From: Ottowia thiooxydans DSM 14619 | Lineage (GTDB): Bacteria; Pseudomonadota; Gammaproteobacteria; Burkholderiales; Burkholderiaceae_C | DNA: 64,000 bases | Direction: 5' to 3' | NCBI RefSeq assembly: GCF_000422885.1 | Contig: NZ_AUGX01000013.1 | Span: 124,001-188,000 of the forward strand | Shown here: positions 1 through 64,000 of the stretch, piece after piece | Layout of the letters: the number at the start of each line of letters is the position of its first letter | Numbering within the stretch: position 1 is the stretch's first letter | Made by a program: the position numbers and the translations under genes | The notes under the pieces: model-generated | Databases searched by the model: none | The model's input: the letters and a program-made list of their open reading frames with translations, nothing else | What the model was told of the DNA's origin: nothing

Positions 1-408
1 GTGCGGGCCGAAGGTGTTGATGTCCACGCCCGCTTGCTCAAGCATTCGAAGCAGATCCGCCACCTTTTCGAGCTCGTTCTCGCCCACCGCCAGCGTCAAT
101 GCAGCGATGCCGGCACGGGGTAAGTCCGCGCCTGCTTGCAGCAATTCAAGCAGCGCATCCAGATCTCGCTGACCAATTGCATCGGTCACGGCCAGGGATA
201 GGGCGGAGGCCTTGAACGCCATGGCAAAGCAGACTTCATGCGCGCGGTGCGTTGGAGCTTCGTCATGGTGTGAGTCCACACCATCCGTGCTGGCGAGAAA
301 ATCGCGCTCGTGATTGGTTGGTGTGGGGACCATGGTGCGCGAATCAGGGGTGGTCTGCTCCGTTCTTTGGAGATGGCTGGGGTGGGTTTCCTTCAAGAGA
401 GCAAACAT
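1..408 (-). CDS. Ankyrin-repeat-like protein, partial (N-terminal 136 residues)
   Basis: The reading frame opens at an ATG at 408 and stays open to the window edge, so only the N-terminus is visible. Residues 1-60 are polar and low in recognisable motifs. From about residue 75 there are helix-loop-helix units of ankyrin style: a segment reading AIGQRDLDALLELLQAGADL, followed about 35 residues later by LEKVADLLRMLEQAGVDINT. The GADL and GVDINT turns are typical ankyrin spacing. There is no signal peptide. The gene reads in the same direction as the kinase upstream of it (564-2585), 155 bp away. The ankyrin assignment rests on two repeats only; function unknown. Confidence 0.6.
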   Translation of the reverse strand, partial: MFALLKETHPSHLQRTEQTTPDSRTMVPTPTNHERDFLASTDGVDSHHDEAPTHRAHEVCFAMAFKASALSLAVTDAIGQRDLDALLELLQAGADLPRAGIAALTLAVGENELEKVADLLRMLEQAGVDINTFGPH

Positions 409-563
409 GTTATTTTTGAATATTTCGGGACAATAATTGTCTTATAAAGTATTCATAATTTTCCAGTGTTTGCAATGGAAGGCCATCGTGATGAGGTCGA
501 AAGCAGCGCGTTGACGGCAACTGCTGGTCGGCCGTCATTTCATAAATGACAAACCATGTGATT

Positions 564-2585
564 TCACGTGGTGCCCTGCAGGACCAGCGTGAAGCAAGTG
601 CCACCACCCCGCGCGGGCTCTACGCGCACATCACCGCCGTGCAGCCGTGCCACGCGTCGTGCTACCCACAACCCCAATCCGAACCCGCGCGCCTCGTCGA
701 CCCGGCCGCCCCGCTCAAAACGATCGAAAATCCGTTGGACCACTTCCGGAGGCATGCCGGGCCCTTCGTCAGACACAGAGAATTCAAGCTGGCCATGGGA
801 ACTCTGTCGGGCGGCCACCGTGATTTCACCTGCGCTGGCGTACTTCACTGCGTTGTCCACCAGGTTCGACAGCGCCATATGAACCAATGTGGGGTCGCAT
901 GGCCAAGTGGATGGCGCATCATCTGTCATCAGGCGCAAGCGGTGGCGGGTTGACCAACGCACGAGTTGCGCTGCGTCTTCCACCAGAGTTGGAATCGAGG
1001 CTTTGCTGATACGCAAGCCAAAGCTTGGCGCGTCCAACCTCTCGCTGACCAGACAGTTTTCAACCAAGGCTGTCAATCGCCGGCAGGCGCGGCGGATCTG
1101 TGTGGCACGTCCCACCTGCGTGGGAAGGTCGGGCGAGGGAAAGGTAGCCTGCTCGGTTGCCGCACTGTCGATGACGGTCAGAGGGGTGCGGAACTCGTGA
1201 TTGACCATATCGAAGAACTGGCGCTGCTCCAGCCTCGAGGCTCGTTCGCTTTCCAACGCCGCCTGAAGCGCATTTTGTGCATGCAGCAGCTCTCCGGTGC
1301 GATGGCGCACGCGCGCTTCCAGCGAATGTTCGGATTGCTCCAATGACTTCACCAAATGCGCCTGGCGCAGGACCGAGGCGCGGAACCGCTGGACCAGGCG
1401 CAGACCCACGGCTACTGCGATTGTGGTGTTGAAAAGCAGCACCATGAACTGCCAGTAAATTCCCGTGAAGACATCAGAAGGCAATACCCCAATGGTGGTC
1501 GCGCTCACGTAGGCGCCCAACACTGCGTAAATGGCATACGGGGTGATGACCAGCAAGGATGGGATGGAGGGCCCATCGCGGCGCATGTTAGACCAGCCAA
1601 TCCAGGTGGCCAAGATGCTGACCAACCAGGGCGTTGAGATGGCGAACGCGGCCAGGGGAGTGAACCACGCTCCTCCCACGCTGAGCAGCCCCACCAAAAG
1701 CGCCACGGTCAAGCACTGCAGTACCTTGTCCAGCAGGCTCCAGGGGCTGTCACGTGTCAGCAACTGACGGGCCAGCCATGCGAACGAGGCTGGCAGCAGA
1801 AAAACACCCATGCTGACGAGAGGGTTCGCCCACCTCGATAGATCTTCAGGCAACCACAGTTGGGCGTAGCCTCTCACGTTGATGCCGTGCAAGAAACCAA
1901 TTGCTGCGAACAAAGCCATTGCAGTGATCACACGCATCCGCAAGGCCAGGGCGGCGCCCCCCAGTAATAAAGCCAACAACAAGCTGATGCCGAGGAAAGC
2001 GCCAGAGGCCCACTCCATGGCGGCGAGCTGGGCCATCAGCTCAGAGCTGCGCCACACGACTGCGTACGCATGGGTAGCGCTTGACGTTTGTACGCGCAGC
2101 AGCAGCGGTTTTCCTTCCTGGAGCGGAAACACCAACTGCCTGACACGTACACGTTCCGTCATGGGAACGGCGTCGCCACTTCTGCGGGCTCGCCATGTAG
2201 TGGCGTCATCACCGGGCTGGAAGAGTGCGACGTGATCCAGATAACTCGGTGTCACCGTCAGCCATAGCGGGTCTTGTGAATCGCCCGGCAAACTGAGTGC
2301 GCTTGCACGCAGCCAGTAGGTGCTGTGGTTGTAGCCCTTGTTGAGAGGGCCATGCAGGGGCTCGAACGCGGTGTTGGGCAGGGCGGCCACTTCAGCGGCG
2401 GTTAGTCGGCCGCCAGGATCTTCCAGCAATTGCATGGGAATGTCATTGCCCAGTCGTGTTCCCGTGGCCTGCGGCCACAATCGAACCGGGCCGAAAAGGC
2501 ATAGCGCGACCAAGCCTAACGATACGATGACCCAACATAGAAAACCCCCAATGGCGGTCGGGCCGAAACTTTCGTATCGCTTCAT
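564..2585 (-). CDS. 7TMR-DISM sensor histidine kinase
   Basis: Membrane sensor kinase that autophosphorylates a histidine and passes phosphate to a response regulator. Order of domains: one N-terminal membrane segment, a periplasmic 7TMR-DISM-type sensory region (about residues 40-185) with the typical STYWLR stretch, a block of seven likely membrane helices (about 190-400), a coiled coil, then HisKA and HATPase_c. Visible kinase boxes are the H-box FFDMVNHEFRTPL (His about 463), N-box NLVDNAVKYA, G1 DEGPGMP, F-box FDRFERG and G2 GFGLGLW. An ORF extends to a GTG at 2642, but I prefer the ATG at 2585, which directly precedes the first membrane helix (673 residues). The OmpR-type regulator at 3047 is divergent and is the likely partner. 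Confidence 0.9.
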   Translation of the reverse strand: MKRYESFGPTAIGGFLCWVIVSLGLVALCLFGPVRLWPQATGTRLGNDIPMQLLEDPGGRLTAAEVAALPNTAFEPLHGPLNKGYNHSTYWLRASALSLPGDSQDPLWLTVTPSYLDHVALFQPGDDATTWRARRSGDAVPMTERVRVRQLVFPLQEGKPLLLRVQTSSATHAYAVVWRSSELMAQLAAMEWASGAFLGISLLLALLLGGAALALRMRVITAMALFAAIGFLHGINVRGYAQLWLPEDLSRWANPLVSMGVFLLPASFAWLARQLLTRDSPWSLLDKVLQCLTVALLVGLLSVGGAWFTPLAAFAISTPWLVSILATWIGWSNMRRDGPSIPSLLVITPYAIYAVLGAYVSATTIGVLPSDVFTGIYWQFMVLLFNTTIAVAVGLRLVQRFRASVLRQAHLVKSLEQSEHSLEARVRHRTGELLHAQNALQAALESERASRLEQRQFFDMVNHEFRTPLTVIDSAATEQATFPSPDLPTQVGRATQIRRACRRLTALVENCLVSERLDAPSFGLRISKASIPTLVEDAAQLVRWSTRHRLRLMTDDAPSTWPCDPTLVHMALSNLVDNAVKYASAGEITVAARQSSHGQLEFSVSDEGPGMPPEVVQRIFDRFERGGRVDEARGFGLGLWVARRVARLHGGDVRVEPARGGGTCFTLVLQGTT

Positions 2586-3046
2586 GGTCTGCTTCAAAAA
2601 AAGGGGATAAGACGGGGCTGGCGGTTTCCAAGGGGCAACCACATCTATTCATATCGCAATCAGTATTTCTGTTCGACAGGAACCCAAAAAAAGCCATTTT
2701 CGGTGCAGTCAGCTTGAGGCGGCTTAGGGCCTCGCAAGCGGAGCGGTGATCAATGTGGGCCCAGTTTTTTGTATGCACTATTATGGTGCACACTCCTTGT
2801 CCTATTTTTATTTGCAGGTGTAGAAAGAGCGTGCTGATTTTCGGTTCTAAGCTGGTGCCAGTGATATGAGTGTGGAAATCTTGTATGTAAAAACCATCAA
2901 AAAATAAGGCGTGTCGTAAAAATTTTGGAGTAAAAAGACCCAAATTTTCAAGAAACACTCTATTTAAATGGTTTCGTGTGTATTTGTGAGTTCTTGATCA
3001 TGGCTGGCATCTGCGCGTTTCGTGACAATCGAAATTCAATTTCATC
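2586..3046. promoter_or_regulatory. Divergent intergenic region between kinase and response regulator
   Basis: About 460 bp separate two divergent starts. The DNA is clearly AT-richer than the flanking genes, with runs such as the A/T-rich stretch around 2890-2970. It must carry the promoters of both genes. A short inverted repeat TGCAC-N7-GTGCA lies near 2773-2790. No convincing gene or RNA was found; open frames here have no recognisable protein features. Confidence 0.4.
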
Positions 3047-3742
3047 ATGCAATTTCCCCTTCCTGCTCAACATGTCGTCGCGGTCGTCGAAGATGACGAA
3101 GATATTCGCGCCAACGTTTGCGGCTTTCTCAATAAAAGTGGCTTGCGGGCTTGGGGTGCAGAATCCGCTGAGGATTTCTATGTACGGTTGCTGAGCGACA
3201 GGGCCGACCTCATCATCGTCGACCTGGGCCTGCCGGGCGAAAGCGGCTTGAGCCTCGTAGCGCGTTTGACCGAGCAGAACGTACCGGTGATCGTGCTCAC
3301 AGCTCGTGGCGAGCTCGAAAGCCGTATCGCCGGTCTGAACGCTGGCGCGTTGCAATATTTTGTGAAGCCTGCCGATCTGAACGAATTGGTCGCCGGTATC
3401 CGCTCACAGCTACGCCGCTCCGGAAACGGCGTTGCTCCTAAACCGGGGCAAGCAGTGCCTTGGCGCTTGGACGCCGGGAGGGCCCTATTGGTCGCGCCGA
3501 ATCAACAGGTTGTTTCGCTCACTACGCGAGAGTTTGATTTGGTGAGCGCCCTTATCGCCAGCCAGGGTGGACTTGTGACCAAGCATGCGTTGCTCCACGC
3601 GATGGGAACGGATGATATGGAAGACGGCTTCCACCGCATCGAATCGCAATTGACGCGTTTGCGACGCAAAACGCTCGATGCCACCGGGCTCGCGCTGCCG
3701 GTGCGGGCGGTGTTTGGTAAAGGCTTGGTCTTCTTGCCTTGA
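3047..3742 (+). CDS. OmpR/PhoB-family response regulator
   Basis: Two-domain DNA-binding response regulator, 231 residues, the usual length. The receiver domain covers about residues 9-122: acidic cluster Glu15-Asp16-Asp17, phospho-acceptor Asp59 in IIVDLGLPGESG, Thr85 in VLTARG and Lys107 in FVKPAD. A winged-helix output domain follows (about 130-231) with LTTREFDLVSALIASQGG and a C-terminal VRAVFGKGLVFLP hairpin. The gene is divergent from the 7TMR-DISM kinase, which is its probable cognate sensor. The giant secreted protein at 4087 lies downstream in the same orientation; control of that gene by this pair is possible but only inferred. Confidence 0.9.
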   Translation: MQFPLPAQHVVAVVEDDEDIRANVCGFLNKSGLRAWGAESAEDFYVRLLSDRADLIIVDLGLPGESGLSLVARLTEQNVPVIVLTARGELESRIAGLNAGALQYFVKPADLNELVAGIRSQLRRSGNGVAPKPGQAVPWRLDAGRALLVAPNQQVVSLTTREFDLVSALIASQGGLVTKHALLHAMGTDDMEDGFHRIESQLTRLRRKTLDATGLALPVRAVFGKGLVFLP

Positions 3743-3956
3743 ACGCGGTTTCCAGGTGGCCTGTGCAGGTGTTGCCTTGCCCCCCGAGTTGTTCCACGCG
3801 TTCGCTATGAATTGCAGCGCCAGAAACTCAACACTCCGAGAGCTGCGTAACAACTAAATGCAGTTGTCAACATTTATCTCGGTTACTTTAGTTCCTATTA
3901 CGGAGCGAAACTGTGAATTAGTTCACGAATGGTGAGTGCTTGTGAGTAACTGAATG

Positions 3957-3972
3957 TGGCATGGAATTGGCA
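3957..3972 (+). promoter_or_regulatory. Possible sigma-54 (-24/-12) promoter
   Basis: The sequence TGGCATGGAATTGGCA has GG and GC exactly ten bases apart, matching the sigma-54 pattern TGGCAC-N5-TTGCA with one mismatch in each element. It lies 115 bp before the start at 4087. Expected transcription start is near 3983, right before the inverted repeat at 3987-4029. No sigma-54 activator gene is in the window. A single match of this kind can occur by chance. Confidence 0.35.
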
Positions 3973-3986
3973 TGCTCAATAGATTA

Positions 3987-4029
3987 CCGGACAAAGGCGC
4001 GCGACATGCCGCCTATTTTTTTTGTCCGG
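3987..4029 (+). promoter_or_regulatory. Nested inverted repeat in the leader of the giant protein gene
   Basis: A perfect 9-bp inverted repeat, CCGGACAAA at 3987-3995 and TTTGTCCGG at 4021-4029, encloses a second 4-bp repeat (GGCG at 3996-3999, CGCC at 4010-4013) and a run of T at 4016-4023. As RNA it could form a hairpin at the very 5' end of a transcript started from the possible sigma-54 promoter. The inner hairpin followed by T residues also resembles a weak intrinsic terminator. Role unknown: mRNA stabiliser, attenuator or protein-binding site. Confidence 0.45.
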
Positions 4030-4086
4030 AATCCACGCGTGCCTGGGAGGGTTGCGGGTTCTTGAGAATTTCCAAAAAAGGCACCC

Positions 4087-7000
4087 ATGCAACAACGATT
4101 GCTTACTCTTCCTTTGCCCGATTCACCGGCCTCACCCCAAAGAGCAAATCGATGGCCCGCCCAAGTCGGCGCTGTCTCCGGATGGAGTCGGTGGGTTCGC
4201 GGAGGGCTCCTGCTCGCGGCGCTCGTTGGCGCCTCCAGCGTCTCTGCCCAGAGTTTCCTGGCCAACAAGAAATTTAGCGCCACTGAAGCCTTCTCTGGCA
4301 ACACTGTGGGTCTGACCTTCGACTTGTTCAACTCGCGTTCCGAAACGCTGAGTGCGGGTTTGCAAGATCGGCTGCCTAACACTTCTCCCGCTGGCCAAAT
4401 GTGGTTTGACGTGAGCGACACCCCCACCGTGGCCGGTGTGGTGGGCTGTACCACTGGTACGTTGACGTTCTCCGATTTTCTGGACGCCCCGGCGAACACC
4501 AAGGCACAAACGGTCACCATCACGGGTGCTGCGGTGCCCTCGCAACCCGCAGGGCTGCTAACGCCTAACTGCCAAGTCACCGTGCCGGTGCATATTGGCA
4601 GTGTTGGCACTGACAGCAACGTGACCAACAGCGTGGCGCAAGGTGTTGCCAGTGCAAGCGATGCGAACAGCAATGTGTTCCCATCAGACGCCTTTGCCGC
4701 GTCTCTGCTCATCAGGGCGCCAGTGAACCCGTTGGTGACGGCCAAGTCCTTCACCCCGGCATTGGTCCCTTCGGGCGGAACTTCCTCGCTTCAGATCACG
4801 ATCAATAACAACACCAATCCGGCGGCGGTGGCCAATAACGTGGCCTTTATCGATAACCTGCCCAACGGCGTGACCGCGGCCGGAATCCCGTCCTTTGCCG
4901 GGTGTGGCGCGCCCACCAGCGCGACGATATCCGGCGCCACCACGGTGGTCATGACGGGAGGCACGATCGCAGCGAGGGCGACCTGCACCATCACGATACC
5001 GGTGACGGCGATTGGTGCTGGTCCGCTGCTTAACACCATCCCTGTTGGAGGGGTAACGGCCACTGGCTACAGCAACACCATCGATGCCAACGGTACGCTG
5101 AACGTACGCGATACGATCAAGATGACCAAGGCCATCCAGAGCCCTGCCAACAACCAGTGGCGCACGGATACCTTGCCGACACCTGGCAATCTCTATGGCA
5201 CAGGTTTTACTCAGGGCGAGGCATCGGCCATGGTCAACCAGCCAGTGCCGGTGCGGGTGTATTTCAGCAACCCGTCGGGTTCAGTGCTCACCGGTGGGAA
5301 CCTGACCGACGCATTACCTAACAACATTGTCACAGTGGGTGGCGCGGTAGGCGGTACCTGCGCTTGGGTAAGTACGCCTCCGACCATTCCAGTTGGCGCT
5401 ACCTCGGTCGCTTTTGGCGGTGCCAACAGCTTCAGCGTTCCGGCCGCCAATTTGGGAACAGGCGCGCTCGGTAGTTGCTACGTGGAATTTTGGGTCAAGG
5501 CCACCGCGACATTCTCAAACAATACGAATGCGCTCAGTACATCGAACATCAGTTTCACCGGCGTCAATTCCAATAACATTGAAGCTTCGACATCGGCGAC
5601 GATGAGTGCCACAGGCGCGAGCGGGCCTGGCGGTGCAGGCACCGTCACGGTGGAAAAACGCTTCTATCACCCTGATGGCACCAATCAGACCGGAACCACG
5701 CCTATCCGAGTCGAAAAGGGCCAGCCCTTCTGGATGCGTGTGGCAGTACGCAACACCGTTTATGACACGCCCTATACCAATGGCACTGTGGTGGACACGC
5801 TTCCTTTGGGATTGAAGGTGGTGATGCCCTTGGCTGTGCGTTTGCTGCAAAACCCACCCACAGGCAACCAGTCCCTTCCGGAGGGTTGCGGAAATCAAGT
5901 TGCTAGCTCGGATCCAACGGACGGAACGGTGAGTGTGGCTACTGTGGGCAATCAGGATGTCGTCACCTACAGCGGCTGGACATTACACAGCGGGGCGGGT
6001 GCCAACAACACTGCGGCCAAGAACCAGGGCTGCTTCTACGCCATTCAATTGGTAAGCGATTCTGTGCTTTCCCCGGCCGGTGGCGATTACATCAACACCA
6101 TCGGTGCCAACACGGTGAGCGCTTTCGCTGGTGCACAAGAAGTGACCAACCCAAGTGGGGTCTCAGCCCGAGTTATCGTTCGTTCCGATCTGGATGCTTC
6201 CAAATCGTTTAGTCCCGCCACCATCGGAGCGGCGGGTGGTGCGAAGACGCGCTTGACCATCAGCTTCAACAACAAGAACGGATCCGTCGCGCTGACTAAT
6301 CTAAGTGCGACCGATAACCTGCCTTCGAGCACAGCCTTTGGTGCGTTGACGGTAGCCTCGCCGCCTAACGTGAGCAACACCTGCGCAGGTGTTGTCACTG
6401 CTGCGGCTGGATCGAGCACTGTCTCTATCAGTGGCGGTACGGTTGCTGCCGCTAGCACTTGTTCGCTCTCCGTGGATTTGCTGCACACCGGGGGTAACGG
6501 CGATCCAGGCTCTATCACCAACACGATCACGACCAACGGCATCACGAATGATCAGAATCAGGGCAACACGGAAGCCATCACTGCAAATCTGACCAAGGGC
6601 AGTCTGGGCGTTGGCGTCAACAAGGTCTTCGCGGAGAGTCAAGCGCTCGGAGGCCGTGCCGTCAAACTGACCTTGAACTTCACCACCACGAGTGTCAGTA
6701 CGGTGGCGCAGGACTTGATCACGTTGACGGACAACTTGCCTGCTGGCATGGAGGTGGCTCCCAACGCCAATATTGCGACCACTTGCCAAAAGCAAAATGG
6801 CGATCCAGCCGATGTGACGATCCCACCTGCCCGCAACAATTTCACTATTTCAGGCTTCCGTTTCGCGGCTTATAGCAACGGTGCGGTGCCACACAATAGT
6901 TGCGAGCTTTCGCTCAATGTGATCTTGACCACCACGGGCAACAAGACCAACACCATCCCTAAAGGCGCCATCGGCACCGACATGGGTTCCAGCAACGCGA

Positions 7001-8682
7001 ATCCAACCTCGGCAACCTTGTCAGCCTTGGCCAACACGTCGCTGCAAAAGCAGTTCAATCCCAAACGGGTCGAAGTGGGCTCGCCCAGCACGATGACACT
7101 GACAGTCGTCAACGTGAACACCGAGGCTCGCACCGATTTCGCGCTGACTGACACGCTTCCCTCAGGAATGACTGTGGCCGCTGGCGCGTCCTCGCACACT
7201 TGCGGCAACGGCGTGCTGACCGCCGTGGAAGGCACCGATTCGGTCTCCATCACAGGTGGCGATGTGGGTACCAATGCGAGTTGTACCATCACTGTGCCGG
7301 TGACCGTCATGGTGGCCGATACCTACGTAAATGGGCCGAGCAATTTCAGCGCCAGCAGCTTTATTGACCTGAGTCAGGCGCGCGATGAGTTGGTGGGTTT
7401 CGCCAGCACGTTGCGCGGTACGGTCTTCATCGACCCGGACTTGAACGGTGGCACCACTGGTTTCGTGCCGGCTGCTGATACCGGCCTCGGCGGCATCACC
7501 ATGGAGTTGCCGCGCAACGGCACCGTGATCGCTGCCGCAGTCACCACATCTACTGATCTGGCGCCTGGCGATGCGTTCCCGAATACGGTCAATGGCGCCC
7601 CCGTGAGCTGTACCGTGCCAGCCGGTGGTTTGGCCATAGGCCAGTACCTGTTCTGTAACTTGCCTGCGGGTGAGGACTACAGCGTCCGCAAGACGCAGCC
7701 TAGCGATCACACATCCACCGGAAACAAGGCAGGGACCGCAGGTGGGGCGCCAGACGTACTGGGTGGAACCACTGAGGTCATAGCAGGCATCACGGTGCGC
7801 CCTGAGACAAACGAGGCGGGTTACGACTTTGGCGAGTATCCGCATGGGATCACCAATGTGTCAGGCCGCGTTTATATCGAGACCGGGAACAACCAAACTG
7901 ACGATGGCAACGCCATCGATCCAGGCATGGTGACCAACGTGGCTATTACCTGCACAGGGCCTCTGGACGCTGCAGCTTATTCCAACAGCATGACGACTGG
8001 TGCGGATGGTGCCTATAGCTTCACGGGCATGTTGCCGGGCGCTGAGTGCACTATCACTGAGACGCAACCAGTGGACTACAGCAATGCCTACACACAAACC
8101 GGCCTGACCGGTGAGCCAGGCGTGCCTGGGCCTTTGAATGCGAGTGAGTACGGTCGTGCAGGCGATAGCGTGATTACAGGCATCATCGTGCCGACCGCAG
8201 GTTCGCCATCCAACAACTTCGCGGAGATCCGTCTGGCAGACATGAGCAGCAGCACAGTCTGCACGCCACGTAGTGGCACACCGGGCACCCTGGTGAGCTG
8301 CACGGTCACTTGTACCAACGCGGGGCCCAATAGCGCAGAAAACGCGTTCTGTTCTGTGCTCAATGCTCCTGGTCTGCCAGGTGCTCCGGCTCCAGTGTGT
8401 GCAAATTCACCGCAAGCGCTGCTGGGAGCCGGAGAGTCGCTCAGCTGCACCGTGAGCTTTGCGTTGTCCACCGTCGCTGGTGATATTGCGGTTCGCGGTG
8501 GAACTGGCGCCGACAACGATTCCAATGGCGGGACCCCTCCCGCTGAAGGCAATAATCCGTCGGCCGACGCTGTGACAGCGTTGATCATCGCGCCCGTTCC
8601 GACGCTGGGTGAATTGGCTCTCGTACTGATGGGCCTGTTGTTGGCGGGCTTCGCTTATCGTCAGCAGCGCCGCCGCGGATGA
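4087..8682 (+). CDS. Giant secreted DUF11-type repeat protein with IPTL-CTERM-like tail
   Basis: A 1531-residue predicted surface or exported protein. The N-terminus has an unusually long lead of about 38 residues, then a hydrophobic segment (GGLLLAALVGASSVSA) and a likely cleavage site before Gln55. The body holds four or five beta-rich DUF11-like repeats, each with a lead such as KSFTPALVPSGG, a central DNLP or DTLP motif and a cysteine-bearing CTITIPV end. Two SdrD B-like segments follow (GTVFIDPDLNGG, SGRVYIETGNNQ), then a C-rich module and the tail VPTLGELALVLMGLLL plus arginine-rich end, which resembles the IPTL-CTERM sorting signal. An AAAAGG sequence before 4087 can serve as ribosome site. 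The protein at 39977-44296 shares the C-terminal architecture. Confidence 0.85.
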   Translation: MQQRLLTLPLPDSPASPQRANRWPAQVGAVSGWSRWVRGGLLLAALVGASSVSAQSFLANKKFSATEAFSGNTVGLTFDLFNSRSETLSAGLQDRLPNTSPAGQMWFDVSDTPTVAGVVGCTTGTLTFSDFLDAPANTKAQTVTITGAAVPSQPAGLLTPNCQVTVPVHIGSVGTDSNVTNSVAQGVASASDANSNVFPSDAFAASLLIRAPVNPLVTAKSFTPALVPSGGTSSLQITINNNTNPAAVANNVAFIDNLPNGVTAAGIPSFAGCGAPTSATISGATTVVMTGGTIAARATCTITIPVTAIGAGPLLNTIPVGGVTATGYSNTIDANGTLNVRDTIKMTKAIQSPANNQWRTDTLPTPGNLYGTGFTQGEASAMVNQPVPVRVYFSNPSGSVLTGGNLTDALPNNIVTVGGAVGGTCAWVSTPPTIPVGATSVAFGGANSFSVPAANLGTGALGSCYVEFWVKATATFSNNTNALSTSNISFTGVNSNNIEASTSATMSATGASGPGGAGTVTVEKRFYHPDGTNQTGTTPIRVEKGQPFWMRVAVRNTVYDTPYTNGTVVDTLPLGLKVVMPLAVRLLQNPPTGNQSLPEGCGNQVASSDPTDGTVSVATVGNQDVVTYSGWTLHSGAGANNTAAKNQGCFYAIQLVSDSVLSPAGGDYINTIGANTVSAFAGAQEVTNPSGVSARVIVRSDLDASKSFSPATIGAAGGAKTRLTISFNNKNGSVALTNLSATDNLPSSTAFGALTVASPPNVSNTCAGVVTAAAGSSTVSISGGTVAAASTCSLSVDLLHTGGNGDPGSITNTITTNGITNDQNQGNTEAITANLTKGSLGVGVNKVFAESQALGGRAVKLTLNFTTTSVSTVAQDLITLTDNLPAGMEVAPNANIATTCQKQNGDPADVTIPPARNNFTISGFRFAAYSNGAVPHNSCELSLNVILTTTGNKTNTIPKGAIGTDMGSSNANPTSATLSALANTSLQKQFNPKRVEVGSPSTMTLTVVNVNTEARTDFALTDTLPSGMTVAAGASSHTCGNGVLTAVEGTDSVSITGGDVGTNASCTITVPVTVMVADTYVNGPSNFSASSFIDLSQARDELVGFASTLRGTVFIDPDLNGGTTGFVPAADTGLGGITMELPRNGTVIAAAVTTSTDLAPGDAFPNTVNGAPVSCTVPAGGLAIGQYLFCNLPAGEDYSVRKTQPSDHTSTGNKAGTAGGAPDVLGGTTEVIAGITVRPETNEAGYDFGEYPHGITNVSGRVYIETGNNQTDDGNAIDPGMVTNVAITCTGPLDAAAYSNSMTTGADGAYSFTGMLPGAECTITETQPVDYSNAYTQTGLTGEPGVPGPLNASEYGRAGDSVITGIIVPTAGSPSNNFAEIRLADMSSSTVCTPRSGTPGTLVSCTVTCTNAGPNSAENAFCSVLNAPGLPGAPAPVCANSPQALLGAGESLSCTVSFALSTVAGDIAVRGGTGADNDSNGGTPPAEGNNPSADAVTALIIAPVPTLGELALVLMGLLLAGFAYRQQRRRG

Positions 8683-8728
8683 TGGGACACAGCTAAAAGC
8701 CGAGTCAACTGAATCCGCTGAGGCGGCG

Positions 8729-8762
8729 AGCCGCTCACTAGAAATGGTGGGCGGCTTTTTTT
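8729..8762 (+). terminator. Intrinsic terminator after the giant protein gene
   Basis: A 10-bp stem, AGCCGCTCAC at 8729-8738 with GTGGGCGGCT at 8747-8756 (one G-U pair), has an 8-base loop and is followed by a T tract at 8756-8762. It lies 46 bp past the stop codon and ends the 4087-8682 transcript. Confidence 0.85.
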
Positions 8763-8948
8763 CGGTCGCATCTGTCGTTGGGTGCGCGCAACGTTCAGTG
8801 CGCTTGCCTGCATTTCCTACTTGTCCTCGTGCACGCAGTGCCGCGAGAATCCGTAATTCGCTTCATCGCCATGACAACGAGCAACCTTGTTATGGCACTT
8901 TTCCGGAGCTCATTTATGTCCTTGTACTTGTTCAACACTTTTTCCTGA

Positions 8949-9066
8949 ACACGGTTCTCCGCCCCGGCTGAACCGTGTCTCACACCGTTCAGCCTCGGCT
9001 TGAAGCGACGCCATCCCTATGCGATGGCACGCCATGAAAGCCCTGGCTCTGCAGCCGGGGCTTTTT
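8949..9066 (+). promoter_or_regulatory. Structured leader with alternative hairpins and terminator before the protease unit
   Basis: Between 8763 and 9084 no gene was found, but the last 120 bp can fold extensively. Hairpin A pairs ACACGGTTC (8949-8957) with GAACCGTGT (8970-8978). Hairpin B pairs GGCTGAAC (8966-8973) with GTTCAGCC (8987-8994). A and B share bases 8970-8973, so they exclude each other. A small hairpin GCCATC/GATGGC follows (about 9010-9027). Last comes an intrinsic terminator: AGCCCTGGCT at 9039-9048, loop CTGC, AGCCGGGGCT at 9053-9062, T tract 9062-9066, 18 bp before the ATG at 9085. This is the layout of a transcription attenuator or riboswitch; I could not match it to a known class. 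It might instead be the 3' end of a small RNA. Confidence 0.5.
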
Positions 9067-9084
9067 GCATTTGGAACCGCACAG

Positions 9085-9342
9085 ATGAGTGCTCAACAAC
9101 GTTCCCGCGCCTTCGCAGAAGGCCGGGTCAAGGCTTTGCGCCGCATGAAGCAGCCGATCACGCTGCATCTGCCCGCCAGCGCCACCCCGCGCAACCCCGT
9201 GGCCGCTGCCCTCGCTCGGCGCAGCGTTTCGGCCGCAGCGGGCCGGCACATTCGCAGCCAGGGCGCCCAGCGCCGCGCAGACCGCGTGGCGCTGCAGCAG
9301 GCTCTGCGCAGCCACAAGCACAAGCACAAGGACATGGACTGA
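9085..9342 (+). CDS. Small basic protein, first gene of the AAA-M41 unit
   Basis: An 85-residue protein of unknown family. It is very rich in Arg, Ala and Gln, has no membrane segment or signal peptide, and ends in a His/Lys tail, SHKHKHKDMD. An in-frame ATG at 9019 exists, but it lies before the terminator hairpin at 9039-9066, so the ATG at 9085 is the better start. The stop codon is one base before the ATG of the AAA-peptidase gene, and the Shine-Dalgarno of that gene (AAGGA at 9328-9332) lies inside this frame, which indicates translational coupling. By position it could be an adaptor, a substrate or a regulator of the protease; none of this is shown by sequence. Confidence 0.6.
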   Translation: MSAQQRSRAFAEGRVKALRRMKQPITLHLPASATPRNPVAAALARRSVSAAAGRHIRSQGAQRRADRVALQQALRSHKHKHKDMD

Positions 9343-9343
9343 C

Positions 9344-11398
9344 ATGACTACCGGAAATATTTATCCTCAAACAGCACCCCATCACGCGGTGCTAGAACCG
9401 CATTCGCTCTATCACCCGCATACCGCTTGCGCCAATGACGATGCACCATCATTCACCGTCGGGTTGGCAACTCGTCAGCAAACGCTTTCACTGGTCGCAG
9501 AGCAGCTCAAAACTGAGCTGCTAGGTATTGACGATGTTATTGACCGCGTCATCAACGCCATTCGCGCCTGGTATGTGTTGCCTGGGTTGGTCACCCGTCC
9601 GGTGATCGTTTGCCTCTGGGGGCTGACCGGCACCGGGAAGACCCAGCTCACCCGCCGGTTGGCGCAGTTGCTGGGTTTTTATGACCGCTTTGTGGAAGTC
9701 CAGATGGACGGCTTCAGCAACGGCGCATCACGCCGCAGCACCACCATTTCAGACATGCTGAATGATTCGGGCGTGAGGGAGGGCATGCCGGGCATGTTGG
9801 TGCTGGATGAGTTTCAGCGCTTTCGTACCAAGGACAAGCACGGTGATGACGTGAAGCTGGAGCGCTATCACGATGTCTGGACCTTGCTCTCAGATGGTCG
9901 GTTGCCGCCCGCGTTGAACGCCTTGGGGATAATCGAACGCAAGCTGGCTGAATCACAGTACGAGGCCGAACGGGAGGGCAGTGACGAAGATGAGGCCGCC
10001 GGCAAAACGCGCCACCGCTTCCGTCTCGATGCCTGGGATGCCCAGGATTTGCAGCGCACTCTGAAACTCATGGAACCGCTGGGCGAGATCATGCAGTGGT
10101 CAGCCGCTCAGGTTGAAGCCTTGTTGGCACGATTTCAGCAAGCCAGCGACCAGTGGGAAACCGATTACAGCAAACTGCTGATCTTCGTTTGCGGCAACCT
10201 CGACGAGATGTACCACGAGACTGCGGAGCGTGTGGAAGACTGCGACACTGACGCTGATATCTTTCACCGCCTGACCAGTCGCTTGTCCTTGATCGACGTG
10301 AAGAAAGCGCTGGGATCGCGCTTCAAGCCCGAACAGATCGCCCGGTTGGGTAACACCCATGTGGTCTACCCTTCGTTCAGCAAGGCCACTTATGAAGCCC
10401 TGATCCGCAATCTGTGCCAGCAGTATGTGGACAACATCTCAAGCCAGTGCGGCGTGCGTTTTGCTATCAATCAGGACGTGCACGACGCCTTGTATGCCAA
10501 TGCGGTGTTTCCTGCTCAGGGCACCCGGCCGCTGTTCTCATCTATCCACGCCATCCTAAGCGCCAACCTGGTCCACGCGGCGCTGTGGGTGCTGGAGGGC
10601 GGGCTTCCCCTGGGCCAAATTTTTCCTATCTCTATGGGCGCTGACGGGCAGAGCCTGCAGGTGGAGGGGGCCGGACTCCGCGGAACGGCGCAGACCCGCT
10701 TTCCTGTCGCGCTGGAACTTAGCCGCATCAAGCAGCGTACCAATGCTGACTTCCGCGCCCTGTTGGCGGTGCACGAGGCCGGACACGCCCTGATCTATTG
10801 CTTATTGGTCCGGGTGGCGCCACAAGAGGTCAAGATCAACATCGTGTCCTTCGAGGGCGGCTACAACAGCTTTACAGGCCTGAAGGCCACCACCCGCCAG
10901 AACATGCTCGATATGCTTTGCGTGGGCCTGGCAGGCCGGGCTGCCGAGGCGCTGGTGTTTGGCGACGCTGCCTGCACTACCGGCGCCCAGCACGACCTGC
11001 AGCAAGCCACCGCTGCTGCTGCCAGCTTCATCCGCCACCATGGTTTTGGTGACCGACTCTGCCGTACCGACACCACCGTGGAGGCAGATCAGGGCATCAA
11101 TACCGATGTGGAGCCCAGCAATGCAGCCATCGAAGCCTTGTTGCAGGCCCAATACCAGCATGCCTGTACGCTGCTGGCGCAGCACCGCGTCCTGTTTACG
11201 GAGCTGGTGGATGCACTGGTGGCCAATGGGCTGATCACGCCGCAAGGCATTCAGCAGCTACTGGCGCGCCATCAGATCCCGCTGCGTATGACCTGCGAGC
11301 GCCCACGCGACGACACACTGGTGCTCGAGCCATTTGCTCAACACCTCGCGGCATTTCAGGCCAAGGCAGGCATGGCGCCGGCTCCGGAAAGACCATGA
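9344..11398 (+). CDS. Soluble Clp-type AAA+ ATPase fused to FtsH-type M41 zinc metallopeptidase
   Basis: A 684-residue predicted ATP-dependent protease. The AAA+ module (about 55-420) is of Clp/AAA_2 type: Walker A GLTGTGKT (93-100), Walker B MLVLDE (151-156), sensor-1 Asn285 in LLIFVCGN, a likely arginine finger in LGSRFKPEQIARLG (about 324-336) and a Clp-style sensor-2 motif GTRPL (393-397). An acidic insert lies near 205-225. The C-terminal part (about 455-660) is FtsH-like M41 peptidase: HEAGH at 477-481, GRAAEALVFG (531-540), and TTGAQHDLQQAT with the third zinc ligand Asp551. FtsH normally has N-terminal membrane helices and its own AAA type; here no membrane helix is visible and the ATPase is from another clade. 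Translationally coupled to the 85-residue gene. Confidence 0.85.
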   Translation: MTTGNIYPQTAPHHAVLEPHSLYHPHTACANDDAPSFTVGLATRQQTLSLVAEQLKTELLGIDDVIDRVINAIRAWYVLPGLVTRPVIVCLWGLTGTGKTQLTRRLAQLLGFYDRFVEVQMDGFSNGASRRSTTISDMLNDSGVREGMPGMLVLDEFQRFRTKDKHGDDVKLERYHDVWTLLSDGRLPPALNALGIIERKLAESQYEAEREGSDEDEAAGKTRHRFRLDAWDAQDLQRTLKLMEPLGEIMQWSAAQVEALLARFQQASDQWETDYSKLLIFVCGNLDEMYHETAERVEDCDTDADIFHRLTSRLSLIDVKKALGSRFKPEQIARLGNTHVVYPSFSKATYEALIRNLCQQYVDNISSQCGVRFAINQDVHDALYANAVFPAQGTRPLFSSIHAILSANLVHAALWVLEGGLPLGQIFPISMGADGQSLQVEGAGLRGTAQTRFPVALELSRIKQRTNADFRALLAVHEAGHALIYCLLVRVAPQEVKINIVSFEGGYNSFTGLKATTRQNMLDMLCVGLAGRAAEALVFGDAACTTGAQHDLQQATAAAASFIRHHGFGDRLCRTDTTVEADQGINTDVEPSNAAIEALLQAQYQHACTLLAQHRVLFTELVDALVANGLITPQGIQQLLARHQIPLRMTCERPRDDTLVLEPFAQHLAAFQAKAGMAPAPERP

Positions 11399-11492
11399 AC
11401 ACGTTCCTGGAGGGTGTTCATGGGCGTGCGCTTATTGCTATGTGCTTACAGCCGTTGGGGCGCTGCCATGAACCGGTGAGACCATCTGAAGC

Positions 11493-11981
11493 TCATCGCA
11501 CTTTTTTTTGCGTCAGGTGACCCAGCGGCAGCACGCCGACGGCTTTCACCTCGCCGAGCGAAAAGCTCGTGTGCAGATCTTTGACTCCGGGAAGGTTGAG
11601 CAGCACGTCGCGCGCGAACTGGCTGAAGGTGTCCAGATCCCGGCTGACTACCTGTAGCTCGAAGGTGCCGCTGCCGCTGATGTAGTGACAGGAAACCACC
11701 TCCGGCAGGCGCTTGATGTGTTCCTCCAGCTCCCTGGTCACGCTGCCGGCATTGCGCTCTGCATCCAGCCGCACGAAGGCAAGTACGCCCAAGCCGATCT
11801 TTTGGCGATCGATTTCTGCGCGGTAGCCGCGGATGAAGCCAGCCTCTTCCAGCGCGCGAACACGCCGCCAGCAAGGCGCTGCGGAGAGTCCTACGCGCTG
11901 CGCCAGTTCGATATTGGTGAGGCGCCCATCGGCCTGCAGATGCTGCAGGATAGCTAGGTCGTAGGAATCAAGTGTTTCCAT
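11493..11981 (-). CDS. Lrp/AsnC-family transcriptional regulator
   Basis: A 162-residue regulator of the usual length. The N-terminal helix-turn-helix covers about residues 1-60 (DLAILQHLQADGRLTNIELA, then GLSAAPCWRRVRALEEAG), and the C-terminal RAM/AsnC ligand-binding domain covers about 65-150 with the PEVVSCHYISG strand and the GVKDLHTSFSL end. It is divergent from the indolepyruvate ferredoxin oxidoreductase gene, with 174 bp between starts. By analogy with such pairs it probably senses an aromatic or branched-chain amino acid and controls that gene. The A/T-rich stretch near 11995-12040 is where an operator would be expected. Confidence 0.92.
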   Translation of the reverse strand: METLDSYDLAILQHLQADGRLTNIELAQRVGLSAAPCWRRVRALEEAGFIRGYRAEIDRQKIGLGVLAFVRLDAERNAGSVTRELEEHIKRLPEVVSCHYISGSGTFELQVVSRDLDTFSQFARDVLLNLPGVKDLHTSFSLGEVKAVGVLPLGHLTQKKVR

Positions 11982-12155
11982 AAAAGCTTGATTTGAGAAA
12001 GAATATTTCCAGAAATGGGTTTGAAAGGGAACTTAAAGAATACACCTATCGCACGAGGCCGCATACACTTTGCTTTCAAACGGCGCACGCTTGGCTTACC
12101 AGCGGAGCTGGCCAACGCAGCCCATGAGGCCGCGAACCATAAGGAGACACTCACG

Positions 12156-15100
12156 ATGAACGCCCCTCTGCCCGAGCACATCCGCAAGGCACTCGAAGCC
12201 GTCACGCTAGACGACAAATACAGCCTGGATTACGGCCGCGCCTTCATGAGCGGTGTCCAGGCCTTGGTCAAGCTTCCCATGCTCCAGCGCCAGCGGGATG
12301 CCCTGGTTGGCAAGAACACGGCAGGCTTCGTCAGTGGTTACCGGGGTTCGCCTTTAGGGGGGTATGACCAGGCCCTGTGGAAGGCGAAGAAGTATCTGCA
12401 GGCGCAGAACATCGTGTTTCAGCCTGGCGTCAATGAAGAGCTCGCCGCCACTGCACTCTGGGGCACGCAGCAGTTGGGCTTTGCACCACCAGGATCGAAC
12501 AAGTTTGATGGCGTGTTTGGCATCTGGTATGGAAAAGGCCCGGGTGTAGACCGCTGCTCTGATGTGTTCAAGCACGCCAATATGGCTGGCACCACGCCCT
12601 GGGGTGGTGCGATCGCTGTGGCCGGCGATGACCACGTGGCCAAAAGCAGCACGGCCGCCCATCAGAGCGATCACATCTTCAAGGCATGCGGGCTGCCCGT
12701 GTTTTTTCCAACCTCGGTGCAGGAAATCCTGGATCAGGGCGTGCATGCGTTTGCCATGAGCCGTTATGCCGGGGTCTGGACAAGCATGAAGACGATCCAG
12801 GAGATCGTGGAGTCCAGCGCCACGGCCATGATCGATCCCGAGCGCGTGCAGGTGCGCATCCCTACTGACTTCGAAATGCCTCCTGGGGGTCTGCACATCC
12901 GCTGGCCAGATGCGGCGCTGGTGCAGGAAGAGCGCCTGTACAACTACAAGTGGTATGCCGCGCTGGCCTACATCCGTGCCAACCGGCTTAACCACAATGT
13001 CATTGAAGGGCCGAACGACCGCCTGGGCCTGATCGCCAGCGGTAAGGCTTACAACGACACGCGCCAGGCCCTGATCGATCTGGGGCTGGATGATGCGGCC
13101 TGCCGCCACCTCGGCATTCGCTTGCACAAGGTGGCCGTGGTGTGGCCGCTGGAGGCCACGGCCACCCGGGAATTTGCCACTGGCCTGCGCGAAATTCTGG
13201 TGGTGGAAGAAAAGCGCCAGGTCATTGAATACCAGATCAAGGAAGAGCTGTACAACTGGCGCGCTGATGTGCGCCCCAATGTGGTCGGTAAATTCCATGA
13301 GGGCGCTGAGGGCGACTTCTCGGGCGGCGAGTGGTCGCGCGCTAATCCTACGGCCAATGAATTGCTGCGCGCCACGGCCGATCTATCGCCCGCGCTGATT
13401 GCACGCGCCATCGCGCAGCGGTTGAAGAAGCTCGGCATCGACGCCGACATGACTGCGCGCATCGACCGCCAGCTCGCCATTCTTGATGCCTCCGACCGCA
13501 ATATGAAGGCATTGGAGCTTGGTGGCACGGGCGCTGAGCGCCAGCCCTGGTTCTGCTCCGGCTGCCCGCACAACACCAGTACACGCGTTCCGGAAGGCTC
13601 GCGCGCTATGGCGGGCATTGGCTGCCATTTCATGACCATCTGGATGGACAGGGCGACCGTGGGGTTTACGCAGATGGGCGGTGAGGGCGTGCCCTGGGTC
13701 GGGCAGCAGCCATTCAGCAACGATAAACACATGTTCGCCAATCTGGGCGATGGCACCTATTTTCACAGCGGCATTCTGGCGGTCCGCCAGAGCATCGCTT
13801 CGGGGGTCAACATCACCTACAAGATTCTCTACAACGATGCGGTGGCCATGACCGGTGGCCAGCAGATCGGCGAGCGGCCCGAAGGCCTCTCGGTGATCCA
13901 GATTGCCCAGAACATGCGCGCCGAAGGTGCGGTCAAGATCACCATCGTCACTGACGAACCAGAAAAATACAAGAATGCCCGCGAGCACGGCCTGCCCGAT
14001 GGCATTGAGATTCAGCACCGAGACAAGCTTGATGCCGTGCAACGCGAATTCCGGGAGATTACCGGCACCACGGTCATCATCTATGACCAGACCTGCGCCA
14101 CCGAAAAGCGCCGCCGCCGCAAGCGCGGATCCATGGAAGACCCGGCCAAGCGCGTCATCATCAATGACCTGGTCTGTGAGGGCTGCGGCGATTGCAGCGT
14201 GCAGAGTAACTGCCTCAGCGTGGAGCCACTGGAAACCGAATTCGGACGCAAACGCACCATCAATCAGAGCACCTGCAACAAGGACTACTCGTGCCTGAAA
14301 GGCTTCTGCCCTAGTTTCATCACCGTGGAAGGTGGCAACCTGAAGAAAAAGGCGAAGGAAAAATCCGGCACCTCGCCTTTTGAACTGGGCGCACTGCCTG
14401 AGCCTCAGCTGCCTGTCATGCCTACGGCCTACGGCATCGTGGTGGCTGGCGTAGGCGGTACGGGCGTCATCACCATCGGGCAGTTGCTCGGGATGGCAGC
14501 GCACATCGAGGGCAAAGGCATCGTCACCCAGGATGCGGCGGGATTGGCACAAAAAGGCGGCGCCACCTGGAGCCACGTGCTCATAGGCAATACACAGGAA
14601 GATATTCGCACCACCCGCGTGGGCATGGCTGCAGCCGATCTGGTCATCGGCTGCGATCCCATCGTCACGGCAGGCAAGGAAACCGTGCTGCGGATGCGCG
14701 AAGGGCGTACGCACGTTGCGCTGAATGTGCATGGCACGCCTACAGCCGCGTTTGTGCGCGATGGCTCCTGGCGCAATCCAGCGGAGCAGTGCGCCGTCGA
14801 TATCGCCCGGGCCGCCGGGCCACAGGGTTTGAGTGGCTTCGATGCGGATGCCATGGCCACCCGTTTGATGAGCGATACCATTTACGTCAACCCCATGATC
14901 CTGGGGTACGCGTGGCAAAAAGGCTGGGTGCCTCTGCGCTATGAATCACTGATGCGCGCTATTGAGTTGAACGCGGTTCAGGTGGAAAACAACAAGACCG
15001 CATTCGAATGGGGCCGTCAGGCGGCGCACGATTGGGCGCGCGTTGAGAAGCTACTTGGTGGCTCAGGCGGTGCTCAAGTGATCGAGTTCAAGAAGCGCGA

Positions 15101-15749
15101 AACGCTGGATTCCATGATCAGCCGCCGCGTTGAGTTTTTGACGGACTACCAAAATGCAGCCTATGCAGCGCAGTACCGGGAGTTTGTGGCTCGCGTAGAG
15201 AAGCAAGAGCTTGCTTTGGGAAAAACTGCCTTGAGCGAAGCCGTGGCCCGCTATCTATTCAAGCTCATGGCGTACAAAGACGAATACGAAGTGGCGCGCC
15301 TGCACAGCGACCCGGCATTCGTGGAGCGGGTCAAGGGAATGTTCGAGGGCGACTTCACCTTCAACTACCATCTGGCCCCTCCCATGACGGCGCCCCGTAA
15401 CGAACGTGGCGAGCTACAGAAGAAAAAATATGGGCCCAGCATGCTGCGCAATTTCCGTTGGCTGGCCAAACTCAAGGGCTTGCGCGGTACCGCCTTCGAC
15501 GTTTTTGGCAAAACCGAGGAGCGCCAGACTGAGCGCGCTTTGATCCAGCAGTACCGTGCCAGTGTCGAAGAAGTGCTCAAAACCCTGGATGCTAATAATC
15601 ACGCCACGGCGGTTGAGATTGCCCGCATTCCTGAGCAGATCAAGGGCTACGGGCACGTCAAGGAGCGCAACCTGAAGGCTGCGCGCATTCGCTGGGAAGA
15701 GCTGAAGGTGGCTTACCGGCATCCACAAGGCGCGCAAAAGGCAGCGTAG
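12156..15749 (+). CDS. Indolepyruvate ferredoxin oxidoreductase, single-chain alpha-beta fusion
   Basis: Oxidatively decarboxylates indolepyruvate and other aryl pyruvates, made by transamination of aromatic amino acids, to acyl-CoA with ferredoxin as acceptor. The N-terminal part has the pyruvate-ferredoxin-type fold (GYRGSPLGGYD), then the thiamine-diphosphate region (CPHNTST, GIGCHFM, NLGDGTYFHSG), a 4Fe-4S segment (CEGCGDC, CNKDYSCLKGFCP) and the gamma-type domain from about residue 760 (GVGGTGVITIGQLLG). Archaeal enzymes split these over two genes; the fused form is usual in proteobacteria. The frame extends upstream to 12015, but the ATG at 12156 follows a clear AAGGAG (12141-12146), giving 1197 residues. 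Divergent from an Lrp-type regulator. Confidence 0.93.
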   Translation: MNAPLPEHIRKALEAVTLDDKYSLDYGRAFMSGVQALVKLPMLQRQRDALVGKNTAGFVSGYRGSPLGGYDQALWKAKKYLQAQNIVFQPGVNEELAATALWGTQQLGFAPPGSNKFDGVFGIWYGKGPGVDRCSDVFKHANMAGTTPWGGAIAVAGDDHVAKSSTAAHQSDHIFKACGLPVFFPTSVQEILDQGVHAFAMSRYAGVWTSMKTIQEIVESSATAMIDPERVQVRIPTDFEMPPGGLHIRWPDAALVQEERLYNYKWYAALAYIRANRLNHNVIEGPNDRLGLIASGKAYNDTRQALIDLGLDDAACRHLGIRLHKVAVVWPLEATATREFATGLREILVVEEKRQVIEYQIKEELYNWRADVRPNVVGKFHEGAEGDFSGGEWSRANPTANELLRATADLSPALIARAIAQRLKKLGIDADMTARIDRQLAILDASDRNMKALELGGTGAERQPWFCSGCPHNTSTRVPEGSRAMAGIGCHFMTIWMDRATVGFTQMGGEGVPWVGQQPFSNDKHMFANLGDGTYFHSGILAVRQSIASGVNITYKILYNDAVAMTGGQQIGERPEGLSVIQIAQNMRAEGAVKITIVTDEPEKYKNAREHGLPDGIEIQHRDKLDAVQREFREITGTTVIIYDQTCATEKRRRRKRGSMEDPAKRVIINDLVCEGCGDCSVQSNCLSVEPLETEFGRKRTINQSTCNKDYSCLKGFCPSFITVEGGNLKKKAKEKSGTSPFELGALPEPQLPVMPTAYGIVVAGVGGTGVITIGQLLGMAAHIEGKGIVTQDAAGLAQKGGATWSHVLIGNTQEDIRTTRVGMAAADLVIGCDPIVTAGKETVLRMREGRTHVALNVHGTPTAAFVRDGSWRNPAEQCAVDIARAAGPQGLSGFDADAMATRLMSDTIYVNPMILGYAWQKGWVPLRYESLMRAIELNAVQVENNKTAFEWGRQAAHDWARVEKLLGGSGGAQVIEFKKRETLDSMISRRVEFLTDYQNAAYAAQYREFVARVEKQELALGKTALSEAVARYLFKLMAYKDEYEVARLHSDPAFVERVKGMFEGDFTFNYHLAPPMTAPRNERGELQKKKYGPSMLRNFRWLAKLKGLRGTAFDVFGKTEERQTERALIQQYRASVEEVLKTLDANNHATAVEIARIPEQIKGYGHVKERNLKAARIRWEELKVAYRHPQGAQKAA

Positions 15750-15950
15750 CATTAAGCTCGCAAAATGTCTCTGTGGCTGGCGGGTACACACGGCGGCACG
15801 GTTTTAGTGCAGCGGTGAGATCCCGCCGGTGTGGATATGAGTGCGGTGTATACAAGCTGACGCCTGTCTGACATTCGTCGGGGCGCGCTCTCTTTTTTGT
15901 TGAAAAGAGGGAGAAAAAAGCGCTTATTCGAGAGCCGCGAGCTAGCCCAC

Positions 15951-16008
15951 TACAATATAAGGTTCTCCGCGCGCCCGCAGAGGGTGTGTTTATGCGTGCG
16001 GCTTTTTT
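15951..16008 (+). promoter_or_regulatory. Likely promoter and terminator-like hairpin upstream of yajC
   Basis: A good -10 box TACAAT lies at 15951-15956; the -35 box is weak. About ten bases on, CCGCGCGC (15967-15974) can pair with GCGTGCGG (15994-16001, one G-U pair), and six T residues follow at 16003-16008. The hairpin sits 40 bp before the yajC start, so it may act as an attenuator for the yajC-secDF operon. The -10 assignment and any regulation are inference. Confidence 0.4.
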
Positions 16009-16048
16009 GCCCGCGCCCTTCTTCCGCATTTTTTTCAGGAGCTTGCTG

Positions 16049-16381
16049 GTGTTCATTTCCTCCGCTTTCGCCCAGACCGCCCCCGCCGCCGCTGCTGAGG
16101 GAGGCATGACTTCTTCACTGATGAGCATGTTGCCGCTGCTGTTGATGTTCGCAGTGCTTTACTTCATCATGATCCGCCCTCAGATGCGCAAGCAAAAAGA
16201 GCACCGCGCCATGATTGATGCCCTGGCTAAAGGCGACGAAGTGGCCACCGCTGGTGGCCTGATGGGCCGTGTGACGGCTATCTCCGAAGGCAGCCTGACT
16301 CTGCAGATCGCCAATGGTGTTGAAGTGCAGATGCAACGCAGCGCGGTGGTGCAAGTGTTGCCCAAGGGAACCATTAAGTAA
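16049..16381 (+). CDS. yajC: Sec translocon accessory subunit YajC
   Basis: Small inner-membrane protein that associates with SecD-SecF and helps SecYEG-dependent export. It is 110 residues with one membrane helix (about 24-45, LMSMLPLLLMFAVLYFIMIRPQ), followed by a cytoplasmic basic-acidic domain with the family motif GDEVATAGGLMGRV. An upstream in-frame GTG at 15986 exists, but the GTG at 16049 has AGGAG at 16037-16041 with 7 bases spacing and gives the standard N-terminus VFISSAFAQ. First gene of yajC-secD-secF. Confidence 0.95.
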   Translation: MFISSAFAQTAPAAAAEGGMTSSLMSMLPLLLMFAVLYFIMIRPQMRKQKEHRAMIDALAKGDEVATAGGLMGRVTAISEGSLTLQIANGVEVQMQRSAVVQVLPKGTIK

Positions 16382-16458
16382 GCTGCGGAATCTCACCCGC
16401 TTTCCCGGTAGCCTGAAATGGCCGCCGCCTTGGCTGCCAATCGATCGAGTCTTTCCCC

Positions 16459-18339
16459 ATGAATCGTTATCCGTTATGGAAATACGCCGTCATCGTCGTC
16501 GCGCTGCTGGTAGCGGTGATCTACGCGCTACCCAATTTGTTCGGCGAAGCGCCGGCGGTACAGGTTTCGGCCGGTAAGACCACGACGAAAATCGACATCT
16601 CCACTCAGGAGCGTGTCGAGCAGGCGTTGAAATCCGCAGGCGTCGAGCCGAGCATGCTCACGCTGGATGCTGGTTCGGTACGTGCGCGCTTTGCGACCCC
16701 GGATGAACAGCTGAAAGCCAAGGACGCGCTAGAGCGCGCACTGATCCCTGACCCGTCGGATGCTTCCTATATCGTCGCGCTTAACCTGGTATCTCGTTCG
16801 CCCGCCTGGCTGACGGCTCTGCACGCCAAGCCTATGTATCTGGGGCTTGACTTGCGCGGCGGCGTGCACTTCATGCTGCAAGTGGACATGAGCGCGGCAT
16901 TGACCAAGCGGCTGGACACCTTGTCCAGCGACATCCGCCTAGCGCTGCGGGAAAAAGATATTCGCCACGGCGGCATCAGCCGCGAAGGCCAGCGCATAGA
17001 GATCCGCGCGCGCGATGCTGCCATGCAAGAGGCAGCACGCCGCCTCATTGCCGACACCTTGCCCGATCTGCAGCTGACCCCTGGCACCGGCCCAGAGCCC
17101 ACGCTCGTGGCCACCTTCAAGCCCGAGGCCCTGCGCAAAGTGCAGGACCAGGCCATCAAACAGAACATCACCACGCTGCACAACCGGGTCAATGAACTCG
17201 GCGTAGCCGAACCCGTCATTCAGCAGCAAGGGGCTGATCGTGTCGTGGTGCAACTGCCTGGTGTGCAGGACGTTGCCAAGGCCAAAGATATTCTGGGCCG
17301 CACCGCCACGCTTGAAATGCGGTTGGTCGATGAAAGCGCAGAAGGCCATGCTGCCGAAGCGGGCAGAGGCCCGGTGCCTTTCGGCGCTGAGCGTTTTCCG
17401 CAGGCTGATGGCCGTTCTGTCATCGTCAAGCGCCAGGTCATCCTGACGGGTGACAGCCTGACTGATGCTCAACCTGGCTTCGATTCACAAACCCAGCAGC
17501 CCAAGGTTGATTTGACCGTGGATGCCAAAGGTGGCCGCCTCATGCGCGACACCAGCCGGGAGAACGTGAAGAAACGCATGGCCATCATCTTGTTCGAAAA
17601 GGGCAAGGGCCAGGTGTTGACAGCTCCGGTGATCCAGAGCGAATTGGGTAACCGTTTCCAGATTTCCGGATCGATGACCATCCCCGAAGCTAACGATCTG
17701 GCGCTGCTGCTGCGCGCTGGTTCGCTGGCCGCGCCTATGGAAATCATCGAAGAGCGAACCATCGGCCCTAGCCTGGGTGCCGAAAACATCACCAAGGGGT
17801 TCCACAGCGTGATGTGGGGCTTCGTAGTGATCGCATTGTTCATGTCGGCCTACTACATGCTGTTTGGCGTGTTTTCTGCCATTGCCCTGTCGTTCAACTT
17901 GCTGTTGCTGGTGGCGATCTTGTCGATGTTGCAAGCCACGCTGACTTTGCCTGGTATGGCGGCTATGGCCTTGGCACTGGGTATGGCGATTGACGCCAAC
18001 GTGCTGATCGCCGAGCGTGTACGAGAGGAGTTGCGTGCGGGCGCGTCGGCGCAGGCGGCCATCCATGCCGGCTACGACCGGGCGTGGGCCACTATTCTGG
18101 ACTCGAACGTCACGTCGCTGATTGCGGGCTTGGCTCTGCTGGCCTTCGGTTCTGGCCCCGTGCGTGGGTTTGCCGTGGTGCACTGCCTCGGTATTCTCAC
18201 CTCCATGTTCTCGGCGGTGTTTTTCTCGCGCGGGTTGGTCAACCTGTGGTACGGGAACAAGAAAAAGCTCAAAACGGTGTCCATTGGCACGGTTTGGAAG
18301 CCAGAGCCCACGGCAGACGAGCCGGGCAAGATAGCGTAA
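16459..18339 (+). CDS. secD: Protein translocase subunit SecD
   Basis: Inner-membrane subunit that uses the proton motive force to pull exported proteins into the periplasm together with SecF. It has 626 residues, as usual. One N-terminal helix (YAVIVVALLVAVIYALPNLF) is followed by the periplasmic P1 region with the LGLDLRGGVHFMLQVD motif near residue 130, and then five C-terminal membrane helices from about 450 with the AMALGMAIDANVLIAERVRE motif. It lies 77 bp after yajC and 15 bp before secF, an unbroken operon. Confidence 0.97.
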   Translation: MNRYPLWKYAVIVVALLVAVIYALPNLFGEAPAVQVSAGKTTTKIDISTQERVEQALKSAGVEPSMLTLDAGSVRARFATPDEQLKAKDALERALIPDPSDASYIVALNLVSRSPAWLTALHAKPMYLGLDLRGGVHFMLQVDMSAALTKRLDTLSSDIRLALREKDIRHGGISREGQRIEIRARDAAMQEAARRLIADTLPDLQLTPGTGPEPTLVATFKPEALRKVQDQAIKQNITTLHNRVNELGVAEPVIQQQGADRVVVQLPGVQDVAKAKDILGRTATLEMRLVDESAEGHAAEAGRGPVPFGAERFPQADGRSVIVKRQVILTGDSLTDAQPGFDSQTQQPKVDLTVDAKGGRLMRDTSRENVKKRMAIILFEKGKGQVLTAPVIQSELGNRFQISGSMTIPEANDLALLLRAGSLAAPMEIIEERTIGPSLGAENITKGFHSVMWGFVVIALFMSAYYMLFGVFSAIALSFNLLLLVAILSMLQATLTLPGMAAMALALGMAIDANVLIAERVREELRAGASAQAAIHAGYDRAWATILDSNVTSLIAGLALLAFGSGPVRGFAVVHCLGILTSMFSAVFFSRGLVNLWYGNKKKLKTVSIGTVWKPEPTADEPGKIA

Positions 18340-18354
18340 AAAGAGGCAAAGCTC

Positions 18355-19308
18355 ATGGAATTTTTCAAGATCAAACGGGACATCCCGTTCATGAAGCATG
18401 CGTTGATTTTCAACGTGGTGTCTTTTCTTACCTTCGCGCTGGCCGTGTTTTTCCTGATCACGCGCGGGTTGCACTTGTCGGTGGAGTTCACTGGCGGTAC
18501 GGTCATGGAAGTGGCCTACAGCCAGCCGGCTGATCTGACCAAGGTGCGCGGCACCGTATCGTCACTGGGTTACAGCGACGTGCTGGTGCAGAACTTCGGT
18601 ACTTCGCGCGACGTCATGATCAGGCTGCCGGTGCAAAAAGACCAAACCTCGGCGCAGCAAAGCGCGGTGGTGCTGGACGCCCTGAAGAAGGCTTCGCCAG
18701 ACGTTGAGATGCGTCGTACCGAGTTCGTAGGGCCGCAGGTTGGTCAGGAGCTGGCCCTGGACGGATTGAAGGCGCTGGCGTTCGTGATTATCGGGATCAT
18801 GGTCTATCTGGCCGTGCGTTTCGAGTGGAAATACGCCGTAGCCGCCATCATTGCCAACTTGCATGATGTGATCATCATCATGGGGTTCTTTGCGTTTTTT
18901 CAGTGGGAGTTTTCTCTCGCTGTGTTGGCGGCCATCCTGGCGGTTCTGGGTTACTCGGTCAACGAGTCGGTGGTGATCTTTGACCGTATTCGCGAGGCGT
19001 TCCGGCGTTTCCGAAAAATGACGCCTATCGAGGTCATTGATCACGGTATTACCGCCAACATCAGCCGCACGATCATTACGCACGGCTCGACCCAGCTCAT
19101 GGTGCTGTCAATGCTGATTTTCGGCGGCGAAACCCTGCATTACTTCGCTATGGCGCTGACCATCGGCATTCTGTTTGGTATCTATTCCTCTGTGTTTGTG
19201 GCGGCTGCGATCGCGATGTGGCTTGGCGTCAAGCGGGAGGACCTGATCAAACCTACCGGCCGCCGCGATGGCGACGCGAATGACCCGAACGCCGGCGCAG
19301 TGGTGTAA
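18355..19308 (+). CDS. secF: Protein translocase subunit SecF
   Basis: Partner of SecD in the export-assisting complex. It has 317 residues: an N-terminal helix with the conserved FTGGTVMEV motif, a short periplasmic domain (about 40-125), then five membrane helices including LGYSVNESVVIFDRIREAFR, the family signature. The gene starts 15 bp after the secD stop and ends the operon; no clear terminator was found before 19381. Confidence 0.97.
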   Translation: MEFFKIKRDIPFMKHALIFNVVSFLTFALAVFFLITRGLHLSVEFTGGTVMEVAYSQPADLTKVRGTVSSLGYSDVLVQNFGTSRDVMIRLPVQKDQTSAQQSAVVLDALKKASPDVEMRRTEFVGPQVGQELALDGLKALAFVIIGIMVYLAVRFEWKYAVAAIIANLHDVIIIMGFFAFFQWEFSLAVLAAILAVLGYSVNESVVIFDRIREAFRRFRKMTPIEVIDHGITANISRTIITHGSTQLMVLSMLIFGGETLHYFAMALTIGILFGIYSSVFVAAAIAMWLGVKREDLIKPTGRRDGDANDPNAGAVV

Positions 19309-19380
19309 GCCCCCACGTTCGGCCTAATATCCACAACTCCGTGCCGCGTGCGATACTGAAACCTTCCCGCACAGCGTTCC

Positions 19381-21030
19381 ATGGTCACTTCGTCGCAGCA
19401 GCTAGCGCCTGATCGCCGCCTGTCTCAACAGGCGAGAGAAGGGTTTGCCAAAGCCCTTGAGCCTTCTATTGCCGCTTTGGTGCCCGTCATTCGACACCGA
19501 TTGGCGAACCTCGCGCAGGGCGGTAGCGGGGCTCCGATTGCCGATGTGCAATTGGCGATGGATGCAGCGGCGTTGTTCGGAAAGCAATACCGGCGCTGGG
19601 CTGAAGGCGTTTTCAGGGGCTGGCGTGCCGCTCTTCAGGGGAGTGCGGCAGCTTCCATCATCGGAGAGCCATCAGGGGCGCTTGGCCTGCTCGATCACGA
19701 GGTGGTGGAGCAAGAAATCCTGGTTTCCCGCCTCAGTTTGGCCATTCAGGACCGGGCCCATTGGGAGCTCAACGATTTGCGCTTGCGCATTCAGCGCCTG
19801 GAAAGTAGCCGCGAACTGGCTAATGGCGATATTTTCCGCCCCGAGGTGATGGCCCGTCTGTTGCTTCAGGGTTGGGCTGACCAAGGCATGACGCGTCAGA
19901 TGTGGGCGCTGGTGCACGACAGCGTTCATGCCGATCTGGCTGACCGCATGACCAAGGCCTACCGGGAAGTCAATGAGTTGCTGATCCAGCAAGGCGGCAC
20001 GGCCGAGATCGACCTGAAGTCCATGGTCAGGCGCACCGAAAATGCGGGTGGCGCGTCTGCATCTGGCGCAGGTGGTGGGCGTGCCGTTGGCAAGCCCGCC
20101 GAACCAGGCGCACCCCCTCCTCGTTCTTCTCAGGGCCCCCTCACCACCCGAATCGCGAGTGACTCAATGCTTGCGAACAGTGGTCCAGGCGGGATGTCCT
20201 CTTCAGGTTTTGCGCGCGAGGCCCAGGAAACGCGAAGCATGACTGCGAGCACTCCGCTGGCACGTGCTCGGCAGCGGGCCTGGGATGTACTGGGCCAGGT
20301 GCGTCGCTTGCTGGGCGAACGTTTTACTGAAGGCGCCTCTCTGGATTCTTCCGAGATCACCGATTCCGCGGGGCCTCCCTCCCCACCCCTGGCGCGCGCC
20401 TTGCTTGAGCGCCGTGACCCGTTTGCCCCCACCGAATTGATGAGGCACGGCGACGGACCGGCTCCAGTAGCTACCTCCGTCATGCCTGTGACCGTGGAAG
20501 TGGCTGCACAGAGGCTGCGAGAGCGGGCGGTTGAGCTGAAAGCCAAGGCGGAAAAGTCCAGCGAAAAAGCCACCATTGAGATTGTGGCGCTTATGTTCCA
20601 AGCCATCCTGGCTGAGGAGCGTATTCCGGCCACCGTGCGTGTCTGGTTTGCGCGTTTGCAGATTCCGGTGTTGCGCCTGGCGCTGGCGGAACGGGATTTC
20701 TTCGCGTCCGTAGAGCATCCGGCGCGCCAACTGATCGACCGCATGGGCGCCTGTGCTCTTGGCTTCGATGTGGGCAACATAGCCGGGAGTCAGCTTGAGC
20801 GGGAGATCAAGCGCATCGTTCAGGTGATCGAGCAGTATCCGGAAACCGGAAGGCGCGTTTACCAACTCGTCTTCGAGGAGTTCAAGAAATTTCTCGGCCG
20901 CTCATTGACCCGGAGCGGGCCTACGCTCCAGGCGGCCACACTTGCGCAGCAGGTGGAACAGAAGGACGCGCTGTCCATCCAATACACAATCGAGCTTCGC
21001 AAGATGCTGTCGTCGCTGCCGGTGCGTTAG
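19381..21030 (+). CDS. DUF1631 family protein, N-terminal part, ended by in-frame TAG
   Basis: A 549-residue reading frame with the look of a DUF1631 protein, a family of large cytoplasmic proteins of unknown function in beta- and gammaproteobacteria. It is helix-rich with a low-complexity Gly/Ala/Pro/Ser linker at about 215-300. It ends at TAG 21028-21030 after LSSLPVR, yet the same frame continues without a gap for another 251 codons in matching style (21031-21786). The intact gene would be about 800 codons, near the usual family length. So this is a full-length gene cut by a premature amber codon, by mutation or by sequencing error. It lies 72 bp after secF. Confidence 0.75.
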   Translation: MVTSSQQLAPDRRLSQQAREGFAKALEPSIAALVPVIRHRLANLAQGGSGAPIADVQLAMDAAALFGKQYRRWAEGVFRGWRAALQGSAAASIIGEPSGALGLLDHEVVEQEILVSRLSLAIQDRAHWELNDLRLRIQRLESSRELANGDIFRPEVMARLLLQGWADQGMTRQMWALVHDSVHADLADRMTKAYREVNELLIQQGGTAEIDLKSMVRRTENAGGASASGAGGGRAVGKPAEPGAPPPRSSQGPLTTRIASDSMLANSGPGGMSSSGFAREAQETRSMTASTPLARARQRAWDVLGQVRRLLGERFTEGASLDSSEITDSAGPPSPPLARALLERRDPFAPTELMRHGDGPAPVATSVMPVTVEVAAQRLRERAVELKAKAEKSSEKATIEIVALMFQAILAEERIPATVRVWFARLQIPVLRLALAERDFFASVEHPARQLIDRMGACALGFDVGNIAGSQLEREIKRIVQVIEQYPETGRRVYQLVFEEFKKFLGRSLTRSGPTLQAATLAQQVEQKDALSIQYTIELRKMLSSLPVR

Positions 21031-21786
21031 GAGGTGCGCGAGTTCCTGTTCCGCATTTGGGCTGAAGTGTTGGCGATGGCCGCCGTTCGACGCGGGCCTC
21101 AGCATGAGCAGACGCTTCGGTACAAACAGGCGGCGGCGGATCTACTTTGGTCCGTGAGCGCCAAGTCCACGCGCGCTGAACGCAGCCGCGTAGTCCAGCA
21201 ATTGCCGGGTTTACTGCAAAGCCTGCGCGAGGGCATGAATTCCCTTGCCATGCCTACCAGTGTCCAGGATGGGCACATCAAGGTGATCAACGACGCCGTG
21301 ATGCAGGCCTTCGTCTCGCGTACGGAGGGCATCTCTCCAGACATGCTCGAGGGCTTGGTGCGTGGTTTGGCCGGTTTGGAAGGCGTGGTCACGAATGACG
21401 CCGATGGCGATGTGATGCTCGACCCTGGTTTGATCGAGCTGATGTCTGGCGTTGACGCGGCCATGCTCGAAGTGATTGCCAGTGGAGGTACCAATCCCAG
21501 CAAATCTGTTTTGGGTTGGGCAGAAGAGCTCGATCTGGGTTCATGGTTTGTGCTTGAACGCAGCAGCGTCATGATTCAGGTGCAGTACGTATGGCGCAGC
21601 CATCGAGGTCAGCTCCATCTGTTCACATCCAGCGCCGGCAAAAGCTACCTGGTGCAGACGCGTCGCCTGGCCTCGTACCTGCAAGGAGGTCTGTTGGTGC
21701 CGGTGGAGGATGAGGCGCTCACAGTCCGCGCGACTCGCGTAGCCTTGGCCAAACTCGACGCCGATCCGAAGCGGTTGCTGGGGTAA
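21031..21786 (+). pseudogene. DUF1631 family protein, C-terminal part after the TAG
   Basis: This continues the frame of 19381-21030. It starts with EVREFLFRIWAEVLA and ends with a domain that has the WAEELDLGSWFVL and RGQLHLFTSSAGKSYLVQTR motifs, which look like a PilZ-like or DUF1631 C-terminal beta domain. There is no well-placed independent start: the GTG at 21034 lies within the only purine-rich stretch. Without readthrough or correction this part would not be made. Confidence 0.7.
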
Positions 21787-21929
21787 TTCTCCCGCCCATA
21801 GTCCTGGAATTACACCCAGGCGGCTTTCGGATTTGAAGCGCGGACAACGAAAACGGACTATTGCTGCTCGTTTGCAGCCTGCGATGCTGCTGCCGCGTGT
21901 TCCCAGCCCCTTGTTTCAATAGCGACTGA

Positions 21930-22436
21930 TCAATTCTTCCAGCGACCCACCACGTCGTCGCACAGTTCGTCAAGGATCAAAACGTCTGGCTCGGTGCCGA
22001 CGCGCCAGTACACCATCAACACGATGAGTTTGAGGTCGTCTGGATCGAGCGGAGACTCCGGTATGGCCAAGGCGCGATCAATCACTACCTCGCGCAGCTC
22101 GGGTGGCAGCGCGCCGGCACCTTCCAGAAAGCGAATGCAGGCTATGCACTCGGAGCCCAGATGAGTCATTTCCTGTGTGGAGTACACGCGCAAGCTATTT
22201 GGCGCTGCCGGCCAACTAGGGGGCAGCTCACATCCTGCACCACTGATGTCTCGCTCACTACTTTGCGGTGGGAGCAGCCCAAGCGCTGCAATGTGCAGGC
22301 CATCCAGCCAAGCCAATGCCTGCTGGATATCTTCGCGTTCAAAGCCCGCTGTGCTCAGTTTGCGACCGAGTTGTTCACGCCCAGGGTAAGCATCTCCGCC
22401 CCAGCAGTTCTCATACACGAACGCGAGCAATTCATA
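21930..22436 (-). CDS. smg: Smg family protein (DUF494)
   Basis: A 168-residue acidic cytoplasmic protein of the Smg/DUF494 family, whose biochemical role is not settled. The start is set by the family N-terminus MYELLAFVYENCWGG; the longer frame to 22484 adds a segment that is not typical. Other recognisable family parts are the helix with EQLGRKLSTAGFEREDIQQA and the C-terminal DPDDLKLIVLMVYWR. It follows dprA in the same direction, the standard dprA-smg order in this group, though a 340-bp repeat-bearing gap separates them here. Confidence 0.9.
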   Translation of the reverse strand, partial: YELLAFVYENCWGGDAYPGREQLGRKLSTAGFEREDIQQALAWLDGLHIAALGLLPPQSSERDISGAGCELPPSWPAAPNSLRVYSTQEMTHLGSECIACIRFLEGAGALPPELREVVIDRALAIPESPLDPDDLKLIVLMVYWRVGTEPDVLILDELCDDVVGRWKN

Positions 22437-22776
22437 CATAACGAGATAGTACACCCCCTGAGTCGCTGTCGCGCCTTCCCCCAAGGGGGACGCAGCCAGC
22501 GGCCTGGCAAAGCCAGCTCCGCGGCCACACTTGCATGGCCTGCTCCGCGGCCTTTTGAATGTGACTCCGGTTGGCGACAGAGGGGGCAGGACATTTTTCC
22601 CGCCGATCTCTGAGAGAGCCTGATGCAGGCGCGCCTGCTGACTTGAGCCCCAGCACCCGAGGCTGTGACTGAGCGCTGGCCTTACTCCTTCCCCCTCTGG
22701 GGGAAGGTTGGGATGGGGGCAAGCGGCCGTTCATCAGGCGCCGGCGCATCTTGCTGCGCCTTTAACCCCTTTTGTC
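22437..22776. repeat. Intergenic region with GC-rich inverted repeats
   Basis: The 340 bp between dprA and smg hold no gene. A perfect 9-bp inverted repeat CCTTCCCCC/GGGGGAAGG with 3-base loop TCT lies at 22687-22707. A related CCCCC-AA-GGGGG hairpin occurs near 22473-22484, and a segment with repeated CCGCGGCC blocks lies near 22525-22555. These resemble the dispersed C-run/G-run hairpin repeats of Comamonadaceae intergenic DNA and resemble 32121-32141 in this window. Confidence 0.5.
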
Positions 22777-23967
22777 CTAAGCCTGCCCCAGCCGCTGAAA
22801 CAAGCCGCCAGGCAAGCGCCCAACGCGCCCATCAAGCTCCAATTCGAGCAGCCGCGTCTGCAGCAAGGACGTCGAAAACCCCGTGCGGGCCTGCAAGGCA
22901 TCCAGGCTGGCCGGATCGGCGCCGAGCGCTTGCAGTAGCCCATCTTCATTGCTTCCTGAGACCGGCGTCGCTTCCTGTGCCACACGGGGAAGCTTGGGCA
23001 CCGGCCAATGCAGCTCTTCCAGCACATCCTGCGCGCTTTCCACCAGCTTGGCTCCTTGCTTGATCAAGGAATGGCAGCCGCGTGATTGAGTCCCGTGAAT
23101 CGATCCAGGAATAGCGAAAACTTCCTTACCCTGCTCGCTGGCTAACCGCGCGGTGATAAGTGAGCCTGAGCGCAGTGCGGCCTCCACCACCAGGGTGCCT
23201 CGCGTGAGACCGGAGATCAGTCGATTGCGCTTGGGGAAGTTGGCTGGCAAAGGCGGCGTGCCCAGCCGATACTCACTGACGATCAGACCTTGGCGCGCAA
23301 TACGATGCGCCAGATCACGGTGCTGGCGTGGGTAAACGCGATCCAGCCCGGTGCCGACAATGGCAATGGTGGCTAAAGCATGCGCTTCGGGTGAAGCTTG
23401 GTGGCCCTCCAAGGCGCCCGTGTGAGCGGCCCCGTCCACACCTAGCGCGAGACCCGACACAATGGTTAGCCCCGCACGGCCAAAGGCGTGCGCGAACTGC
23501 TGCGCGTTCAGGCTGCCCTGCGGCGTGGGATTACGGGTGCCAACCATAGCGAGCGCACGCAGGGGCCAATCCGCTACCTGCCCCAGCAGGTACAGCATCA
23601 AGGGCGGATCTTCGATCGTGAGCAGGCTGTCCGGGTAGTCGGCATCCCCCAGTGTTACCACTCGCCGTGGCGGACCGTCTTCAGCCCCAGCCAACCAATC
23701 CAGCGTGGTTTGCACTTGCTCGGCCAGCTGCGGCGGTTCCTGCGTCAGGGCGCTGGCTTGCGCCGCACTGACGAACTGCCCCAGGACAGCCTTGCTTTGC
23801 TCGAAGATGGCTTGGGGTAGGCCAAAGGCCGCCAGTAGCCGGCGGGCGCTGTCGTTGCCCACCCCTGAGGTCATCTCCAGCCGAAGCCAGGCAGCCAGTT
23901 CCTCGCGCTCCATGGTGGCTCGCGCGGCGGGGGTGGAGGAGGGAGAGAGAGAGGTGGTGTCCGGCAT
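22777..23967 (-). CDS. dprA: DNA-processing protein DprA
   Basis: Loads RecA on incoming single-stranded DNA in natural transformation. The protein has 396 residues from the ATG at 23967; an ATG at 23913 (MEREELAAW) is an alternative start. After an N-terminal helical part comes the Rossmann-like DprA core: VGTRNPTPQG, SGLALGVDGAAHTGAL, GTGLDRVYPRQH, FPKRNRLISGLTRGTLVVEA and GSLITARLA, all family signatures. A C-terminal winged-helix domain (about 330-390, DGLLQALGADPASLDAL) closes the protein. The start codon touches the stop of the LysM gene, so the two are co-transcribed. Confidence 0.95.
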   Translation of the reverse strand: MPDTTSLSPSSTPAARATMEREELAAWLRLEMTSGVGNDSARRLLAAFGLPQAIFEQSKAVLGQFVSAAQASALTQEPPQLAEQVQTTLDWLAGAEDGPPRRVVTLGDADYPDSLLTIEDPPLMLYLLGQVADWPLRALAMVGTRNPTPQGSLNAQQFAHAFGRAGLTIVSGLALGVDGAAHTGALEGHQASPEAHALATIAIVGTGLDRVYPRQHRDLAHRIARQGLIVSEYRLGTPPLPANFPKRNRLISGLTRGTLVVEAALRSGSLITARLASEQGKEVFAIPGSIHGTQSRGCHSLIKQGAKLVESAQDVLEELHWPVPKLPRVAQEATPVSGSNEDGLLQALGADPASLDALQARTGFSTSLLQTRLLELELDGRVGRLPGGLFQRLGQA

Positions 23968-25266
23968 TCAGCGCGGATTGACCAGCTTGTCGCCCACCTG
24001 CACGGGATCTTCGATCTCCATCACCAAGGCATAGGAGACGCGCTCAAACGGCAGGAACACCAGTGCCACGCCGTTGCGCTCGTCAGGCAACTTGATCAGC
24101 TCGCCCCGTTCCTGAACGCTCTTGTCCAGTATGCGGGCGCCGGTAGACAACAGCGAAAGCACATGGCCTTTCTCAATGCCATCGCGCAGGCCCTTGTTGA
24201 TCACCACGACCTGATTTTGCGCGGCGTACCGCACAGCGCTACCGTAGACTGACACCACGCGGGCATCCACCGGCACGTTGGGCGCGTGAGGGGTGTAATT
24301 GCGGAAGTCGCGAGGCGGCTCTGGCAGCAGGCGGTCACCCGTGCGCATTTCCTCTTTGTTGCTGAGGATGCTGATGGTGGCGGGTACGGGCAGCGCCTCG
24401 GGGCGGCTGGTGATGACGGGTTCAGGAACGTGCTCGCCTGGCGCTGGCATAGCGTGGGAAGCGGGTGGTGGAGCCAGCCTGGTTTCGGGAGCTTCCTCGA
24501 TCTCGGATTCGCCGCGCACCAGCTCGGCGCTACCCATGTACTGGCCTTCATAACCCAGAATTTCACCCGTTACGGGGTCTTTCAGAGGCGTGGCGTTGCG
24601 GAAAATTCGAAACTTGGTTGGCAAGCCCGGTGCCAGCAGCATCGGTGCATCCTTGGGGCCACGTGCGTAGGCGCGATCACCTTTAGCCAGGAGCACGCGG
24701 CGCTCGCTGTTGGTCGCGACGATGCGAGGCGCGCGCTCGAAGCTATCGTCATCCACCACCAACGGTTCGGAAAGGAAAGGTTCAATCAGGTGGGGTTGCA
24801 AGGTAGGTAGCGGCCCTCCACCGAGCAATTCACTGCGGTTGCGCGGCGAAACGCGCACCGTGGCGCCCACGCCGCCATCCTGGCTGCCACGCAAGCGCAG
24901 GCGAGCCTGACCCCCTGTGCGATCCAGGTAAAGCTGTTGGCCGGGGTAAATAAGGTGGGGATTGCGGATTTCCTGGAGGTTCATTCCCCACAGGGCTGGC
25001 CAACGCCATGGCGAGCGCAGGAATTGGCGAGAAACTCCCCAGAGCGTGTCGCCACGGCGGACTGTGTACTCTTCTGGAGCATCCGGCGCGAGTTCGGTCA
25101 GCGCCACACCGGCCTGAGCGACCTGTGTGGCCATGCCGCGTTGCTCAGCCGTCACAGGATAGCGCGGGGTTTGCTGGGCCATGGCCCCGACTGGCGACAG
25201 CAGGGCTAGCCATCCCAGGGCCAATGCACTGCGTAGGCCGAGGGTCGGCGTAAAGTTGTATTTCAT
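23968..25266 (-). CDS. LysM peptidoglycan-binding domain protein
   Basis: Exported protein of 432 residues with an N-terminal signal peptide (about 1-30, [17 protein letters not shown]) and one LysM domain at about 66-113 ([17 protein letters not shown] ... [13 protein letters not shown]), which binds peptidoglycan glycans. The rest has a Pro-rich linker (about 260-320) and a C-terminal domain with [15 protein letters not shown] and [10 protein letters not shown], the usual build of the LysM protein encoded before dprA in Burkholderiales. Exact role unknown. Divergent from def. Confidence 0.9.
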
Positions 25267-25401
25267 TTTTTAAGGCTAGACTTCACAAACCACTGGACAT
25301 TCTTGCACTCAAGTCCTTGTTCAAGCAACGAAAAAGGGCAGTGTCACGAGCGCAGAACTCGAAAAATTGCGAAAATAGCTACATCTTTATTCGCATTGCC
25401 C

Positions 25402-25929
25402 ATGGCCCAGCTCTCCATTCTCCGCTATCCCGATGCTCGTTTGCACAAGGTTGCCAAGCCCGTGCAGGCTGTTGATGCGCGCATCCGGGCTTTGATCACA
25501 GATATGTTCGAGACCATGTACGAGGCCAAGGGCATCGGCTTGGCCGCCACTCAGGTAGACGTGCATGAGCGTCTGATCGTGATTGACGTCTCGGAAGAGC
25601 GCAATGAACCCATGGTGCTGATCAACCCTGAAGTCATCTGGGCCAGTGAAGAGCATCTCAAGGGGGACGAAGGGTGCCTGTCTGTTCCCGGGATCTACGA
25701 TGGCGTGGAACGCTCGGAACGTATCAAGGTGCGAGCCCTGGACGCTGAGGGCCGCTCCCGCGAGATTGAGGCTGATGATCTACTGGCTGTCTGTATTCAG
25801 CATGAGATGGATCACCTGATGGGCAAAGTGTTCGTGCAGTACCTCTCGCCACTTAAGCAAAATCGGATCAAGACGAAATTGCTCAAGCAGGAAAAACAGG
25901 AAAAGCAGGATCGCCAGGAGAACATCTGA
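25402..25929 (+). CDS. def: Peptide deformylase
   Basis: Removes the N-formyl group from nascent proteins; metal-dependent, ribosome-associated. All three motifs are present: GIGLAATQ (44-51), EGCLSVPG (90-97, ligand Cys92) and QHEMDH (His134, His138 ligands, Glu135 catalytic). The frame extends upstream to 25303, but the ATG at 25402 gives the standard [11 protein letters not shown] start (175 residues). The C-terminus has an unusual repeat of KQEKQEKQ type. It overlaps the next gene by one base (TGATG) and precedes fmt, the standard partner. Confidence 0.96.
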
Positions 25930-26441
25930 TGGCTTCGGCATGGCGTGCCCTGAGTGCCCCTGTGCTGGTGGCCTTGGCGTTGGCGCTGGGAGGTTGTGTC
26001 ACCCTGCCTGAGCAAATAGCCGTAGGTACGCCGCGCGCTGAGCTGTTGCAGACTCTGGGGCAGCCTACCGCACGTTATCAGCCCGATCCTAAAAGCGGGG
26101 TGCACGAGCGCCTGCAATACTCTATGCAGCCGTCTGGGCAGACCGTCTACAACTTCGATCTGGATGCCGGTGGACGCCTGATACGGGCGCAGCAGGCTCT
26201 GAACGAAACCTTGTTCGGCGAGCGAATCCTGCCTGACCGCTGGACGCGCGAAGATGTGTTGTATGAATATGGTCGGCCTGCCCGTATCCAAGGCGTGCAC
26301 AATTTCAAGGGTGACATTTGGGTCTGGCGCTACGTAGACGGCATTACCTGGCGTTTGCTGTTCATCGACGTCGATCCGCAAGGCGTGGTGCGCGGTTTCA
26401 GCATGGGTGATGACCCGCAACCTGAAGACCGCGCGCCTTGA
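25929..26441 (+). CDS. Predicted outer-membrane lipoprotein between def and fmt
   Basis: A 170-residue protein with a lipoprotein signal peptide: hydrophobic VLVALALALGGC with the lipobox Cys at about 22. The mature part has a BamE/SmpA-like beginning, TPRAELLQTLGQPTARY, and a second WTREDVLYEYGRP, suggesting two such folds. It overlaps the stop codon of def. Function unknown; placement between def and fmt is probably just co-transcription. Confidence 0.85.
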   Translation: MASAWRALSAPVLVALALALGGCVTLPEQIAVGTPRAELLQTLGQPTARYQPDPKSGVHERLQYSMQPSGQTVYNFDLDAGGRLIRAQQALNETLFGERILPDRWTREDVLYEYGRPARIQGVHNFKGDIWVWRYVDGITWRLLFIDVDPQGVVRGFSMGDDPQPEDRAP

Positions 26442-26522
26442 TTGATCAGTCGATGCTTGCGTGAAGCTGAGCATCTTGCGGTCCTGTCTCTGGCCTCCAT
26501 CGAAAAAGCTCTTGTTCCTCGA

Positions 26523-27581
26523 ATGTCTTCCCCAATAAAAGTTGCCTTTGCCGGCACACCTGAGTTTGCCAGCGTGGCACTTGCGCGCTTGCACGCGGCC
26601 GGTTTTGCGGTTCCCCTCGTATTGACGCAGCCTGATCGGCCCGCCGGCCGAGGCATGAAACTTCAGGCCTCGCCAGTCAAACAGTTCGCCCTGGATCATG
26701 GGATTGCGGTGGCGCAGCCGCGCAGCCTGCGGCTGGATGGCAAGTACCCGCAAGACGCCCAGGAGGCGCGTGCCGCTCTGGAGGCGGCTGATGCCGACCT
26801 GCTGGTGGTTGCGGCCTACGGTCTGATTCTTCCGCAGTGGGTGCTTGATGGCACGCCTGGCCGGCGCGAGGCCGGCGCGTCCTGGCTTGGGTGCCTGAAT
26901 ATCCATGCCAGCCTGCTGCCTCGCTGGCGTGGTGCTGCGCCCATCCACCGAGCGATCGAAGCCGGGGACGAGCAAACCGGTGTCACCATCATGCAGATGG
27001 ATGCTGGCCTGGATACAGGCGACATGCTGCTGATGGAAAAACTGCCTATCGATCCGCATGACACCACGGGCACCCTGCACGACAAGCTGGCCGTGATGGG
27101 TGGCAGGCTCCTCTTGGAGGCACTGGGGCTGGCTGCTTGCGGGGGCCTGAAACCCACACCGCAGCCTGAGGCAGGCATCACCTACGCCCACAAGATTGAA
27201 AAACACGAGGCTGCGATTGATTGGTCGCTCCCGGCAGAGACCATAGAGCGCCGTATCCGTGCCTTCGATCCGTTTCCCGGAGCGGGCACTGTGGCGAACG
27301 GTGCACCACTCAAAGTCTGGGCCGCAAGCTTGGAGGGGGCAGGTGGCCTTTCGCCGCACGCATCCGAAGGGCTTGCGCCGGCTGAGGCTGGCACCTTGAG
27401 CCTTGGCGCCGGGCGCATCCTGTCTATCGACGGGTCTGGGATCGTGGTTCAGTGCGGCACCGGCGCGCTTCGCCTGACCGAATTGCAGCGCCCCGGCGGT
27501 AAACGCCTGCCCGCAGCTGACTTTCTGCGCGGCTTCCCGCTGACGGTGGGCGAGACGCTGGGCGGCCCTGCGGCGGCATGA
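26523..27581 (+). CDS. fmt: Methionyl-tRNA formyltransferase
   Basis: Transfers a formyl group from 10-formyl-tetrahydrofolate to initiator Met-tRNA. The N-terminal catalytic domain has FAGTPEFA, the substrate loop [10 protein letters not shown], and the catalytic Asn126, His128 ([13 protein letters not shown]) and Asp164 ([11 protein letters not shown]). The C-terminal domain (from about 220) binds tRNA. A short insert near 109-123 ([12 protein letters not shown]) is longer than in many homologues. The ATG at 26523 gives 352 residues; the longer frame from 26442 adds an untypical leader. The stop overlaps azlC by ATGA. Confidence 0.95.
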
Positions 27582-28411
27582 ATATGCCTCTACCTCCCGG
27601 TATGAAGCCGCGTGGCCGCGTGGGCTCCTGGCTGTCGCACCGGGTTGATGCGTTTTCCCGTATCGCACGCCATCCGCTCTATTGGGTAGGTGCGCGCGAG
27701 ATGGCGGGCGTCTCTGTGGGCTTGACGGCGTGGTCGTTCATGACGGGCGTGGCGATGGTCAAGTCTGGCATGTCGCTCACTGAGGCCGTGCTCATGACAC
27801 TGCTGGTGTATGCGGGCAGCGCGCAGTTGGCCGCCATCCCTCTGATTGCCGCCGGCGCCCCGATGTGGGTGATTTTGGCCACCGCGTTTTGCGTGAATCT
27901 GCGCTTCGTGGTGTTCAGCCTGCATCTGCGTGATTACTTCATGTTCCTGCCTCGGGCAAGGCGCATGTATCTGGGCTATTTCACCGGTGACGTCACCTAC
28001 GTGCTGTTTACCAGCCGCTTCCCGCATCCGGCGCAGACTGATACCCAGAAGCGCGCGCAGATGGCCTATCTCTGGGGCGGCAACGTCACCAACTGGATGG
28101 CTTGGCAAACCATGAGCCTGCTGGGGATTTTTGTGGGCAATGCCTTCCCGGCGCGCTGGGGGTTGGAGTTCGCCGGCACATTGGCCTTGCTGGCTATGGC
28201 CTGCTCTCTGGCCAGTACGCGTTTACGGGTTTTTTCCGCCGTCGTCGCGGGCGCTGCTGCTGTGGCGATGTTTGGTATTCCCTACCGGCTGAACATCGTA
28301 GCCGCCATCATGGTTGCTGTGGCGGCTTGCCTTTTATTAGAGCCGTACAGCCGCGTGCCCCCGCGCCGACCGCCCGCCAAAACACCTGCAGGAGGCGAAC
28401 ATCATGGCTGA
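27578..28411 (+). CDS. azlC: AzlC family branched-chain amino acid exporter subunit
   Basis: Large subunit of an AzlC-AzlD exporter of branched-chain amino acids. 277 residues with about seven or eight hydrophobic helices and the family motifs [16 protein letters not shown] and [15 protein letters not shown]. It overlaps fmt by four bases (ATGA) and azlD by eight, so the three are translationally linked. The N-terminal 45 residues are soluble and basic. The C-terminus is Pro-rich. Confidence 0.92.
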
Positions 28412-28751
28412 AACTGACGGCTGGACCGTGTTGGTGATCATCGGCCTGATGGTGATCAGCGTGGTCGCACGAAGCTTTTTCTTTATATCCGAGCGGGCCT
28501 GGAAGTTGCCTTATTGGGCGCAGCGAGGCCTGCAATATGCACCCATTGCGGCGCTCATGGCCGTGATCACCCCCGATATCGTCATGCTGGACGGAGAACT
28601 CACCGCTCCATGGCGAGATGCCCGGGTGCTGGCGGCCATTGCAGCGGCCTTGTTCTATTTCTGGCGCCGCCGATTCAGCCTGGTGCTACCCGCGACCATC
28701 GCTTTCGGCATGGCGGTGTACTTGCCTTTGCGTCTGGGGTTGGGATGGTGA
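28404..28751 (+). CDS. azlD: AzlD family protein, small subunit of the AzlCD exporter
   Basis: A 115-residue membrane protein with three or four hydrophobic helices; the family partner of AzlC. AGGAGG at 28390-28395 lies 8 bases before the ATG, so its start is clear although it is inside azlC. The family has LPYWAQRGLQYAPIAALMAV-like content, seen here at about residues 35-54. The 270 bp before pgk hold no recognised gene. Confidence 0.92.
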   Translation: MAETDGWTVLVIIGLMVISVVARSFFFISERAWKLPYWAQRGLQYAPIAALMAVITPDIVMLDGELTAPWRDARVLAAIAAALFYFWRRRFSLVLPATIAFGMAVYLPLRLGLGW

Positions 28752-29021
28752 GGACAAGCTGAAGAGGTGTGAAGGAATCCGTCATGCCCACCATGACCGT
28801 CCAAGACCACCCGCTCGGCCTTGCCTATGCAGGCCGCGCAAATGCCCGCCGTAGCCCGAGGTACGCCTTGCCGCCACTGCTTTCGAAGACGATGGCCTTC
28901 GCGCAGAGATCGTAATCGCGCGCATTGATCTGTCACACGGGTGTCTTGATTGAAGGTGTGATGTTCTGCGGTCTCTAGAATCTAGGGATTCGCCATTTCA
29001 ACAACTCCCTCGATTTCCAGC

Positions 29022-30218
29022 ATGAACGTCATCCGCTTCTCCGACCTGTGTGCCCAAGGCAAGGCCAAAGGCCAGCGCGTCTTTATACGTGCCGATCTCA
29101 ATGTTCCGCAGGATGATGCTGGCGCCATTACAGAAGACACCCGTATCCGAGCCAGTGTGCCTTGCATTCGCATGGCCTTGGAAGCCGGCGCCGCCGTGAT
29201 GGTCACCAGTCATCTGGGTCGCCCCACCGAGGGCACGGTCACACCAGAAGACTCCTTGGCACCCGTGGCCCAGCGCCTCGGTGAGCTGTTGGGTAGCCCC
29301 GTTTCGCTGGTAAGCGATTGGACGGATGGCGTCCAGGTAGCTCCAGGCCAGGTGGTCTTGCTGGAGAATTGCCGGTGCAACAAAGGCGAAAAGAAGAACG
29401 ATGAAGTGCTTTCGCGGAAAATGGCGGCACTTTGCGATATTTACGTGAATGATGCCTTCGGTACTGCGCATCGCGCCGAGGCCACCACTTACGGCATTGC
29501 CCAGTTTGCGCCCATCGCCAGCGCCGGCCCCTTACTGGCTGCCGAACTCGATGCATTGCAGAAAGCCCTGGCCCACCCCAAGCGACCGCTGGTGGCCATT
29601 GTGGCTGGCAGCAAGGTCAGCACCAAGCTCACCATCTTGCAGGCGCTGGCCTCCAAGGTCGATCAGCTGATTGTCGGCGGCGGAATTGCCAACACCTTCA
29701 TGCTGGCTGCGGGCCTGCCCATCGGCAAATCACTGGCCGAGCCCGATCTGATTGACCAGGCAAAGACCGTGATCGAAGCCATGAAGCAGCGCGGGGCTGA
29801 AGTGCCTATCCCCACAGACGTGGTGACTGCCAAGGAATTCAAGGCCGATGCGCTTGCCCAGACCAAGAAGTCTGATCAGGTAGCGCCTGACGACATGATC
29901 CTCGACATCGGCCCAGAAACTGCAGAGCGCTTGGCTCAGCAATTGAAGGCGGCAGGCACTATTGTCTGGAACGGCCCGGTAGGTGTGTTCGAGATGGCAT
30001 CTTTCGAGAACGGCACGAAAACCATTGCACGCGCGATTGCAGAGAGCTCAGCCTTCAGCATCGCCGGTGGTGGCGACACCTTGGCCGCCATTGCCAAATA
30101 CGGTATTGAGAAAGATGTGGGCTACATCTCCACCGGCGGCGGAGCGTTCCTGGAAGTGCTGGAAGGCAAGACCTTACCAGCGTTTGAAATCCTGACCAAA
30201 AGAGCCTCGGGCGGCTAA
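29022..30218 (+). CDS. pgk: Phosphoglycerate kinase
   Basis: Glycolytic enzyme that makes ATP and 3-phosphoglycerate from 1,3-bisphosphoglycerate. It has 398 residues, the usual length. Visible motifs are the N-terminal [36 protein letters not shown], and the C-terminal nucleotide-binding [10 protein letters not shown] and [11 protein letters not shown]. The next gene is pyk, a common order in Comamonadaceae. Confidence 0.97.
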
Positions 30219-30247
30219 GGAGCTCACTTTCGGATCGGGTAACTAGA

Positions 30248-30274
30248 CACCAAGAACACCACACGTTCTTGGTG
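30248..30274. terminator. Stem-loop between pgk and pyk
   Basis: A perfect 10-bp stem, CACCAAGAAC at 30248-30257 with GTTCTTGGTG at 30265-30274, has a 7-base loop. No T tract follows, so it may be a Rho-independent-like pause, an mRNA processing or stability element, or a factor-dependent terminator. Confidence 0.45.
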
Positions 30275-30381
30275 GTTGCCCATTCCGGGCGGCGTTGGCG
30301 GTAATTGGCTACCTCTCATTCGACATCGCTCTGACACCGGCGACGTGCCAGAATGCATATCCACTCAAGGAAAAGCCATAC

Positions 30382-31815
30382 ATGACCTATCGCGCCACCA
30401 AAATCGTTGCCACGCTTGGCCCTGCCTCTAGCGACCCAGTGCTTCTGGAGGAAATGATTCGCGCCGGGGTCAATGTAGTGCGCCTGAATTTCAGCCACGG
30501 CAAGGCCGAAGACCACATTGAGCGCGCACGCCTGGTGCGTGAAGTCTCAGAGCGCGCAGGGCGTGAAGTCGCGATCATGGCGGATCTTCAGGGCCCAAAA
30601 ATCCGCGTTGGCAAATTTGCCGAGGGCAAGGTCATGCTGGAGCCCGGCGCTCCCTTCGTGCTCGACGCTAGCCGTAATGAACTGGGCGATCTGGGCGGCG
30701 TTGGACTTGACTACAAAGAGCTGCCGCGTGATGTGAAAGCGGGCGACACGCTGCTACTCAACGACGGCCTGATTGTGCTCACCGTTGATGCGGTGCGGGG
30801 CGATGCAGTGCACACCATCGTCAAGATGGGCGGCGAGCTTTCCAACAATAAAGGCATCAACAAGCAAGGTGGCGGTTTAACGGCGCCTGCACTCACCGGC
30901 AAAGACATGGAGGACATCAAGACCGCCATGAGCTTCCAGGCCGACTACGTGGCAGTGAGCTTTCCCAAGAATGCCACCGACATGGAAATGGCGCGCCAGC
31001 TATGCACCGTGGCTGCAACAGAGTATCGCCACAAGCCCTATCTCATTGCCAAGATCGAGCGCGCCGAGGCCATTCCCAGGCTCGCGGAAATCCTCGCCGC
31101 CAGCGACGGCATCATGGTTGCGCGTGGTGATCTGGCGGTGGAAGTCGGCAATGCCGCGGTGCCGGCTTTGCAAAAGATGATGATCCGCATGGCCCGCGCC
31201 GCAGATAAGCTGGTGATCACGGCCACGCAAATGATGGAGAGCATGATCACCAACCCCGTGCCCACCCGCGCGGAGGTGAGCGACGTAGCCAACGCCGTAC
31301 TCGACGGCACCGACGCCGTGATGCTGAGCGCCGAAACCGCAGCCGGAAAATACCCCCTGGAAACGGTGCAGCAAATGGCTCAGATCTGCGAGGCTGCTGA
31401 GGCGCACGATTCCATGGAGCTCGATGCCGACTTCACCGGTCAGACCTTCTCCCGCATAGATCAATCCATCGCCATGGGCGCGCTGTTCACGGCCTACCAT
31501 CTGGGAGCCAAAGCCATCGTCGCGCTCACAGATTCTGGCTCCACTGCCCTGTGGATGAGCCGCCACCGCGTGCGCATTCCCATCTACGCCCTCACGCCCA
31601 AGATTGGCACCCAGCGCAAGATGGCCCTGTACCGCAATGTGCGCCCCATGCTCATGGACACCAGCGCCAACCGCGATGAAGCCTTGGCGCAAGCCGAAGG
31701 CCATCTCAAACGTCAGGGCGTTGTGGAAACGGGCGATGTCTATGCCATCACCTGCGGTGAACCCATGGGAGCGCCCGGGGGCACCAACATGCTGAAGATT
31801 TGCCGCGTGGGCTAG
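30382..31815 (+). CDS. pyk: Pyruvate kinase
   Basis: Last glycolytic step: phosphoenolpyruvate plus ADP to pyruvate plus ATP. 477 residues from the ATG at 30382, which gives the family start MTYRATKIVATLGPASS; the longer frame to 30295 lies in the intergenic part. Active-site segments present are VVRLNFSHGKAEDH, IMADLQGPKIR, KIERAEAI, DGIMVARGDLAVE and ITATQMMESMI. The C-terminal regulatory domain follows from about 350. In related genomes pyk is usually followed by fba; here 13 kb of accessory DNA intervenes. Confidence 0.96.
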   Translation: MTYRATKIVATLGPASSDPVLLEEMIRAGVNVVRLNFSHGKAEDHIERARLVREVSERAGREVAIMADLQGPKIRVGKFAEGKVMLEPGAPFVLDASRNELGDLGGVGLDYKELPRDVKAGDTLLLNDGLIVLTVDAVRGDAVHTIVKMGGELSNNKGINKQGGGLTAPALTGKDMEDIKTAMSFQADYVAVSFPKNATDMEMARQLCTVAATEYRHKPYLIAKIERAEAIPRLAEILAASDGIMVARGDLAVEVGNAAVPALQKMMIRMARAADKLVITATQMMESMITNPVPTRAEVSDVANAVLDGTDAVMLSAETAAGKYPLETVQQMAQICEAAEAHDSMELDADFTGQTFSRIDQSIAMGALFTAYHLGAKAIVALTDSGSTALWMSRHRVRIPIYALTPKIGTQRKMALYRNVRPMLMDTSANRDEALAQAEGHLKRQGVVETGDVYAITCGEPMGAPGGTNMLKICRVG

Positions 31816-32210
31816 GCACTTCAAGGCCTTGAATTTTTCTTTCCCGATTAGGAAGACGAGCACTCAGAGGGCCGAGCGTAGCAATGGCCCGAATGGGTAT
31901 CCCACCCCTCTGGCTGCCCTTCGACCGAGCATCGCAAGTTTCCCGGAGCGCAGCGCAGGGACGCGGTGGGCCGCCTTTTCTTGGGTTAAGTTTTTTGTGG
32001 CGACGCAAAAGAAGGTGACTGCGCAGCCGGGCGCTATTCCCGGCCTCCGACCTAAAGAAAAGCACAGAAGGTACTAGCAACCGCAGCGCTTCAATCAACC
32101 GCCGCTTGCCCTCACTCCTACCCTCTCCCAAAGGGAGAGGGAGTTAAAGCACCCGCCTTCATAGAGGGAGTTAAAGCACCAACGGGACTGTTCCGCTCCC
32201 GACAGGCTTT
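31816..32210. repeat. Gene-free gap with a hairpin repeat and a short direct repeat
   Basis: No gene is seen in about 395 bp. A perfect inverted repeat CCCTCTCCC-AAA-GGGAGAGGG lies at 32121-32141 and resembles the hairpin at 22687-22707. It overlaps an 18-bp direct repeat, AGAGGGAGTTAAAGCACC, at 32136-32153 and 32163-32180 (27-bp period). The stretch near 31975-32050 (TTTTGTGGCGACGCAAAAGA and following) resembles a dispersed intergenic element I associate with Burkholderiales genomes. This marks the junction from housekeeping genes to an accessory operon. Confidence 0.5.
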
Positions 32211-33062
32211 CTATTCGAACGCGGGTATTAACGCCTCCCCGTTGAGCATCACGCGGTACAGATACCGGTATTCCTCCGGGTCGTAGTCGGCGTTCGCCTG
32301 ATGCATGACACTGCGGTTATCCCAGATCACCATGTCGCCAGCGCGCCATTTGTGACGGTACTCATATATGGACTGGGTTGCATGCGCGTACAACTCAGCG
32401 ATCAGTGCGAAGCCCTCTTCCGGGCTCATGCCTTGGATGCCTTCCATTCGCCCGGTATTGAGGTACAGCGCCGGCTCGCCACTGACCGGATGGCGAATCA
32501 CGAGCGGCTGTAAGACGTGCGGAATGTTCGCCATTTCCTCTGGACTCAGTTTCGCGAAACTGCGCGGGCTATGGCTGCTCTGGTGGACATGCATCGAGCG
32601 CAATGTGGCGATTTTCTGCTTTACTGCTTCGGGAAGATCTGCATAAGCCCGTCGCACGTCGACAAATTGCGTGTCACCGCCGTAGGACGGTATTTCCACC
32701 GCGACCAGACTGGTGGCTTTGGGAGGTTTCAGATGATTGGAATGGTCGGTATGGTAATTTTCACCGCGCACCTGCAATTTTCCATTCTTGCGTGGTAAAT
32801 CCTTGGTCGAGTTGGCGCCTACCAATGGGTAATCGGGCAGCACGAACTGCTTGATCTGTTGATCCATCAGTTCGCCGAAGACTTCCGCAGCCTTCATGAA
32901 CTGAGGCGGTGACAGCGGCTGGTCGCGGAAGACCAGCACCGCATATCTGGAAAACAGGGCGTTCAGTTCCTGTTTCGTTTCCGTATCGACCGGCCGGCTC
33001 AAGTCGATGCCAGAGATTTCCACGCCAAGCATGCCATTGATCGGATTGATTGTCAGTGCCAC
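32211..33062 (-). CDS. TauD/TfdA-family 2-oxoglutarate-dependent dioxygenase
   Basis: Non-haem iron oxygenase that couples 2-oxoglutarate decarboxylation to substrate hydroxylation; members act on taurine, 2,4-D and other acids. The iron triad is visible: His104 and Asp106 (YHTDHSN), His254 (NRSVMHQAN), and the 2-oxoglutarate Arg270 (LYRVM). The frame runs to a TTG at 33116 inside the preceding gene, but that codon has no spaced ribosome site; I chose the GTG at 33062, 22 bp after the Bug gene stop (283 residues). The start is uncertain. Last gene of the minus-strand operon. Substrate unknown. Confidence 0.85.
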   Translation of the reverse strand: MALTINPINGMLGVEISGIDLSRPVDTETKQELNALFSRYAVLVFRDQPLSPPQFMKAAEVFGELMDQQIKQFVLPDYPLVGANSTKDLPRKNGKLQVRGENYHTDHSNHLKPPKATSLVAVEIPSYGGDTQFVDVRRAYADLPEAVKQKIATLRSMHVHQSSHSPRSFAKLSPEEMANIPHVLQPLVIRHPVSGEPALYLNTGRMEGIQGMSPEEGFALIAELYAHATQSIYEYRHKWRAGDMVIWDNRSVMHQANADYDPEEYRYLYRVMLNGEALIPAFE

Positions 33063-33084
33063 GGATTTCGTTTTCCCGTCCGTG

Positions 33085-34074
33085 TTATTCGGGCTTGATG
33101 CCAGTTTCTTTTGCAACCTCGGCCCATTTGCGGGTTTCGGTGGCGATAAGTTTCTCGAATTCGGGGCGGGTCATGGGCATCGCGTCCGCGCCTTCTCTGG
33201 CAAAGCGAGTTTTGATTTCTGGATCGGTGAGCACCGCATTGGTTTCGCGATGCAACTGGTCGACGATAGCGGCCGGCGTGCCTGCCGGTGCCAGCAGTGC
33301 CCACCAGTTGCTTGCATCAACGTCGATGCCGGATTCTTTGAGTGTTGGCACGTTCTGGATCATCTCAACGCGCTTCGGGCCTGCAACAGCGAGCAGCTTG
33401 ATGCGGCCGGATTTGAGGAAGGGCTGCATCTGGATCAGACTTCCCAAAGACACCTGAACGTGCCCTGCGGCCAGATCGACGAGGGCCGGGCTGCCACCCT
33501 TGTAGTGCACGATCGTCAAGTCCGCGCCGGTGCGCGCCTTGAATAGCTCGATGGCGAAATGCTGAAAGCTTGCCACGCCGGACGAGCCGAAATTGACCGT
33601 GCCCGGATTTTTCTTCGAATAGTCAACCAGCTCCTTGATTGAGTTGACCGGCAAGCTGGAGGACACCGCGATCACGCTCGGCCCCATGCCCAGCATGGCA
33701 ACCGGAGTAAAGGACTTCACAGGATCGTAGCTGAGCTTCATGATGGACGCGTTCATCGTGAAGGTGGAGGAAATCAGCAGAAGGGTGGTGCCGTCAGGTT
33801 CGCCGCGTGCCGCTATTTCCGAGCCAAGCGTACCGCCACCTCCAGCGCGGTTTTCCACGTAGACGTTGCGCTTGAGGCGTGTCGACAACTGCTGCGCTAT
33901 TGCCCGGCCGACGATGTCGTTACTGCCACCGGTCGCGAACGGCACAATGATGCGAATCGGTTTGGACGTGTCCTGCGCCTGGGCGGCTGTCATGGGAAAT
34001 GCAAGCGCCAGAGAGATGGACGCGGCCAGGGTCGTGGCGAAGGTCCTGCGTGCGGCTGAGAAGTTGCCAGTCAT
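33085..34074 (-). CDS. Bug-family TTT periplasmic substrate-binding protein
   Basis: Periplasmic receptor of the Bordetella uptake gene (TctC-like) family, usually for carboxylic acids. It has 329 residues with a signal peptide (about 1-34, ending TAAQA|QD) and the typical PIRIIVPFATGGSNDIVGR start, VENRAGGGGTLG loop, PDGTTLLL and FGSSG motifs. No TctA/TctB membrane genes are near, as is common for Burkholderiales. Second from last in the operon, so it likely binds the substrate degraded by the neighbouring enzymes. Confidence 0.92.
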   Translation of the reverse strand: MTGNFSAARRTFATTLAASISLALAFPMTAAQAQDTSKPIRIIVPFATGGSNDIVGRAIAQQLSTRLKRNVYVENRAGGGGTLGSEIAARGEPDGTTLLLISSTFTMNASIMKLSYDPVKSFTPVAMLGMGPSVIAVSSSLPVNSIKELVDYSKKNPGTVNFGSSGVASFQHFAIELFKARTGADLTIVHYKGGSPALVDLAAGHVQVSLGSLIQMQPFLKSGRIKLLAVAGPKRVEMIQNVPTLKESGIDVDASNWWALLAPAGTPAAIVDQLHRETNAVLTDPEIKTRFAREGADAMPMTRPEFEKLIATETRKWAEVAKETGIKPE

Positions 34075-34106
34075 GATTGTTGTCTCCTGTTGTGATGGGT
34101 TTAGTT

Positions 34107-35018
34107 TTAATTTTTGAAGCCGTAGAGAATCGCCGGGTTGTCGACAAGAATCTTGTGCAACGTAGCTTCGTCACCGACCCACTCGGCCAAGCGGTTGATC
34201 GCCTGACCATCGTTGATCGGGTTGAAAGGTTCGATTTCCTCAACCTTGCGTAATACGCCCGGACGCGCGCCCGGGTGCGGCCAGTCGCTGCCCCACAGCA
34301 TGCGGTCCGGATTTGCGGCGATCAGCGCTCGCGCAATGGGGGCGATATCTTCGCAATTCGGCGCGCTAGATATGCGTTGCGGGGCAGACAGCTTGACCCA
34401 GACCTTTCCTTCGCGAACAAGATCGAGCAATCCCTCAAAGTGCGGCTGTCTGGTACCAAGCGCTGCCTGGGCTCGACAGAAATGATCCACGACCAGAGGG
34501 TTCGGCAGTGTGCGGATCACGTCCTGCAAGGCGGCAAGCATCGCCAGGTTGGTGTAAATTTGCAGGTGCCAGCCCAACGGTGTGACGCGTGCGCTGGCCC
34601 ACTTCAATTGGTTTGCCGCGTAGACCGTATCGCTGACGCTTCCAGTTTCCAGGTTGATACGAACGCCACGCACGCCGGCGTCATGCATATCCTGCAACTG
34701 GGCATCGGTCGTTGTTCCGTCGATGACGGCCACACCCCGCGCGCGTTCTCCGAGGGCCCGCAGGGCATCCACGGTGCAGGTATTGTCGGCAGCGTAGGGG
34801 CTTGGATGCACGACGACCACCCGCTCGAATTGCAAATGCCGCTGGAGTGCCAGCAAGTCAGCCACTGAGGCCTCACCAGGGGTGTAGAGCCGTCCTGCTG
34901 CAAACGGATACCTCTGCGCAGGACCAAACACGTGGGTGTGGCAATCGCAGGCCTGCGCTGGCACTGTGAAATGCACGGGGTCGTGCGTTATTCCGTGGAT
35001 CACGGCAGGTGCATTCAC
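34107..35018 (-). CDS. Amidohydrolase_2 family hydrolase (2-pyrone-4,6-dicarboxylate lactonase-like)
   Basis: TIM-barrel metal hydrolase or decarboxylase of 303 residues. Motifs: DCHTHVFGP near residue 25 for metal binding, VVVHPSPY, GVRGVRINLETG, VVDHFCRAQA and MLWGSDWPHPGA near 243. The layout is closest to 2-pyrone-4,6-dicarboxylate hydrolase-like proteins that open lactones. Its start overlaps the stop of the aldolase gene by four bases, so they are translationally coupled. Lactonase is a family-based guess. Confidence 0.85.
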   Translation of the reverse strand: MNAPAVIHGITHDPVHFTVPAQACDCHTHVFGPAQRYPFAAGRLYTPGEASVADLLALQRHLQFERVVVVHPSPYAADNTCTVDALRALGERARGVAVIDGTTTDAQLQDMHDAGVRGVRINLETGSVSDTVYAANQLKWASARVTPLGWHLQIYTNLAMLAALQDVIRTLPNPLVVDHFCRAQAALGTRQPHFEGLLDLVREGKVWVKLSAPQRISSAPNCEDIAPIARALIAANPDRMLWGSDWPHPGARPGVLRKVEEIEPFNPINDGQAINRLAEWVGDEATLHKILVDNPAILYGFKN

Positions 35019-35818
35019 AACTGAATGTCGCTGACCTGCTTGGCTCGTGCGGTACAGGCCGCGAGCAGGAACGCGATGTCGGTTCCGGTGGAAACGTAGC
35101 GCGCTCCCATCCTTACAAACTCGGCCACGAGGTCGGGGCGCGAAGACAGGCCCCCTACGCCGGCATGCTTGCCATACTTACGGCAGGTAGCAATCGTGTG
35201 GGCAAAAGCTTCGCGTACCTGAGGGTGGTCATACTGGCCGGGAATTCCCATGTCCGCCGTCAGGTCGTTGGTGCCTATCATCACCATGTCGACGCCGTCG
35301 ACGGCCATGATTTCATCGGCTTTTTCAAGCGCGGCCACATTCTCGAACTGAACCATCACCATAGTGGCTTCGTTCAGGACCGGATAGGCCTCGCTAGCGG
35401 GAAATGCACGGTATTCCAGATGGGGCAGGCCGCCCGCTGCCGAGCGATCGCCCAGGGGCGCGAACTTGGCTGCAGCTACTACCTTTCTCGCCTCTTCGGC
35501 TGAGCAGACATGCGGCGCGATGATGCCGAGCGCGCCGCCATCCAGCACGCGGGAGATCCATTCCGGATGGTTGGCCGGCACCCTCACGAAAGGGGCAATG
35601 CCCAAGCTCATGGCCGCCATGCAGATCTGTCCGGTCGTGTCGAGCGAGAAGCTGCTGTGCTCCATGTCGATGTAGATCGTGTCAAAGCCAGCCGTCTTGG
35701 CAATTCGGGCGATTTCAATGCCGCGTGTCAGGCGCACGGTCAGGGAGGAAACCACCTCGCCACGCTTGAGTTTTTCGCGGACGTTGTTGCGCAGGATGTT
35801 TTTTGCTTCAATGCTCAT
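35015..35818 (-). CDS. HpcH/HpaI-family class II pyruvate aldolase
   Basis: Metal-dependent aldolase that cleaves 2-keto-4-hydroxy acids to pyruvate (or oxaloacetate) and an aldehyde. 267 residues; motifs: YIDMEHSSFS, FVRVPANHPEWISRVLDGGA (with active-site Arg), IIAPHVCSAEEAR, VMVQFENVAALEKAD and MIGTNDLTADMG (metal site). It is next to a 2-hydroxyacid dehydrogenase and an amidohydrolase, which fits a chain of lactone opening, oxidation and aldol cleavage. Confidence 0.9.
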   Translation of the reverse strand: MSIEAKNILRNNVREKLKRGEVVSSLTVRLTRGIEIARIAKTAGFDTIYIDMEHSSFSLDTTGQICMAAMSLGIAPFVRVPANHPEWISRVLDGGALGIIAPHVCSAEEARKVVAAAKFAPLGDRSAAGGLPHLEYRAFPASEAYPVLNEATMVMVQFENVAALEKADEIMAVDGVDMVMIGTNDLTADMGIPGQYDHPQVREAFAHTIATCRKYGKHAGVGGLSSRPDLVAEFVRMGARYVSTGTDIAFLLAACTARAKQVSDIQL

Positions 35819-35862
35819 GTGTTTTCCTTGTTGGAGTCCGATAGCGGGGGCGCTAGCAGCCT

Positions 35863-36795
35863 TCAGACCACGCGGTTGGGTGGTGGCTTGCCGTTGAATA
35901 CATCGAGCACCTGTTGCGCGACCTGTAGAGAACTTATCCTCTGGGTGTCGTGTGTGCCGCCGGCGGCGTGCGGCGTGGCCACTACGTTCGGCAGGGACAG
36001 CAATGGATAGTCCGCGGGCGGAGGCTCGACCTCAAATACGTCGAGACCGACGCCAAACAGGTGGCCCTTTTTTAGCGACTCATAGAGGGCCTGCTCATCG
36101 ATGATGCCGCCGCGCGAGACGTTGATCAGCACCGCGTCTGGCTTCATCATCGCCAGTTCGTCGCGGCTGATCAGGTGGCGGCTTTCCTCCGTTAATGGCA
36201 GGTGCAGAGTGAGCAGGTCTACATGGGGAAGCAATTCCTGCAGGCTGCTTACCCGGGTGTGCGCGATATCGCTCCAGCTGTCAGCCGGGGCATGCGGGTC
36301 GTAGGCAAGAATTTTTGTATCAAAGGCGCCCAGCCATTTGCGGGCGGTACGCGAGCCGATATTTCCCATGCCGACAATGCCAACGGTCTTGCCATACATT
36401 TCAATGCCCAGATTTTGCGGGCGCACGATCTCGTCGCCGGCCCGCAGCATGCGGTCGAAGCGTGTCACGCGGCGCGTCACCGACAGTGCCAGGGCAAAAC
36501 CCATTTCCGCTACGGCCTCGCTGTTCACCCCGGGTGTGCGGCAAACAGGGATGCCATGCTTTTTGGCCGCATCCAATGCGATCGTGTCAACCCCTACGCC
36601 TTGCTTGCATATCACCTTGACGTGTTTAGCTCGGGCAATTTCTTCAGCGGTGATGGGTGTCATGCGCACCATCACCCCGTCGGCGTCTTCGGGCCAGTTC
36701 CTGATAGCCGGGTCTGGCCAGCAGACGACCTCGGCGTGTTGTCTGGCTAGTGCAATGCCGGCTTCATGGAAGGCGTCAAGAATGTAGATTTTCAT
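35863..36795 (-). CDS. D-2-hydroxyacid dehydrogenase
   Basis: NAD(P)-dependent oxidoreductase of the D-isomer-specific family, 310 residues. The nucleotide motif is GIVGMGNIGSRTA at about 139-151. The catalytic set Arg228 (INVSRGG), Glu257 (DVFEVEPP) and His276 (TPHAAGG) is complete. The N-terminal substrate domain has VICKQGVGVD. It could reduce a 2-keto acid or oxidise a 2-hydroxy acid within the pathway. Gaps to both neighbours are below 50 bp. Confidence 0.9.
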   Translation of the reverse strand: MKIYILDAFHEAGIALARQHAEVVCWPDPAIRNWPEDADGVMVRMTPITAEEIARAKHVKVICKQGVGVDTIALDAAKKHGIPVCRTPGVNSEAVAEMGFALALSVTRRVTRFDRMLRAGDEIVRPQNLGIEMYGKTVGIVGMGNIGSRTARKWLGAFDTKILAYDPHAPADSWSDIAHTRVSSLQELLPHVDLLTLHLPLTEESRHLISRDELAMMKPDAVLINVSRGGIIDEQALYESLKKGHLFGVGLDVFEVEPPPADYPLLSLPNVVATPHAAGGTHDTQRISSLQVAQQVLDVFNGKPPPNRVV

Positions 36796-36844
36796 GGGTG
36801 AGGTGAAGGTGATGATGTGGGAGGTGGCCTCTTAGAACACGTTC

Positions 36845-37843
36845 TTACTGCTTCTCAAGCTTGGCCTTCCCGATCACGTCACGCCACCAGGCGATGTCCT
36901 TCTTCAGCAGAGCCTGCATCTGTTCCGGTGTGTTGCCCCTGGCGGTCACCCCCAGTTCGATAAATTTCTGTTTGATATCGGGTCGCGCGACGGCGTTATT
37001 GATTTCCGCGTTCAATTTCATGATGACCTCACGCGGCGTTTTGCCAGGAGCGGCAATGCCGTTCCAACCAGTAATCGCGTAGTTCGGCAGACCGCTTTCT
37101 GCAATCGTGGGTACGTTGGGCAGACCCGAGAAGCGCTGCTCCTCCGTTACGCCAAGGACGCGCATCACCCCCGCCTTGACTTGTGGAATGACCGGCGCAA
37201 TGGTTTCGAAAACGGCATGAACGTCGCCGGCGCGCACCGCGCGGATGACATCGGCCGATGTCTTGTACGGAACGATGGTGACGTCGATTGCCGCCATCGA
37301 CTTGAACACTTCCGCCGCCAGGAATTGGGCGCTGCCAACCGAAATGGTCCCGATCGAAAGTTTGCCGGGGTTGGCCCTGGCCTGGGCGATCAGGTCTCTT
37401 GCATCATTTATTTTGGAATTGCTGTCGACGGCAAGCGCAAAGCCGAAGGTGCCGATGAGCGACACCATCTCGAAATCCCTGACCGGGTCAAAGGGCAGGG
37501 ACTTGAACAACGAAGGCGTCATGGCGAAATTGCCGGCCGCAATAAAGTTCAGCGTATAGCCGTCAGGCGCTGACTGTTGTGCGATTTGTGAGGCCACAAT
37601 GCCACCAGCGCCGGGACGGTTCTCAATCACGAATGCTTGCCCCGTTTTGTCAGCGAGCTTTTGCGCAACCAGGCGAACGGTGAGATCGCCGGTGCCGCCC
37701 GGGCCGTAGCCCACCATGATCTTGACGGGTTTGGTGGGATAGGCTTCCTGTGCGGCGGCTGGTCCTGCCACCAGGAATGCAAGGCTGAATATGGCGCTGT
37801 GGGCAAGGATGCGCCTGCTGCGCCTTCTAGGCTGGTTATGCAT
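36845..37843 (-). CDS. Bug-family TTT periplasmic substrate-binding protein
   Basis: Second orphan TctC/Bug receptor of the operon, 332 residues. AGGAG lies 7 bases before the ATG at 37843, which gives an arginine-rich, Tat-like N-region (PRRRSRRIL) and a hydrophobic signal segment ending in GPAAA|QE. Core motifs: KPVKIMVGYGPGGTGDL, VIENRPGAGG, APDGYTLNF and the C-terminal NVPTIAESGLPNYAITGWNG. The longer frame to 37909 is not supported by a ribosome site. Having two Bug receptors in one operon suggests two related ligands. Confidence 0.92.
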   Translation of the reverse strand: MHNQPRRRSRRILAHSAIFSLAFLVAGPAAAQEAYPTKPVKIMVGYGPGGTGDLTVRLVAQKLADKTGQAFVIENRPGAGGIVASQIAQQSAPDGYTLNFIAAGNFAMTPSLFKSLPFDPVRDFEMVSLIGTFGFALAVDSNSKINDARDLIAQARANPGKLSIGTISVGSAQFLAAEVFKSMAAIDVTIVPYKTSADVIRAVRAGDVHAVFETIAPVIPQVKAGVMRVLGVTEEQRFSGLPNVPTIAESGLPNYAITGWNGIAAPGKTPREVIMKLNAEINNAVARPDIKQKFIELGVTARGNTPEQMQALLKKDIAWWRDVIGKAKLEKQ

Positions 37844-37865
37844 GCTTGTCTCCTGGTTTTTTTTG

Positions 37866-38657
37866 TTATGCGTCGTAGGGCGGAAAACCGGAACTTCGGC
37901 CTTCCGCATTGAGCAGGCGGATCATTGCCGGCCATTCAAGCACCCCGTAGGGGCGCCGGGTCCCTGGCTGATACAGATGCGCGGTGAGCTCTAGTACCTC
38001 TTGGGCGGGAAGCGTTATTTCGGTACCCGCGGCCATGGTGTCGACCTGCGCGCGGCAGGACATCTCCAACTGGTAGAGGGTGTTGAACGCCTGCTGAATA
38101 GTTGCACCGCAGGTGAGCAAGCCGTGGTTGCGAAGGATCATGGCATCGTGCGAACCCAGGTCGCGCACCAGGCGCACGCGCTCCTCCAGGTCGATCGCCG
38201 GTCCCTCGAAGTCGTGATAGCCGATATGACCGACGAAGCGCATCGATGTCTGTGTCAGTGGCAGCAGTCCGCATTTCATGCTTGCCACGGCCATCCCGGC
38301 CCGGGTATGTGTGTGGATCACACATTGGACCTGGGGACGTGCCTCGTGAATGGCGCCATGGATCACATAGCCAGAGCGGTTGATACCGTAGTCGGTGTCA
38401 GGCTTTGCAAGAATGTTTCCAGCAAGTTCGATCTTGACCAGGCTCGATGCCGTGATTTCCTTGTAGAGCAATCCATACAGATTGATCAGCAAATGCTCGG
38501 TGCCCGGAATCCTTGCTGTGATGTGGTTGTAGATCAGATCTGTCATTCCAAACCTGTCGACCAGCCGGTAGCAGGCGGCCAGCTCGACTCGTGTCTGCCA
38601 TTCCTCCGGGCTGACGTCGTCGCGCACACATTTGAAATCTGTTGAATAGCTTGACAA
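37866..38657 (-). CDS. Class II aldolase/adducin family protein
   Basis: Zinc-dependent aldolase or epimerase of the fuculose-phosphate aldolase fold. Visible: YNHITARIPG, the metal pair IHTHTRAGMA, RNHGLLTCGATIQQAF, and C-terminal YQLEMSCRAQV. The frame is open to 38861, but the upstream part has no start with a ribosome site; a TTG at 38657 follows AGGA by 8 bases and fits the family start (263 residues). First gene of the seven-gene minus-strand operon. Substrate unknown. Confidence 0.85.
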   Translation of the reverse strand: MSSYSTDFKCVRDDVSPEEWQTRVELAACYRLVDRFGMTDLIYNHITARIPGTEHLLINLYGLLYKEITASSLVKIELAGNILAKPDTDYGINRSGYVIHGAIHEARPQVQCVIHTHTRAGMAVASMKCGLLPLTQTSMRFVGHIGYHDFEGPAIDLEERVRLVRDLGSHDAMILRNHGLLTCGATIQQAFNTLYQLEMSCRAQVDTMAAGTEITLPAQEVLELTAHLYQPGTRRPYGVLEWPAMIRLLNAEGRSSGFPPYDA

Positions 38658-38787
38658 GTTCTTTTCCTGTATTGATGGCGGCCATCTGACCGACGCCGCG
38701 ATAGCCGGTAGGGCTGCGACGGTGAGCGTGCTCGTCAGGGGGCATGCGCAAATCGTAGCCCGGGGGGCCCTTGCTATACAGCGATCA

Positions 38788-38811
38788 TTTTTCAGGCTAG
38801 GATGAGAAAAA
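38788..38811. promoter_or_regulatory. Possible LysR-type operator
   Basis: TTTTTC at 38788-38793 and GAAAAA at 38806-38811 form a 6-bp inverted repeat with a 12-base spacer, of the T-N11-A type that LysR proteins bind. It is 29 bp before the LysR start in the divergent region shared with the aldolase operon. No experiment or second copy supports it. Confidence 0.35.
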
Positions 38812-38839
38812 CTAATATCGTCGGAGCCTCCGTTACGAC

Positions 38840-39793
38840 ATGCCGACAACCCTGCCTCCACTCAATGCGCTGCGTGTTTTCGAATGCGCGGCGCGTCATC
38901 TGAGCTTCACGCAAGCAGCCGAAGAGCTGAACATCACCCAGAGCGCCGTTAGTCATCAGGTCAAGGGCCTGGAGGGGTGGCTCGGATTCTCATTATTCGA
39001 GCGGCACGGGCAGCGGCTGTTGCTGACGCCCGGCGGCAAAATTTACTCCGCGGCGCTGGGTACAGCTATGGGGAAAATCTTGCAAGCCACGCAAGATGTG
39101 ATGACGACCGGCTCGCATCAGGTATTGAATCTGCGCGGCTACGGTACGTTCTTCGTGCGATGGCTCATTCCAAGGATCTCGGACTTCCAGGAAAAAAACA
39201 GGGATATCAAGATCCGTCTGACGACCCACGTGGAGGCGGTGGAGTTCACCCGCGACAACGTCGATTTGGGCATCGTGTATGGGCTCGGTCCGTGGGAGAG
39301 ATGCAGGAATGATCTGATCTTTGCCGATGCCTTGATCCCCGTGGTGTCACCCAAATTGGCCGCAAAACTCGGTAAGCCGTGTTCGCTGGAGGACATGTTG
39401 AGCCTGCCCATGTTGCATTCGAGACGACGAGCTCAGTGGGAGGATTGGCTGCGTGCAATGGACGCGACACGCAAGCCCTCAGAAAACGATATGTATTTTG
39501 AAGATGTCACCATCATGTACCAATGTGCTCTGGAAGGGCTCGGCGTCGCCCTTGTACAGGTCAAGTACGTCGAGCGGGATCTCGCAGAGGGACGGCTGGT
39601 TGTGCCTTATCCGTTTACCCTCGACCGCCCGGGCGGCTATCACCTCGTTTGCCCGGTAGAAACAGTCAACGACGATAAGATCGTACGCTTCAGAGAGTGG
39701 CTTCTGGAGCAGAGCCTCTGTGGGACACCAATCGTGCCTTTGCTTGATTCGAGCCATGCGCGCGCCGACGGCAGAGGAGAGTCGCCAGCATGA
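38840..39793 (+). CDS. LysR-family transcriptional regulator (GcvA-like)
   Basis: A 317-residue regulator, divergent from the seven-gene catabolic operon and thus its likely regulator. The helix-turn-helix is at about residues 7-66: LPPLNALRVFECAARHLSFT, AAEELNITQSAVSHQVKGLE. This start is of the GcvA subgroup. The C-terminal co-inducer domain (about 95-300) has the LTTHVEAVEF and DLGIVYG segments. The inducer is probably a pathway intermediate, by analogy only. Confidence 0.92.
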   Translation: MPTTLPPLNALRVFECAARHLSFTQAAEELNITQSAVSHQVKGLEGWLGFSLFERHGQRLLLTPGGKIYSAALGTAMGKILQATQDVMTTGSHQVLNLRGYGTFFVRWLIPRISDFQEKNRDIKIRLTTHVEAVEFTRDNVDLGIVYGLGPWERCRNDLIFADALIPVVSPKLAAKLGKPCSLEDMLSLPMLHSRRRAQWEDWLRAMDATRKPSENDMYFEDVTIMYQCALEGLGVALVQVKYVERDLAEGRLVVPYPFTLDRPGGYHLVCPVETVNDDKIVRFREWLLEQSLCGTPIVPLLDSSHARADGRGESPA

Positions 39794-39976
39794 CCCGGTA
39801 AAGGGGGCCCGCCGTGCGTGACCGACACGCCAGCGCAGGCTGTAAGCTCCTGTCGAATTCGTCAGTTAGGGCAGGCGCAGGCCTGCTTCGGCAAACCCTC
39901 TGGAGCAGGATGGTGTGGGGTCAGCCATCGCTTGGCCAACCAGCATTCGAGGGCGCCCAAATTCTCACGGTTCAGT

Positions 39977-42900
39977 TTATTGACGATGCCCCAAGTGCCG
40001 CCGCTGGCGGTACAGCACGAAGATCATCGCACTCAACAGCAGCAGCAGGCCGTGCCTATCCAAGCCCGGAACTGGCTCCACGGTGGATGGGCCGCCGGAT
40101 GTGACCGACACATTGGATGGATTATTACCAGCCGCTGGATCTGTGCCGCCGTTGCTGTCGTTGTCTGCGCCAGTACCACCCACGACGCTGATGCTGTCTG
40201 TGTTTCCGACTGGCATCGTAAAGACGACAGTGCAAGTCAGGCTGCCAAGCGGTGCGAGATTGGTCGGCGCACTGCAATTCGGCGATGGGTTCCCAGGCAG
40301 GCTGCTGACATTGGGCACACTGCAGAAAGCGTTGGTGGCCGTCGTGCTGTCGCTTGTATTGGTGCAGGTTACGGTACAGCTCACAGTTCTACCGAAGAAG
40401 GCTACGGAAGGTGAACAAGTGGTTGCGCTGGTCATGTCCGCCACCGCTGTCAATGCAAAGAGATTGCCTGCGGAGCCGGCAAGCGGCACCACGATATCGA
40501 CGTTCAAAGCGCTGGTACTTCCTGCGACTGTGGTGTTGAGCGGGCCTGCACTTGCGGGATCACCTGTCTGCCCTGTCTGTGTGTATCTTGCTTGATAGCC
40601 CGCGAGTGGCGTGGTGACGAGGCGGCAAGATGCCTGGGCCGGCACGTTGGCGAAAGTGAAGTTGCCGCTGCTGTCTGTGCTGGTTGTGAGCGGGCCGACA
40701 TCGGGAACCGTGCAGGTCAGGGTGACGGTCTGCGCCGGCACACCAGGATCAACAGCGGAGCCATCATCGACGGTATTGGGTGGTGCACTGGATTCGGCAT
40801 AAACACGCCCAGAGACATCGACCAACTGCTCGATCATGGTTGTGGCACAGGAGCGGTTGGCGTCTGCCTGGCATGGGCTCCCTACGACAGGGGCCTGGAA
40901 ACCCGCTGAAGGATTAGTCAGCCCTACCGAGTTGATCAAGGCCGCGTTGAGGGCAGCGGTATCCGCGACTGTAGCGGTCACCGTCAAGGTTTTGCTGGCA
41001 CCTGCAGCCAAATTGAGCACCCAGCTGACGTTTCCACCCGCCGCTGAAGCATCGTGAACCCCGCTATCGCTGGCTGACACAAACACCGAACCAGCGGGGA
41101 GCGTATCCGAGACGGGCAAACCAATCGCGGGTAGAGGGCCGGAATTGCTTACGGTGATGCTGTAAGTCAATGTGTTGCCACGAGATGCTCTAGCTCGATC
41201 AACCAGCTTGCTGATGGTGAGCTGGCTGTCATCCGTGGCGCGCAATCCCACCGGACGCCCGTCCACGGGCAGCATGCTGTCACCGCTGGTATAGGCGGCG
41301 ACGGCGGCTGCGTTGTTGTAGGCCATCTGTCCGCGGCTGCGCGTTCCGGTCGTGACGTCGAACTCCACCGCAAACGAGCTGCCTGCGGTGTAGAGCTGAG
41401 TGGAAGTGACCTTGATCGCTTTCACACCGGCGATCCCACCAGCCACTGATGCCGGGTTGGTAACCCAGTTATTGACGCATCCTCCGGGCTGAGTGGGATA
41501 GACATCTGCTCTGCAAGCGTTGCTTGATCCCGAGTATTGCACCGTCACACCCGTTGGCAACGGAGTGACCATGCCAGCGAAAATCACCGGGAATTGGCTG
41601 TTTCGAGCTACGCTGCTGGCCGTGCGCGAGTCACCTAGATCAGGCAAAACGTCGTAGAAGACAACGTTTTGCAAGCCTGTGCCGCCTGTGTTGGTCCAGC
41701 GAATGCGATAACGAGCGGAACCGCCGGTGAGCGACAGGTGACCGGAATCGCCAAAATTTTGATAGATGGCGTCAAGGTTGCCGCGAACTTGTTTGTCGAT
41801 GTCGTATGAACCCGCACCTGTACCCGGACGTGGGACGCTAATGGACACTTGGCAATTGGGCGTACTGGTACCGGCGCCACTTTCGTTGAGAGGGTCCGTT
41901 GCGCTGTAGGTATTCGTCACATTGGAGAGATGACGGCAGGTTGTCGAAAGATTTTCCAGGCCAGGCGCATGTATTTTGGCCGTGTTTTCATAGCTCCCTG
42001 GTTGAACCACAGTTCGCAAGTAAATCGGTGTGGTGTTATTACTGTTGTTAGGCGCAGGCGTGCCCAAGGGGCGCGATGTCAGGTCAGTGAGCACCGTGAA
42101 CTGAGCAATCCCCACTGGAAAAGTCGGGCCCGGAGAAGGCATGCCGGGCCGGTTTGGAGGCACCGTGATGCGTATCAACTGCCGGCCTGTGCCCAGGTAG
42201 TCGTCAATCACGGTCCATGGCGCTTCCAGGTGGTGTACCAGGAAAGTGGTAATACCTTGGTTAATGCGAACGCGTATGGTTGGCTTGAATGCACTGCCAG
42301 GATCAGCGGGATTGGTTCTATAAAAATCCGGGACCGACATGCCCAAGGGCAGCAAGTCTGTAATGATGATTTCGCTGTTGATCGGCTCAGGGGACAGGAC
42401 CGAAGCATTGAGTGAGAGCCCTGTGTAGGGGCCGCCATTGGCACCCGCAGGGTCATGTAGGCCAATAGGGCTGTTCGATCCAGAGGCGCCAGTAAAGCTT
42501 TTGAATATCCCAATCTGCTTCTCAGGCCGTTGAACGGCGAAATTGGCATTGGCAGGGCTTGTTTGTTGACGAGCGGTGGTTTCGTTCTGCCAAAAAGCGC
42601 GGAGATTGGCGCTGTTCAACACTGTGACACGGCTGAATCCTCCCGGGTTAGGGAGCAGGTTGTTTGCGGTCAGGGCGTCAGCGTAACCATAGATCCAGGA
42701 TTGATACTGAATAAGACCCAGGCTGGATAGCTCTGGGAAAGAGGAGATGGCTGGGTGTTTGGGGTAAACAATCATGGCCACCGTTCCGGCAATACCCGCT
42801 GGAATTGGAAATTCCAGTTCCAGGCCGAACCCAGCCGGATTGCTGCTATTCAATGGAACTTGCGTACCGTTGGTTAAGACCGCAATGGGGCGCCAACCTG

Positions 42901-44296
42901 CGGCATACGCCACGCCATAACCGTAAGTGGGATAACCTGCAATATTTCTCGGCCTGACAGTGAACATTTCAGGATGAAATGCGGGGCTTGTACAGATATT
43001 AGAGAATGGATTGGCCGCTAAATTTGCTATGGGAAGAGATGAATAACGTCCGATGCTGCTGTTGTAATTGCTAAGGCATGGCATCGGATCATAAATTTCA
43101 TACTGATAACCAACGGGCAAGCTAGCTACATTGGTACTGATGACGTAGAACGCTTCCGAAGCCAGACTGCTCGGCGCGCCAGTATTCCAATTTCCGGGGT
43201 ATGTGTAATTGGGGGCTCCCGGGAGTGGGACTGAGGCGATTTTACTTAAGATATTGCCAACTGGCGGTGGATCGTAATAGGCGGTCAGGCTGGAGCTTGC
43301 ATTTTTAGTTTCAGTAGCCGCACTATCGATAGCGCTGTAGTTTGCGGTGACATTATTTGTTATAAGCCCTGAAGGAGCCGGCACGACCGTTCCTGGCGGT
43401 AATTCGGTTCCGTCATTAATTCTCGCCGTGATCGTGTAAACGCTTGCGGGGTTGACTGTAATTCCTCCACCTGCAGCTTGGCAATTGGCGGGAAATGACG
43501 AGTTCAGCGGGTGGCTGACTGATGGGGGAACGGACGCATTCCAGGTCACTCTGCGCGTCACCGGGTCGTACTGGCCTGGTGGGTTCGATGAAACGTAACT
43601 TACGGTATTGGGAAGCGTGTCAACGATCTGAAATTGATCCAGATACAAATCCCCATAGGTTGTGCCTCGGATATCGCAATACGCCGTGATAGAGAATGTA
43701 ATAGTATCGCCAATGCGCGCTGCAGTGCCGGTAACATTGCCATTGGTATGCTTTAGAAGCTGAAACAGCAAAGAGGCAGTCGCTGTCGATGACCTGGTTT
43801 CAGATATGACTGGTGTGATATTAGAGCCAGTCATACTGGCTTGTATATTCCAGGAGGTGTTGTTGGGAGTGGTATTGCTCGGTGGAGTCAGGTTGAGCAA
43901 GAAGGCAACTGATGAACCAGATGTGTTGACCGAAGGGGGTAGCGTGATGACCAGATTTCCCCCCACATAACTGGTGGTGCTGCCGCTGGGCAGTGAGGTG
44001 AAGGTCCTTACCCAATCTGATACGGGAGTTGCCAAAGGTATGGAGATGACCAAGTTGTTGCAACTTGGGTCGCTACTACTTCCCTGGCTGCAGGTGAAAT
44101 TAACGGAGTAGGTAAAAGTGCGTCCGGTTTCTTGTGTGACAGCCGTCACTTGCTGAACCGAAATCGAGCCTACCGCCGCATGTGCAAGGCCACTGCTAAA
44201 TAGCAGGGTAGCTAGAACAGCGCTGTAGAAAGCTCTATGGCTGAGATGAATTTTTCGAATTATCGAAAAAATATTTATTAACCGGAATCCGCGCAT
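39977..44296 (-). CDS. Second giant secreted DUF11-type repeat protein
   Basis: A 1439-residue predicted exported protein. AAGGAG precedes the ATG at 44296 with good spacing; a signal peptide follows (hydrophobic SAVLATLLFSSGLAHA, cleavage near residue 40). The body has DUF11-like repeats (DTLPNTVSYVS, DVLPDLGDSR, DTLPAGSVFVSAS) and an SdrD B-like segment (SGRVYAESSAPPNTVDDGSA). The C-terminal module VSCTVTCTN, NAFCSVPN, LTCTVVF, GGTGADNDSNGGTDPA matches the protein at 4087-8682 nearly block for block. It ends in VPGLDRHGLLLLLSAMIF plus an Arg-rich end, a variant of IPTL-CTERM. The first half of the gene is AT-richer than its surroundings, which suggests transfer. Confidence 0.85.
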   Translation of the reverse strand: MRGFRLINIFSIIRKIHLSHRAFYSAVLATLLFSSGLAHAAVGSISVQQVTAVTQETGRTFTYSVNFTCSQGSSSDPSCNNLVISIPLATPVSDWVRTFTSLPSGSTTSYVGGNLVITLPPSVNTSGSSVAFLLNLTPPSNTTPNNTSWNIQASMTGSNITPVISETRSSTATASLLFQLLKHTNGNVTGTAARIGDTITFSITAYCDIRGTTYGDLYLDQFQIVDTLPNTVSYVSSNPPGQYDPVTRRVTWNASVPPSVSHPLNSSFPANCQAAGGGITVNPASVYTITARINDGTELPPGTVVPAPSGLITNNVTANYSAIDSAATETKNASSSLTAYYDPPPVGNILSKIASVPLPGAPNYTYPGNWNTGAPSSLASEAFYVISTNVASLPVGYQYEIYDPMPCLSNYNSSIGRYSSLPIANLAANPFSNICTSPAFHPEMFTVRPRNIAGYPTYGYGVAYAAGWRPIAVLTNGTQVPLNSSNPAGFGLELEFPIPAGIAGTVAMIVYPKHPAISSFPELSSLGLIQYQSWIYGYADALTANNLLPNPGGFSRVTVLNSANLRAFWQNETTARQQTSPANANFAVQRPEKQIGIFKSFTGASGSNSPIGLHDPAGANGGPYTGLSLNASVLSPEPINSEIIITDLLPLGMSVPDFYRTNPADPGSAFKPTIRVRINQGITTFLVHHLEAPWTVIDDYLGTGRQLIRITVPPNRPGMPSPGPTFPVGIAQFTVLTDLTSRPLGTPAPNNSNNTTPIYLRTVVQPGSYENTAKIHAPGLENLSTTCRHLSNVTNTYSATDPLNESGAGTSTPNCQVSISVPRPGTGAGSYDIDKQVRGNLDAIYQNFGDSGHLSLTGGSARYRIRWTNTGGTGLQNVVFYDVLPDLGDSRTASSVARNSQFPVIFAGMVTPLPTGVTVQYSGSSNACRADVYPTQPGGCVNNWVTNPASVAGGIAGVKAIKVTSTQLYTAGSSFAVEFDVTTGTRSRGQMAYNNAAAVAAYTSGDSMLPVDGRPVGLRATDDSQLTISKLVDRARASRGNTLTYSITVSNSGPLPAIGLPVSDTLPAGSVFVSASDSGVHDASAAGGNVSWVLNLAAGASKTLTVTATVADTAALNAALINSVGLTNPSAGFQAPVVGSPCQADANRSCATTMIEQLVDVSGRVYAESSAPPNTVDDGSAVDPGVPAQTVTLTCTVPDVGPLTTSTDSSGNFTFANVPAQASCRLVTTPLAGYQARYTQTGQTGDPASAGPLNTTVAGSTSALNVDIVVPLAGSAGNLFALTAVADMTSATTCSPSVAFFGRTVSCTVTCTNTSDSTTATNAFCSVPNVSSLPGNPSPNCSAPTNLAPLGSLTCTVVFTMPVGNTDSISVVGGTGADNDSNGGTDPAAGNNPSNVSVTSGGPSTVEPVPGLDRHGLLLLLSAMIFVLYRQRRHLGHRQ

Positions 44297-44945
44297 TCCC
44301 ACTCTCCTTGTTAGACCCGTCTAATGGGGCTGCTGTCCTGGGGCTGGCGCGCAATCCGCTCCTGATTGCGCAGCCTACCGGTTGATATGGAGCCCCTCAC
44401 CTGCGTACCCATATAAATCGGGCGGTGTAAACGGTAGAACCTCCGTCAGCGGCAATGCGCAACCGAACTATCTACCCGGCACCTCCTACTGCATTGAGAG
44501 GCCGTTACTCTGGGGGCGCGCCTCAGTCAAAGTCGTGCTGTGATGTCTTCAACTTCAGCGTCATGTAACATTAAATCACATATCTAACCTATTATCAGTG
44601 AGTTCTTTACAAATTGCCGTCACTTCTCTCTGCTAACAACCATGAATAGTGCAGAGTGTGAAAAATGTCTCAAGCTCATCCTCTAAGCCAGAGGCCCTGG
44701 ACGGAAATCCCGCCGGGTGTACAAGGTGGCCTTGTGTCTTCGTCTCGATCCATTGAGGCACCCACTCCGTCAAAAACTGAGAGAAGCTTGGTGCGGCGGA
44801 GGATACGGGGCCTTCGGCGGCTGGCTTCCGGCGAGGTCGCAGGGTGCATGACCAAGCCCATCTATACGGAAGGTAAAATGCCAAGTTCCGCAGGGTTTGA
44901 TGTTGTCCTAGCCCTTTCTCCATCTTTTCCTCGACGAATCCCACC
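44297..44945. promoter_or_regulatory. Structured leader of the second giant gene and fba upstream region
   Basis: About 650 bp without a convincing gene. Reading on the minus strand toward 44296, there is a nested structure: GGGGCT/AGCCCC (44340-44345 with 44391-44396) enclosing GCGCAATC/GATTGCGC (44349-44356 with 44364-44371), then a palindrome TTAGACCCGTCTAA (44311-44324) just before the ribosome site. Further upstream GGTAGA/TCTACC pairs span about 44432-44480. No known riboswitch core was recognised. From 44640 on, the plus-strand side likely holds the fba promoter; a TAAAAT at 44874-44879 is a weak -10 candidate. Confidence 0.4.
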
Positions 44946-46010
44946 ATGCCTCTCGTCTCCATGCGCGAACTGCTCGATCACGCAGCAGCTAACACTTACG
45001 GCATCCCTGCCTTCAACGTGAACAACCTGGAGCAGGTGCAGGCAGTGATGTCCGCCGCTGACGAGGTGGGCGCGCCAGTCATTCTTCAGGCCAGCGCAGG
45101 GGCGCGCAAGTACGCGGGCGAGAGCTTCATCAAGCATTTGATCGCCGCCGCCGCAGAAGCCTACCCGCACATTCCTCTGGTCATGCACCAGGATCACGGC
45201 ACCAGCCCGGAAATTTGCCAAGGCGCTCTCGCATTGGGCTTTGGCTCGGTCATGATGGATGGGTCGCTCAGGGCGGATGGCAAAACGCCTGCAGATTTTG
45301 ATTACAACGTTGAAGTCACGCGCCAGGTCGTGGCCATGGCCCATAAGCTGGGCGCCACAGTGGAAGGCGAACTTGGGTGCCTGGGAAGCCTGGAAACGGG
45401 TGAAGCCGGTGAAGAAGACGGCGTCGGCGCAGCAGGGAAATTGACCCATGACCAGATGCTGACCGATCCTGAGGAAGCCGCTCAGTTCGTCAAGGCTACC
45501 CAGCTCGATGCACTGGCCATTGCCATTGGTACCAGCCACGGCGCGTATAAATTCACGCGCCCACCCACGGGTGACGTGTTGGCCATTGCCCGCGTCAAGG
45601 AAATCCATTCGCGCATTCCTAACACCCACTTGGTGATGCACGGCTCGTCCTCTGTACCGCAGGATCTGCTTGCCCTGATCAACCAGTACGGCGGCAAGAT
45701 GAAAGAAACCTACGGGGTGCCGGTGTCTGAGATTCAAGAAGCCATCAAACATGGTGTGCGCAAGATCAACATCGATACAGACGTCCGCTTGGCCATGACC
45801 GCGGCGGTACGCCAGTTCCAGGCTCAAAACCCTGACAAGTTCGACATGCGTGAATGGATGAAGCCCGCACGTGAAGCTGCCAAGGCCATCTGTAAGCAGC
45901 GCTACCTGGAATTCGGATGCGAAGGCCAGGGCGCGAAGGTCAAAGGCATGTCGCTTTCAGTGATGGCTGACAAATACGCCAAGGGTGAGTTGGCCCAGCA
46001 GGTGAATTAA
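44946..46010 (+). CDS. fba: Fructose-bisphosphate aldolase, class II
   Basis: Zinc-dependent cleavage of fructose 1,6-bisphosphate in glycolysis and gluconeogenesis. 354 residues, the usual length for the Calvin/type B form. Metal and active-site motifs: [53 protein letters not shown] and [10 protein letters not shown], with [11 protein letters not shown] near the end. Next to purC, as usual for this group. Confidence 0.97.
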
Positions 46011-46027
46011 GAACTGCTCAATGCGAT

Positions 46028-46066
46028 AGCTGCTGGTGCTTCTATGAAGTGCCCGCAGCTTTTTTT
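46028..46066 (+). terminator. Intrinsic terminator after fba
   Basis: Stem of about 15 bp with one mismatch and two G-U pairs: AGCTGCTGGTGCTTC pairing with GAAGTGCCCGCAGCT, 3-base loop, followed by seven T (46060-46066). It lies 18 bp after the fba stop. Confidence 0.85.
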
Positions 46067-46091
46067 GATCAGGACGTACGCCAGGTAGCTT

Positions 46092-46135
46092 CGTCATTCC
46101 CGGATGGCCGGCCCCGCGTGCAGGCGGGAATGACG
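46092..46135. repeat. Dispersed inverted repeat (CGTCATTCCCG family)
   Basis: Perfect 11-bp arms, CGTCATTCCCG at 46092-46102 and CGGGAATGACG at 46125-46135, enclose 22 bp rich in GC. This GTCATTCCCG hairpin is a widespread intergenic repeat in proteobacteria. It lies between the fba terminator and purC. Confidence 0.65.
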
Positions 46136-46175
46136 ACTCCCAGGTCCTGTCAATCCAATCCCGAGGACGATCTGA

Positions 46176-47078
46176 ATGACTACCGCCACCTCTCTGCATA
46201 CCAGCACCCTGCATAGCCTGCCACTGCTCGCGCGCGGCAAGGTGCGCGATAACTATGCTGTGGGCAACGACCGTATCTTGATGGTCGCCAGTGATCGCAT
46301 CAGCGCCTTTGATGTCATCATGGGTGAGCCCATCCCGGGCAAGGGCGAGTTGCTCACGCAAATGGCGCTGTGGTGGTTCGAACAGCTGGATGGCATTGTG
46401 CCCAACCACTTAACCGGCGATGCGCCTGAGAGCGTGGTGTCGGCTGATGAGGTGGCGCAAGTTACTGGGCGCAGCATGTTGGTGAAACGCCTGAAGCCCA
46501 TTCCTGTGGAAGCGGTGGTGCGCGGTTACCTGGCCGGTAGTGGCTGGAAGGAATATCAGGAAAACCGGGCTGTCTGCGGTGTGCCGCTCCCAGAGGGTTT
46601 GAAAAACGCCAGCAAGCTCCCGCATTCCATCTACACACCCGCCGCCAAAGCGGAAGTGGGCGAGCACGACGAGAACATCACCTTCGAGCGCACGGTCGAG
46701 ATGATTGGCCCTGAGTTGGCAGGGAAGATACGTGACATCAGCATCCAGCTCTACGAGCGCGCTGCCGCAGTTGCTTTGAAGCGAGGCATCATCATTGCAG
46801 ACACCAAGTTCGAATTCGGCTTGGACGATGCTGGTGAGTTGGTGTTGATGGACGAAGTGCTGACACCGGATTCCTCCCGCTACTGGCCTGCCGATAGCTA
46901 TCAAGAAGGTAGCAATCCACCTAGCTTCGACAAGCAATTCCTGCGGGATTGGCTGGAGCAGGCGCAAGTGGACGGCAAGCCCTGGGCAAAATCACCACCA
47001 GCACCTACGTTGCCGCAAGCAGTGATTGAAGGCACCGCGGGCAAATACCGCGAGGCTATGGAACGCCTGACTGGCTAA
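46176..47078 (+). CDS. purC: Phosphoribosylaminoimidazole-succinocarboxamide synthase
   Basis: ATP-dependent joining of aspartate to CAIR in purine synthesis. 300 residues of the longer form. Motifs: [56 protein letters not shown] and [13 protein letters not shown]. It would normally be followed by purE and purK; here a convergent accessory gene follows after 11 bp. Confidence 0.97.
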
Positions 47079-47089
47079 GAGCCCAGGTT

Positions 47090-47896
47090 TCAGGTCAGGC
47101 GCAGTGCGTTCGGCCCGCCGCGAAGGTAGGCCAGGATGCTGAAGGCCGTGCTGCTGGAAGTCTTGGGGTTGGAAGCCGATGGGCGTGCTTCCGTCTCGAA
47201 CTCGAAGCGACCCAGGGCGCTGGTCCCATCCAAGCGATGGCGATTGACCGTGGCATGCGGGTCCGCGATAAGTCGAACCGAGGTGTTCTCCATTCCTACC
47301 CCCGCCAAGGCCACGGTAGCGGCCACATTGGCGTTCTTGGGGTAGGCCAGGGCCACTTCGCGGGCGCTGCCTTCAAAGATGACGGTGGGTGCCGTCAGAG
47401 AACCGAGATCGAACTGTTCAGCGGCAGGCGTTCCTTCCCACGCCGTGGCCGGCTTGATGCCCGTGTAGCAAAGTGACTGCAAGCCGGCGGCTTTGGCACT
47501 CGTGATGGCATCGATGGCGGCCACTGCGCCATTGAACACAAGAAGGTGCTTGCCGCTTTCCAAGGCGGCGGCCCGGAGTTGTTCCAACAGCGTTTCATCG
47601 GCCAACGCGCCTGATGAGATCAAACCGAAATCTCGCCCACTAGACAGTACTTGGTGCCCATACATGGAGACGGCTGAGTGCCCGGCGGTCTCGATCACAA
47701 GCCCAACGTTCTCCGGCAGGCAAGCCAGGTTGTCGATGACCTGCACCATAGGTGGGACCATGTTCCTGTACTGCTCCACCTTGCCAGGCCGGACGACAAC
47801 ATGAATGTCTGGCCCTGCGTTGCCTGCAGCCTTCGTGAGCTCTTGCACGACGGTCTGGGCGGTGCCGCCATATCCAATGAGGGCGATCGATTGCAT
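47090..47896 (-). CDS. L-aspartate dehydrogenase-like protein
   Basis: NAD(P)-dependent amino-acid dehydrogenase of the NadX/DUF108 family. An N-terminal Rossmann start (IALIGYGGTAQTV), the SSGALAD segment, YPKNANVAATVALAG and the catalytic His in DPHATVNRH are all present. Two adjacent ATG codons lie at 47899 and 47896; AGGA is better spaced for the second (268 residues). No nadA or nadC is near, so a catabolic role with the amidase and ABC genes is more likely than NAD synthesis. It converges on purC. Confidence 0.85.
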   Translation of the reverse strand: MQSIALIGYGGTAQTVVQELTKAAGNAGPDIHVVVRPGKVEQYRNMVPPMVQVIDNLACLPENVGLVIETAGHSAVSMYGHQVLSSGRDFGLISSGALADETLLEQLRAAALESGKHLLVFNGAVAAIDAITSAKAAGLQSLCYTGIKPATAWEGTPAAEQFDLGSLTAPTVIFEGSAREVALAYPKNANVAATVALAGVGMENTSVRLIADPHATVNRHRLDGTSALGRFEFETEARPSASNPKTSSSTAFSILAYLRGGPNALRLT

Positions 47897-47977
47897 CATG
47901 ATCCTAAAAACGATAGTTGAGCGGGAGCCCAGGAGTGTGGGCAGCCAGCGCTCGTTTTGCCGTCCACACCTCTGGAG

Positions 47978-48796
47978 TCACGAGACTTCCGAACTGAGTT
48001 GTCCGGCATAAAGGGTGGCCAGGCGGCTGGCGGCCGTCTTCAGTGCCTGGGTCATGGCGGCCTTGTCGCTGTGTTTCATGCGGTCCGTGGGCCCCACCAG
48101 AGAGACTGAAAGGATCACGCCCACCTGGGCCAGGGGAACCGGGGCAGCCACCGCGATGAGTCCGCGGTCAATTTCCTCCATGCACCACGCGATGCCGGTG
48201 CGTCGAACCTTCTCCAGCTCGGCTCGCAGCGCATCCAATGAAGTCAGCGTTCTAGGCGTCAGCGCGGGGAGCGGTTCCGTGCAGATCTGCCGAACCAATT
48301 CGTCGGGCTGAAAGGCGAGGATGGCCTTGGCCGATGCCGCAGCATGCGGAGGCATGAGATGCCCTGGGTTGACGTAGCCATACCAATCTCTTGGCGGCGT
48401 CATCATCATGATGCTCTCGATCTTCGTGCCGCGCAGCATACTGAGGAAAGCGGTTTCATGGAACTGCTCGGCCAGCTCACGCAAGATGCCTTGGGAGAGG
48501 GTGGCCAGGCGATTGGGAGATGCAGCAGCTCCCAGCAAGCGCCCAATGCGCGGCCCCAACCAATAGATGCGCCGTGCCGAAGAGCCCTCATCGCCTTCGC
48601 TGGGCGGGGGATCGGTTTCCAGGCACCCAGCGTGAAGCAGGCCGCTCAGCAAACGATGCAGCGTGGCTTTCGGAAGCCCCAGGGTCTCCCGCATCTTGCT
48701 GAACACCAGCCCCTCGGGATGTTGGCTGAGTAATTCCAGGATCAACAGTTGTCTCTCCAGGACAGCTGGCGATTTGGGGTCAGTCGATGTTTCCAT
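47978..48796 (-). CDS. IclR-family transcriptional regulator
   Basis: A 272-residue regulator. The N-terminal winged helix is at about 15-75 (LLILELLSQHPEGLVFSKMR, GLPKATLHRLLSGLL), and the C-terminal effector domain has GHLMPPHAAASAKAILAF and GIAWCMEEIDRGLIAVAAPV, the family signature. The start at 48796 gives a normal N-terminus; the longer frame to 48940 runs through the promoter region. It is divergent from the hydrolase-amidase-ABC operon and upstream of the aspartate-dehydrogenase-like gene, so it probably controls both. Confidence 0.93.
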   Translation of the reverse strand: METSTDPKSPAVLERQLLILELLSQHPEGLVFSKMRETLGLPKATLHRLLSGLLHAGCLETDPPPSEGDEGSSARRIYWLGPRIGRLLGAAASPNRLATLSQGILRELAEQFHETAFLSMLRGTKIESIMMMTPPRDWYGYVNPGHLMPPHAAASAKAILAFQPDELVRQICTEPLPALTPRTLTSLDALRAELEKVRRTGIAWCMEEIDRGLIAVAAPVPLAQVGVILSVSLVGPTDRMKHSDKAAMTQALKTAASRLATLYAGQLSSEVS

Positions 48797-48878
48797 GGTT
48801 GATTGAAGCACAAGGCCTGGGCTGTCTTGCAAGGACACCTGCAAGTTTTTCTTGACGGCCTTGTGACAAGAAAACATA

Positions 48879-48916
48879 ATAGTTCCGAATATCGATAGTA
48901 TAGTTCCGAAATTCGA
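48879..48916. promoter_or_regulatory. Tandem 17-bp repeat, probable IclR operator
   Basis: ATAGTTCCGAATATCGA at 48879-48895 and ATAGTTCCGAAATTCGA at 48900-48916 differ at two positions and are spaced by 21 bp, two helical turns, so two dimers could bind the same face. The pair lies between the divergent IclR gene and the hydrolase gene, the expected operator site. Binding by this IclR protein is inferred. Confidence 0.55.
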
Positions 48917-48948
48917 GACTATAAGTAAAACAGGCGGCACGGAAAGCG

Positions 48949-49902
48949 ATGAGCAACAGTACAGCGGTAACTTGGGACCGAGCAGGGCATCTGGTTCGAG
49001 TCATCTCCCCTGCCGGGGTGGAGATGAGCGGCTTTCATACGCCTGGCGGAAGCGACGCGCCCGTGCTGCTTTGCCTGCATGGCTTGAGCGGTCACCTGGA
49101 CACCAGCTTTGTCTTCGAGTTCTTCAAAACCCGTTCTCCTTTGAGCGCATTTCATGTGCTCTCCATCGCCTCCAGCGGGCAGGGCAACATTTCCATGGCA
49201 CGCCAAGGCCAGTTGCTTGAATACCGATTGGGTGGGTCGGCCTATGAACGCTTCGAGGAAAGCGTGGGAGACCTGGCGGCCTGGGTCGACTACGCCGCAC
49301 AGTGCACCTCAGGGCCCATCATTCTTTTGGGCCACTCCCTCGGCGCCTCGAAGGTGACCCACTACCTGGCTCAGCGCAGGGATGCGCGTGTGAAAGGCCT
49401 TGTGCTGGCCTCCGCGCCGGATCTGAAGGGAGCATTTATAGCTTTGCATGGCCTGCAGCGGTTCGAGGAGTTCATGGCCGAAGCACGCAGCAAGGTCGCA
49501 CAAGACCAGGGCCGCAGCCTAATGGGTGAAGACTGCGTCATTGGCTTGCTGCGCCAACGGGTGTCAGCGCAGACGCTGCTGGATCGCTTTGAGGACACCA
49601 GCACAGCGGACACGTTCGATTTCTTCGGCCGGGAATCCACCAAAGCCTTTCTTGCGCTGGAGCAAGTCACCGTGCCCATTCTGGCGGTGTACGGGCAGCA
49701 CGGAGAAATCGTTGGCGAAAGCGGCACGGCATCGGCGTTGGCACTGTTGAAAAAGCGCGCCGTGCGTGCCCCCTCCTTCGATAGTCTCATCTTGGCAGGC
49801 AACCATTGGTATATGGGCGCTGAAGCGGCGTTCGCGAATGCGTTGGCTAGTTGGGCTACCGCACATTGCGTGGACGCTGCGTCCGCGGAGGTCCGCGCAT
49901 GA
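48949..49902 (+). CDS. Alpha/beta-hydrolase
   Basis: A 317-residue serine hydrolase. The oxyanion part is LCLHGLSGH, the nucleophile Ser130 sits in LGHSLGAS, an acid is expected near VYGQHGEIVGE, and the catalytic His is in LAGNHWYMG near residue 292. No signal peptide, so cytoplasmic. First gene of a seven-gene plus-strand operon with an amidase and an ABC importer; the stop overlaps the amidase start (ATGA). It probably cleaves an ester or lactone related to the imported compound. Confidence 0.88.
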   Translation: MSNSTAVTWDRAGHLVRVISPAGVEMSGFHTPGGSDAPVLLCLHGLSGHLDTSFVFEFFKTRSPLSAFHVLSIASSGQGNISMARQGQLLEYRLGGSAYERFEESVGDLAAWVDYAAQCTSGPIILLGHSLGASKVTHYLAQRRDARVKGLVLASAPDLKGAFIALHGLQRFEEFMAEARSKVAQDQGRSLMGEDCVIGLLRQRVSAQTLLDRFEDTSTADTFDFFGRESTKAFLALEQVTVPILAVYGQHGEIVGESGTASALALLKKRAVRAPSFDSLILAGNHWYMGAEAAFANALASWATAHCVDAASAEVRA

Positions 49903-51251
49903 CCATCACCACCATCGCGGGAGTTTCCAGCGCGTATCTCTCCCGAAGGACGGATCCGATCGAGGTGCTGGAAGCCTGCATTCATCGCATCCAGGAGGAG
50001 AGCGCAGGTGCTGTCGGTGTGATTGCATCGCTCACCTTCGAGCGAGCACGTGAATCAGCGCGTGCAAGTGCGCAGCGCTGGCGCAAGGGGCAGCCGCTGA
50101 GCGCAATGGATGGCATCCCAATGGTTTGGAAAGACGTGTTTGACATGTCAGGCCAGGTCACTAAATGTGGTTCTGCCGTCAGGAAGAACGCGAGCACAAG
50201 CACCGAGGATGCTGCGTTGGTGCGCCAACTGGAGGCCAGCGGTGTGCTCAGCGTGGCCAAGACAGGGCTTAGCGAATTCGCTTACTCTGGCTTGGGCATC
50301 AATCCATTCGCCGGAACGCCAGTCAATCCCTGGGATCCGAAAACGCCACGTATCGTCGGAGGGTCCTCCTCGGGCAGTGCTGCCGCAGTGATCCGTGGCT
50401 GGGTTCCGTGCGCAATGGGGTCGGACACTTCCGGCTCTCTCAGGGTCCCGGCAGCGTTCACAGGTCTCGTGGGGTTCAAGCCCAGCCACGCTAGATATGC
50501 GACGGGCGGCATGTTTCCTCTAGCCCCGTCGCTAGATACAGCCGGTCCGCTGGTGCGCGATGTCCGTGACGCCAGCTTGCTGGATGCCGTGCTGACAGGC
50601 GCGTCCGCACCAACCATTGAGCTAAGCGACTGGACCTTCGTCGTTCCCAAAGGGCGCGCATTGGCAGTCAACACGCAAGAAGTACAAACCGTCTTTGAAG
50701 GCGTGTTGGAGCTCCTGTGCAGGCAAGGTGTGAAGGTCGTAGAACGTGTCTTTGATGTGTTCGAGAAAACGCGAGATCTATTCGATCAGCATGGCACGCT
50801 TGTCGCCGTTGAAGCCACACAGGTGCATCGCGAACTACTGCAAAGCGAAGCTCTCAATTTGGTCGACCCACGGGTAGCTGCACGGATGAAACTGGGTGCA
50901 CAGTTGAGCGAGTCTGCATCGGCGCAGGTGAAAGGTCAGCGGGTGTCTCTGCTCGCGCGGTCGCAAGCAGATTTGCCGGCAGGCGAAGTGCTGCTATACC
51001 CCACGGTCTGCATGACGGCCCCTGAGATCGCTCCACTTGATGAAGATGCCGCCTGGTTCGCCGCCTGCAACGCGCGTGTACTGCAGAACACCATGCTGGG
51101 CAGCTACCTCAATATGCCCACGCTCAGCCTGCCAGCAGGCCAAGCGACCAACGGATTGCCTGTGGGTATTTCACTCAGCATGAACGCCGGGAGCGACTCT
51201 CTTTTGCTTGGATTGGCACAGCAATTGCAAGACAAGCTGCGCTCCGGTTGA
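49899..51251 (+). CDS. Amidase (amidase signature family)
   Basis: Hydrolyses an amide bond by a Ser-cisSer-Lys triad. Lys78 in PMVWKDVF, the Ser-rich loop GGSSSGSAAAV (154-164) and Ser180 in GSDTSGSLRVPAA are in place. The ATG at 49899 overlaps the upstream stop and gives the normal start (450 residues). It is part of the hydrolase-amidase-ABC operon; substrate unknown. Confidence 0.92.
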   Translation: MTITTIAGVSSAYLSRRTDPIEVLEACIHRIQEESAGAVGVIASLTFERARESARASAQRWRKGQPLSAMDGIPMVWKDVFDMSGQVTKCGSAVRKNASTSTEDAALVRQLEASGVLSVAKTGLSEFAYSGLGINPFAGTPVNPWDPKTPRIVGGSSSGSAAAVIRGWVPCAMGSDTSGSLRVPAAFTGLVGFKPSHARYATGGMFPLAPSLDTAGPLVRDVRDASLLDAVLTGASAPTIELSDWTFVVPKGRALAVNTQEVQTVFEGVLELLCRQGVKVVERVFDVFEKTRDLFDQHGTLVAVEATQVHRELLQSEALNLVDPRVAARMKLGAQLSESASAQVKGQRVSLLARSQADLPAGEVLLYPTVCMTAPEIAPLDEDAAWFAACNARVLQNTMLGSYLNMPTLSLPAGQATNGLPVGISLSMNAGSDSLLLGLAQQLQDKLRSG

Positions 51252-51319
51252 GTCGGTTTTTTCTCCTTCCATACGTCAGAGCCCCATCCATTTCTTCCAT
51301 GTCCTCCAGGAGCATTCCC

Positions 51320-52984
51320 ATGAACTGTATTCCTCGCCATCTAGCCCTGAAATCTGTCGCCGCCGGCGCCGCGATCAGCTTGCTGTCGCTATTGAACACA
51401 GCGCACGCGCAGGAGAAGACGTTGCGCATTGCCATGACCGTTGGCGACATTCCGCGCACCCATGGTCAACCAGATCAGGGGCTGGAAGGAACGCGTTTCA
51501 CCGGCATTCCTATGTACGACGCTCTCACGCAGTGGGACCTGTCCAAAGCCGACGGCCCCAGCTTGTTGATCCCCGCTCTGTCCACGAATTGGCAGGTTGA
51601 TGCGAAAGACAAGACCAAGTGGGTGTTCAAGCTTCGCCCCGGGGTTAAGTTTCATGACGGCGCTGCCTTCAACGCCGACGCAGTGGTCTGGAACGTTCAG
51701 AAAGTCCTGGACAAATCCGCACCTCATTTTGATGCCAGCCAAGTCGGGGTGACGACGTCACGCATACCCACTCTGGTGTCGGCCCGCAAGATCGACGACC
51801 TCACGGTGGAGTTGACCACCACCGAGCCTGATTCCTTCTTGCCGATGAACCTGATCAACCTGTTCATGGCATCACCTTCGCACTGGGAGGCCAAGCTGAA
51901 AGCTGTGCCGGCCAGCGTGAAAGATCCGGCTGAGCGCGCCAAGCAAGCTTGGAGCGCCTTCGCGGCAGACGCGTCGGGCACCGGACCATTCAAGATGACA
52001 CGCCTGGTTCCGCGCGAACGGCTGGAACTGGTCGCCAACAAGGCTTACTGGGATCCGAAGCGTACGCCCAAGCTCGACAAGGTGGTGCTGTTGCCCATGC
52101 CTGAGGCCAATGCGCGCACCGCAGCACTCCTGGGAAATCAGGTTGATTGGATTGAGGCCCCAGCGCCGGATTCCATGCCGGTCATCAAGCAACGTGGTTT
52201 CGTCATTCACTCGAACGCGCAGCCGCACGTGTGGCCTTGGCAGCTATCCATGCTCCCGGGATCTCCTTGGGCGGACAAGCGGGTACGGCATGCGGCCAAC
52301 CTGTGCGTGGATCGCGCAGGTATGAAATCCATGTTGGGCGGCATGATGGCAGAACCAAAAGGTGTGGTTCCACCTGGCCACCCATGGTGGGGTAATCCGA
52401 AGTTTGATATCAAGTACGACATCAAGGCCGCGCAAGCCTTGATGCAGCAGGCAGGCCATTCCGCCGCCAAGCCGCTGAAGGTCAAGGTGCAGATCTCGGC
52501 TTCCGGGTCTGGCCAGATGCAACCGCTGCCGATGAACGAAGCCGTTCAACAATCGCTCAAGCAGTGCTACTTTGATGTCGAGTTCGACGTGGTCGAGTGG
52601 AACACTTTGTCCACCAACTGGCGCCTCGGTCCTAAGGATACATCGGCCCACGGCGCGAACGCTACCAACGTCAGCTTCTCGGCTATGGATCCGTTCTTTG
52701 GCTTGGTGCGTTTCTCGTCTACCAAGACTTTCCCACCACTTTCGAACAACTGGGGTTACTACGGTAACGCGGAGGTCGACAAGCTGGTGGCTGATGCGCG
52801 AACCTCGTTCGACGACAAATCCCGTGATGCCGCGCTGGGCAAGCTCCATGCGCGCATGGTGGAAGACGCACCGTTCATCTTCGTCGCCCACGACGTAGGT
52901 CCGCGCGCGATGTCCTCCAAGGTCAAGAACGTCGTGCAGCCGCGCAGCTGGTATATCGACATCGCCACAATGACAAAAGACTAA
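51320..52984 (+). CDS. ABC transporter periplasmic binding protein, family 5 (peptide/opine type)
   Basis: A 554-residue extracytoplasmic binding protein (SBP_bac_5). The ATG at 51320 follows CCAGGAG and opens a signal peptide (SVAAGAAISLLSLLNTAHA|QE). Family motifs: the YDALTQWD segment, WVFKLRPGVKFHDGAAFNADAV near 110 and VRHAANLCVDRAGM near 335. Ligands of this family are oligopeptides, nickel, opines or glutathione; here the amidase next to it suggests an amide-bearing ligand. Confidence 0.92.
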   Translation: MNCIPRHLALKSVAAGAAISLLSLLNTAHAQEKTLRIAMTVGDIPRTHGQPDQGLEGTRFTGIPMYDALTQWDLSKADGPSLLIPALSTNWQVDAKDKTKWVFKLRPGVKFHDGAAFNADAVVWNVQKVLDKSAPHFDASQVGVTTSRIPTLVSARKIDDLTVELTTTEPDSFLPMNLINLFMASPSHWEAKLKAVPASVKDPAERAKQAWSAFAADASGTGPFKMTRLVPRERLELVANKAYWDPKRTPKLDKVVLLPMPEANARTAALLGNQVDWIEAPAPDSMPVIKQRGFVIHSNAQPHVWPWQLSMLPGSPWADKRVRHAANLCVDRAGMKSMLGGMMAEPKGVVPPGHPWWGNPKFDIKYDIKAAQALMQQAGHSAAKPLKVKVQISASGSGQMQPLPMNEAVQQSLKQCYFDVEFDVVEWNTLSTNWRLGPKDTSAHGANATNVSFSAMDPFFGLVRFSSTKTFPPLSNNWGYYGNAEVDKLVADARTSFDDKSRDAALGKLHARMVEDAPFIFVAHDVGPRAMSSKVKNVVQPRSWYIDIATMTKD

Positions 52985-53068
52985 AGCCCAAAGCAGAAGG
53001 CGGCGCTGCGGCGATCTCCTCCAAGGTATCTCCGCTCCCGCCCTTCCTCTGGTCCATCATCTCAGCCC

Positions 53069-54022
53069 ATGCTCGCCTATATCCTGCGCCGTCTCCTTCA
53101 TGCCATGCCCACCATTCTGGGCGTCGCGCTGGTCTGCTTCGCGCTGGTGCACCTGGCACCGGGCGATCCATTGGTAGCGGTTCTCCCGCCGGACGCTACG
53201 GCTGAACTGCAAGCACAACTGCGCGAGCTCTACGGCTTCAACCGCAGCCTGCCCGAGCAGTTCTTCAGCTGGATCTGGCGCGCGTTGCAAGGCGATCTCG
53301 GGACTTCCATCGCCACCAGCCGGCCAGTGGTGGATGAAGTCATGACGGCTGTTGGTCATACACTGCGCCTGGCTGTGGTCGCGATGGCCATTGGCTTCAT
53401 CCTGGGTTGCCTGTTCGGCTTCGTAGCGGGCTACTTCCGCAATTCTTGGGTCGATCGGGCGGCGTCTGTGGTGTCGGTGCTGGGCGTGTCAGTGCCGCAC
53501 TACTGGTTAGGCATGGTGATGGTGATTGTGTTCTCCTCGCTATTGGGCTGGTTACCGGCTTCGGGCGCGGGCTCCAGCGAAGCCGGCGAATCGCGTTGGA
53601 GCTTTGAACAGATGAAGTTCATGATCCTGCCGGCGGTGACCATGGCCGTGATCCCCATGGGCATTGTGGCGCGCACCGTGCGTGCCTTGGTCGCTGACAT
53701 TCTTGAGCAGGAGTTTGTATTGGGCTTGCGAGCCAAAGGGCTCACGCACTTTGGCGTCTTCCGCCACATCGTCAAGAACGCCGCACCCACCGCGCTGGCT
53801 GTCATGGGCCTGCAACTAGGTTACCTGCTGGGCGGTTCCATCCTGATCGAGACCGTCTTCAACTGGCCTGGAACCGGCTTCCTCCTCAATTCAGCCATCT
53901 TCCAGCGCGATCTGCCGCTGCTGCAAGGCACCATCCTGGTACTGGCCATGTTTTTCGTGGTGCTCAACCTGCTGGTGGACATCCTGCAAACCCTGCTCGA
54001 TCCTCGGATCGAGCGGGCCTAG
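53069..54022 (+). CDS. ABC transporter permease, DppB/OppB type
   Basis: First permease subunit of the importer, 317 residues with about six membrane helices. Typical N-terminus MLAYILRRLLHAMPTILGVA, VHLAPGDPLVA, the GDLGTSIATSRPV segment, and the EAA-like loop EFVLGLRAKGLTHFGVFRHI. The ending LLVDILQTLLDPRIE is typical of DppB. Confidence 0.95.
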   Translation: MLAYILRRLLHAMPTILGVALVCFALVHLAPGDPLVAVLPPDATAELQAQLRELYGFNRSLPEQFFSWIWRALQGDLGTSIATSRPVVDEVMTAVGHTLRLAVVAMAIGFILGCLFGFVAGYFRNSWVDRAASVVSVLGVSVPHYWLGMVMVIVFSSLLGWLPASGAGSSEAGESRWSFEQMKFMILPAVTMAVIPMGIVARTVRALVADILEQEFVLGLRAKGLTHFGVFRHIVKNAAPTALAVMGLQLGYLLGGSILIETVFNWPGTGFLLNSAIFQRDLPLLQGTILVLAMFFVVLNLLVDILQTLLDPRIERA

Positions 54023-54048
54023 TCACTACATTGAAGGAGCACATGGAC

Positions 54049-54942
54049 ATGGACACCATGCTCTCGTCTCCCGCTACCGTGCAAGCGCCGCCGGTTCAGC
54101 GCTCACGCGGCTATTGGGCATCGGTCTGGCTTCGGCTGCGGCGCGACCCGGTGGCCATAGGCGCTGCCATCGCAGTGCTGCTGCTGATTGCCTTGGCTGT
54201 GTTCGGGCCTTGGCTCGCGCCAGCCGATCCTTATCAAGCCTCCATGCTCAAACGGCTCAAACCGATTGGCACGGAAGGGCACCTTCTGGGCACCGATGAA
54301 CTGGGTCGAGACATGCTGTCACGCTTGATCGTGGGTGCGCGGCTGTCGCTATTCATTGGCATCACACCGGTGCTGTGCGCATTCGTGATCGGCTCGGCTA
54401 TTGGTATAGCTGCCGGTTATGCGGGCGGCGCGGTCAATAGCGTGATCATGCGCACGGTCGACGTGTTCTACGCTTTTCCTTCCGTGCTGCTGGCCATTGC
54501 GCTGTCTGGCGCGCTGGGTGCCGGGGTTCTGAACTCACTGATTTCGCTGACCATCGTCTTCATTCCGCAAATCGCACGCATTGCCGAGACCGTCACCACC
54601 CAGGTGCGCGGACGAGACTATGTGGAGGCCGCGCGCGCCACGGGTGCAGGGCCTTTTCTGATCGTGCGCGAGCATGTGCTGGGCAACGTGCTGGGGCCGA
54701 TCTTCGTTTACTCCACCAGCCTTATCGCTGTGTCGATGATTCTGGCCTCTGGCTTGTCCTTTCTTGGCATGGGCGTCAAGCCGCCCGAACCCGAGTGGGG
54801 CCTGATGCTCAATACTTTGCGCACGGCGATCTATGTGCAACCCTGGATCGCTGCACTGCCGGGCCTGATGATCTTCATCACGTCGATCTCGTTCAATCTT
54901 CTGTCCGACGGCCTGCGAGCGGCCATGGACAACAAGGGCTAG
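54049..54942 (+). CDS. ABC transporter permease, DppC/OppC type
   Basis: Second permease, 297 residues from the ATG at 54049, which is 9 bases from AAGGAG; ATG codons at 54043 and 54058 are alternatives. An N-terminal helix after a Pro-rich start, the GTDELGRDMLSRLIVGARLS segment and the EAA loop DYVEAARATGAGPFLIVREH are family signatures. Pairs with the DppB-type subunit to form the channel. Confidence 0.94.
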   Translation: MDTMLSSPATVQAPPVQRSRGYWASVWLRLRRDPVAIGAAIAVLLLIALAVFGPWLAPADPYQASMLKRLKPIGTEGHLLGTDELGRDMLSRLIVGARLSLFIGITPVLCAFVIGSAIGIAAGYAGGAVNSVIMRTVDVFYAFPSVLLAIALSGALGAGVLNSLISLTIVFIPQIARIAETVTTQVRGRDYVEAARATGAGPFLIVREHVLGNVLGPIFVYSTSLIAVSMILASGLSFLGMGVKPPEPEWGLMLNTLRTAIYVQPWIAALPGLMIFITSISFNLLSDGLRAAMDNKG

Positions 54943-54947
54943 TCCGT

Positions 54948-56009
54948 ATGTCGATGGAATCAATGCCCAACATGGCTCAGAATCCCCGCGGTGACAACTC
55001 AGGTCCTCAAGCGGAACCACTGCTGAAGGTCGGTGGACTGAAGAAACACTTTGCGCTGACCAAGGGGACTTCCTTGTTTGGCGGGCAGCGCAAGGTGGTG
55101 CGCGCTGTCGACGGCGTGGACTTCGAAGTCATGAAAGGCGAGACGCTGGGTGTGGTTGGCGAATCCGGTTGCGGCAAATCGACCACGGCCCGTTTGCTGA
55201 TGCAATTGATTGAGCCAAGTGCCGGAGAAGTGGTGTTCGACGGCCGCGTAGTGGGCAGCCGCGAATTGCCGCTAAAGGAATTCAGGCGCCAGGTGCAGAT
55301 GGTGTTCCAGGACAGTTACGCTTCTTTGAACCCCCGGCTGACGATAGAGGATTCGATTGCCTTCGGCCCGCGTGTACATGGTGTGTCGGCGCGCGAGGCC
55401 ACGGCGCGAGCGCGTGACCTGCTGGCGCGAGTGGGCTTGCAACCGGATCGCTTCGCCGAACGCTACCCTCACGAGCTCTCAGGCGGCCAACGTCAACGCG
55501 TAAACATCGCCCGCGCACTCGCGCTGCAGCCACGCATGGTGATCCTGGACGAGGCTGTGTCCGCGCTCGACAAGTCGGTCGAAGCACAGGTGCTCAACCT
55601 GTTGCTGGATCTCAAGTCCGACTTCGGGCTGACCTATGTGTTCATCAGCCATGATCTCAATGTGGTGCGTTTCATCAGTGACCGTGTGATGGTCATGTAC
55701 CTGGGCAAGGTTGCAGAGGTCGGCCCGTCAGAAGCTCTGTTCGATCAACCCGCACATCCCTACACGAGTGCATTGCTGTCCTCCATGCCGTCCATGGATC
55801 CTGACCACCGCACCGAAGAAGTGCCGTTGTCTGGCGATCCACCCAACCCCATCGATCCCCCTAGCGGTTGTCGATTTCACCCACGTTGCTCGCATGCGGC
55901 GGCGGTCTGCTCCACGATCGAGCCCCCACGTGTGCTGCGCGCACAGCAGTCGGTTGCCTGCTTGATCCACCAACGGGGTAGCGGCCACCCACAAGCGCTA
56001 CCGGCATGA
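54948..56009 (+). CDS. ABC transporter ATP-binding protein, DppF/OppF type
   Basis: ATPase subunit, 353 residues. Walker [12 protein letters not shown]-loop [12 protein letters not shown], signature LSGGQRQRV, Walker [13 protein letters not shown] and H-loop FISHDL are complete. The C-terminal oligopeptide-type extension has [14 protein letters not shown]. The Cys in Walker A and the short start are of the DppF/OppF type. The ATG at 54948 lies 5 bp after the preceding stop. Confidence 0.95.
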
Positions 56010-57037
56010 ATGCGGAAGGTGTGTCCTTGAATACCGAAACAGAACCTCTCATCCGCCTGAGTGATTTACACGTCACGTTCACGGGTGGGCGAAAACCCGT
56101 ACATGCCGTCAACGGCGTCAGCCTCAACGTCCGCCAGGGCGAAGTTGTCGCCCTGATAGGCGAGTCGGGCTCCGGCAAAAGCGTGACCATGCGCACCCTT
56201 TTGCGTCTGCATCCGCCCCGGCGTAGCCAGGTCACCGGTGAGGTGCGCGTGGCCGGCCGGGATGTACTGGCCATGTCGGGTCGTGAGCTGGCCGACTACC
56301 GGGGCAAATTCGTCTCCATGATTTTCCAGGAGCCGCTGTTGGCACTGGATCCGGTCTACACCGTTGGCGCGCAGATCACCGAAACCATCCGCCGGCACGA
56401 ACCCGTTTCCAAGGCTGAAGCGCAGCGGCGTGCGCTGGAACTGTTCGAGCGTGTGCGCATTCCCAGCCCTGAACGCAGGCTGCAAGCCTATCCGCACGAG
56501 ATGTCCGGCGGCATGCGCCAACGCGCCATGATTGCGCTTGCCCTGGCTTGCCGGCCGCAGGTGCTGCTGGCCGATGAACCCACTACTGCGCTTGACGCCA
56601 CGGTGCAAATTCAGATTCTGCTCCTGCTGCGTGAACTCCAAAGGGATCTTGGCCTGTCGGTCTTGTTTGTTACGCATGACATTGGAGCGGCGGTCGAAGT
56701 GGCTGATCGCATTGCCGTGATGTATGCCGGGCGCATTGTCGAAGAGGGCACCGCACGCGAGCTGATCCGAGCACCACGCCATCCATACACAGTGGCCTTG
56801 CTCAAGAGCCGCGCCCATGGTGCCTTGGCACCAGGCAGCCGGCTCGAAACCATTGGCGGAGCGCCACCTGATCTTGCGGCCTTGCCTGCGGGTTGTGCCT
56901 TTGCTGAGCGATGCAACTGGGCTGAGGAGCGCTGCCGTCGCGCTCAGCCTGCCCCAGTGCATATGTCTTCGCAGCACTGGGCACGTTGCTTGCGTACAGA
57001 CGCTGTGGCTGAGAGCGGCCCCGTTGCAGTGGGTTGA
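56006..57037 (+). CDS. ABC transporter ATP-binding protein, DppD/OppD type
   Basis: Second ATPase subunit, 343 residues, overlapping the first by ATGA. Walker [12 protein letters not shown]-loop [14 protein letters not shown], signature [13 protein letters not shown], Walker [17 protein letters not shown] and H-loop FVTHDIG are complete, with the usual [14 protein letters not shown] end. GSGKSVT marks the DppD/OppD type. In most loci DppD precedes DppF; here the order is reversed. Last gene of the operon. Confidence 0.95.
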
Positions 57038-57161
57038 AGGTCTCGGAAGGCAGTCGAACGCCGTCTGCGAATGGGCCGGTATCGCTTTGTGCGCGTTCAC
57101 ACCTTCTGAGGGTGATCGTTTCCCAGTTCCGATCATCCCAGGGCAGCGCGAGGCGAATGAT

Positions 57162-57815
57162 CTAGCCGCTGGCAGACCGGTTTGCGATCGCCTTCTTCAA
57201 TGCGGTGATCGAGGACTCGTGGTATTTGCGGATAGCGCTGACCGCTGCGTCGGTTGATCCCGCAACAACCGCATCGACCACGGCTTCCAATTCGGACACG
57301 ATTGACGATGCTCGGCCCGGCATCATGATGGCCTGGAACCATACCCTGACCAGTTGCGAATTGAGCATGCTGAGTACACGCGTACCTGTACTGTGCTCCG
57401 AGATCTGCCACATCTGCTCTCGGACCGCGCGCGAGGCGCGGCCTACCGCTAAGGCATCGTCATGCGACAAAGCAACGCGCATATGCTGCGCGAGTGCCTT
57501 GAGGGTTACGCGATGTGCGGCAGTCATCTTTTCCACCGTGAATGGCACCATCATGGCTTCCAGAGCGCCACGGACCTGAAATATCTCGATCGCCTCAGCT
57601 TCCGTGATGCGTCGAACGTGTGTGCCTTTAAACGGCTCACTGACCACCAGGCCGTCTTGTTCTAGGCGTGCCAGCGCCTTGCGGATGTTGGCGCGGTTGG
57701 TGCCTAGTCGCAGTGCGTAGTCCGCTTCAACGAGGCGCTCATTGGGCATGACCTCCCCTCTCAAGATCATGCTTTTCAGCAGACCGTACTCGTCGGGTGT
57801 TTTCTTGGTGGCCAT
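57162..57815 (-). CDS. GntR-family transcriptional regulator (FCD type)
   Basis: A 217-residue regulator. The N-terminal winged helix (about 8-75) has YGLLKSMILRGEVMPNERL and RANIRKALARLEQDGLVV; the C-terminal FCD ligand domain has IFQVRGALEAM and helices with an AHRVTLKALAQHM stretch. The ATG at 57815 is preceded by AGAAG and is preferred to the longer frame at 57866. It is divergent from the Bug-CoA-transferase operon and likely its repressor. Confidence 0.92.
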   Translation of the reverse strand: MATKKTPDEYGLLKSMILRGEVMPNERLVEADYALRLGTNRANIRKALARLEQDGLVVSEPFKGTHVRRITEAEAIEIFQVRGALEAMMVPFTVEKMTAAHRVTLKALAQHMRVALSHDDALAVGRASRAVREQMWQISEHSTGTRVLSMLNSQLVRVWFQAIMMPGRASSIVSELEAVVDAVVAGSTDAAVSAIRKYHESSITALKKAIANRSASG

Positions 57816-57900
57816 AGCTTCTCGTGTACTGCGGTGGTTCTTGGTAGTGATCAAAGCGATTCTCAACGATCTTGGGAAAGATATAGCCTCCTAAATAGAA

Positions 57901-57940
57901 AACCAAATTGTTGACAATCTGGTTAACCATGCGGCATACT
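57901..57940 (+). promoter_or_regulatory. Promoter with overlapping GntR-type operator
   Basis: A -35 box TTGACA at 57911-57916 and a -10 box CATACT at 57935-57940 (18-bp spacer) point toward the Bug gene. The -35 lies inside a near-perfect 22-bp palindrome (57902-57923, ACCAAATTGT and ACAATCTGGT arms) whose core is TTGT-TG-ACAA, the type bound by FCD-GntR regulators. A protein bound there would block RNA polymerase. Assignment to the adjacent GntR is inferred. Confidence 0.6.
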
Positions 57941-57991
57941 TGCGTCCATCCCTGGCACTCGACAGGTTTTTCGCAGATTGGAGACAAACGG

Positions 57992-58969
57992 ATGAAACGA
58001 ACAGACTGGAGATTTGACCTTCGCAGTGTGCTTTGCGCTCTGTCACTCGGTGCGGCGGCTTTGGCAGCCAATGCCGCGGATTGGCCTAGCCGCCCTATCA
58101 AACTGGTGGTGCCATCAGCGCCCGGTGGAGGAGCAGACACATTAGCGAGGCTCTACGTCAATCAGATCCAGGGGGACCTGACTCAGCCCATCGTGATGGA
58201 CTACAAGCCCGGGGCTGGGGGAGTGTTGGCTGCGCAAAGCGTCAAAAGCACGGTACCGGACGGGCACACGCTTTTCATCACCAATACGTCGATCCTGGGG
58301 GCTAACCTGTTTCTCTACAAGTCTCTGACATACGACCCGGTGGCCGATTTCACGCACATCGGCATGATCGCGGCGTCCGGATCCGTTGCACTGGTTTCGG
58401 CTAAAAGTTCGATGAAAAGCCTTCCCGCACTGATTGCCCATGCACGCGAGAACCCAGGCAAGGTCTCGTTCGGTTACTACGCATCGTCATCAAGGATTCC
58501 GGCTGAGGTCCTCAAGGCGCGCGCGGGGGTTGATATTCTGGGTGTCCCCTACAAGAACATCACGCAGATCACCACTGATCTGATGGGTGGTCAGATTAGT
58601 TTTGCATTTCTTGATTACGGTAGCGCTGCTGCGGCCATTGGCGCGTCCACGCTAGTGCCCATTGCCGACACTGGCACGCGGCCATTTCCGCTGTGGCCAG
58701 ATGTCCCGACGCTATCCAGCATGTATGACGGCCTAGTGTTCGGGGGCTTCTACGGCCTGTCCGCCCCAAAGGGTACGCCGAAAGCCGTGGTTGACCAGTT
58801 GGCGAAATCGATCGCCAAGGCCCAGGCGCAGCCAGCCTTTCGCGCTCAGATGCAGAAGCTGGGCTACCTGCCAGTGAACATGACACCTCAGCAATTCACG
58901 GACGCCGTCAAGGCTTTGCCTGAGCGCTGGGGTCCTTGGATGAAGGCGGCAGGCATCGAACCGCAGTAA
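57992..58969 (+). CDS. Bug-family TTT periplasmic substrate-binding protein
   Basis: Third orphan Bug receptor of the window, 325 residues. GGAGA precedes the ATG at 57992; a signal peptide (LCALSLGAAALAANA|AD) follows. Motifs: RPIKLVVPSAPGGGADTLAR, DYKPGAGGVLAAQ, VPDGHTLF and the C-terminal WPDVPTLSS. It leads an operon with a CoA-transferase, a lyase, a lactonase and an aldolase, so its ligand is probably a carboxylic acid used by them. Confidence 0.93.
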   Translation: MKRTDWRFDLRSVLCALSLGAAALAANAADWPSRPIKLVVPSAPGGGADTLARLYVNQIQGDLTQPIVMDYKPGAGGVLAAQSVKSTVPDGHTLFITNTSILGANLFLYKSLTYDPVADFTHIGMIAASGSVALVSAKSSMKSLPALIAHARENPGKVSFGYYASSSRIPAEVLKARAGVDILGVPYKNITQITTDLMGGQISFAFLDYGSAAAAIGASTLVPIADTGTRPFPLWPDVPTLSSMYDGLVFGGFYGLSAPKGTPKAVVDQLAKSIAKAQAQPAFRAQMQKLGYLPVNMTPQQFTDAVKALPERWGPWMKAAGIEPQ

Positions 58970-59021
58970 GCCTGACGTTTGTCTCCCACCATTTGATCGA
59001 CTCGACATCACAGAGGAAGCT

Positions 59022-60263
59022 ATGGCTATCCATCAAAAAAAATTCCAGCCTGAAGCCACTGGTGCCCTGAAGGGGGTACGGGTACTCGACCTGAGTCGGC
59101 TGGTCTCAGGAAACACCCTGACATTGGTGTTGGCCGACCTGGGGGCCGAGGTGGTGAAGATTGAATCGCCTTCGGGCGACAACCTCCGTGCGTGGATCAA
59201 AGGGGGGGTTGCCACTGATTGGAAGTCGCTAGCTCGCAACAAGAAAAGCCTGGGCATCGACATGCGTCAGCCGGCCGGGCTTGAGCTTTTCAAGCGCCTG
59301 GTTCGCGACGTGCAAGTTGTGGTGGAGAACTTCAGACCCGGGACTCTGGAAAAAATGGGGATTGGTCCTGACGTGCTTCACGAGTTGAATCCGAAACTCG
59401 TCATAGCGCGTATCAGCGGTTTCGGACAGACAGGCCCATATCGCCATCGTCCTGGATTCGGTACGCTGATTGAAGGCATGTGCGGTCTGGCTGATGCCAC
59501 CGGATTCTCGGACAGGGGGCCTGTGCTCCCTCCAGGGCCACTCGCCGATACCTGCGCGGGTTACTGCGGGGCTATTGCCACCCTGGCAGCGCTGCGCGAA
59601 GTGGAAATCAATGGCGGCAGGGGACAGGTCATTGACCAATCGTTGTTCAACCCTCTGTTCGTGGCGCTGGGCGCTCAGGCGGCCAATTACCGTGCTACCG
59701 GAAAAAAACGGCCGCGAAACAGCAACAGCAATCTCTATCAGACGGGCGATGGCAAGTATGTGACCTACACCGCGTCCATGGAGCCCATGCCTCAGCGCAT
59801 GCTGGAGGCGATCGGAAAGGGCGAATACAACCTCATTGCAGAGTACCGCGGTGTGGCAGGACGCGCCAACCATGGGGAAGAGATTCGCGGGTGGATTCAG
59901 GACTTCATGGCGGACATGACGCAAGACGAAGTGGTGGCGTATTTCGACGCGAAGGAAGTGACGGTTGCTCCGGTGTTTGACATTGGGCAAATTCTGGATG
60001 ATCCCCACTTCCAGGAGGCCGAAACGGTGGTCGAGCTGCCTGATGAAGACATGGGAATGGTGCCTATGTATGGGTTTGTCAACAAACTCAGCGGAACGCC
60101 GGCGCAATTCTTCCGTCCCGCGCCACGCATTGGTGAGCACAACGAAGAAGTCACCAGCTGGATTGCCATGTCGCCAGACGAGCGTAAGGCACTTGAAGAG
60201 GCTCGAGTCATTCACACTGGCAAGGTGGAGGCTGTGCCGGCAACTGATTTTTCCTACCAGTAA
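59022..60263 (+). CDS. CaiB/BaiF family class III CoA-transferase
   Basis: Moves CoA between carboxylic acids, typically from succinyl-CoA. 413 residues; start motif LKGVRVLDLSRLVSGN, GAEVVKIESPSGD, VENFRPGTLEKMG, and the conserved catalytic Asp at about 176 in PPGPLADTCAG. GQVIDQSLFNPLF follows. Next to an HMG-CoA-lyase-like gene, it would activate the acid for cleavage, as in known transferase/lyase pairs (for example citramalate or HMG). Confidence 0.93.
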   Translation: MAIHQKKFQPEATGALKGVRVLDLSRLVSGNTLTLVLADLGAEVVKIESPSGDNLRAWIKGGVATDWKSLARNKKSLGIDMRQPAGLELFKRLVRDVQVVVENFRPGTLEKMGIGPDVLHELNPKLVIARISGFGQTGPYRHRPGFGTLIEGMCGLADATGFSDRGPVLPPGPLADTCAGYCGAIATLAALREVEINGGRGQVIDQSLFNPLFVALGAQAANYRATGKKRPRNSNSNLYQTGDGKYVTYTASMEPMPQRMLEAIGKGEYNLIAEYRGVAGRANHGEEIRGWIQDFMADMTQDEVVAYFDAKEVTVAPVFDIGQILDDPHFQEAETVVELPDEDMGMVPMYGFVNKLSGTPAQFFRPAPRIGEHNEEVTSWIAMSPDERKALEEARVIHTGKVEAVPATDFSYQ

Positions 60264-60278
60264 AACGAGAGGCAAGCC

Positions 60279-61247
60279 ATGGCGGACTACCCAAACAGTG
60301 TGCGCATCAATGAAGATGGCCCGCGCGAAGGGTTTCAGATCGAGAGAGCAGACATCCCTTCGCAGGACAAGATTGAACTGATCGACGCGCTATCGCAGAC
60401 CGGACTGAAGTCCATTCAGGTCGCGTCGTTTGTGCACCCAAAGCGCGTACCCAGCATGGCTGACGCTGAAGCTGTCGTCGCCGGCATCAGCATGCGAGCC
60501 GATGTCGAATACACCGCGCTCTTCATGAACGAACGCGGGCTCGAGCGTGCGCTTGCTACTGGGAGGCTTTCGCCGCGAGCAAGCTTTGGATTGAGTGCCT
60601 CGCCGGCGTTCCTGGCTCGCAATGCCAACGCCAGCGTGGAGAAACAGAAGGAGAGCAAACGCGCCATGGTGCGGCTGATGCAGGAGCGCGGCATTGCTCC
60701 TGCCAATGTAGGCAACATTAGCGCGGCATTTGGATGCAACTTCCAGGGAGACATCGGCATTCCTGCATTGCTGGACACAGCCCGGGACGTTTTTGAGTTG
60801 GCGCAGGAGTTCGATGTGAAGATCGAATCGCTAGGCCTCTCAGACACCATGGCCTGGGCTACGCCGAACAAGATTCGTCACGCCCTTCATGCGTTGCGGG
60901 AGACCTACCCTGATGTAGACATCTCGCTGCACCTTCACAACACACGCGGAATGGCGGTTGCCAACGCGCTAGCCGGCCTTGAAATGGGCGTGACGGAATT
61001 CGACACGTCCATTGGTGGTCTAGGTGGATGTCCCTTTGCTGCCCATAAGGGTGCGTCGGGCAATCTCTGCACTGAAGATTTCGCGTTTATGTGCGAAGAA
61101 ATGGGGATTTCCACGGGGCTGGATCTGGACGCCCTGATTGACGCAGCTCGCTTGGCGGAGCGCATTGTTGGGCATCCTCTACCGGGCTCTGTCATGCGCG
61201 GAGGCAGCCTCTCAAGAATGCGTGTCTTGAATCAGGTCAGCGTATGA
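60279..61247 (+). CDS. HMG-CoA lyase-like protein
   Basis: DRE-TIM metallolyase family, 322 residues. The N-terminal motif is GPREGFQIE (about 14-22), where HMG-CoA lyase normally has GPRDG: Arg16 is kept, the acidic metal residue is Glu instead of Asp. Metal ligands His218 and His220 are in LHLHNTRG, and the Gly-Cys loop GGLGGCPFA (Cys251) and GNLCTED follow. It should cleave a 3-hydroxy-3-methylacyl-CoA type ester to acetyl-CoA or a ketone-type product; the substrate is not known. Confidence 0.88.
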   Translation: MADYPNSVRINEDGPREGFQIERADIPSQDKIELIDALSQTGLKSIQVASFVHPKRVPSMADAEAVVAGISMRADVEYTALFMNERGLERALATGRLSPRASFGLSASPAFLARNANASVEKQKESKRAMVRLMQERGIAPANVGNISAAFGCNFQGDIGIPALLDTARDVFELAQEFDVKIESLGLSDTMAWATPNKIRHALHALRETYPDVDISLHLHNTRGMAVANALAGLEMGVTEFDTSIGGLGGCPFAAHKGASGNLCTEDFAFMCEEMGISTGLDLDALIDAARLAERIVGHPLPGSVMRGGSLSRMRVLNQVSV

Positions 61248-62128
61248 ATGACGACAGATCCATCTTTGACGTGGAGAGCATCACCCTGGTGGCTGACGGG
61301 TTCGCCTTCGCGGAAGGCCCGCTTTGGGATCCCCAGGGTTTCTTCTATTTCGCCGATGTCCGTCGCGACGAACTGCATCGAGTGGTTCCTGGCGATGCTC
61401 CATCGTTTGTCCGGCGGACGAAAAACGGCAACGGCCTCACTTTTGATTTGACCGGAAAACTGGTCCAGTGTGAGGGCGACACGCGTCGATTGACTCGCTG
61501 GGACCCTGCAACTGATACGGAAAGTGTGGTGCTCGATCAACTCGACGGCAAGCGCTTGAATCGACCCAATGACGTCATTTGCGCGCGTGATGGAACGCTC
61601 TACTTCACTGACCCGGGCCAGCGCGTGCCGATGGAAGCACGAGACTTGGACGCGGCAGTCTGGCGAATTCGGCCTGAGGGTAGCGTGGAGTTGGTGGCCT
61701 ATTGCGAATACCCGAACGGCCTGGCGTTCTCTCCAGACGAGAGACGGCTTTATGTCGCCAACACGCGCTTCCAGCAATACATTCATGCCATTGACCTCGA
61801 CGCCTCCGGCGCGGTCGTGGGTCGACGCATCTTTGCCGACATGAGCGGCGGTTCGAGCGCGGGCGTCCCCGATGGCATCAAAGTGGACATTGCTGGCAAT
61901 GTGTACTGCACCGGGGCAGGGGGTATCTGGGTTTTTGCGCCGGATGGTACACACCTGGCAACACTCGGATTTGCAAAGCCGGCGGTCAATATGGCCTTTG
62001 GTGGAGAGGATATGAAGACCATGTTCGTCTGCGCGCACGACACGCTCTACACCGTACGGACCCGTTTCCCAGGGCTTCCAAGCGCTTGGCAGCAAGCGGC
62101 GGTGAGTGTCCCACCACTTCCTGCCTGA
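61244..62128 (+). CDS. SMP-30/gluconolactonase/LRE family protein
   Basis: Six-bladed beta-propeller lactonase, 294 residues, no signal peptide. Metal site parts: Glu in FAFAEGPLWD, Asn in LNRPNDVICA, Asn in YPNGLAFSPDERRLYVAN and Asp in GVPDGIKVD. It overlaps the lyase gene by ATGA. It probably opens a lactone or reverses lactone formation in the pathway. Confidence 0.92.
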   Translation: MNDDRSIFDVESITLVADGFAFAEGPLWDPQGFFYFADVRRDELHRVVPGDAPSFVRRTKNGNGLTFDLTGKLVQCEGDTRRLTRWDPATDTESVVLDQLDGKRLNRPNDVICARDGTLYFTDPGQRVPMEARDLDAAVWRIRPEGSVELVAYCEYPNGLAFSPDERRLYVANTRFQQYIHAIDLDASGAVVGRRIFADMSGGSSAGVPDGIKVDIAGNVYCTGAGGIWVFAPDGTHLATLGFAKPAVNMAFGGEDMKTMFVCAHDTLYTVRTRFPGLPSAWQQAAVSVPPLPA

Positions 62129-62203
62129 CGAGTTGGTGCCTCGCGTATTCGCCACCACGACTATAACTTTCATCACACACTTTTCTATCCGAAAGAACTC
62201 GTT

Positions 62204-62881
62204 ATGCAAGCAGGCTTTCAGGTCCTCAAGCGCCGTAGCGCGGTCGACCTCAAATGGGTTGAAAAATTCAAGGGCATTCCTGTGGCCAATATCAGCGATT
62301 CGATGTCACGGCTGTCGGGAGCAGGCTCAACACTTCGACCGATGCACTCCGGCGGCGTCGTCTGTGGCCCTGCGCTTACCGTCAAGACCTGTCCGGGGGA
62401 TAACCTGATGACACACATGGCGCTGAATATGGGTGTGGAAGGCGACGTGATCGTGGTTGACGCGGACGGTGCGGTTACCAATGCCATCATCGGCGAGCGC
62501 ATGCTGGCGTATTGCATTGCCAAGAAATTCGCCGGCATCATCATCAACGGCGCTATCCGCGACATGGGGTGGATCAGACAACACGACTTTCCGGTCTATG
62601 CCGTAGGAGTGACCCATCGTGGGCCTTACAAGAATGGCCCCGGCGAAATCAATGTTCCGGTCTCGCTAGGTGGCATGGTCGTCATGCCGGGCGATTTGAT
62701 CGTTGGAGACGAAGATGGGCTGGTGTGTGTTCCTCAGGCCGAAGTGGCAAGCGTGCATTCAAAAGCAGCAGCCAAGTTCAAGCACGAAACCGACACTTTC
62801 GCTGCGATTGGCATCACCGACAATAATGCAGCCAGCTATCGCGCAAAGCTGGAGAAGCTGGGGTGCTTTTTCGAAGACTGA
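62204..62881 (+). CDS. RraA-family / 4-hydroxy-4-methyl-2-oxoglutarate aldolase-like protein
   Basis: A 225-residue protein of the RraA-like fold. Active-site Arg119-Asp120 in NGAIRDMGWI and the GDNLMTHMAL loop match the divalent-metal aldolases that split 4-hydroxy-4-methyl-2-oxoglutarate or 4-carboxy-4-hydroxy-2-oxoadipate to pyruvate plus a keto acid. The RNase E inhibitor RraA shares this fold, but the operon context argues for a catabolic role. Last gene of the GntR-linked operon. Confidence 0.88.
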   Translation: MQAGFQVLKRRSAVDLKWVEKFKGIPVANISDSMSRLSGAGSTLRPMHSGGVVCGPALTVKTCPGDNLMTHMALNMGVEGDVIVVDADGAVTNAIIGERMLAYCIAKKFAGIIINGAIRDMGWIRQHDFPVYAVGVTHRGPYKNGPGEINVPVSLGGMVVMPGDLIVGDEDGLVCVPQAEVASVHSKAAAKFKHETDTFAAIGITDNNAASYRAKLEKLGCFFED

Positions 62882-63281
62882 AGCATTTTCTGTACGCAAG
62901 GAGCACGGAATGCGCAGAAGCCGCGAGAGACGGATGGATTGGCGGCTCTGAGTGGAGCCTGTGAGGAGGTGGACCCTAGGCGTCAGAATTTTGGGTTGAA
63001 ACTTACGTTCATAAGCGACGCTCAGCGATGTAGTTCTCAGTATTCGATCTTTAAAGGATCGGGAGTCTCTCGTAACCGAGTGACGTCTACGAAACAGCTA
63101 AAGGAAGGGGTTGATGGCTTGCAGGAACTTCCACATCGAGTGAGTCACCTGTATGAGCCTTGCTTCCATCGCAACATACTAAAGACCTTGACCAGGTTTT
63201 TAGAGCCACGATCATGAGGTTAGGAGTTCATAGGGAGTTAGCCGCTTCATCGCCCTCAGCCTGTAGCGCAAAATACCCCCC
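62882..63281. other. Gene-free gap before the RIO kinase gene
   Basis: About 400 bp with no credible gene. A 92-codon frame at 62939-63217 has no recognisable feature. The segment from about 62965 (GGAGGTGGACCCTAGGCG and on) has a base composition unlike its neighbours and might be a remnant of a mobile element, but no transposase or clear terminal repeat was recognised. Confidence 0.35.
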
Positions 63282-64000
63282 ATGAAAACACCACCAAGAC
63301 TGCAACCTCTGGTCGAAGAAGGCCTGATCGACACCGTGGTGCGCCAACTGATGAGCGGCAAGGAGGCCATGGTCTATGTCGTGCGCCTGGGGGACGACAC
63401 CATCTGCGCCAAGATCTACAAGGAAGCGACCCATCGCAGCTTTCGCCAGGCCGTGGACTACACCGAAAACCGCAAAGTCAAGAATTCACGATCGGCCCGC
63501 GCCATGGCCAAAGGCAGCAAGTTTGGTCGCCAGGAGCAGGAAGCAGCCTGGCAAAGCGCCGAGGTTGACGCGCTCTACCGGCTGGCCGCGGCAGGTGTGC
63601 GGGTGCCCACGCCCTACAACTTCTGCGACGGTGTTTTGCTGATGGAGTTGGTAACGGACGCGGATGGCGACGCCGCGCCGCGCCTGAATGATGTGGTGTT
63701 CACCCCTGACGAGGCGCTGCGCCACCACGCCACGCTGATCAAGGAGGTGGTGCGCATGCTGTGTGCCGGTGTGGTGCATGGCGATTTATCCGAGTTCAAC
63801 ATCCTGCTCGCCGCCGACGGCCCCGTCGTAATTGACCTGCCCCAGGCCATTGATGCCGCAGGCAATAACCACGCCCAGCGCATGCTGCTTCGCGACGTGG
63901 ACAACCTCAAGAATTTCTTCGGCCAGTTTGCCCCTGCGCTTCTGAGAACACGCTATGGCGAAGAAATCTGGAGCCTTTATCACAGCGGCATGCTGTCGGT
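63282..64000 (+). CDS. RIO1-family serine protein kinase, partial
   Basis: Starts at the ATG at 63282 and runs off the window end; 239 codons are visible. The kinase fold shows the lysine strand DTICAKIYKE, a KFGRQEQEAAWQSAE helix, the catalytic loop VVHGDLSEFNILL (Asp and Asn) and the metal motif VIDLPQA with Asp. This is the RIO-type layout lacking the usual activation loop, like the bacterial PA4780-type kinases. Role uncertain. Confidence 0.9.
   Translation, partial: MKTPPRLQPLVEEGLIDTVVRQLMSGKEAMVYVVRLGDDTICAKIYKEATHRSFRQAVDYTENRKVKNSRSARAMAKGSKFGRQEQEAAWQSAEVDALYRLAAAGVRVPTPYNFCDGVLLMELVTDADGDAAPRLNDVVFTPDEALRHHATLIKEVVRMLCAGVVHGDLSEFNILLAADGPVVIDLPQAIDAAGNNHAQRMLLRDVDNLKNFFGQFAPALLRTRYGEEIWSLYHSGMLS

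Follow-up and report, generated by a model that had tools for sequence, protein, structure and literature searches.

The window analyzed here, a 64,000-nucleotide stretch of the genome of Ottowia thiooxydans DSM 14619, encodes a 684-residue protein (9344..11398, +; an open frame with no stops) in which a Clp-type AAA+ ATPase and an M41 peptidase are joined in a single chain predicted to be soluble. This architecture, which is real, conserved and undescribed as far as searched, had been put forward in a first-pass annotation of the same DNA and is confirmed, with the ATPase module at about residues 36–458, the M41 domain at 471–638 and no FtsH-like membrane segment. We give about even credence to a broader proposal, in which one-chain soluble Clp-motor/M41 proteins form an undescribed class of AAA+ proteases that originated in huge phages, spread among diverse uncultivated phages and was domesticated in Burkholderiales, where a dedicated small basic partner would feed or control it.

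The AAA+ module (9449..10717, +), delimited by hhalign, model votes and fold matches and including a ClpB-D2-like small domain, carries the Walker A motif GLTGTGKT (residues 93–100; 9620..9643, +), invariant in 47 of 47 rows in an alignment of 47 of the 78 bacterial sequences. It is followed by Walker B LVLDE (LDE at 154–156; 9797..9811, +), sensor 1 GNLD (284–287; 10193..10204, +), an arginine-finger motif RFKPEQIAR (326–334; 10319..10345, +) that aligns with HFRPEFLNR of ClpB, and sensor 2 GTRP (within GTRPL, 393–397; 10520..10531, +), which aligns with GARP of ClpB. The Peptidase_M41 domain (10754..11257, +; Pfam, 3.6e-22; 79.6 bits, cut-off 29.9) contains HEAGH (477–481; 10772..10786, +), TTGAQHDLQQAT and GAQHD (D551; 10982..10996, +), and all of the motifs that the first-pass annotation had listed, from Walker A through GTRPL to HEAGH and its companion, are present. 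By analogy with FtsH, HEAGH would supply two zinc ligands and the catalytic glutamate, and D551 the third zinc ligand. Matches to solved structures fall on FtsH over approximately 471–647 and on ClpE and ClpC over 44–125; for the structure model of the full-length protein, overall confidence is low (pTM 0.48).

Across 78 bacterial sequences, made up of the window protein and those of 77 among the 79 loci (the fragments L073 and L082 having been dropped), D155, E156, N285, R326, R334, R395, H477, E478, H481 and D551 are invariant, the M41 zinc residues H477, H481 and D551 thus aligning in every row, as the first-pass annotation implied. Among 58 viral rows, N285, R334 and R395 are present in all, D155 and E156 in 57 (one gap), D551 in 54 (the other four gapped) and R326 in merely 35. 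Values of dN/dS range from 0.07 to 0.30 (seven pairs by two domains, 14 values), and both domains are under purifying selection; given these values and the residues invariant in 78 sequences, the conservation of the ORF is not due to chance.

The ATPase had been assigned to a clade other than that of FtsH, which is supported by model votes, hhalign, motifs and fold matches. The best-scoring model is ClpB or ClpA in all 84 family rows and FtsH in none, so that profile searches do not place the module in the FtsH AAA clade, and the NCBIfam FtsH model TIGR01241 reaches 66 bits (cut-off 600), with its best stretch at 463–632; the NCBIfam models of ClpA (32.7 bits, cut-off 993) and ClpB (31.1 bits, cut-off 1232) give weak matches at 44–112 and 318–412. 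In hhalign, ClpB D2 aligns over the whole module and the FtsH profile over just the P-loop half; by E-value, FtsH (1.7e-8) does as well as or better than ClpX (5.5e-8) and HslU (1e-6), the latter two from shallow profiles of three sequences and one sequence. The sensor-2 pattern G[ATVI]RP occurs in all 84 family rows, all 13 ClpB and all 12 ClpA, and in none of 31 FtsH; for a loose FRPE..R finger pattern the corresponding counts are 84/84, 13/13, 1/12 and 0/31, and for DG[RK] 68/84, 11/13, 1/12 and 0/31. A model of the ATPase alone (mb77a41d0f724; pLDDT 91.8, pTM 0.89) returned Clp, Hsp100 or ClpX chains in all 50 fold matches listed, and a BFVD fold search of the motor gave phage Clp-subunit-like proteins as its top matches listed, with no protein named as M41 among them.

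Pfam and phylogeny are less one-sided. Of the Pfam families named in the first-pass annotation, Peptidase_M41 is found, AAA_2 has no match to the window protein at E ≤ 1, and the general AAA family (PF00004) stands above its cut-off (89–169; 26.5 bits against 21.2); the Clp assignment therefore rests on profiles, votes and fold, and not on Pfam. The best ATPase tree, a “quick” tree of 27 of the 84 family rows that carries a long-branch warning, groups the family with ClpA/B/V (98*), in agreement with the non-FtsH clade proposed earlier, but AU tests reject neither a grouping of the family with FtsH (p 0.253) nor one with ClpX/HslU (p 0.343). An FtsH that had diverged and shed its membrane anchor, its Clp-like motor traits having arisen by convergence, would account for the FtsH-like M41 domain, the shared domain order, the PF00004 match and the AU result. 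It does not agree with the half-length FtsH alignment against the full-module match of ClpB D2, the lack of FtsH votes, the sensor-2 pattern absent from every FtsH control, the listed fold matches and the best tree, and on the profile, motif and fold evidence it was rejected as the main reading and is considered highly improbable. The comparisons thus support an ATPase that would belong with the second ring (D2) of ClpB/ClpA and not with FtsH, the AU test leaving some room for FtsH kinship.

The solubility of the protein, also claimed at first pass from the lack of a visible membrane segment, is supported by hydropathy: its maximum 19-residue Kyte–Doolittle mean is 1.47, at residue 473, against values of at least 1.6 in 30 of 31 FtsH controls, and the scan found no N-terminal transmembrane segment in the window protein. 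Stretches at or above 1.6 occur in six of the 84 family rows and three of the 78 bacterial rows, all at internal positions.

This anatomy makes it fairly probable, in our judgment, that the protein is a self-sufficient zinc protease of the cytosol, powered by ATP. As a hexamer it would have one AAA+ ring of the Clp-D2 type stacked on a ring of M41 domains, and ATP hydrolysis would draw a substrate protein along the pore to the M41 chamber; there, both histidines of HExxH and Asp551 would hold the zinc, and Glu478 would activate water. Two regions of the motor bear on this model. The putative pore loop 1 (residues 125–135; 9716..9748, +) reads SNGASRRSTTI in the window copy and is devoid of an aromatic residue, with arginine at position 130 where bacterial relatives mostly have tyrosine or tryptophan; an aromatic residue lies within the loop in 71 of 78 bacterial rows, the window copy being among the seven without, and in 40 of 55 viral rows (a count that leaves out the fragments L129 and L179). 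As arginine stands at the pore-loop position, threading by the window copy itself may be weak. The second region is an extra segment of approximately 80–90 residues at the position of the pre-sensor-1 hairpin, after a DGRL motif (9908..10153, +), which varies in length and appears as a gap in the hhalign alignment. The spacing between Walker B and sensor 1 is 123–221 residues (median 143) in 83 family rows, compared with 39 in 13 of 13 ClpB and 41–45 in 31 of 31 FtsH controls; in ClpA the pattern was located in only three of 12 rows.

The pore-loop arginine could also be taken as a sign that what the window carries is the relic of a phage gene, inactive or in decay, within a family that is active as a whole, and a genome of the same genus (G544, contig C22) does have the protease gene split into two frames. 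Such decay is nevertheless very doubtful for the window copy, as its catalytic residues are all intact, its frame is open and stop-free, and its dN/dS against L004, L010 and L015 is 0.12–0.22.

Immediately upstream of the protease gene lies a small basic ORF of 85 amino acids (9085..9342, +), with its stop codon one base ahead of the protease ATG, which is probably an operon partner of the protease. It was detected by tblastn in 71 of 79 bacterial loci, and of the eight loci without a match, two or more (L060 and L064 included) start near the gene; 68 of 69 measured distances to the protease start lie between −115 and +184 bases, the negative values reflecting uncertain starts, and L037 stands apart at 804. 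An alignment of sixteen copies has 20 invariant columns. In a sample of 150 genomes of the same family, apparently the same draw for both genes, the small ORF occurs in 19, including all 16 that carry the protease, and in 15 of these it lies no more than 1 kb upstream, in the orientation of the protease gene; in G379 the match is weaker and on a different contig from the protease, while G514, G530 and, strongly, G545 have the small ORF without the protease. Neither Pfam, above cut-off, nor NCBIfam yields a family for the small protein, and against PHROGs it gives phrog_14104 at 0.04–0.27 only. Among 19 viral records searched for it, clear matches (approximately 5e-8) are confined to L144 and L145, with one more at 0.0045, and since these two are probably bacterial DNA, the phage versions seem to work without the small protein. 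It is a candidate adaptor, substrate or regulator, its role as a partner being suggested by this linkage.

The same linkage, in 71 of 79 loci and 15 of the 16 sampled protease genomes, would fit a narrower function, in which the Clp-type ring recognizes one or several partners, the small basic protein perhaps among them, and presents them to M41 for limited cleavage, as a dedicated non-processive processing protease or remodeler that does not thread and degrade whole proteins. Agreeing with such a function are the long variable insert at the pre-sensor-1 hairpin and the missing pore-loop aromatic of the window copy, six other bacterial rows and 15 of 55 viral rows; however, most bacterial rows keep the aromatic, the arginine finger R334 and sensor-2 R395 are invariant, and the phage versions seemingly do without the small protein. 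We regard limited processing as unlikely, though less so than the other alternatives considered.

In its 7.05-Mb host genome, where it has one match, the window protein is an addition to the resident machinery and not a replacement, because the genome keeps its own full FtsH (M41 2.1e-72) together with five AAA_2 proteins (2.9e-28 or better), all of them with a Walker A of the form GPTG.GKT. A third M41-like protein of the host genome (L003, 1243-1920, −, contig C65) is a stand-alone protein of 225 amino acids with HEAGH and without an ATPase, on a very long branch in the M41 tree. Patterns from the window protein, scanned against genome contigs, yielded at least 79 distinct bacterial loci, most of them in Acidovorax, Comamonas, Roseateles-like and other Burkholderiales and one in a strain of Cupriavidus pauculus (L030). 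The full-length protein is present in 16 of the 150 same-family genomes, in one of 300 order-sample genomes, which is the window's own, and in two of 398 phylum-sample genomes, where the third-best match (2e-21) is M41-sized. Genome G539 has two copies of the protease gene (contigs C64 and C59). Sites resembling a sigma-32 heat-shock promoter were found upstream of the gene in none of 78 cases (shuffled expectation 0.45). PADLOC gave matches to DolB and PDC-M37B that are weak and confined to the P-loop half, and no defense assignment is therefore made. Elsewhere in the window, a repetitive protein of 1531 amino acids (4087-8682, +) ends in a PTLGEL...RRRG tail, which to us resembles an IPTL-CTERM sorting signal.

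Relatives also occur on contigs of uncultivated viruses. Scanning with a mixed profile turned up 74 loci, of which 73 are relatives, on contigs of up to 548 kb, many above 200 kb; a scan with L130 alone found no relative. The viral loci (L122–L131 and L136–L208) were reduced to 60 by exact de-duplication and 58 by 95% clustering, and to 57 when the non-member L208 was later left out. Terminase is above cut-off on three of 10 and 10 of 36 viral records (G399 in both; 13 of 45 distinct), the same terminase family also matching in six of 14 cellular control genomes. Nine terminase-bearing records exceed 200 kb (G400, G402, G404, G549, G550, G557, G561, G569 and G581), though several are probably near-copies. 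Four of 22 viral records match a tail-sheath model, one of them above cut-off; absence of phage markers says little, because the records may be fragments. INPHARED contains no record that reaches 80% coverage of either the window protein (31% at best) or L128 (37% at best), and for L148 and L189 it gives nothing at E ≤ 1e-5. No PHROGs family spans the full length of the window protein, the partial matches being phrog_4871 (ATP-dependent protease) to part of the motor and phrog_30773 (unknown) to the M41 part. The neighborhoods of the 57 phage loci revealed no conserved substrate gene, and the largest other gene cluster, at 11 of 57 loci, is presumably a RecD/UvrD-type helicase. Four viral ATPase relatives of about 440–480 amino acids (L202, L203, L204 and L206; L202, L204 and L206 being non-redundant) have no M41 domain, and since they keep the ATPase without the peptidase, the motor may also act as a remodeler; L202 and L206 adjoin a helicase-like gene.

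Some records lie at the edges of the family. L144 and L145 are short “viral” contigs with a bacterial-like protease copy and traces of the small ORF. Further ORFs of L144 we take, from their sequence, to be PIN-like and phage capsid-like; both contigs are probably bacterial or prophage-borne, L144 as bacterial DNA beside a prophage, and L144 was retained in the viral counts. Searches of plasmids and phage isolates matched 133 plasmid and 11 phage records, of which two Pseudomonas megaplasmid proteins, the phage phi30-3 protein and one Paracoccus frame were inspected. The megaplasmid and phi30-3 proteins have the FtsH layout with hydrophobic N-terminal parts and were excluded from the family; the Paracoccus frame (L135, P. 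versutus plasmid pBEN, ~4001–4522) is an unusual M41-containing frame of 798 codons with HECGH, which in the M41 tree stands outside the Clp-M41 family on a long branch.

All bacterial rows fall in a single clade (100*), which sits within a starred set (99*) that also includes five phage rows; a tree with the phage rows as one side is rejected (p 0.0025). As the bacterial copies nest among phage copies, domestication of a phage protease in Burkholderiales is suggested, and transfer from huge phages to a Burkholderiales lineage would be the simplest reading, with its direction drawn from a biased sampling. A protein family of huge phages would then have had one lineage taken over by Comamonadaceae-type Burkholderiales, in which the gene is kept under purifying selection behind its small basic partner gene.

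Clp motors pair with ClpP or HslV chambers, FtsH-type AAA modules with M41, and Lon with its own serine/lysine domain; to our knowledge, a Clp motor and M41 in one chain are absent from the well-known ATP-driven proteases. The present family breaks this division within one soluble polypeptide, which implies that motor and peptidase modules are recombinable, and it gives biochemists an M41 enzyme free of the membrane, suggests that huge phages encode a proteolysis machine, and provides a testable partner gene in culturable Burkholderiales. Searches of openly available papers and a minority of preprints on M41/FtsH/Clp hybrids, soluble FtsH and proteases of huge phages, jumbo phages or megaphages left the fusion undescribed among the matches listed; no description of it was noticed in the accessible parts of PMC9020784 and PMC12363816, and the main text of PMC7162821 is without the terms sought. 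According to the available portions of the respective papers, the MIJ3 phage protein is treated as FtsH-like (PMC6892783), ClpA, ClpX, ClpS and MoxR of jumbo phages are described (PMC7824862), an Ochrobactrum jumbo phage protein, treated in a replication context, matches an M41-containing ATPase by HHpred (PMC7139368), and a “ClpA” orthologue group appears among moraphage genes with the figure 24 (PMC12619734), which may or may not be Clp-M41.

The window protein resembles FtsH, m-AAA and i-AAA (TIGR01241) in having a C-terminal M41 domain with HExxH and a distal aspartate after an AAA+ module in one chain. Whereas FtsH carries membrane helices at its N-terminus and an AAA module of the classical type, the window protein has a Clp-D2-type motor with a sensor-2 arginine, and no N-terminal membrane segment was found in it. 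With the D2 of ClpB, ClpA, ClpC and Skd3 it shares the whole-module profile, a predicted fold with a small domain, the arginine finger, a GARP sensor 2 and terminal β-strands; unlike the Hsp100 proteins, it has a single AAA+ module after about 40 residues, with neither N domain nor D1, and carries both the extra pre-sensor-1 segment and the C-terminal M41. ClpA and ClpC dock on ClpP, whereas the window protein, unlike ClpAP and ClpXP, carries its own metallopeptidase in the same chain. The FtsH proteins of Pseudomonas jumbo phages (MIJ3, in the accessible part of PMC6892783; phi30-3, L134) are similarly phage-encoded M41 ATP-dependent proteases, but that of phi30-3 has hydrophobic N-terminal stretches (maximum 3.21) and its ATPase groups with FtsH. 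The MoxR AAA+/vWA-metallopeptidase pair of jumbo phages likewise associates a phage AAA+ motor with a metallopeptidase but, as described in the part of PMC7824862 available, it consists of two proteins, with a MoxR-type AAA+ and the metallopeptidase on the vWA partner, in place of the Clp-type motor and M41 peptidase that are joined here in one chain.
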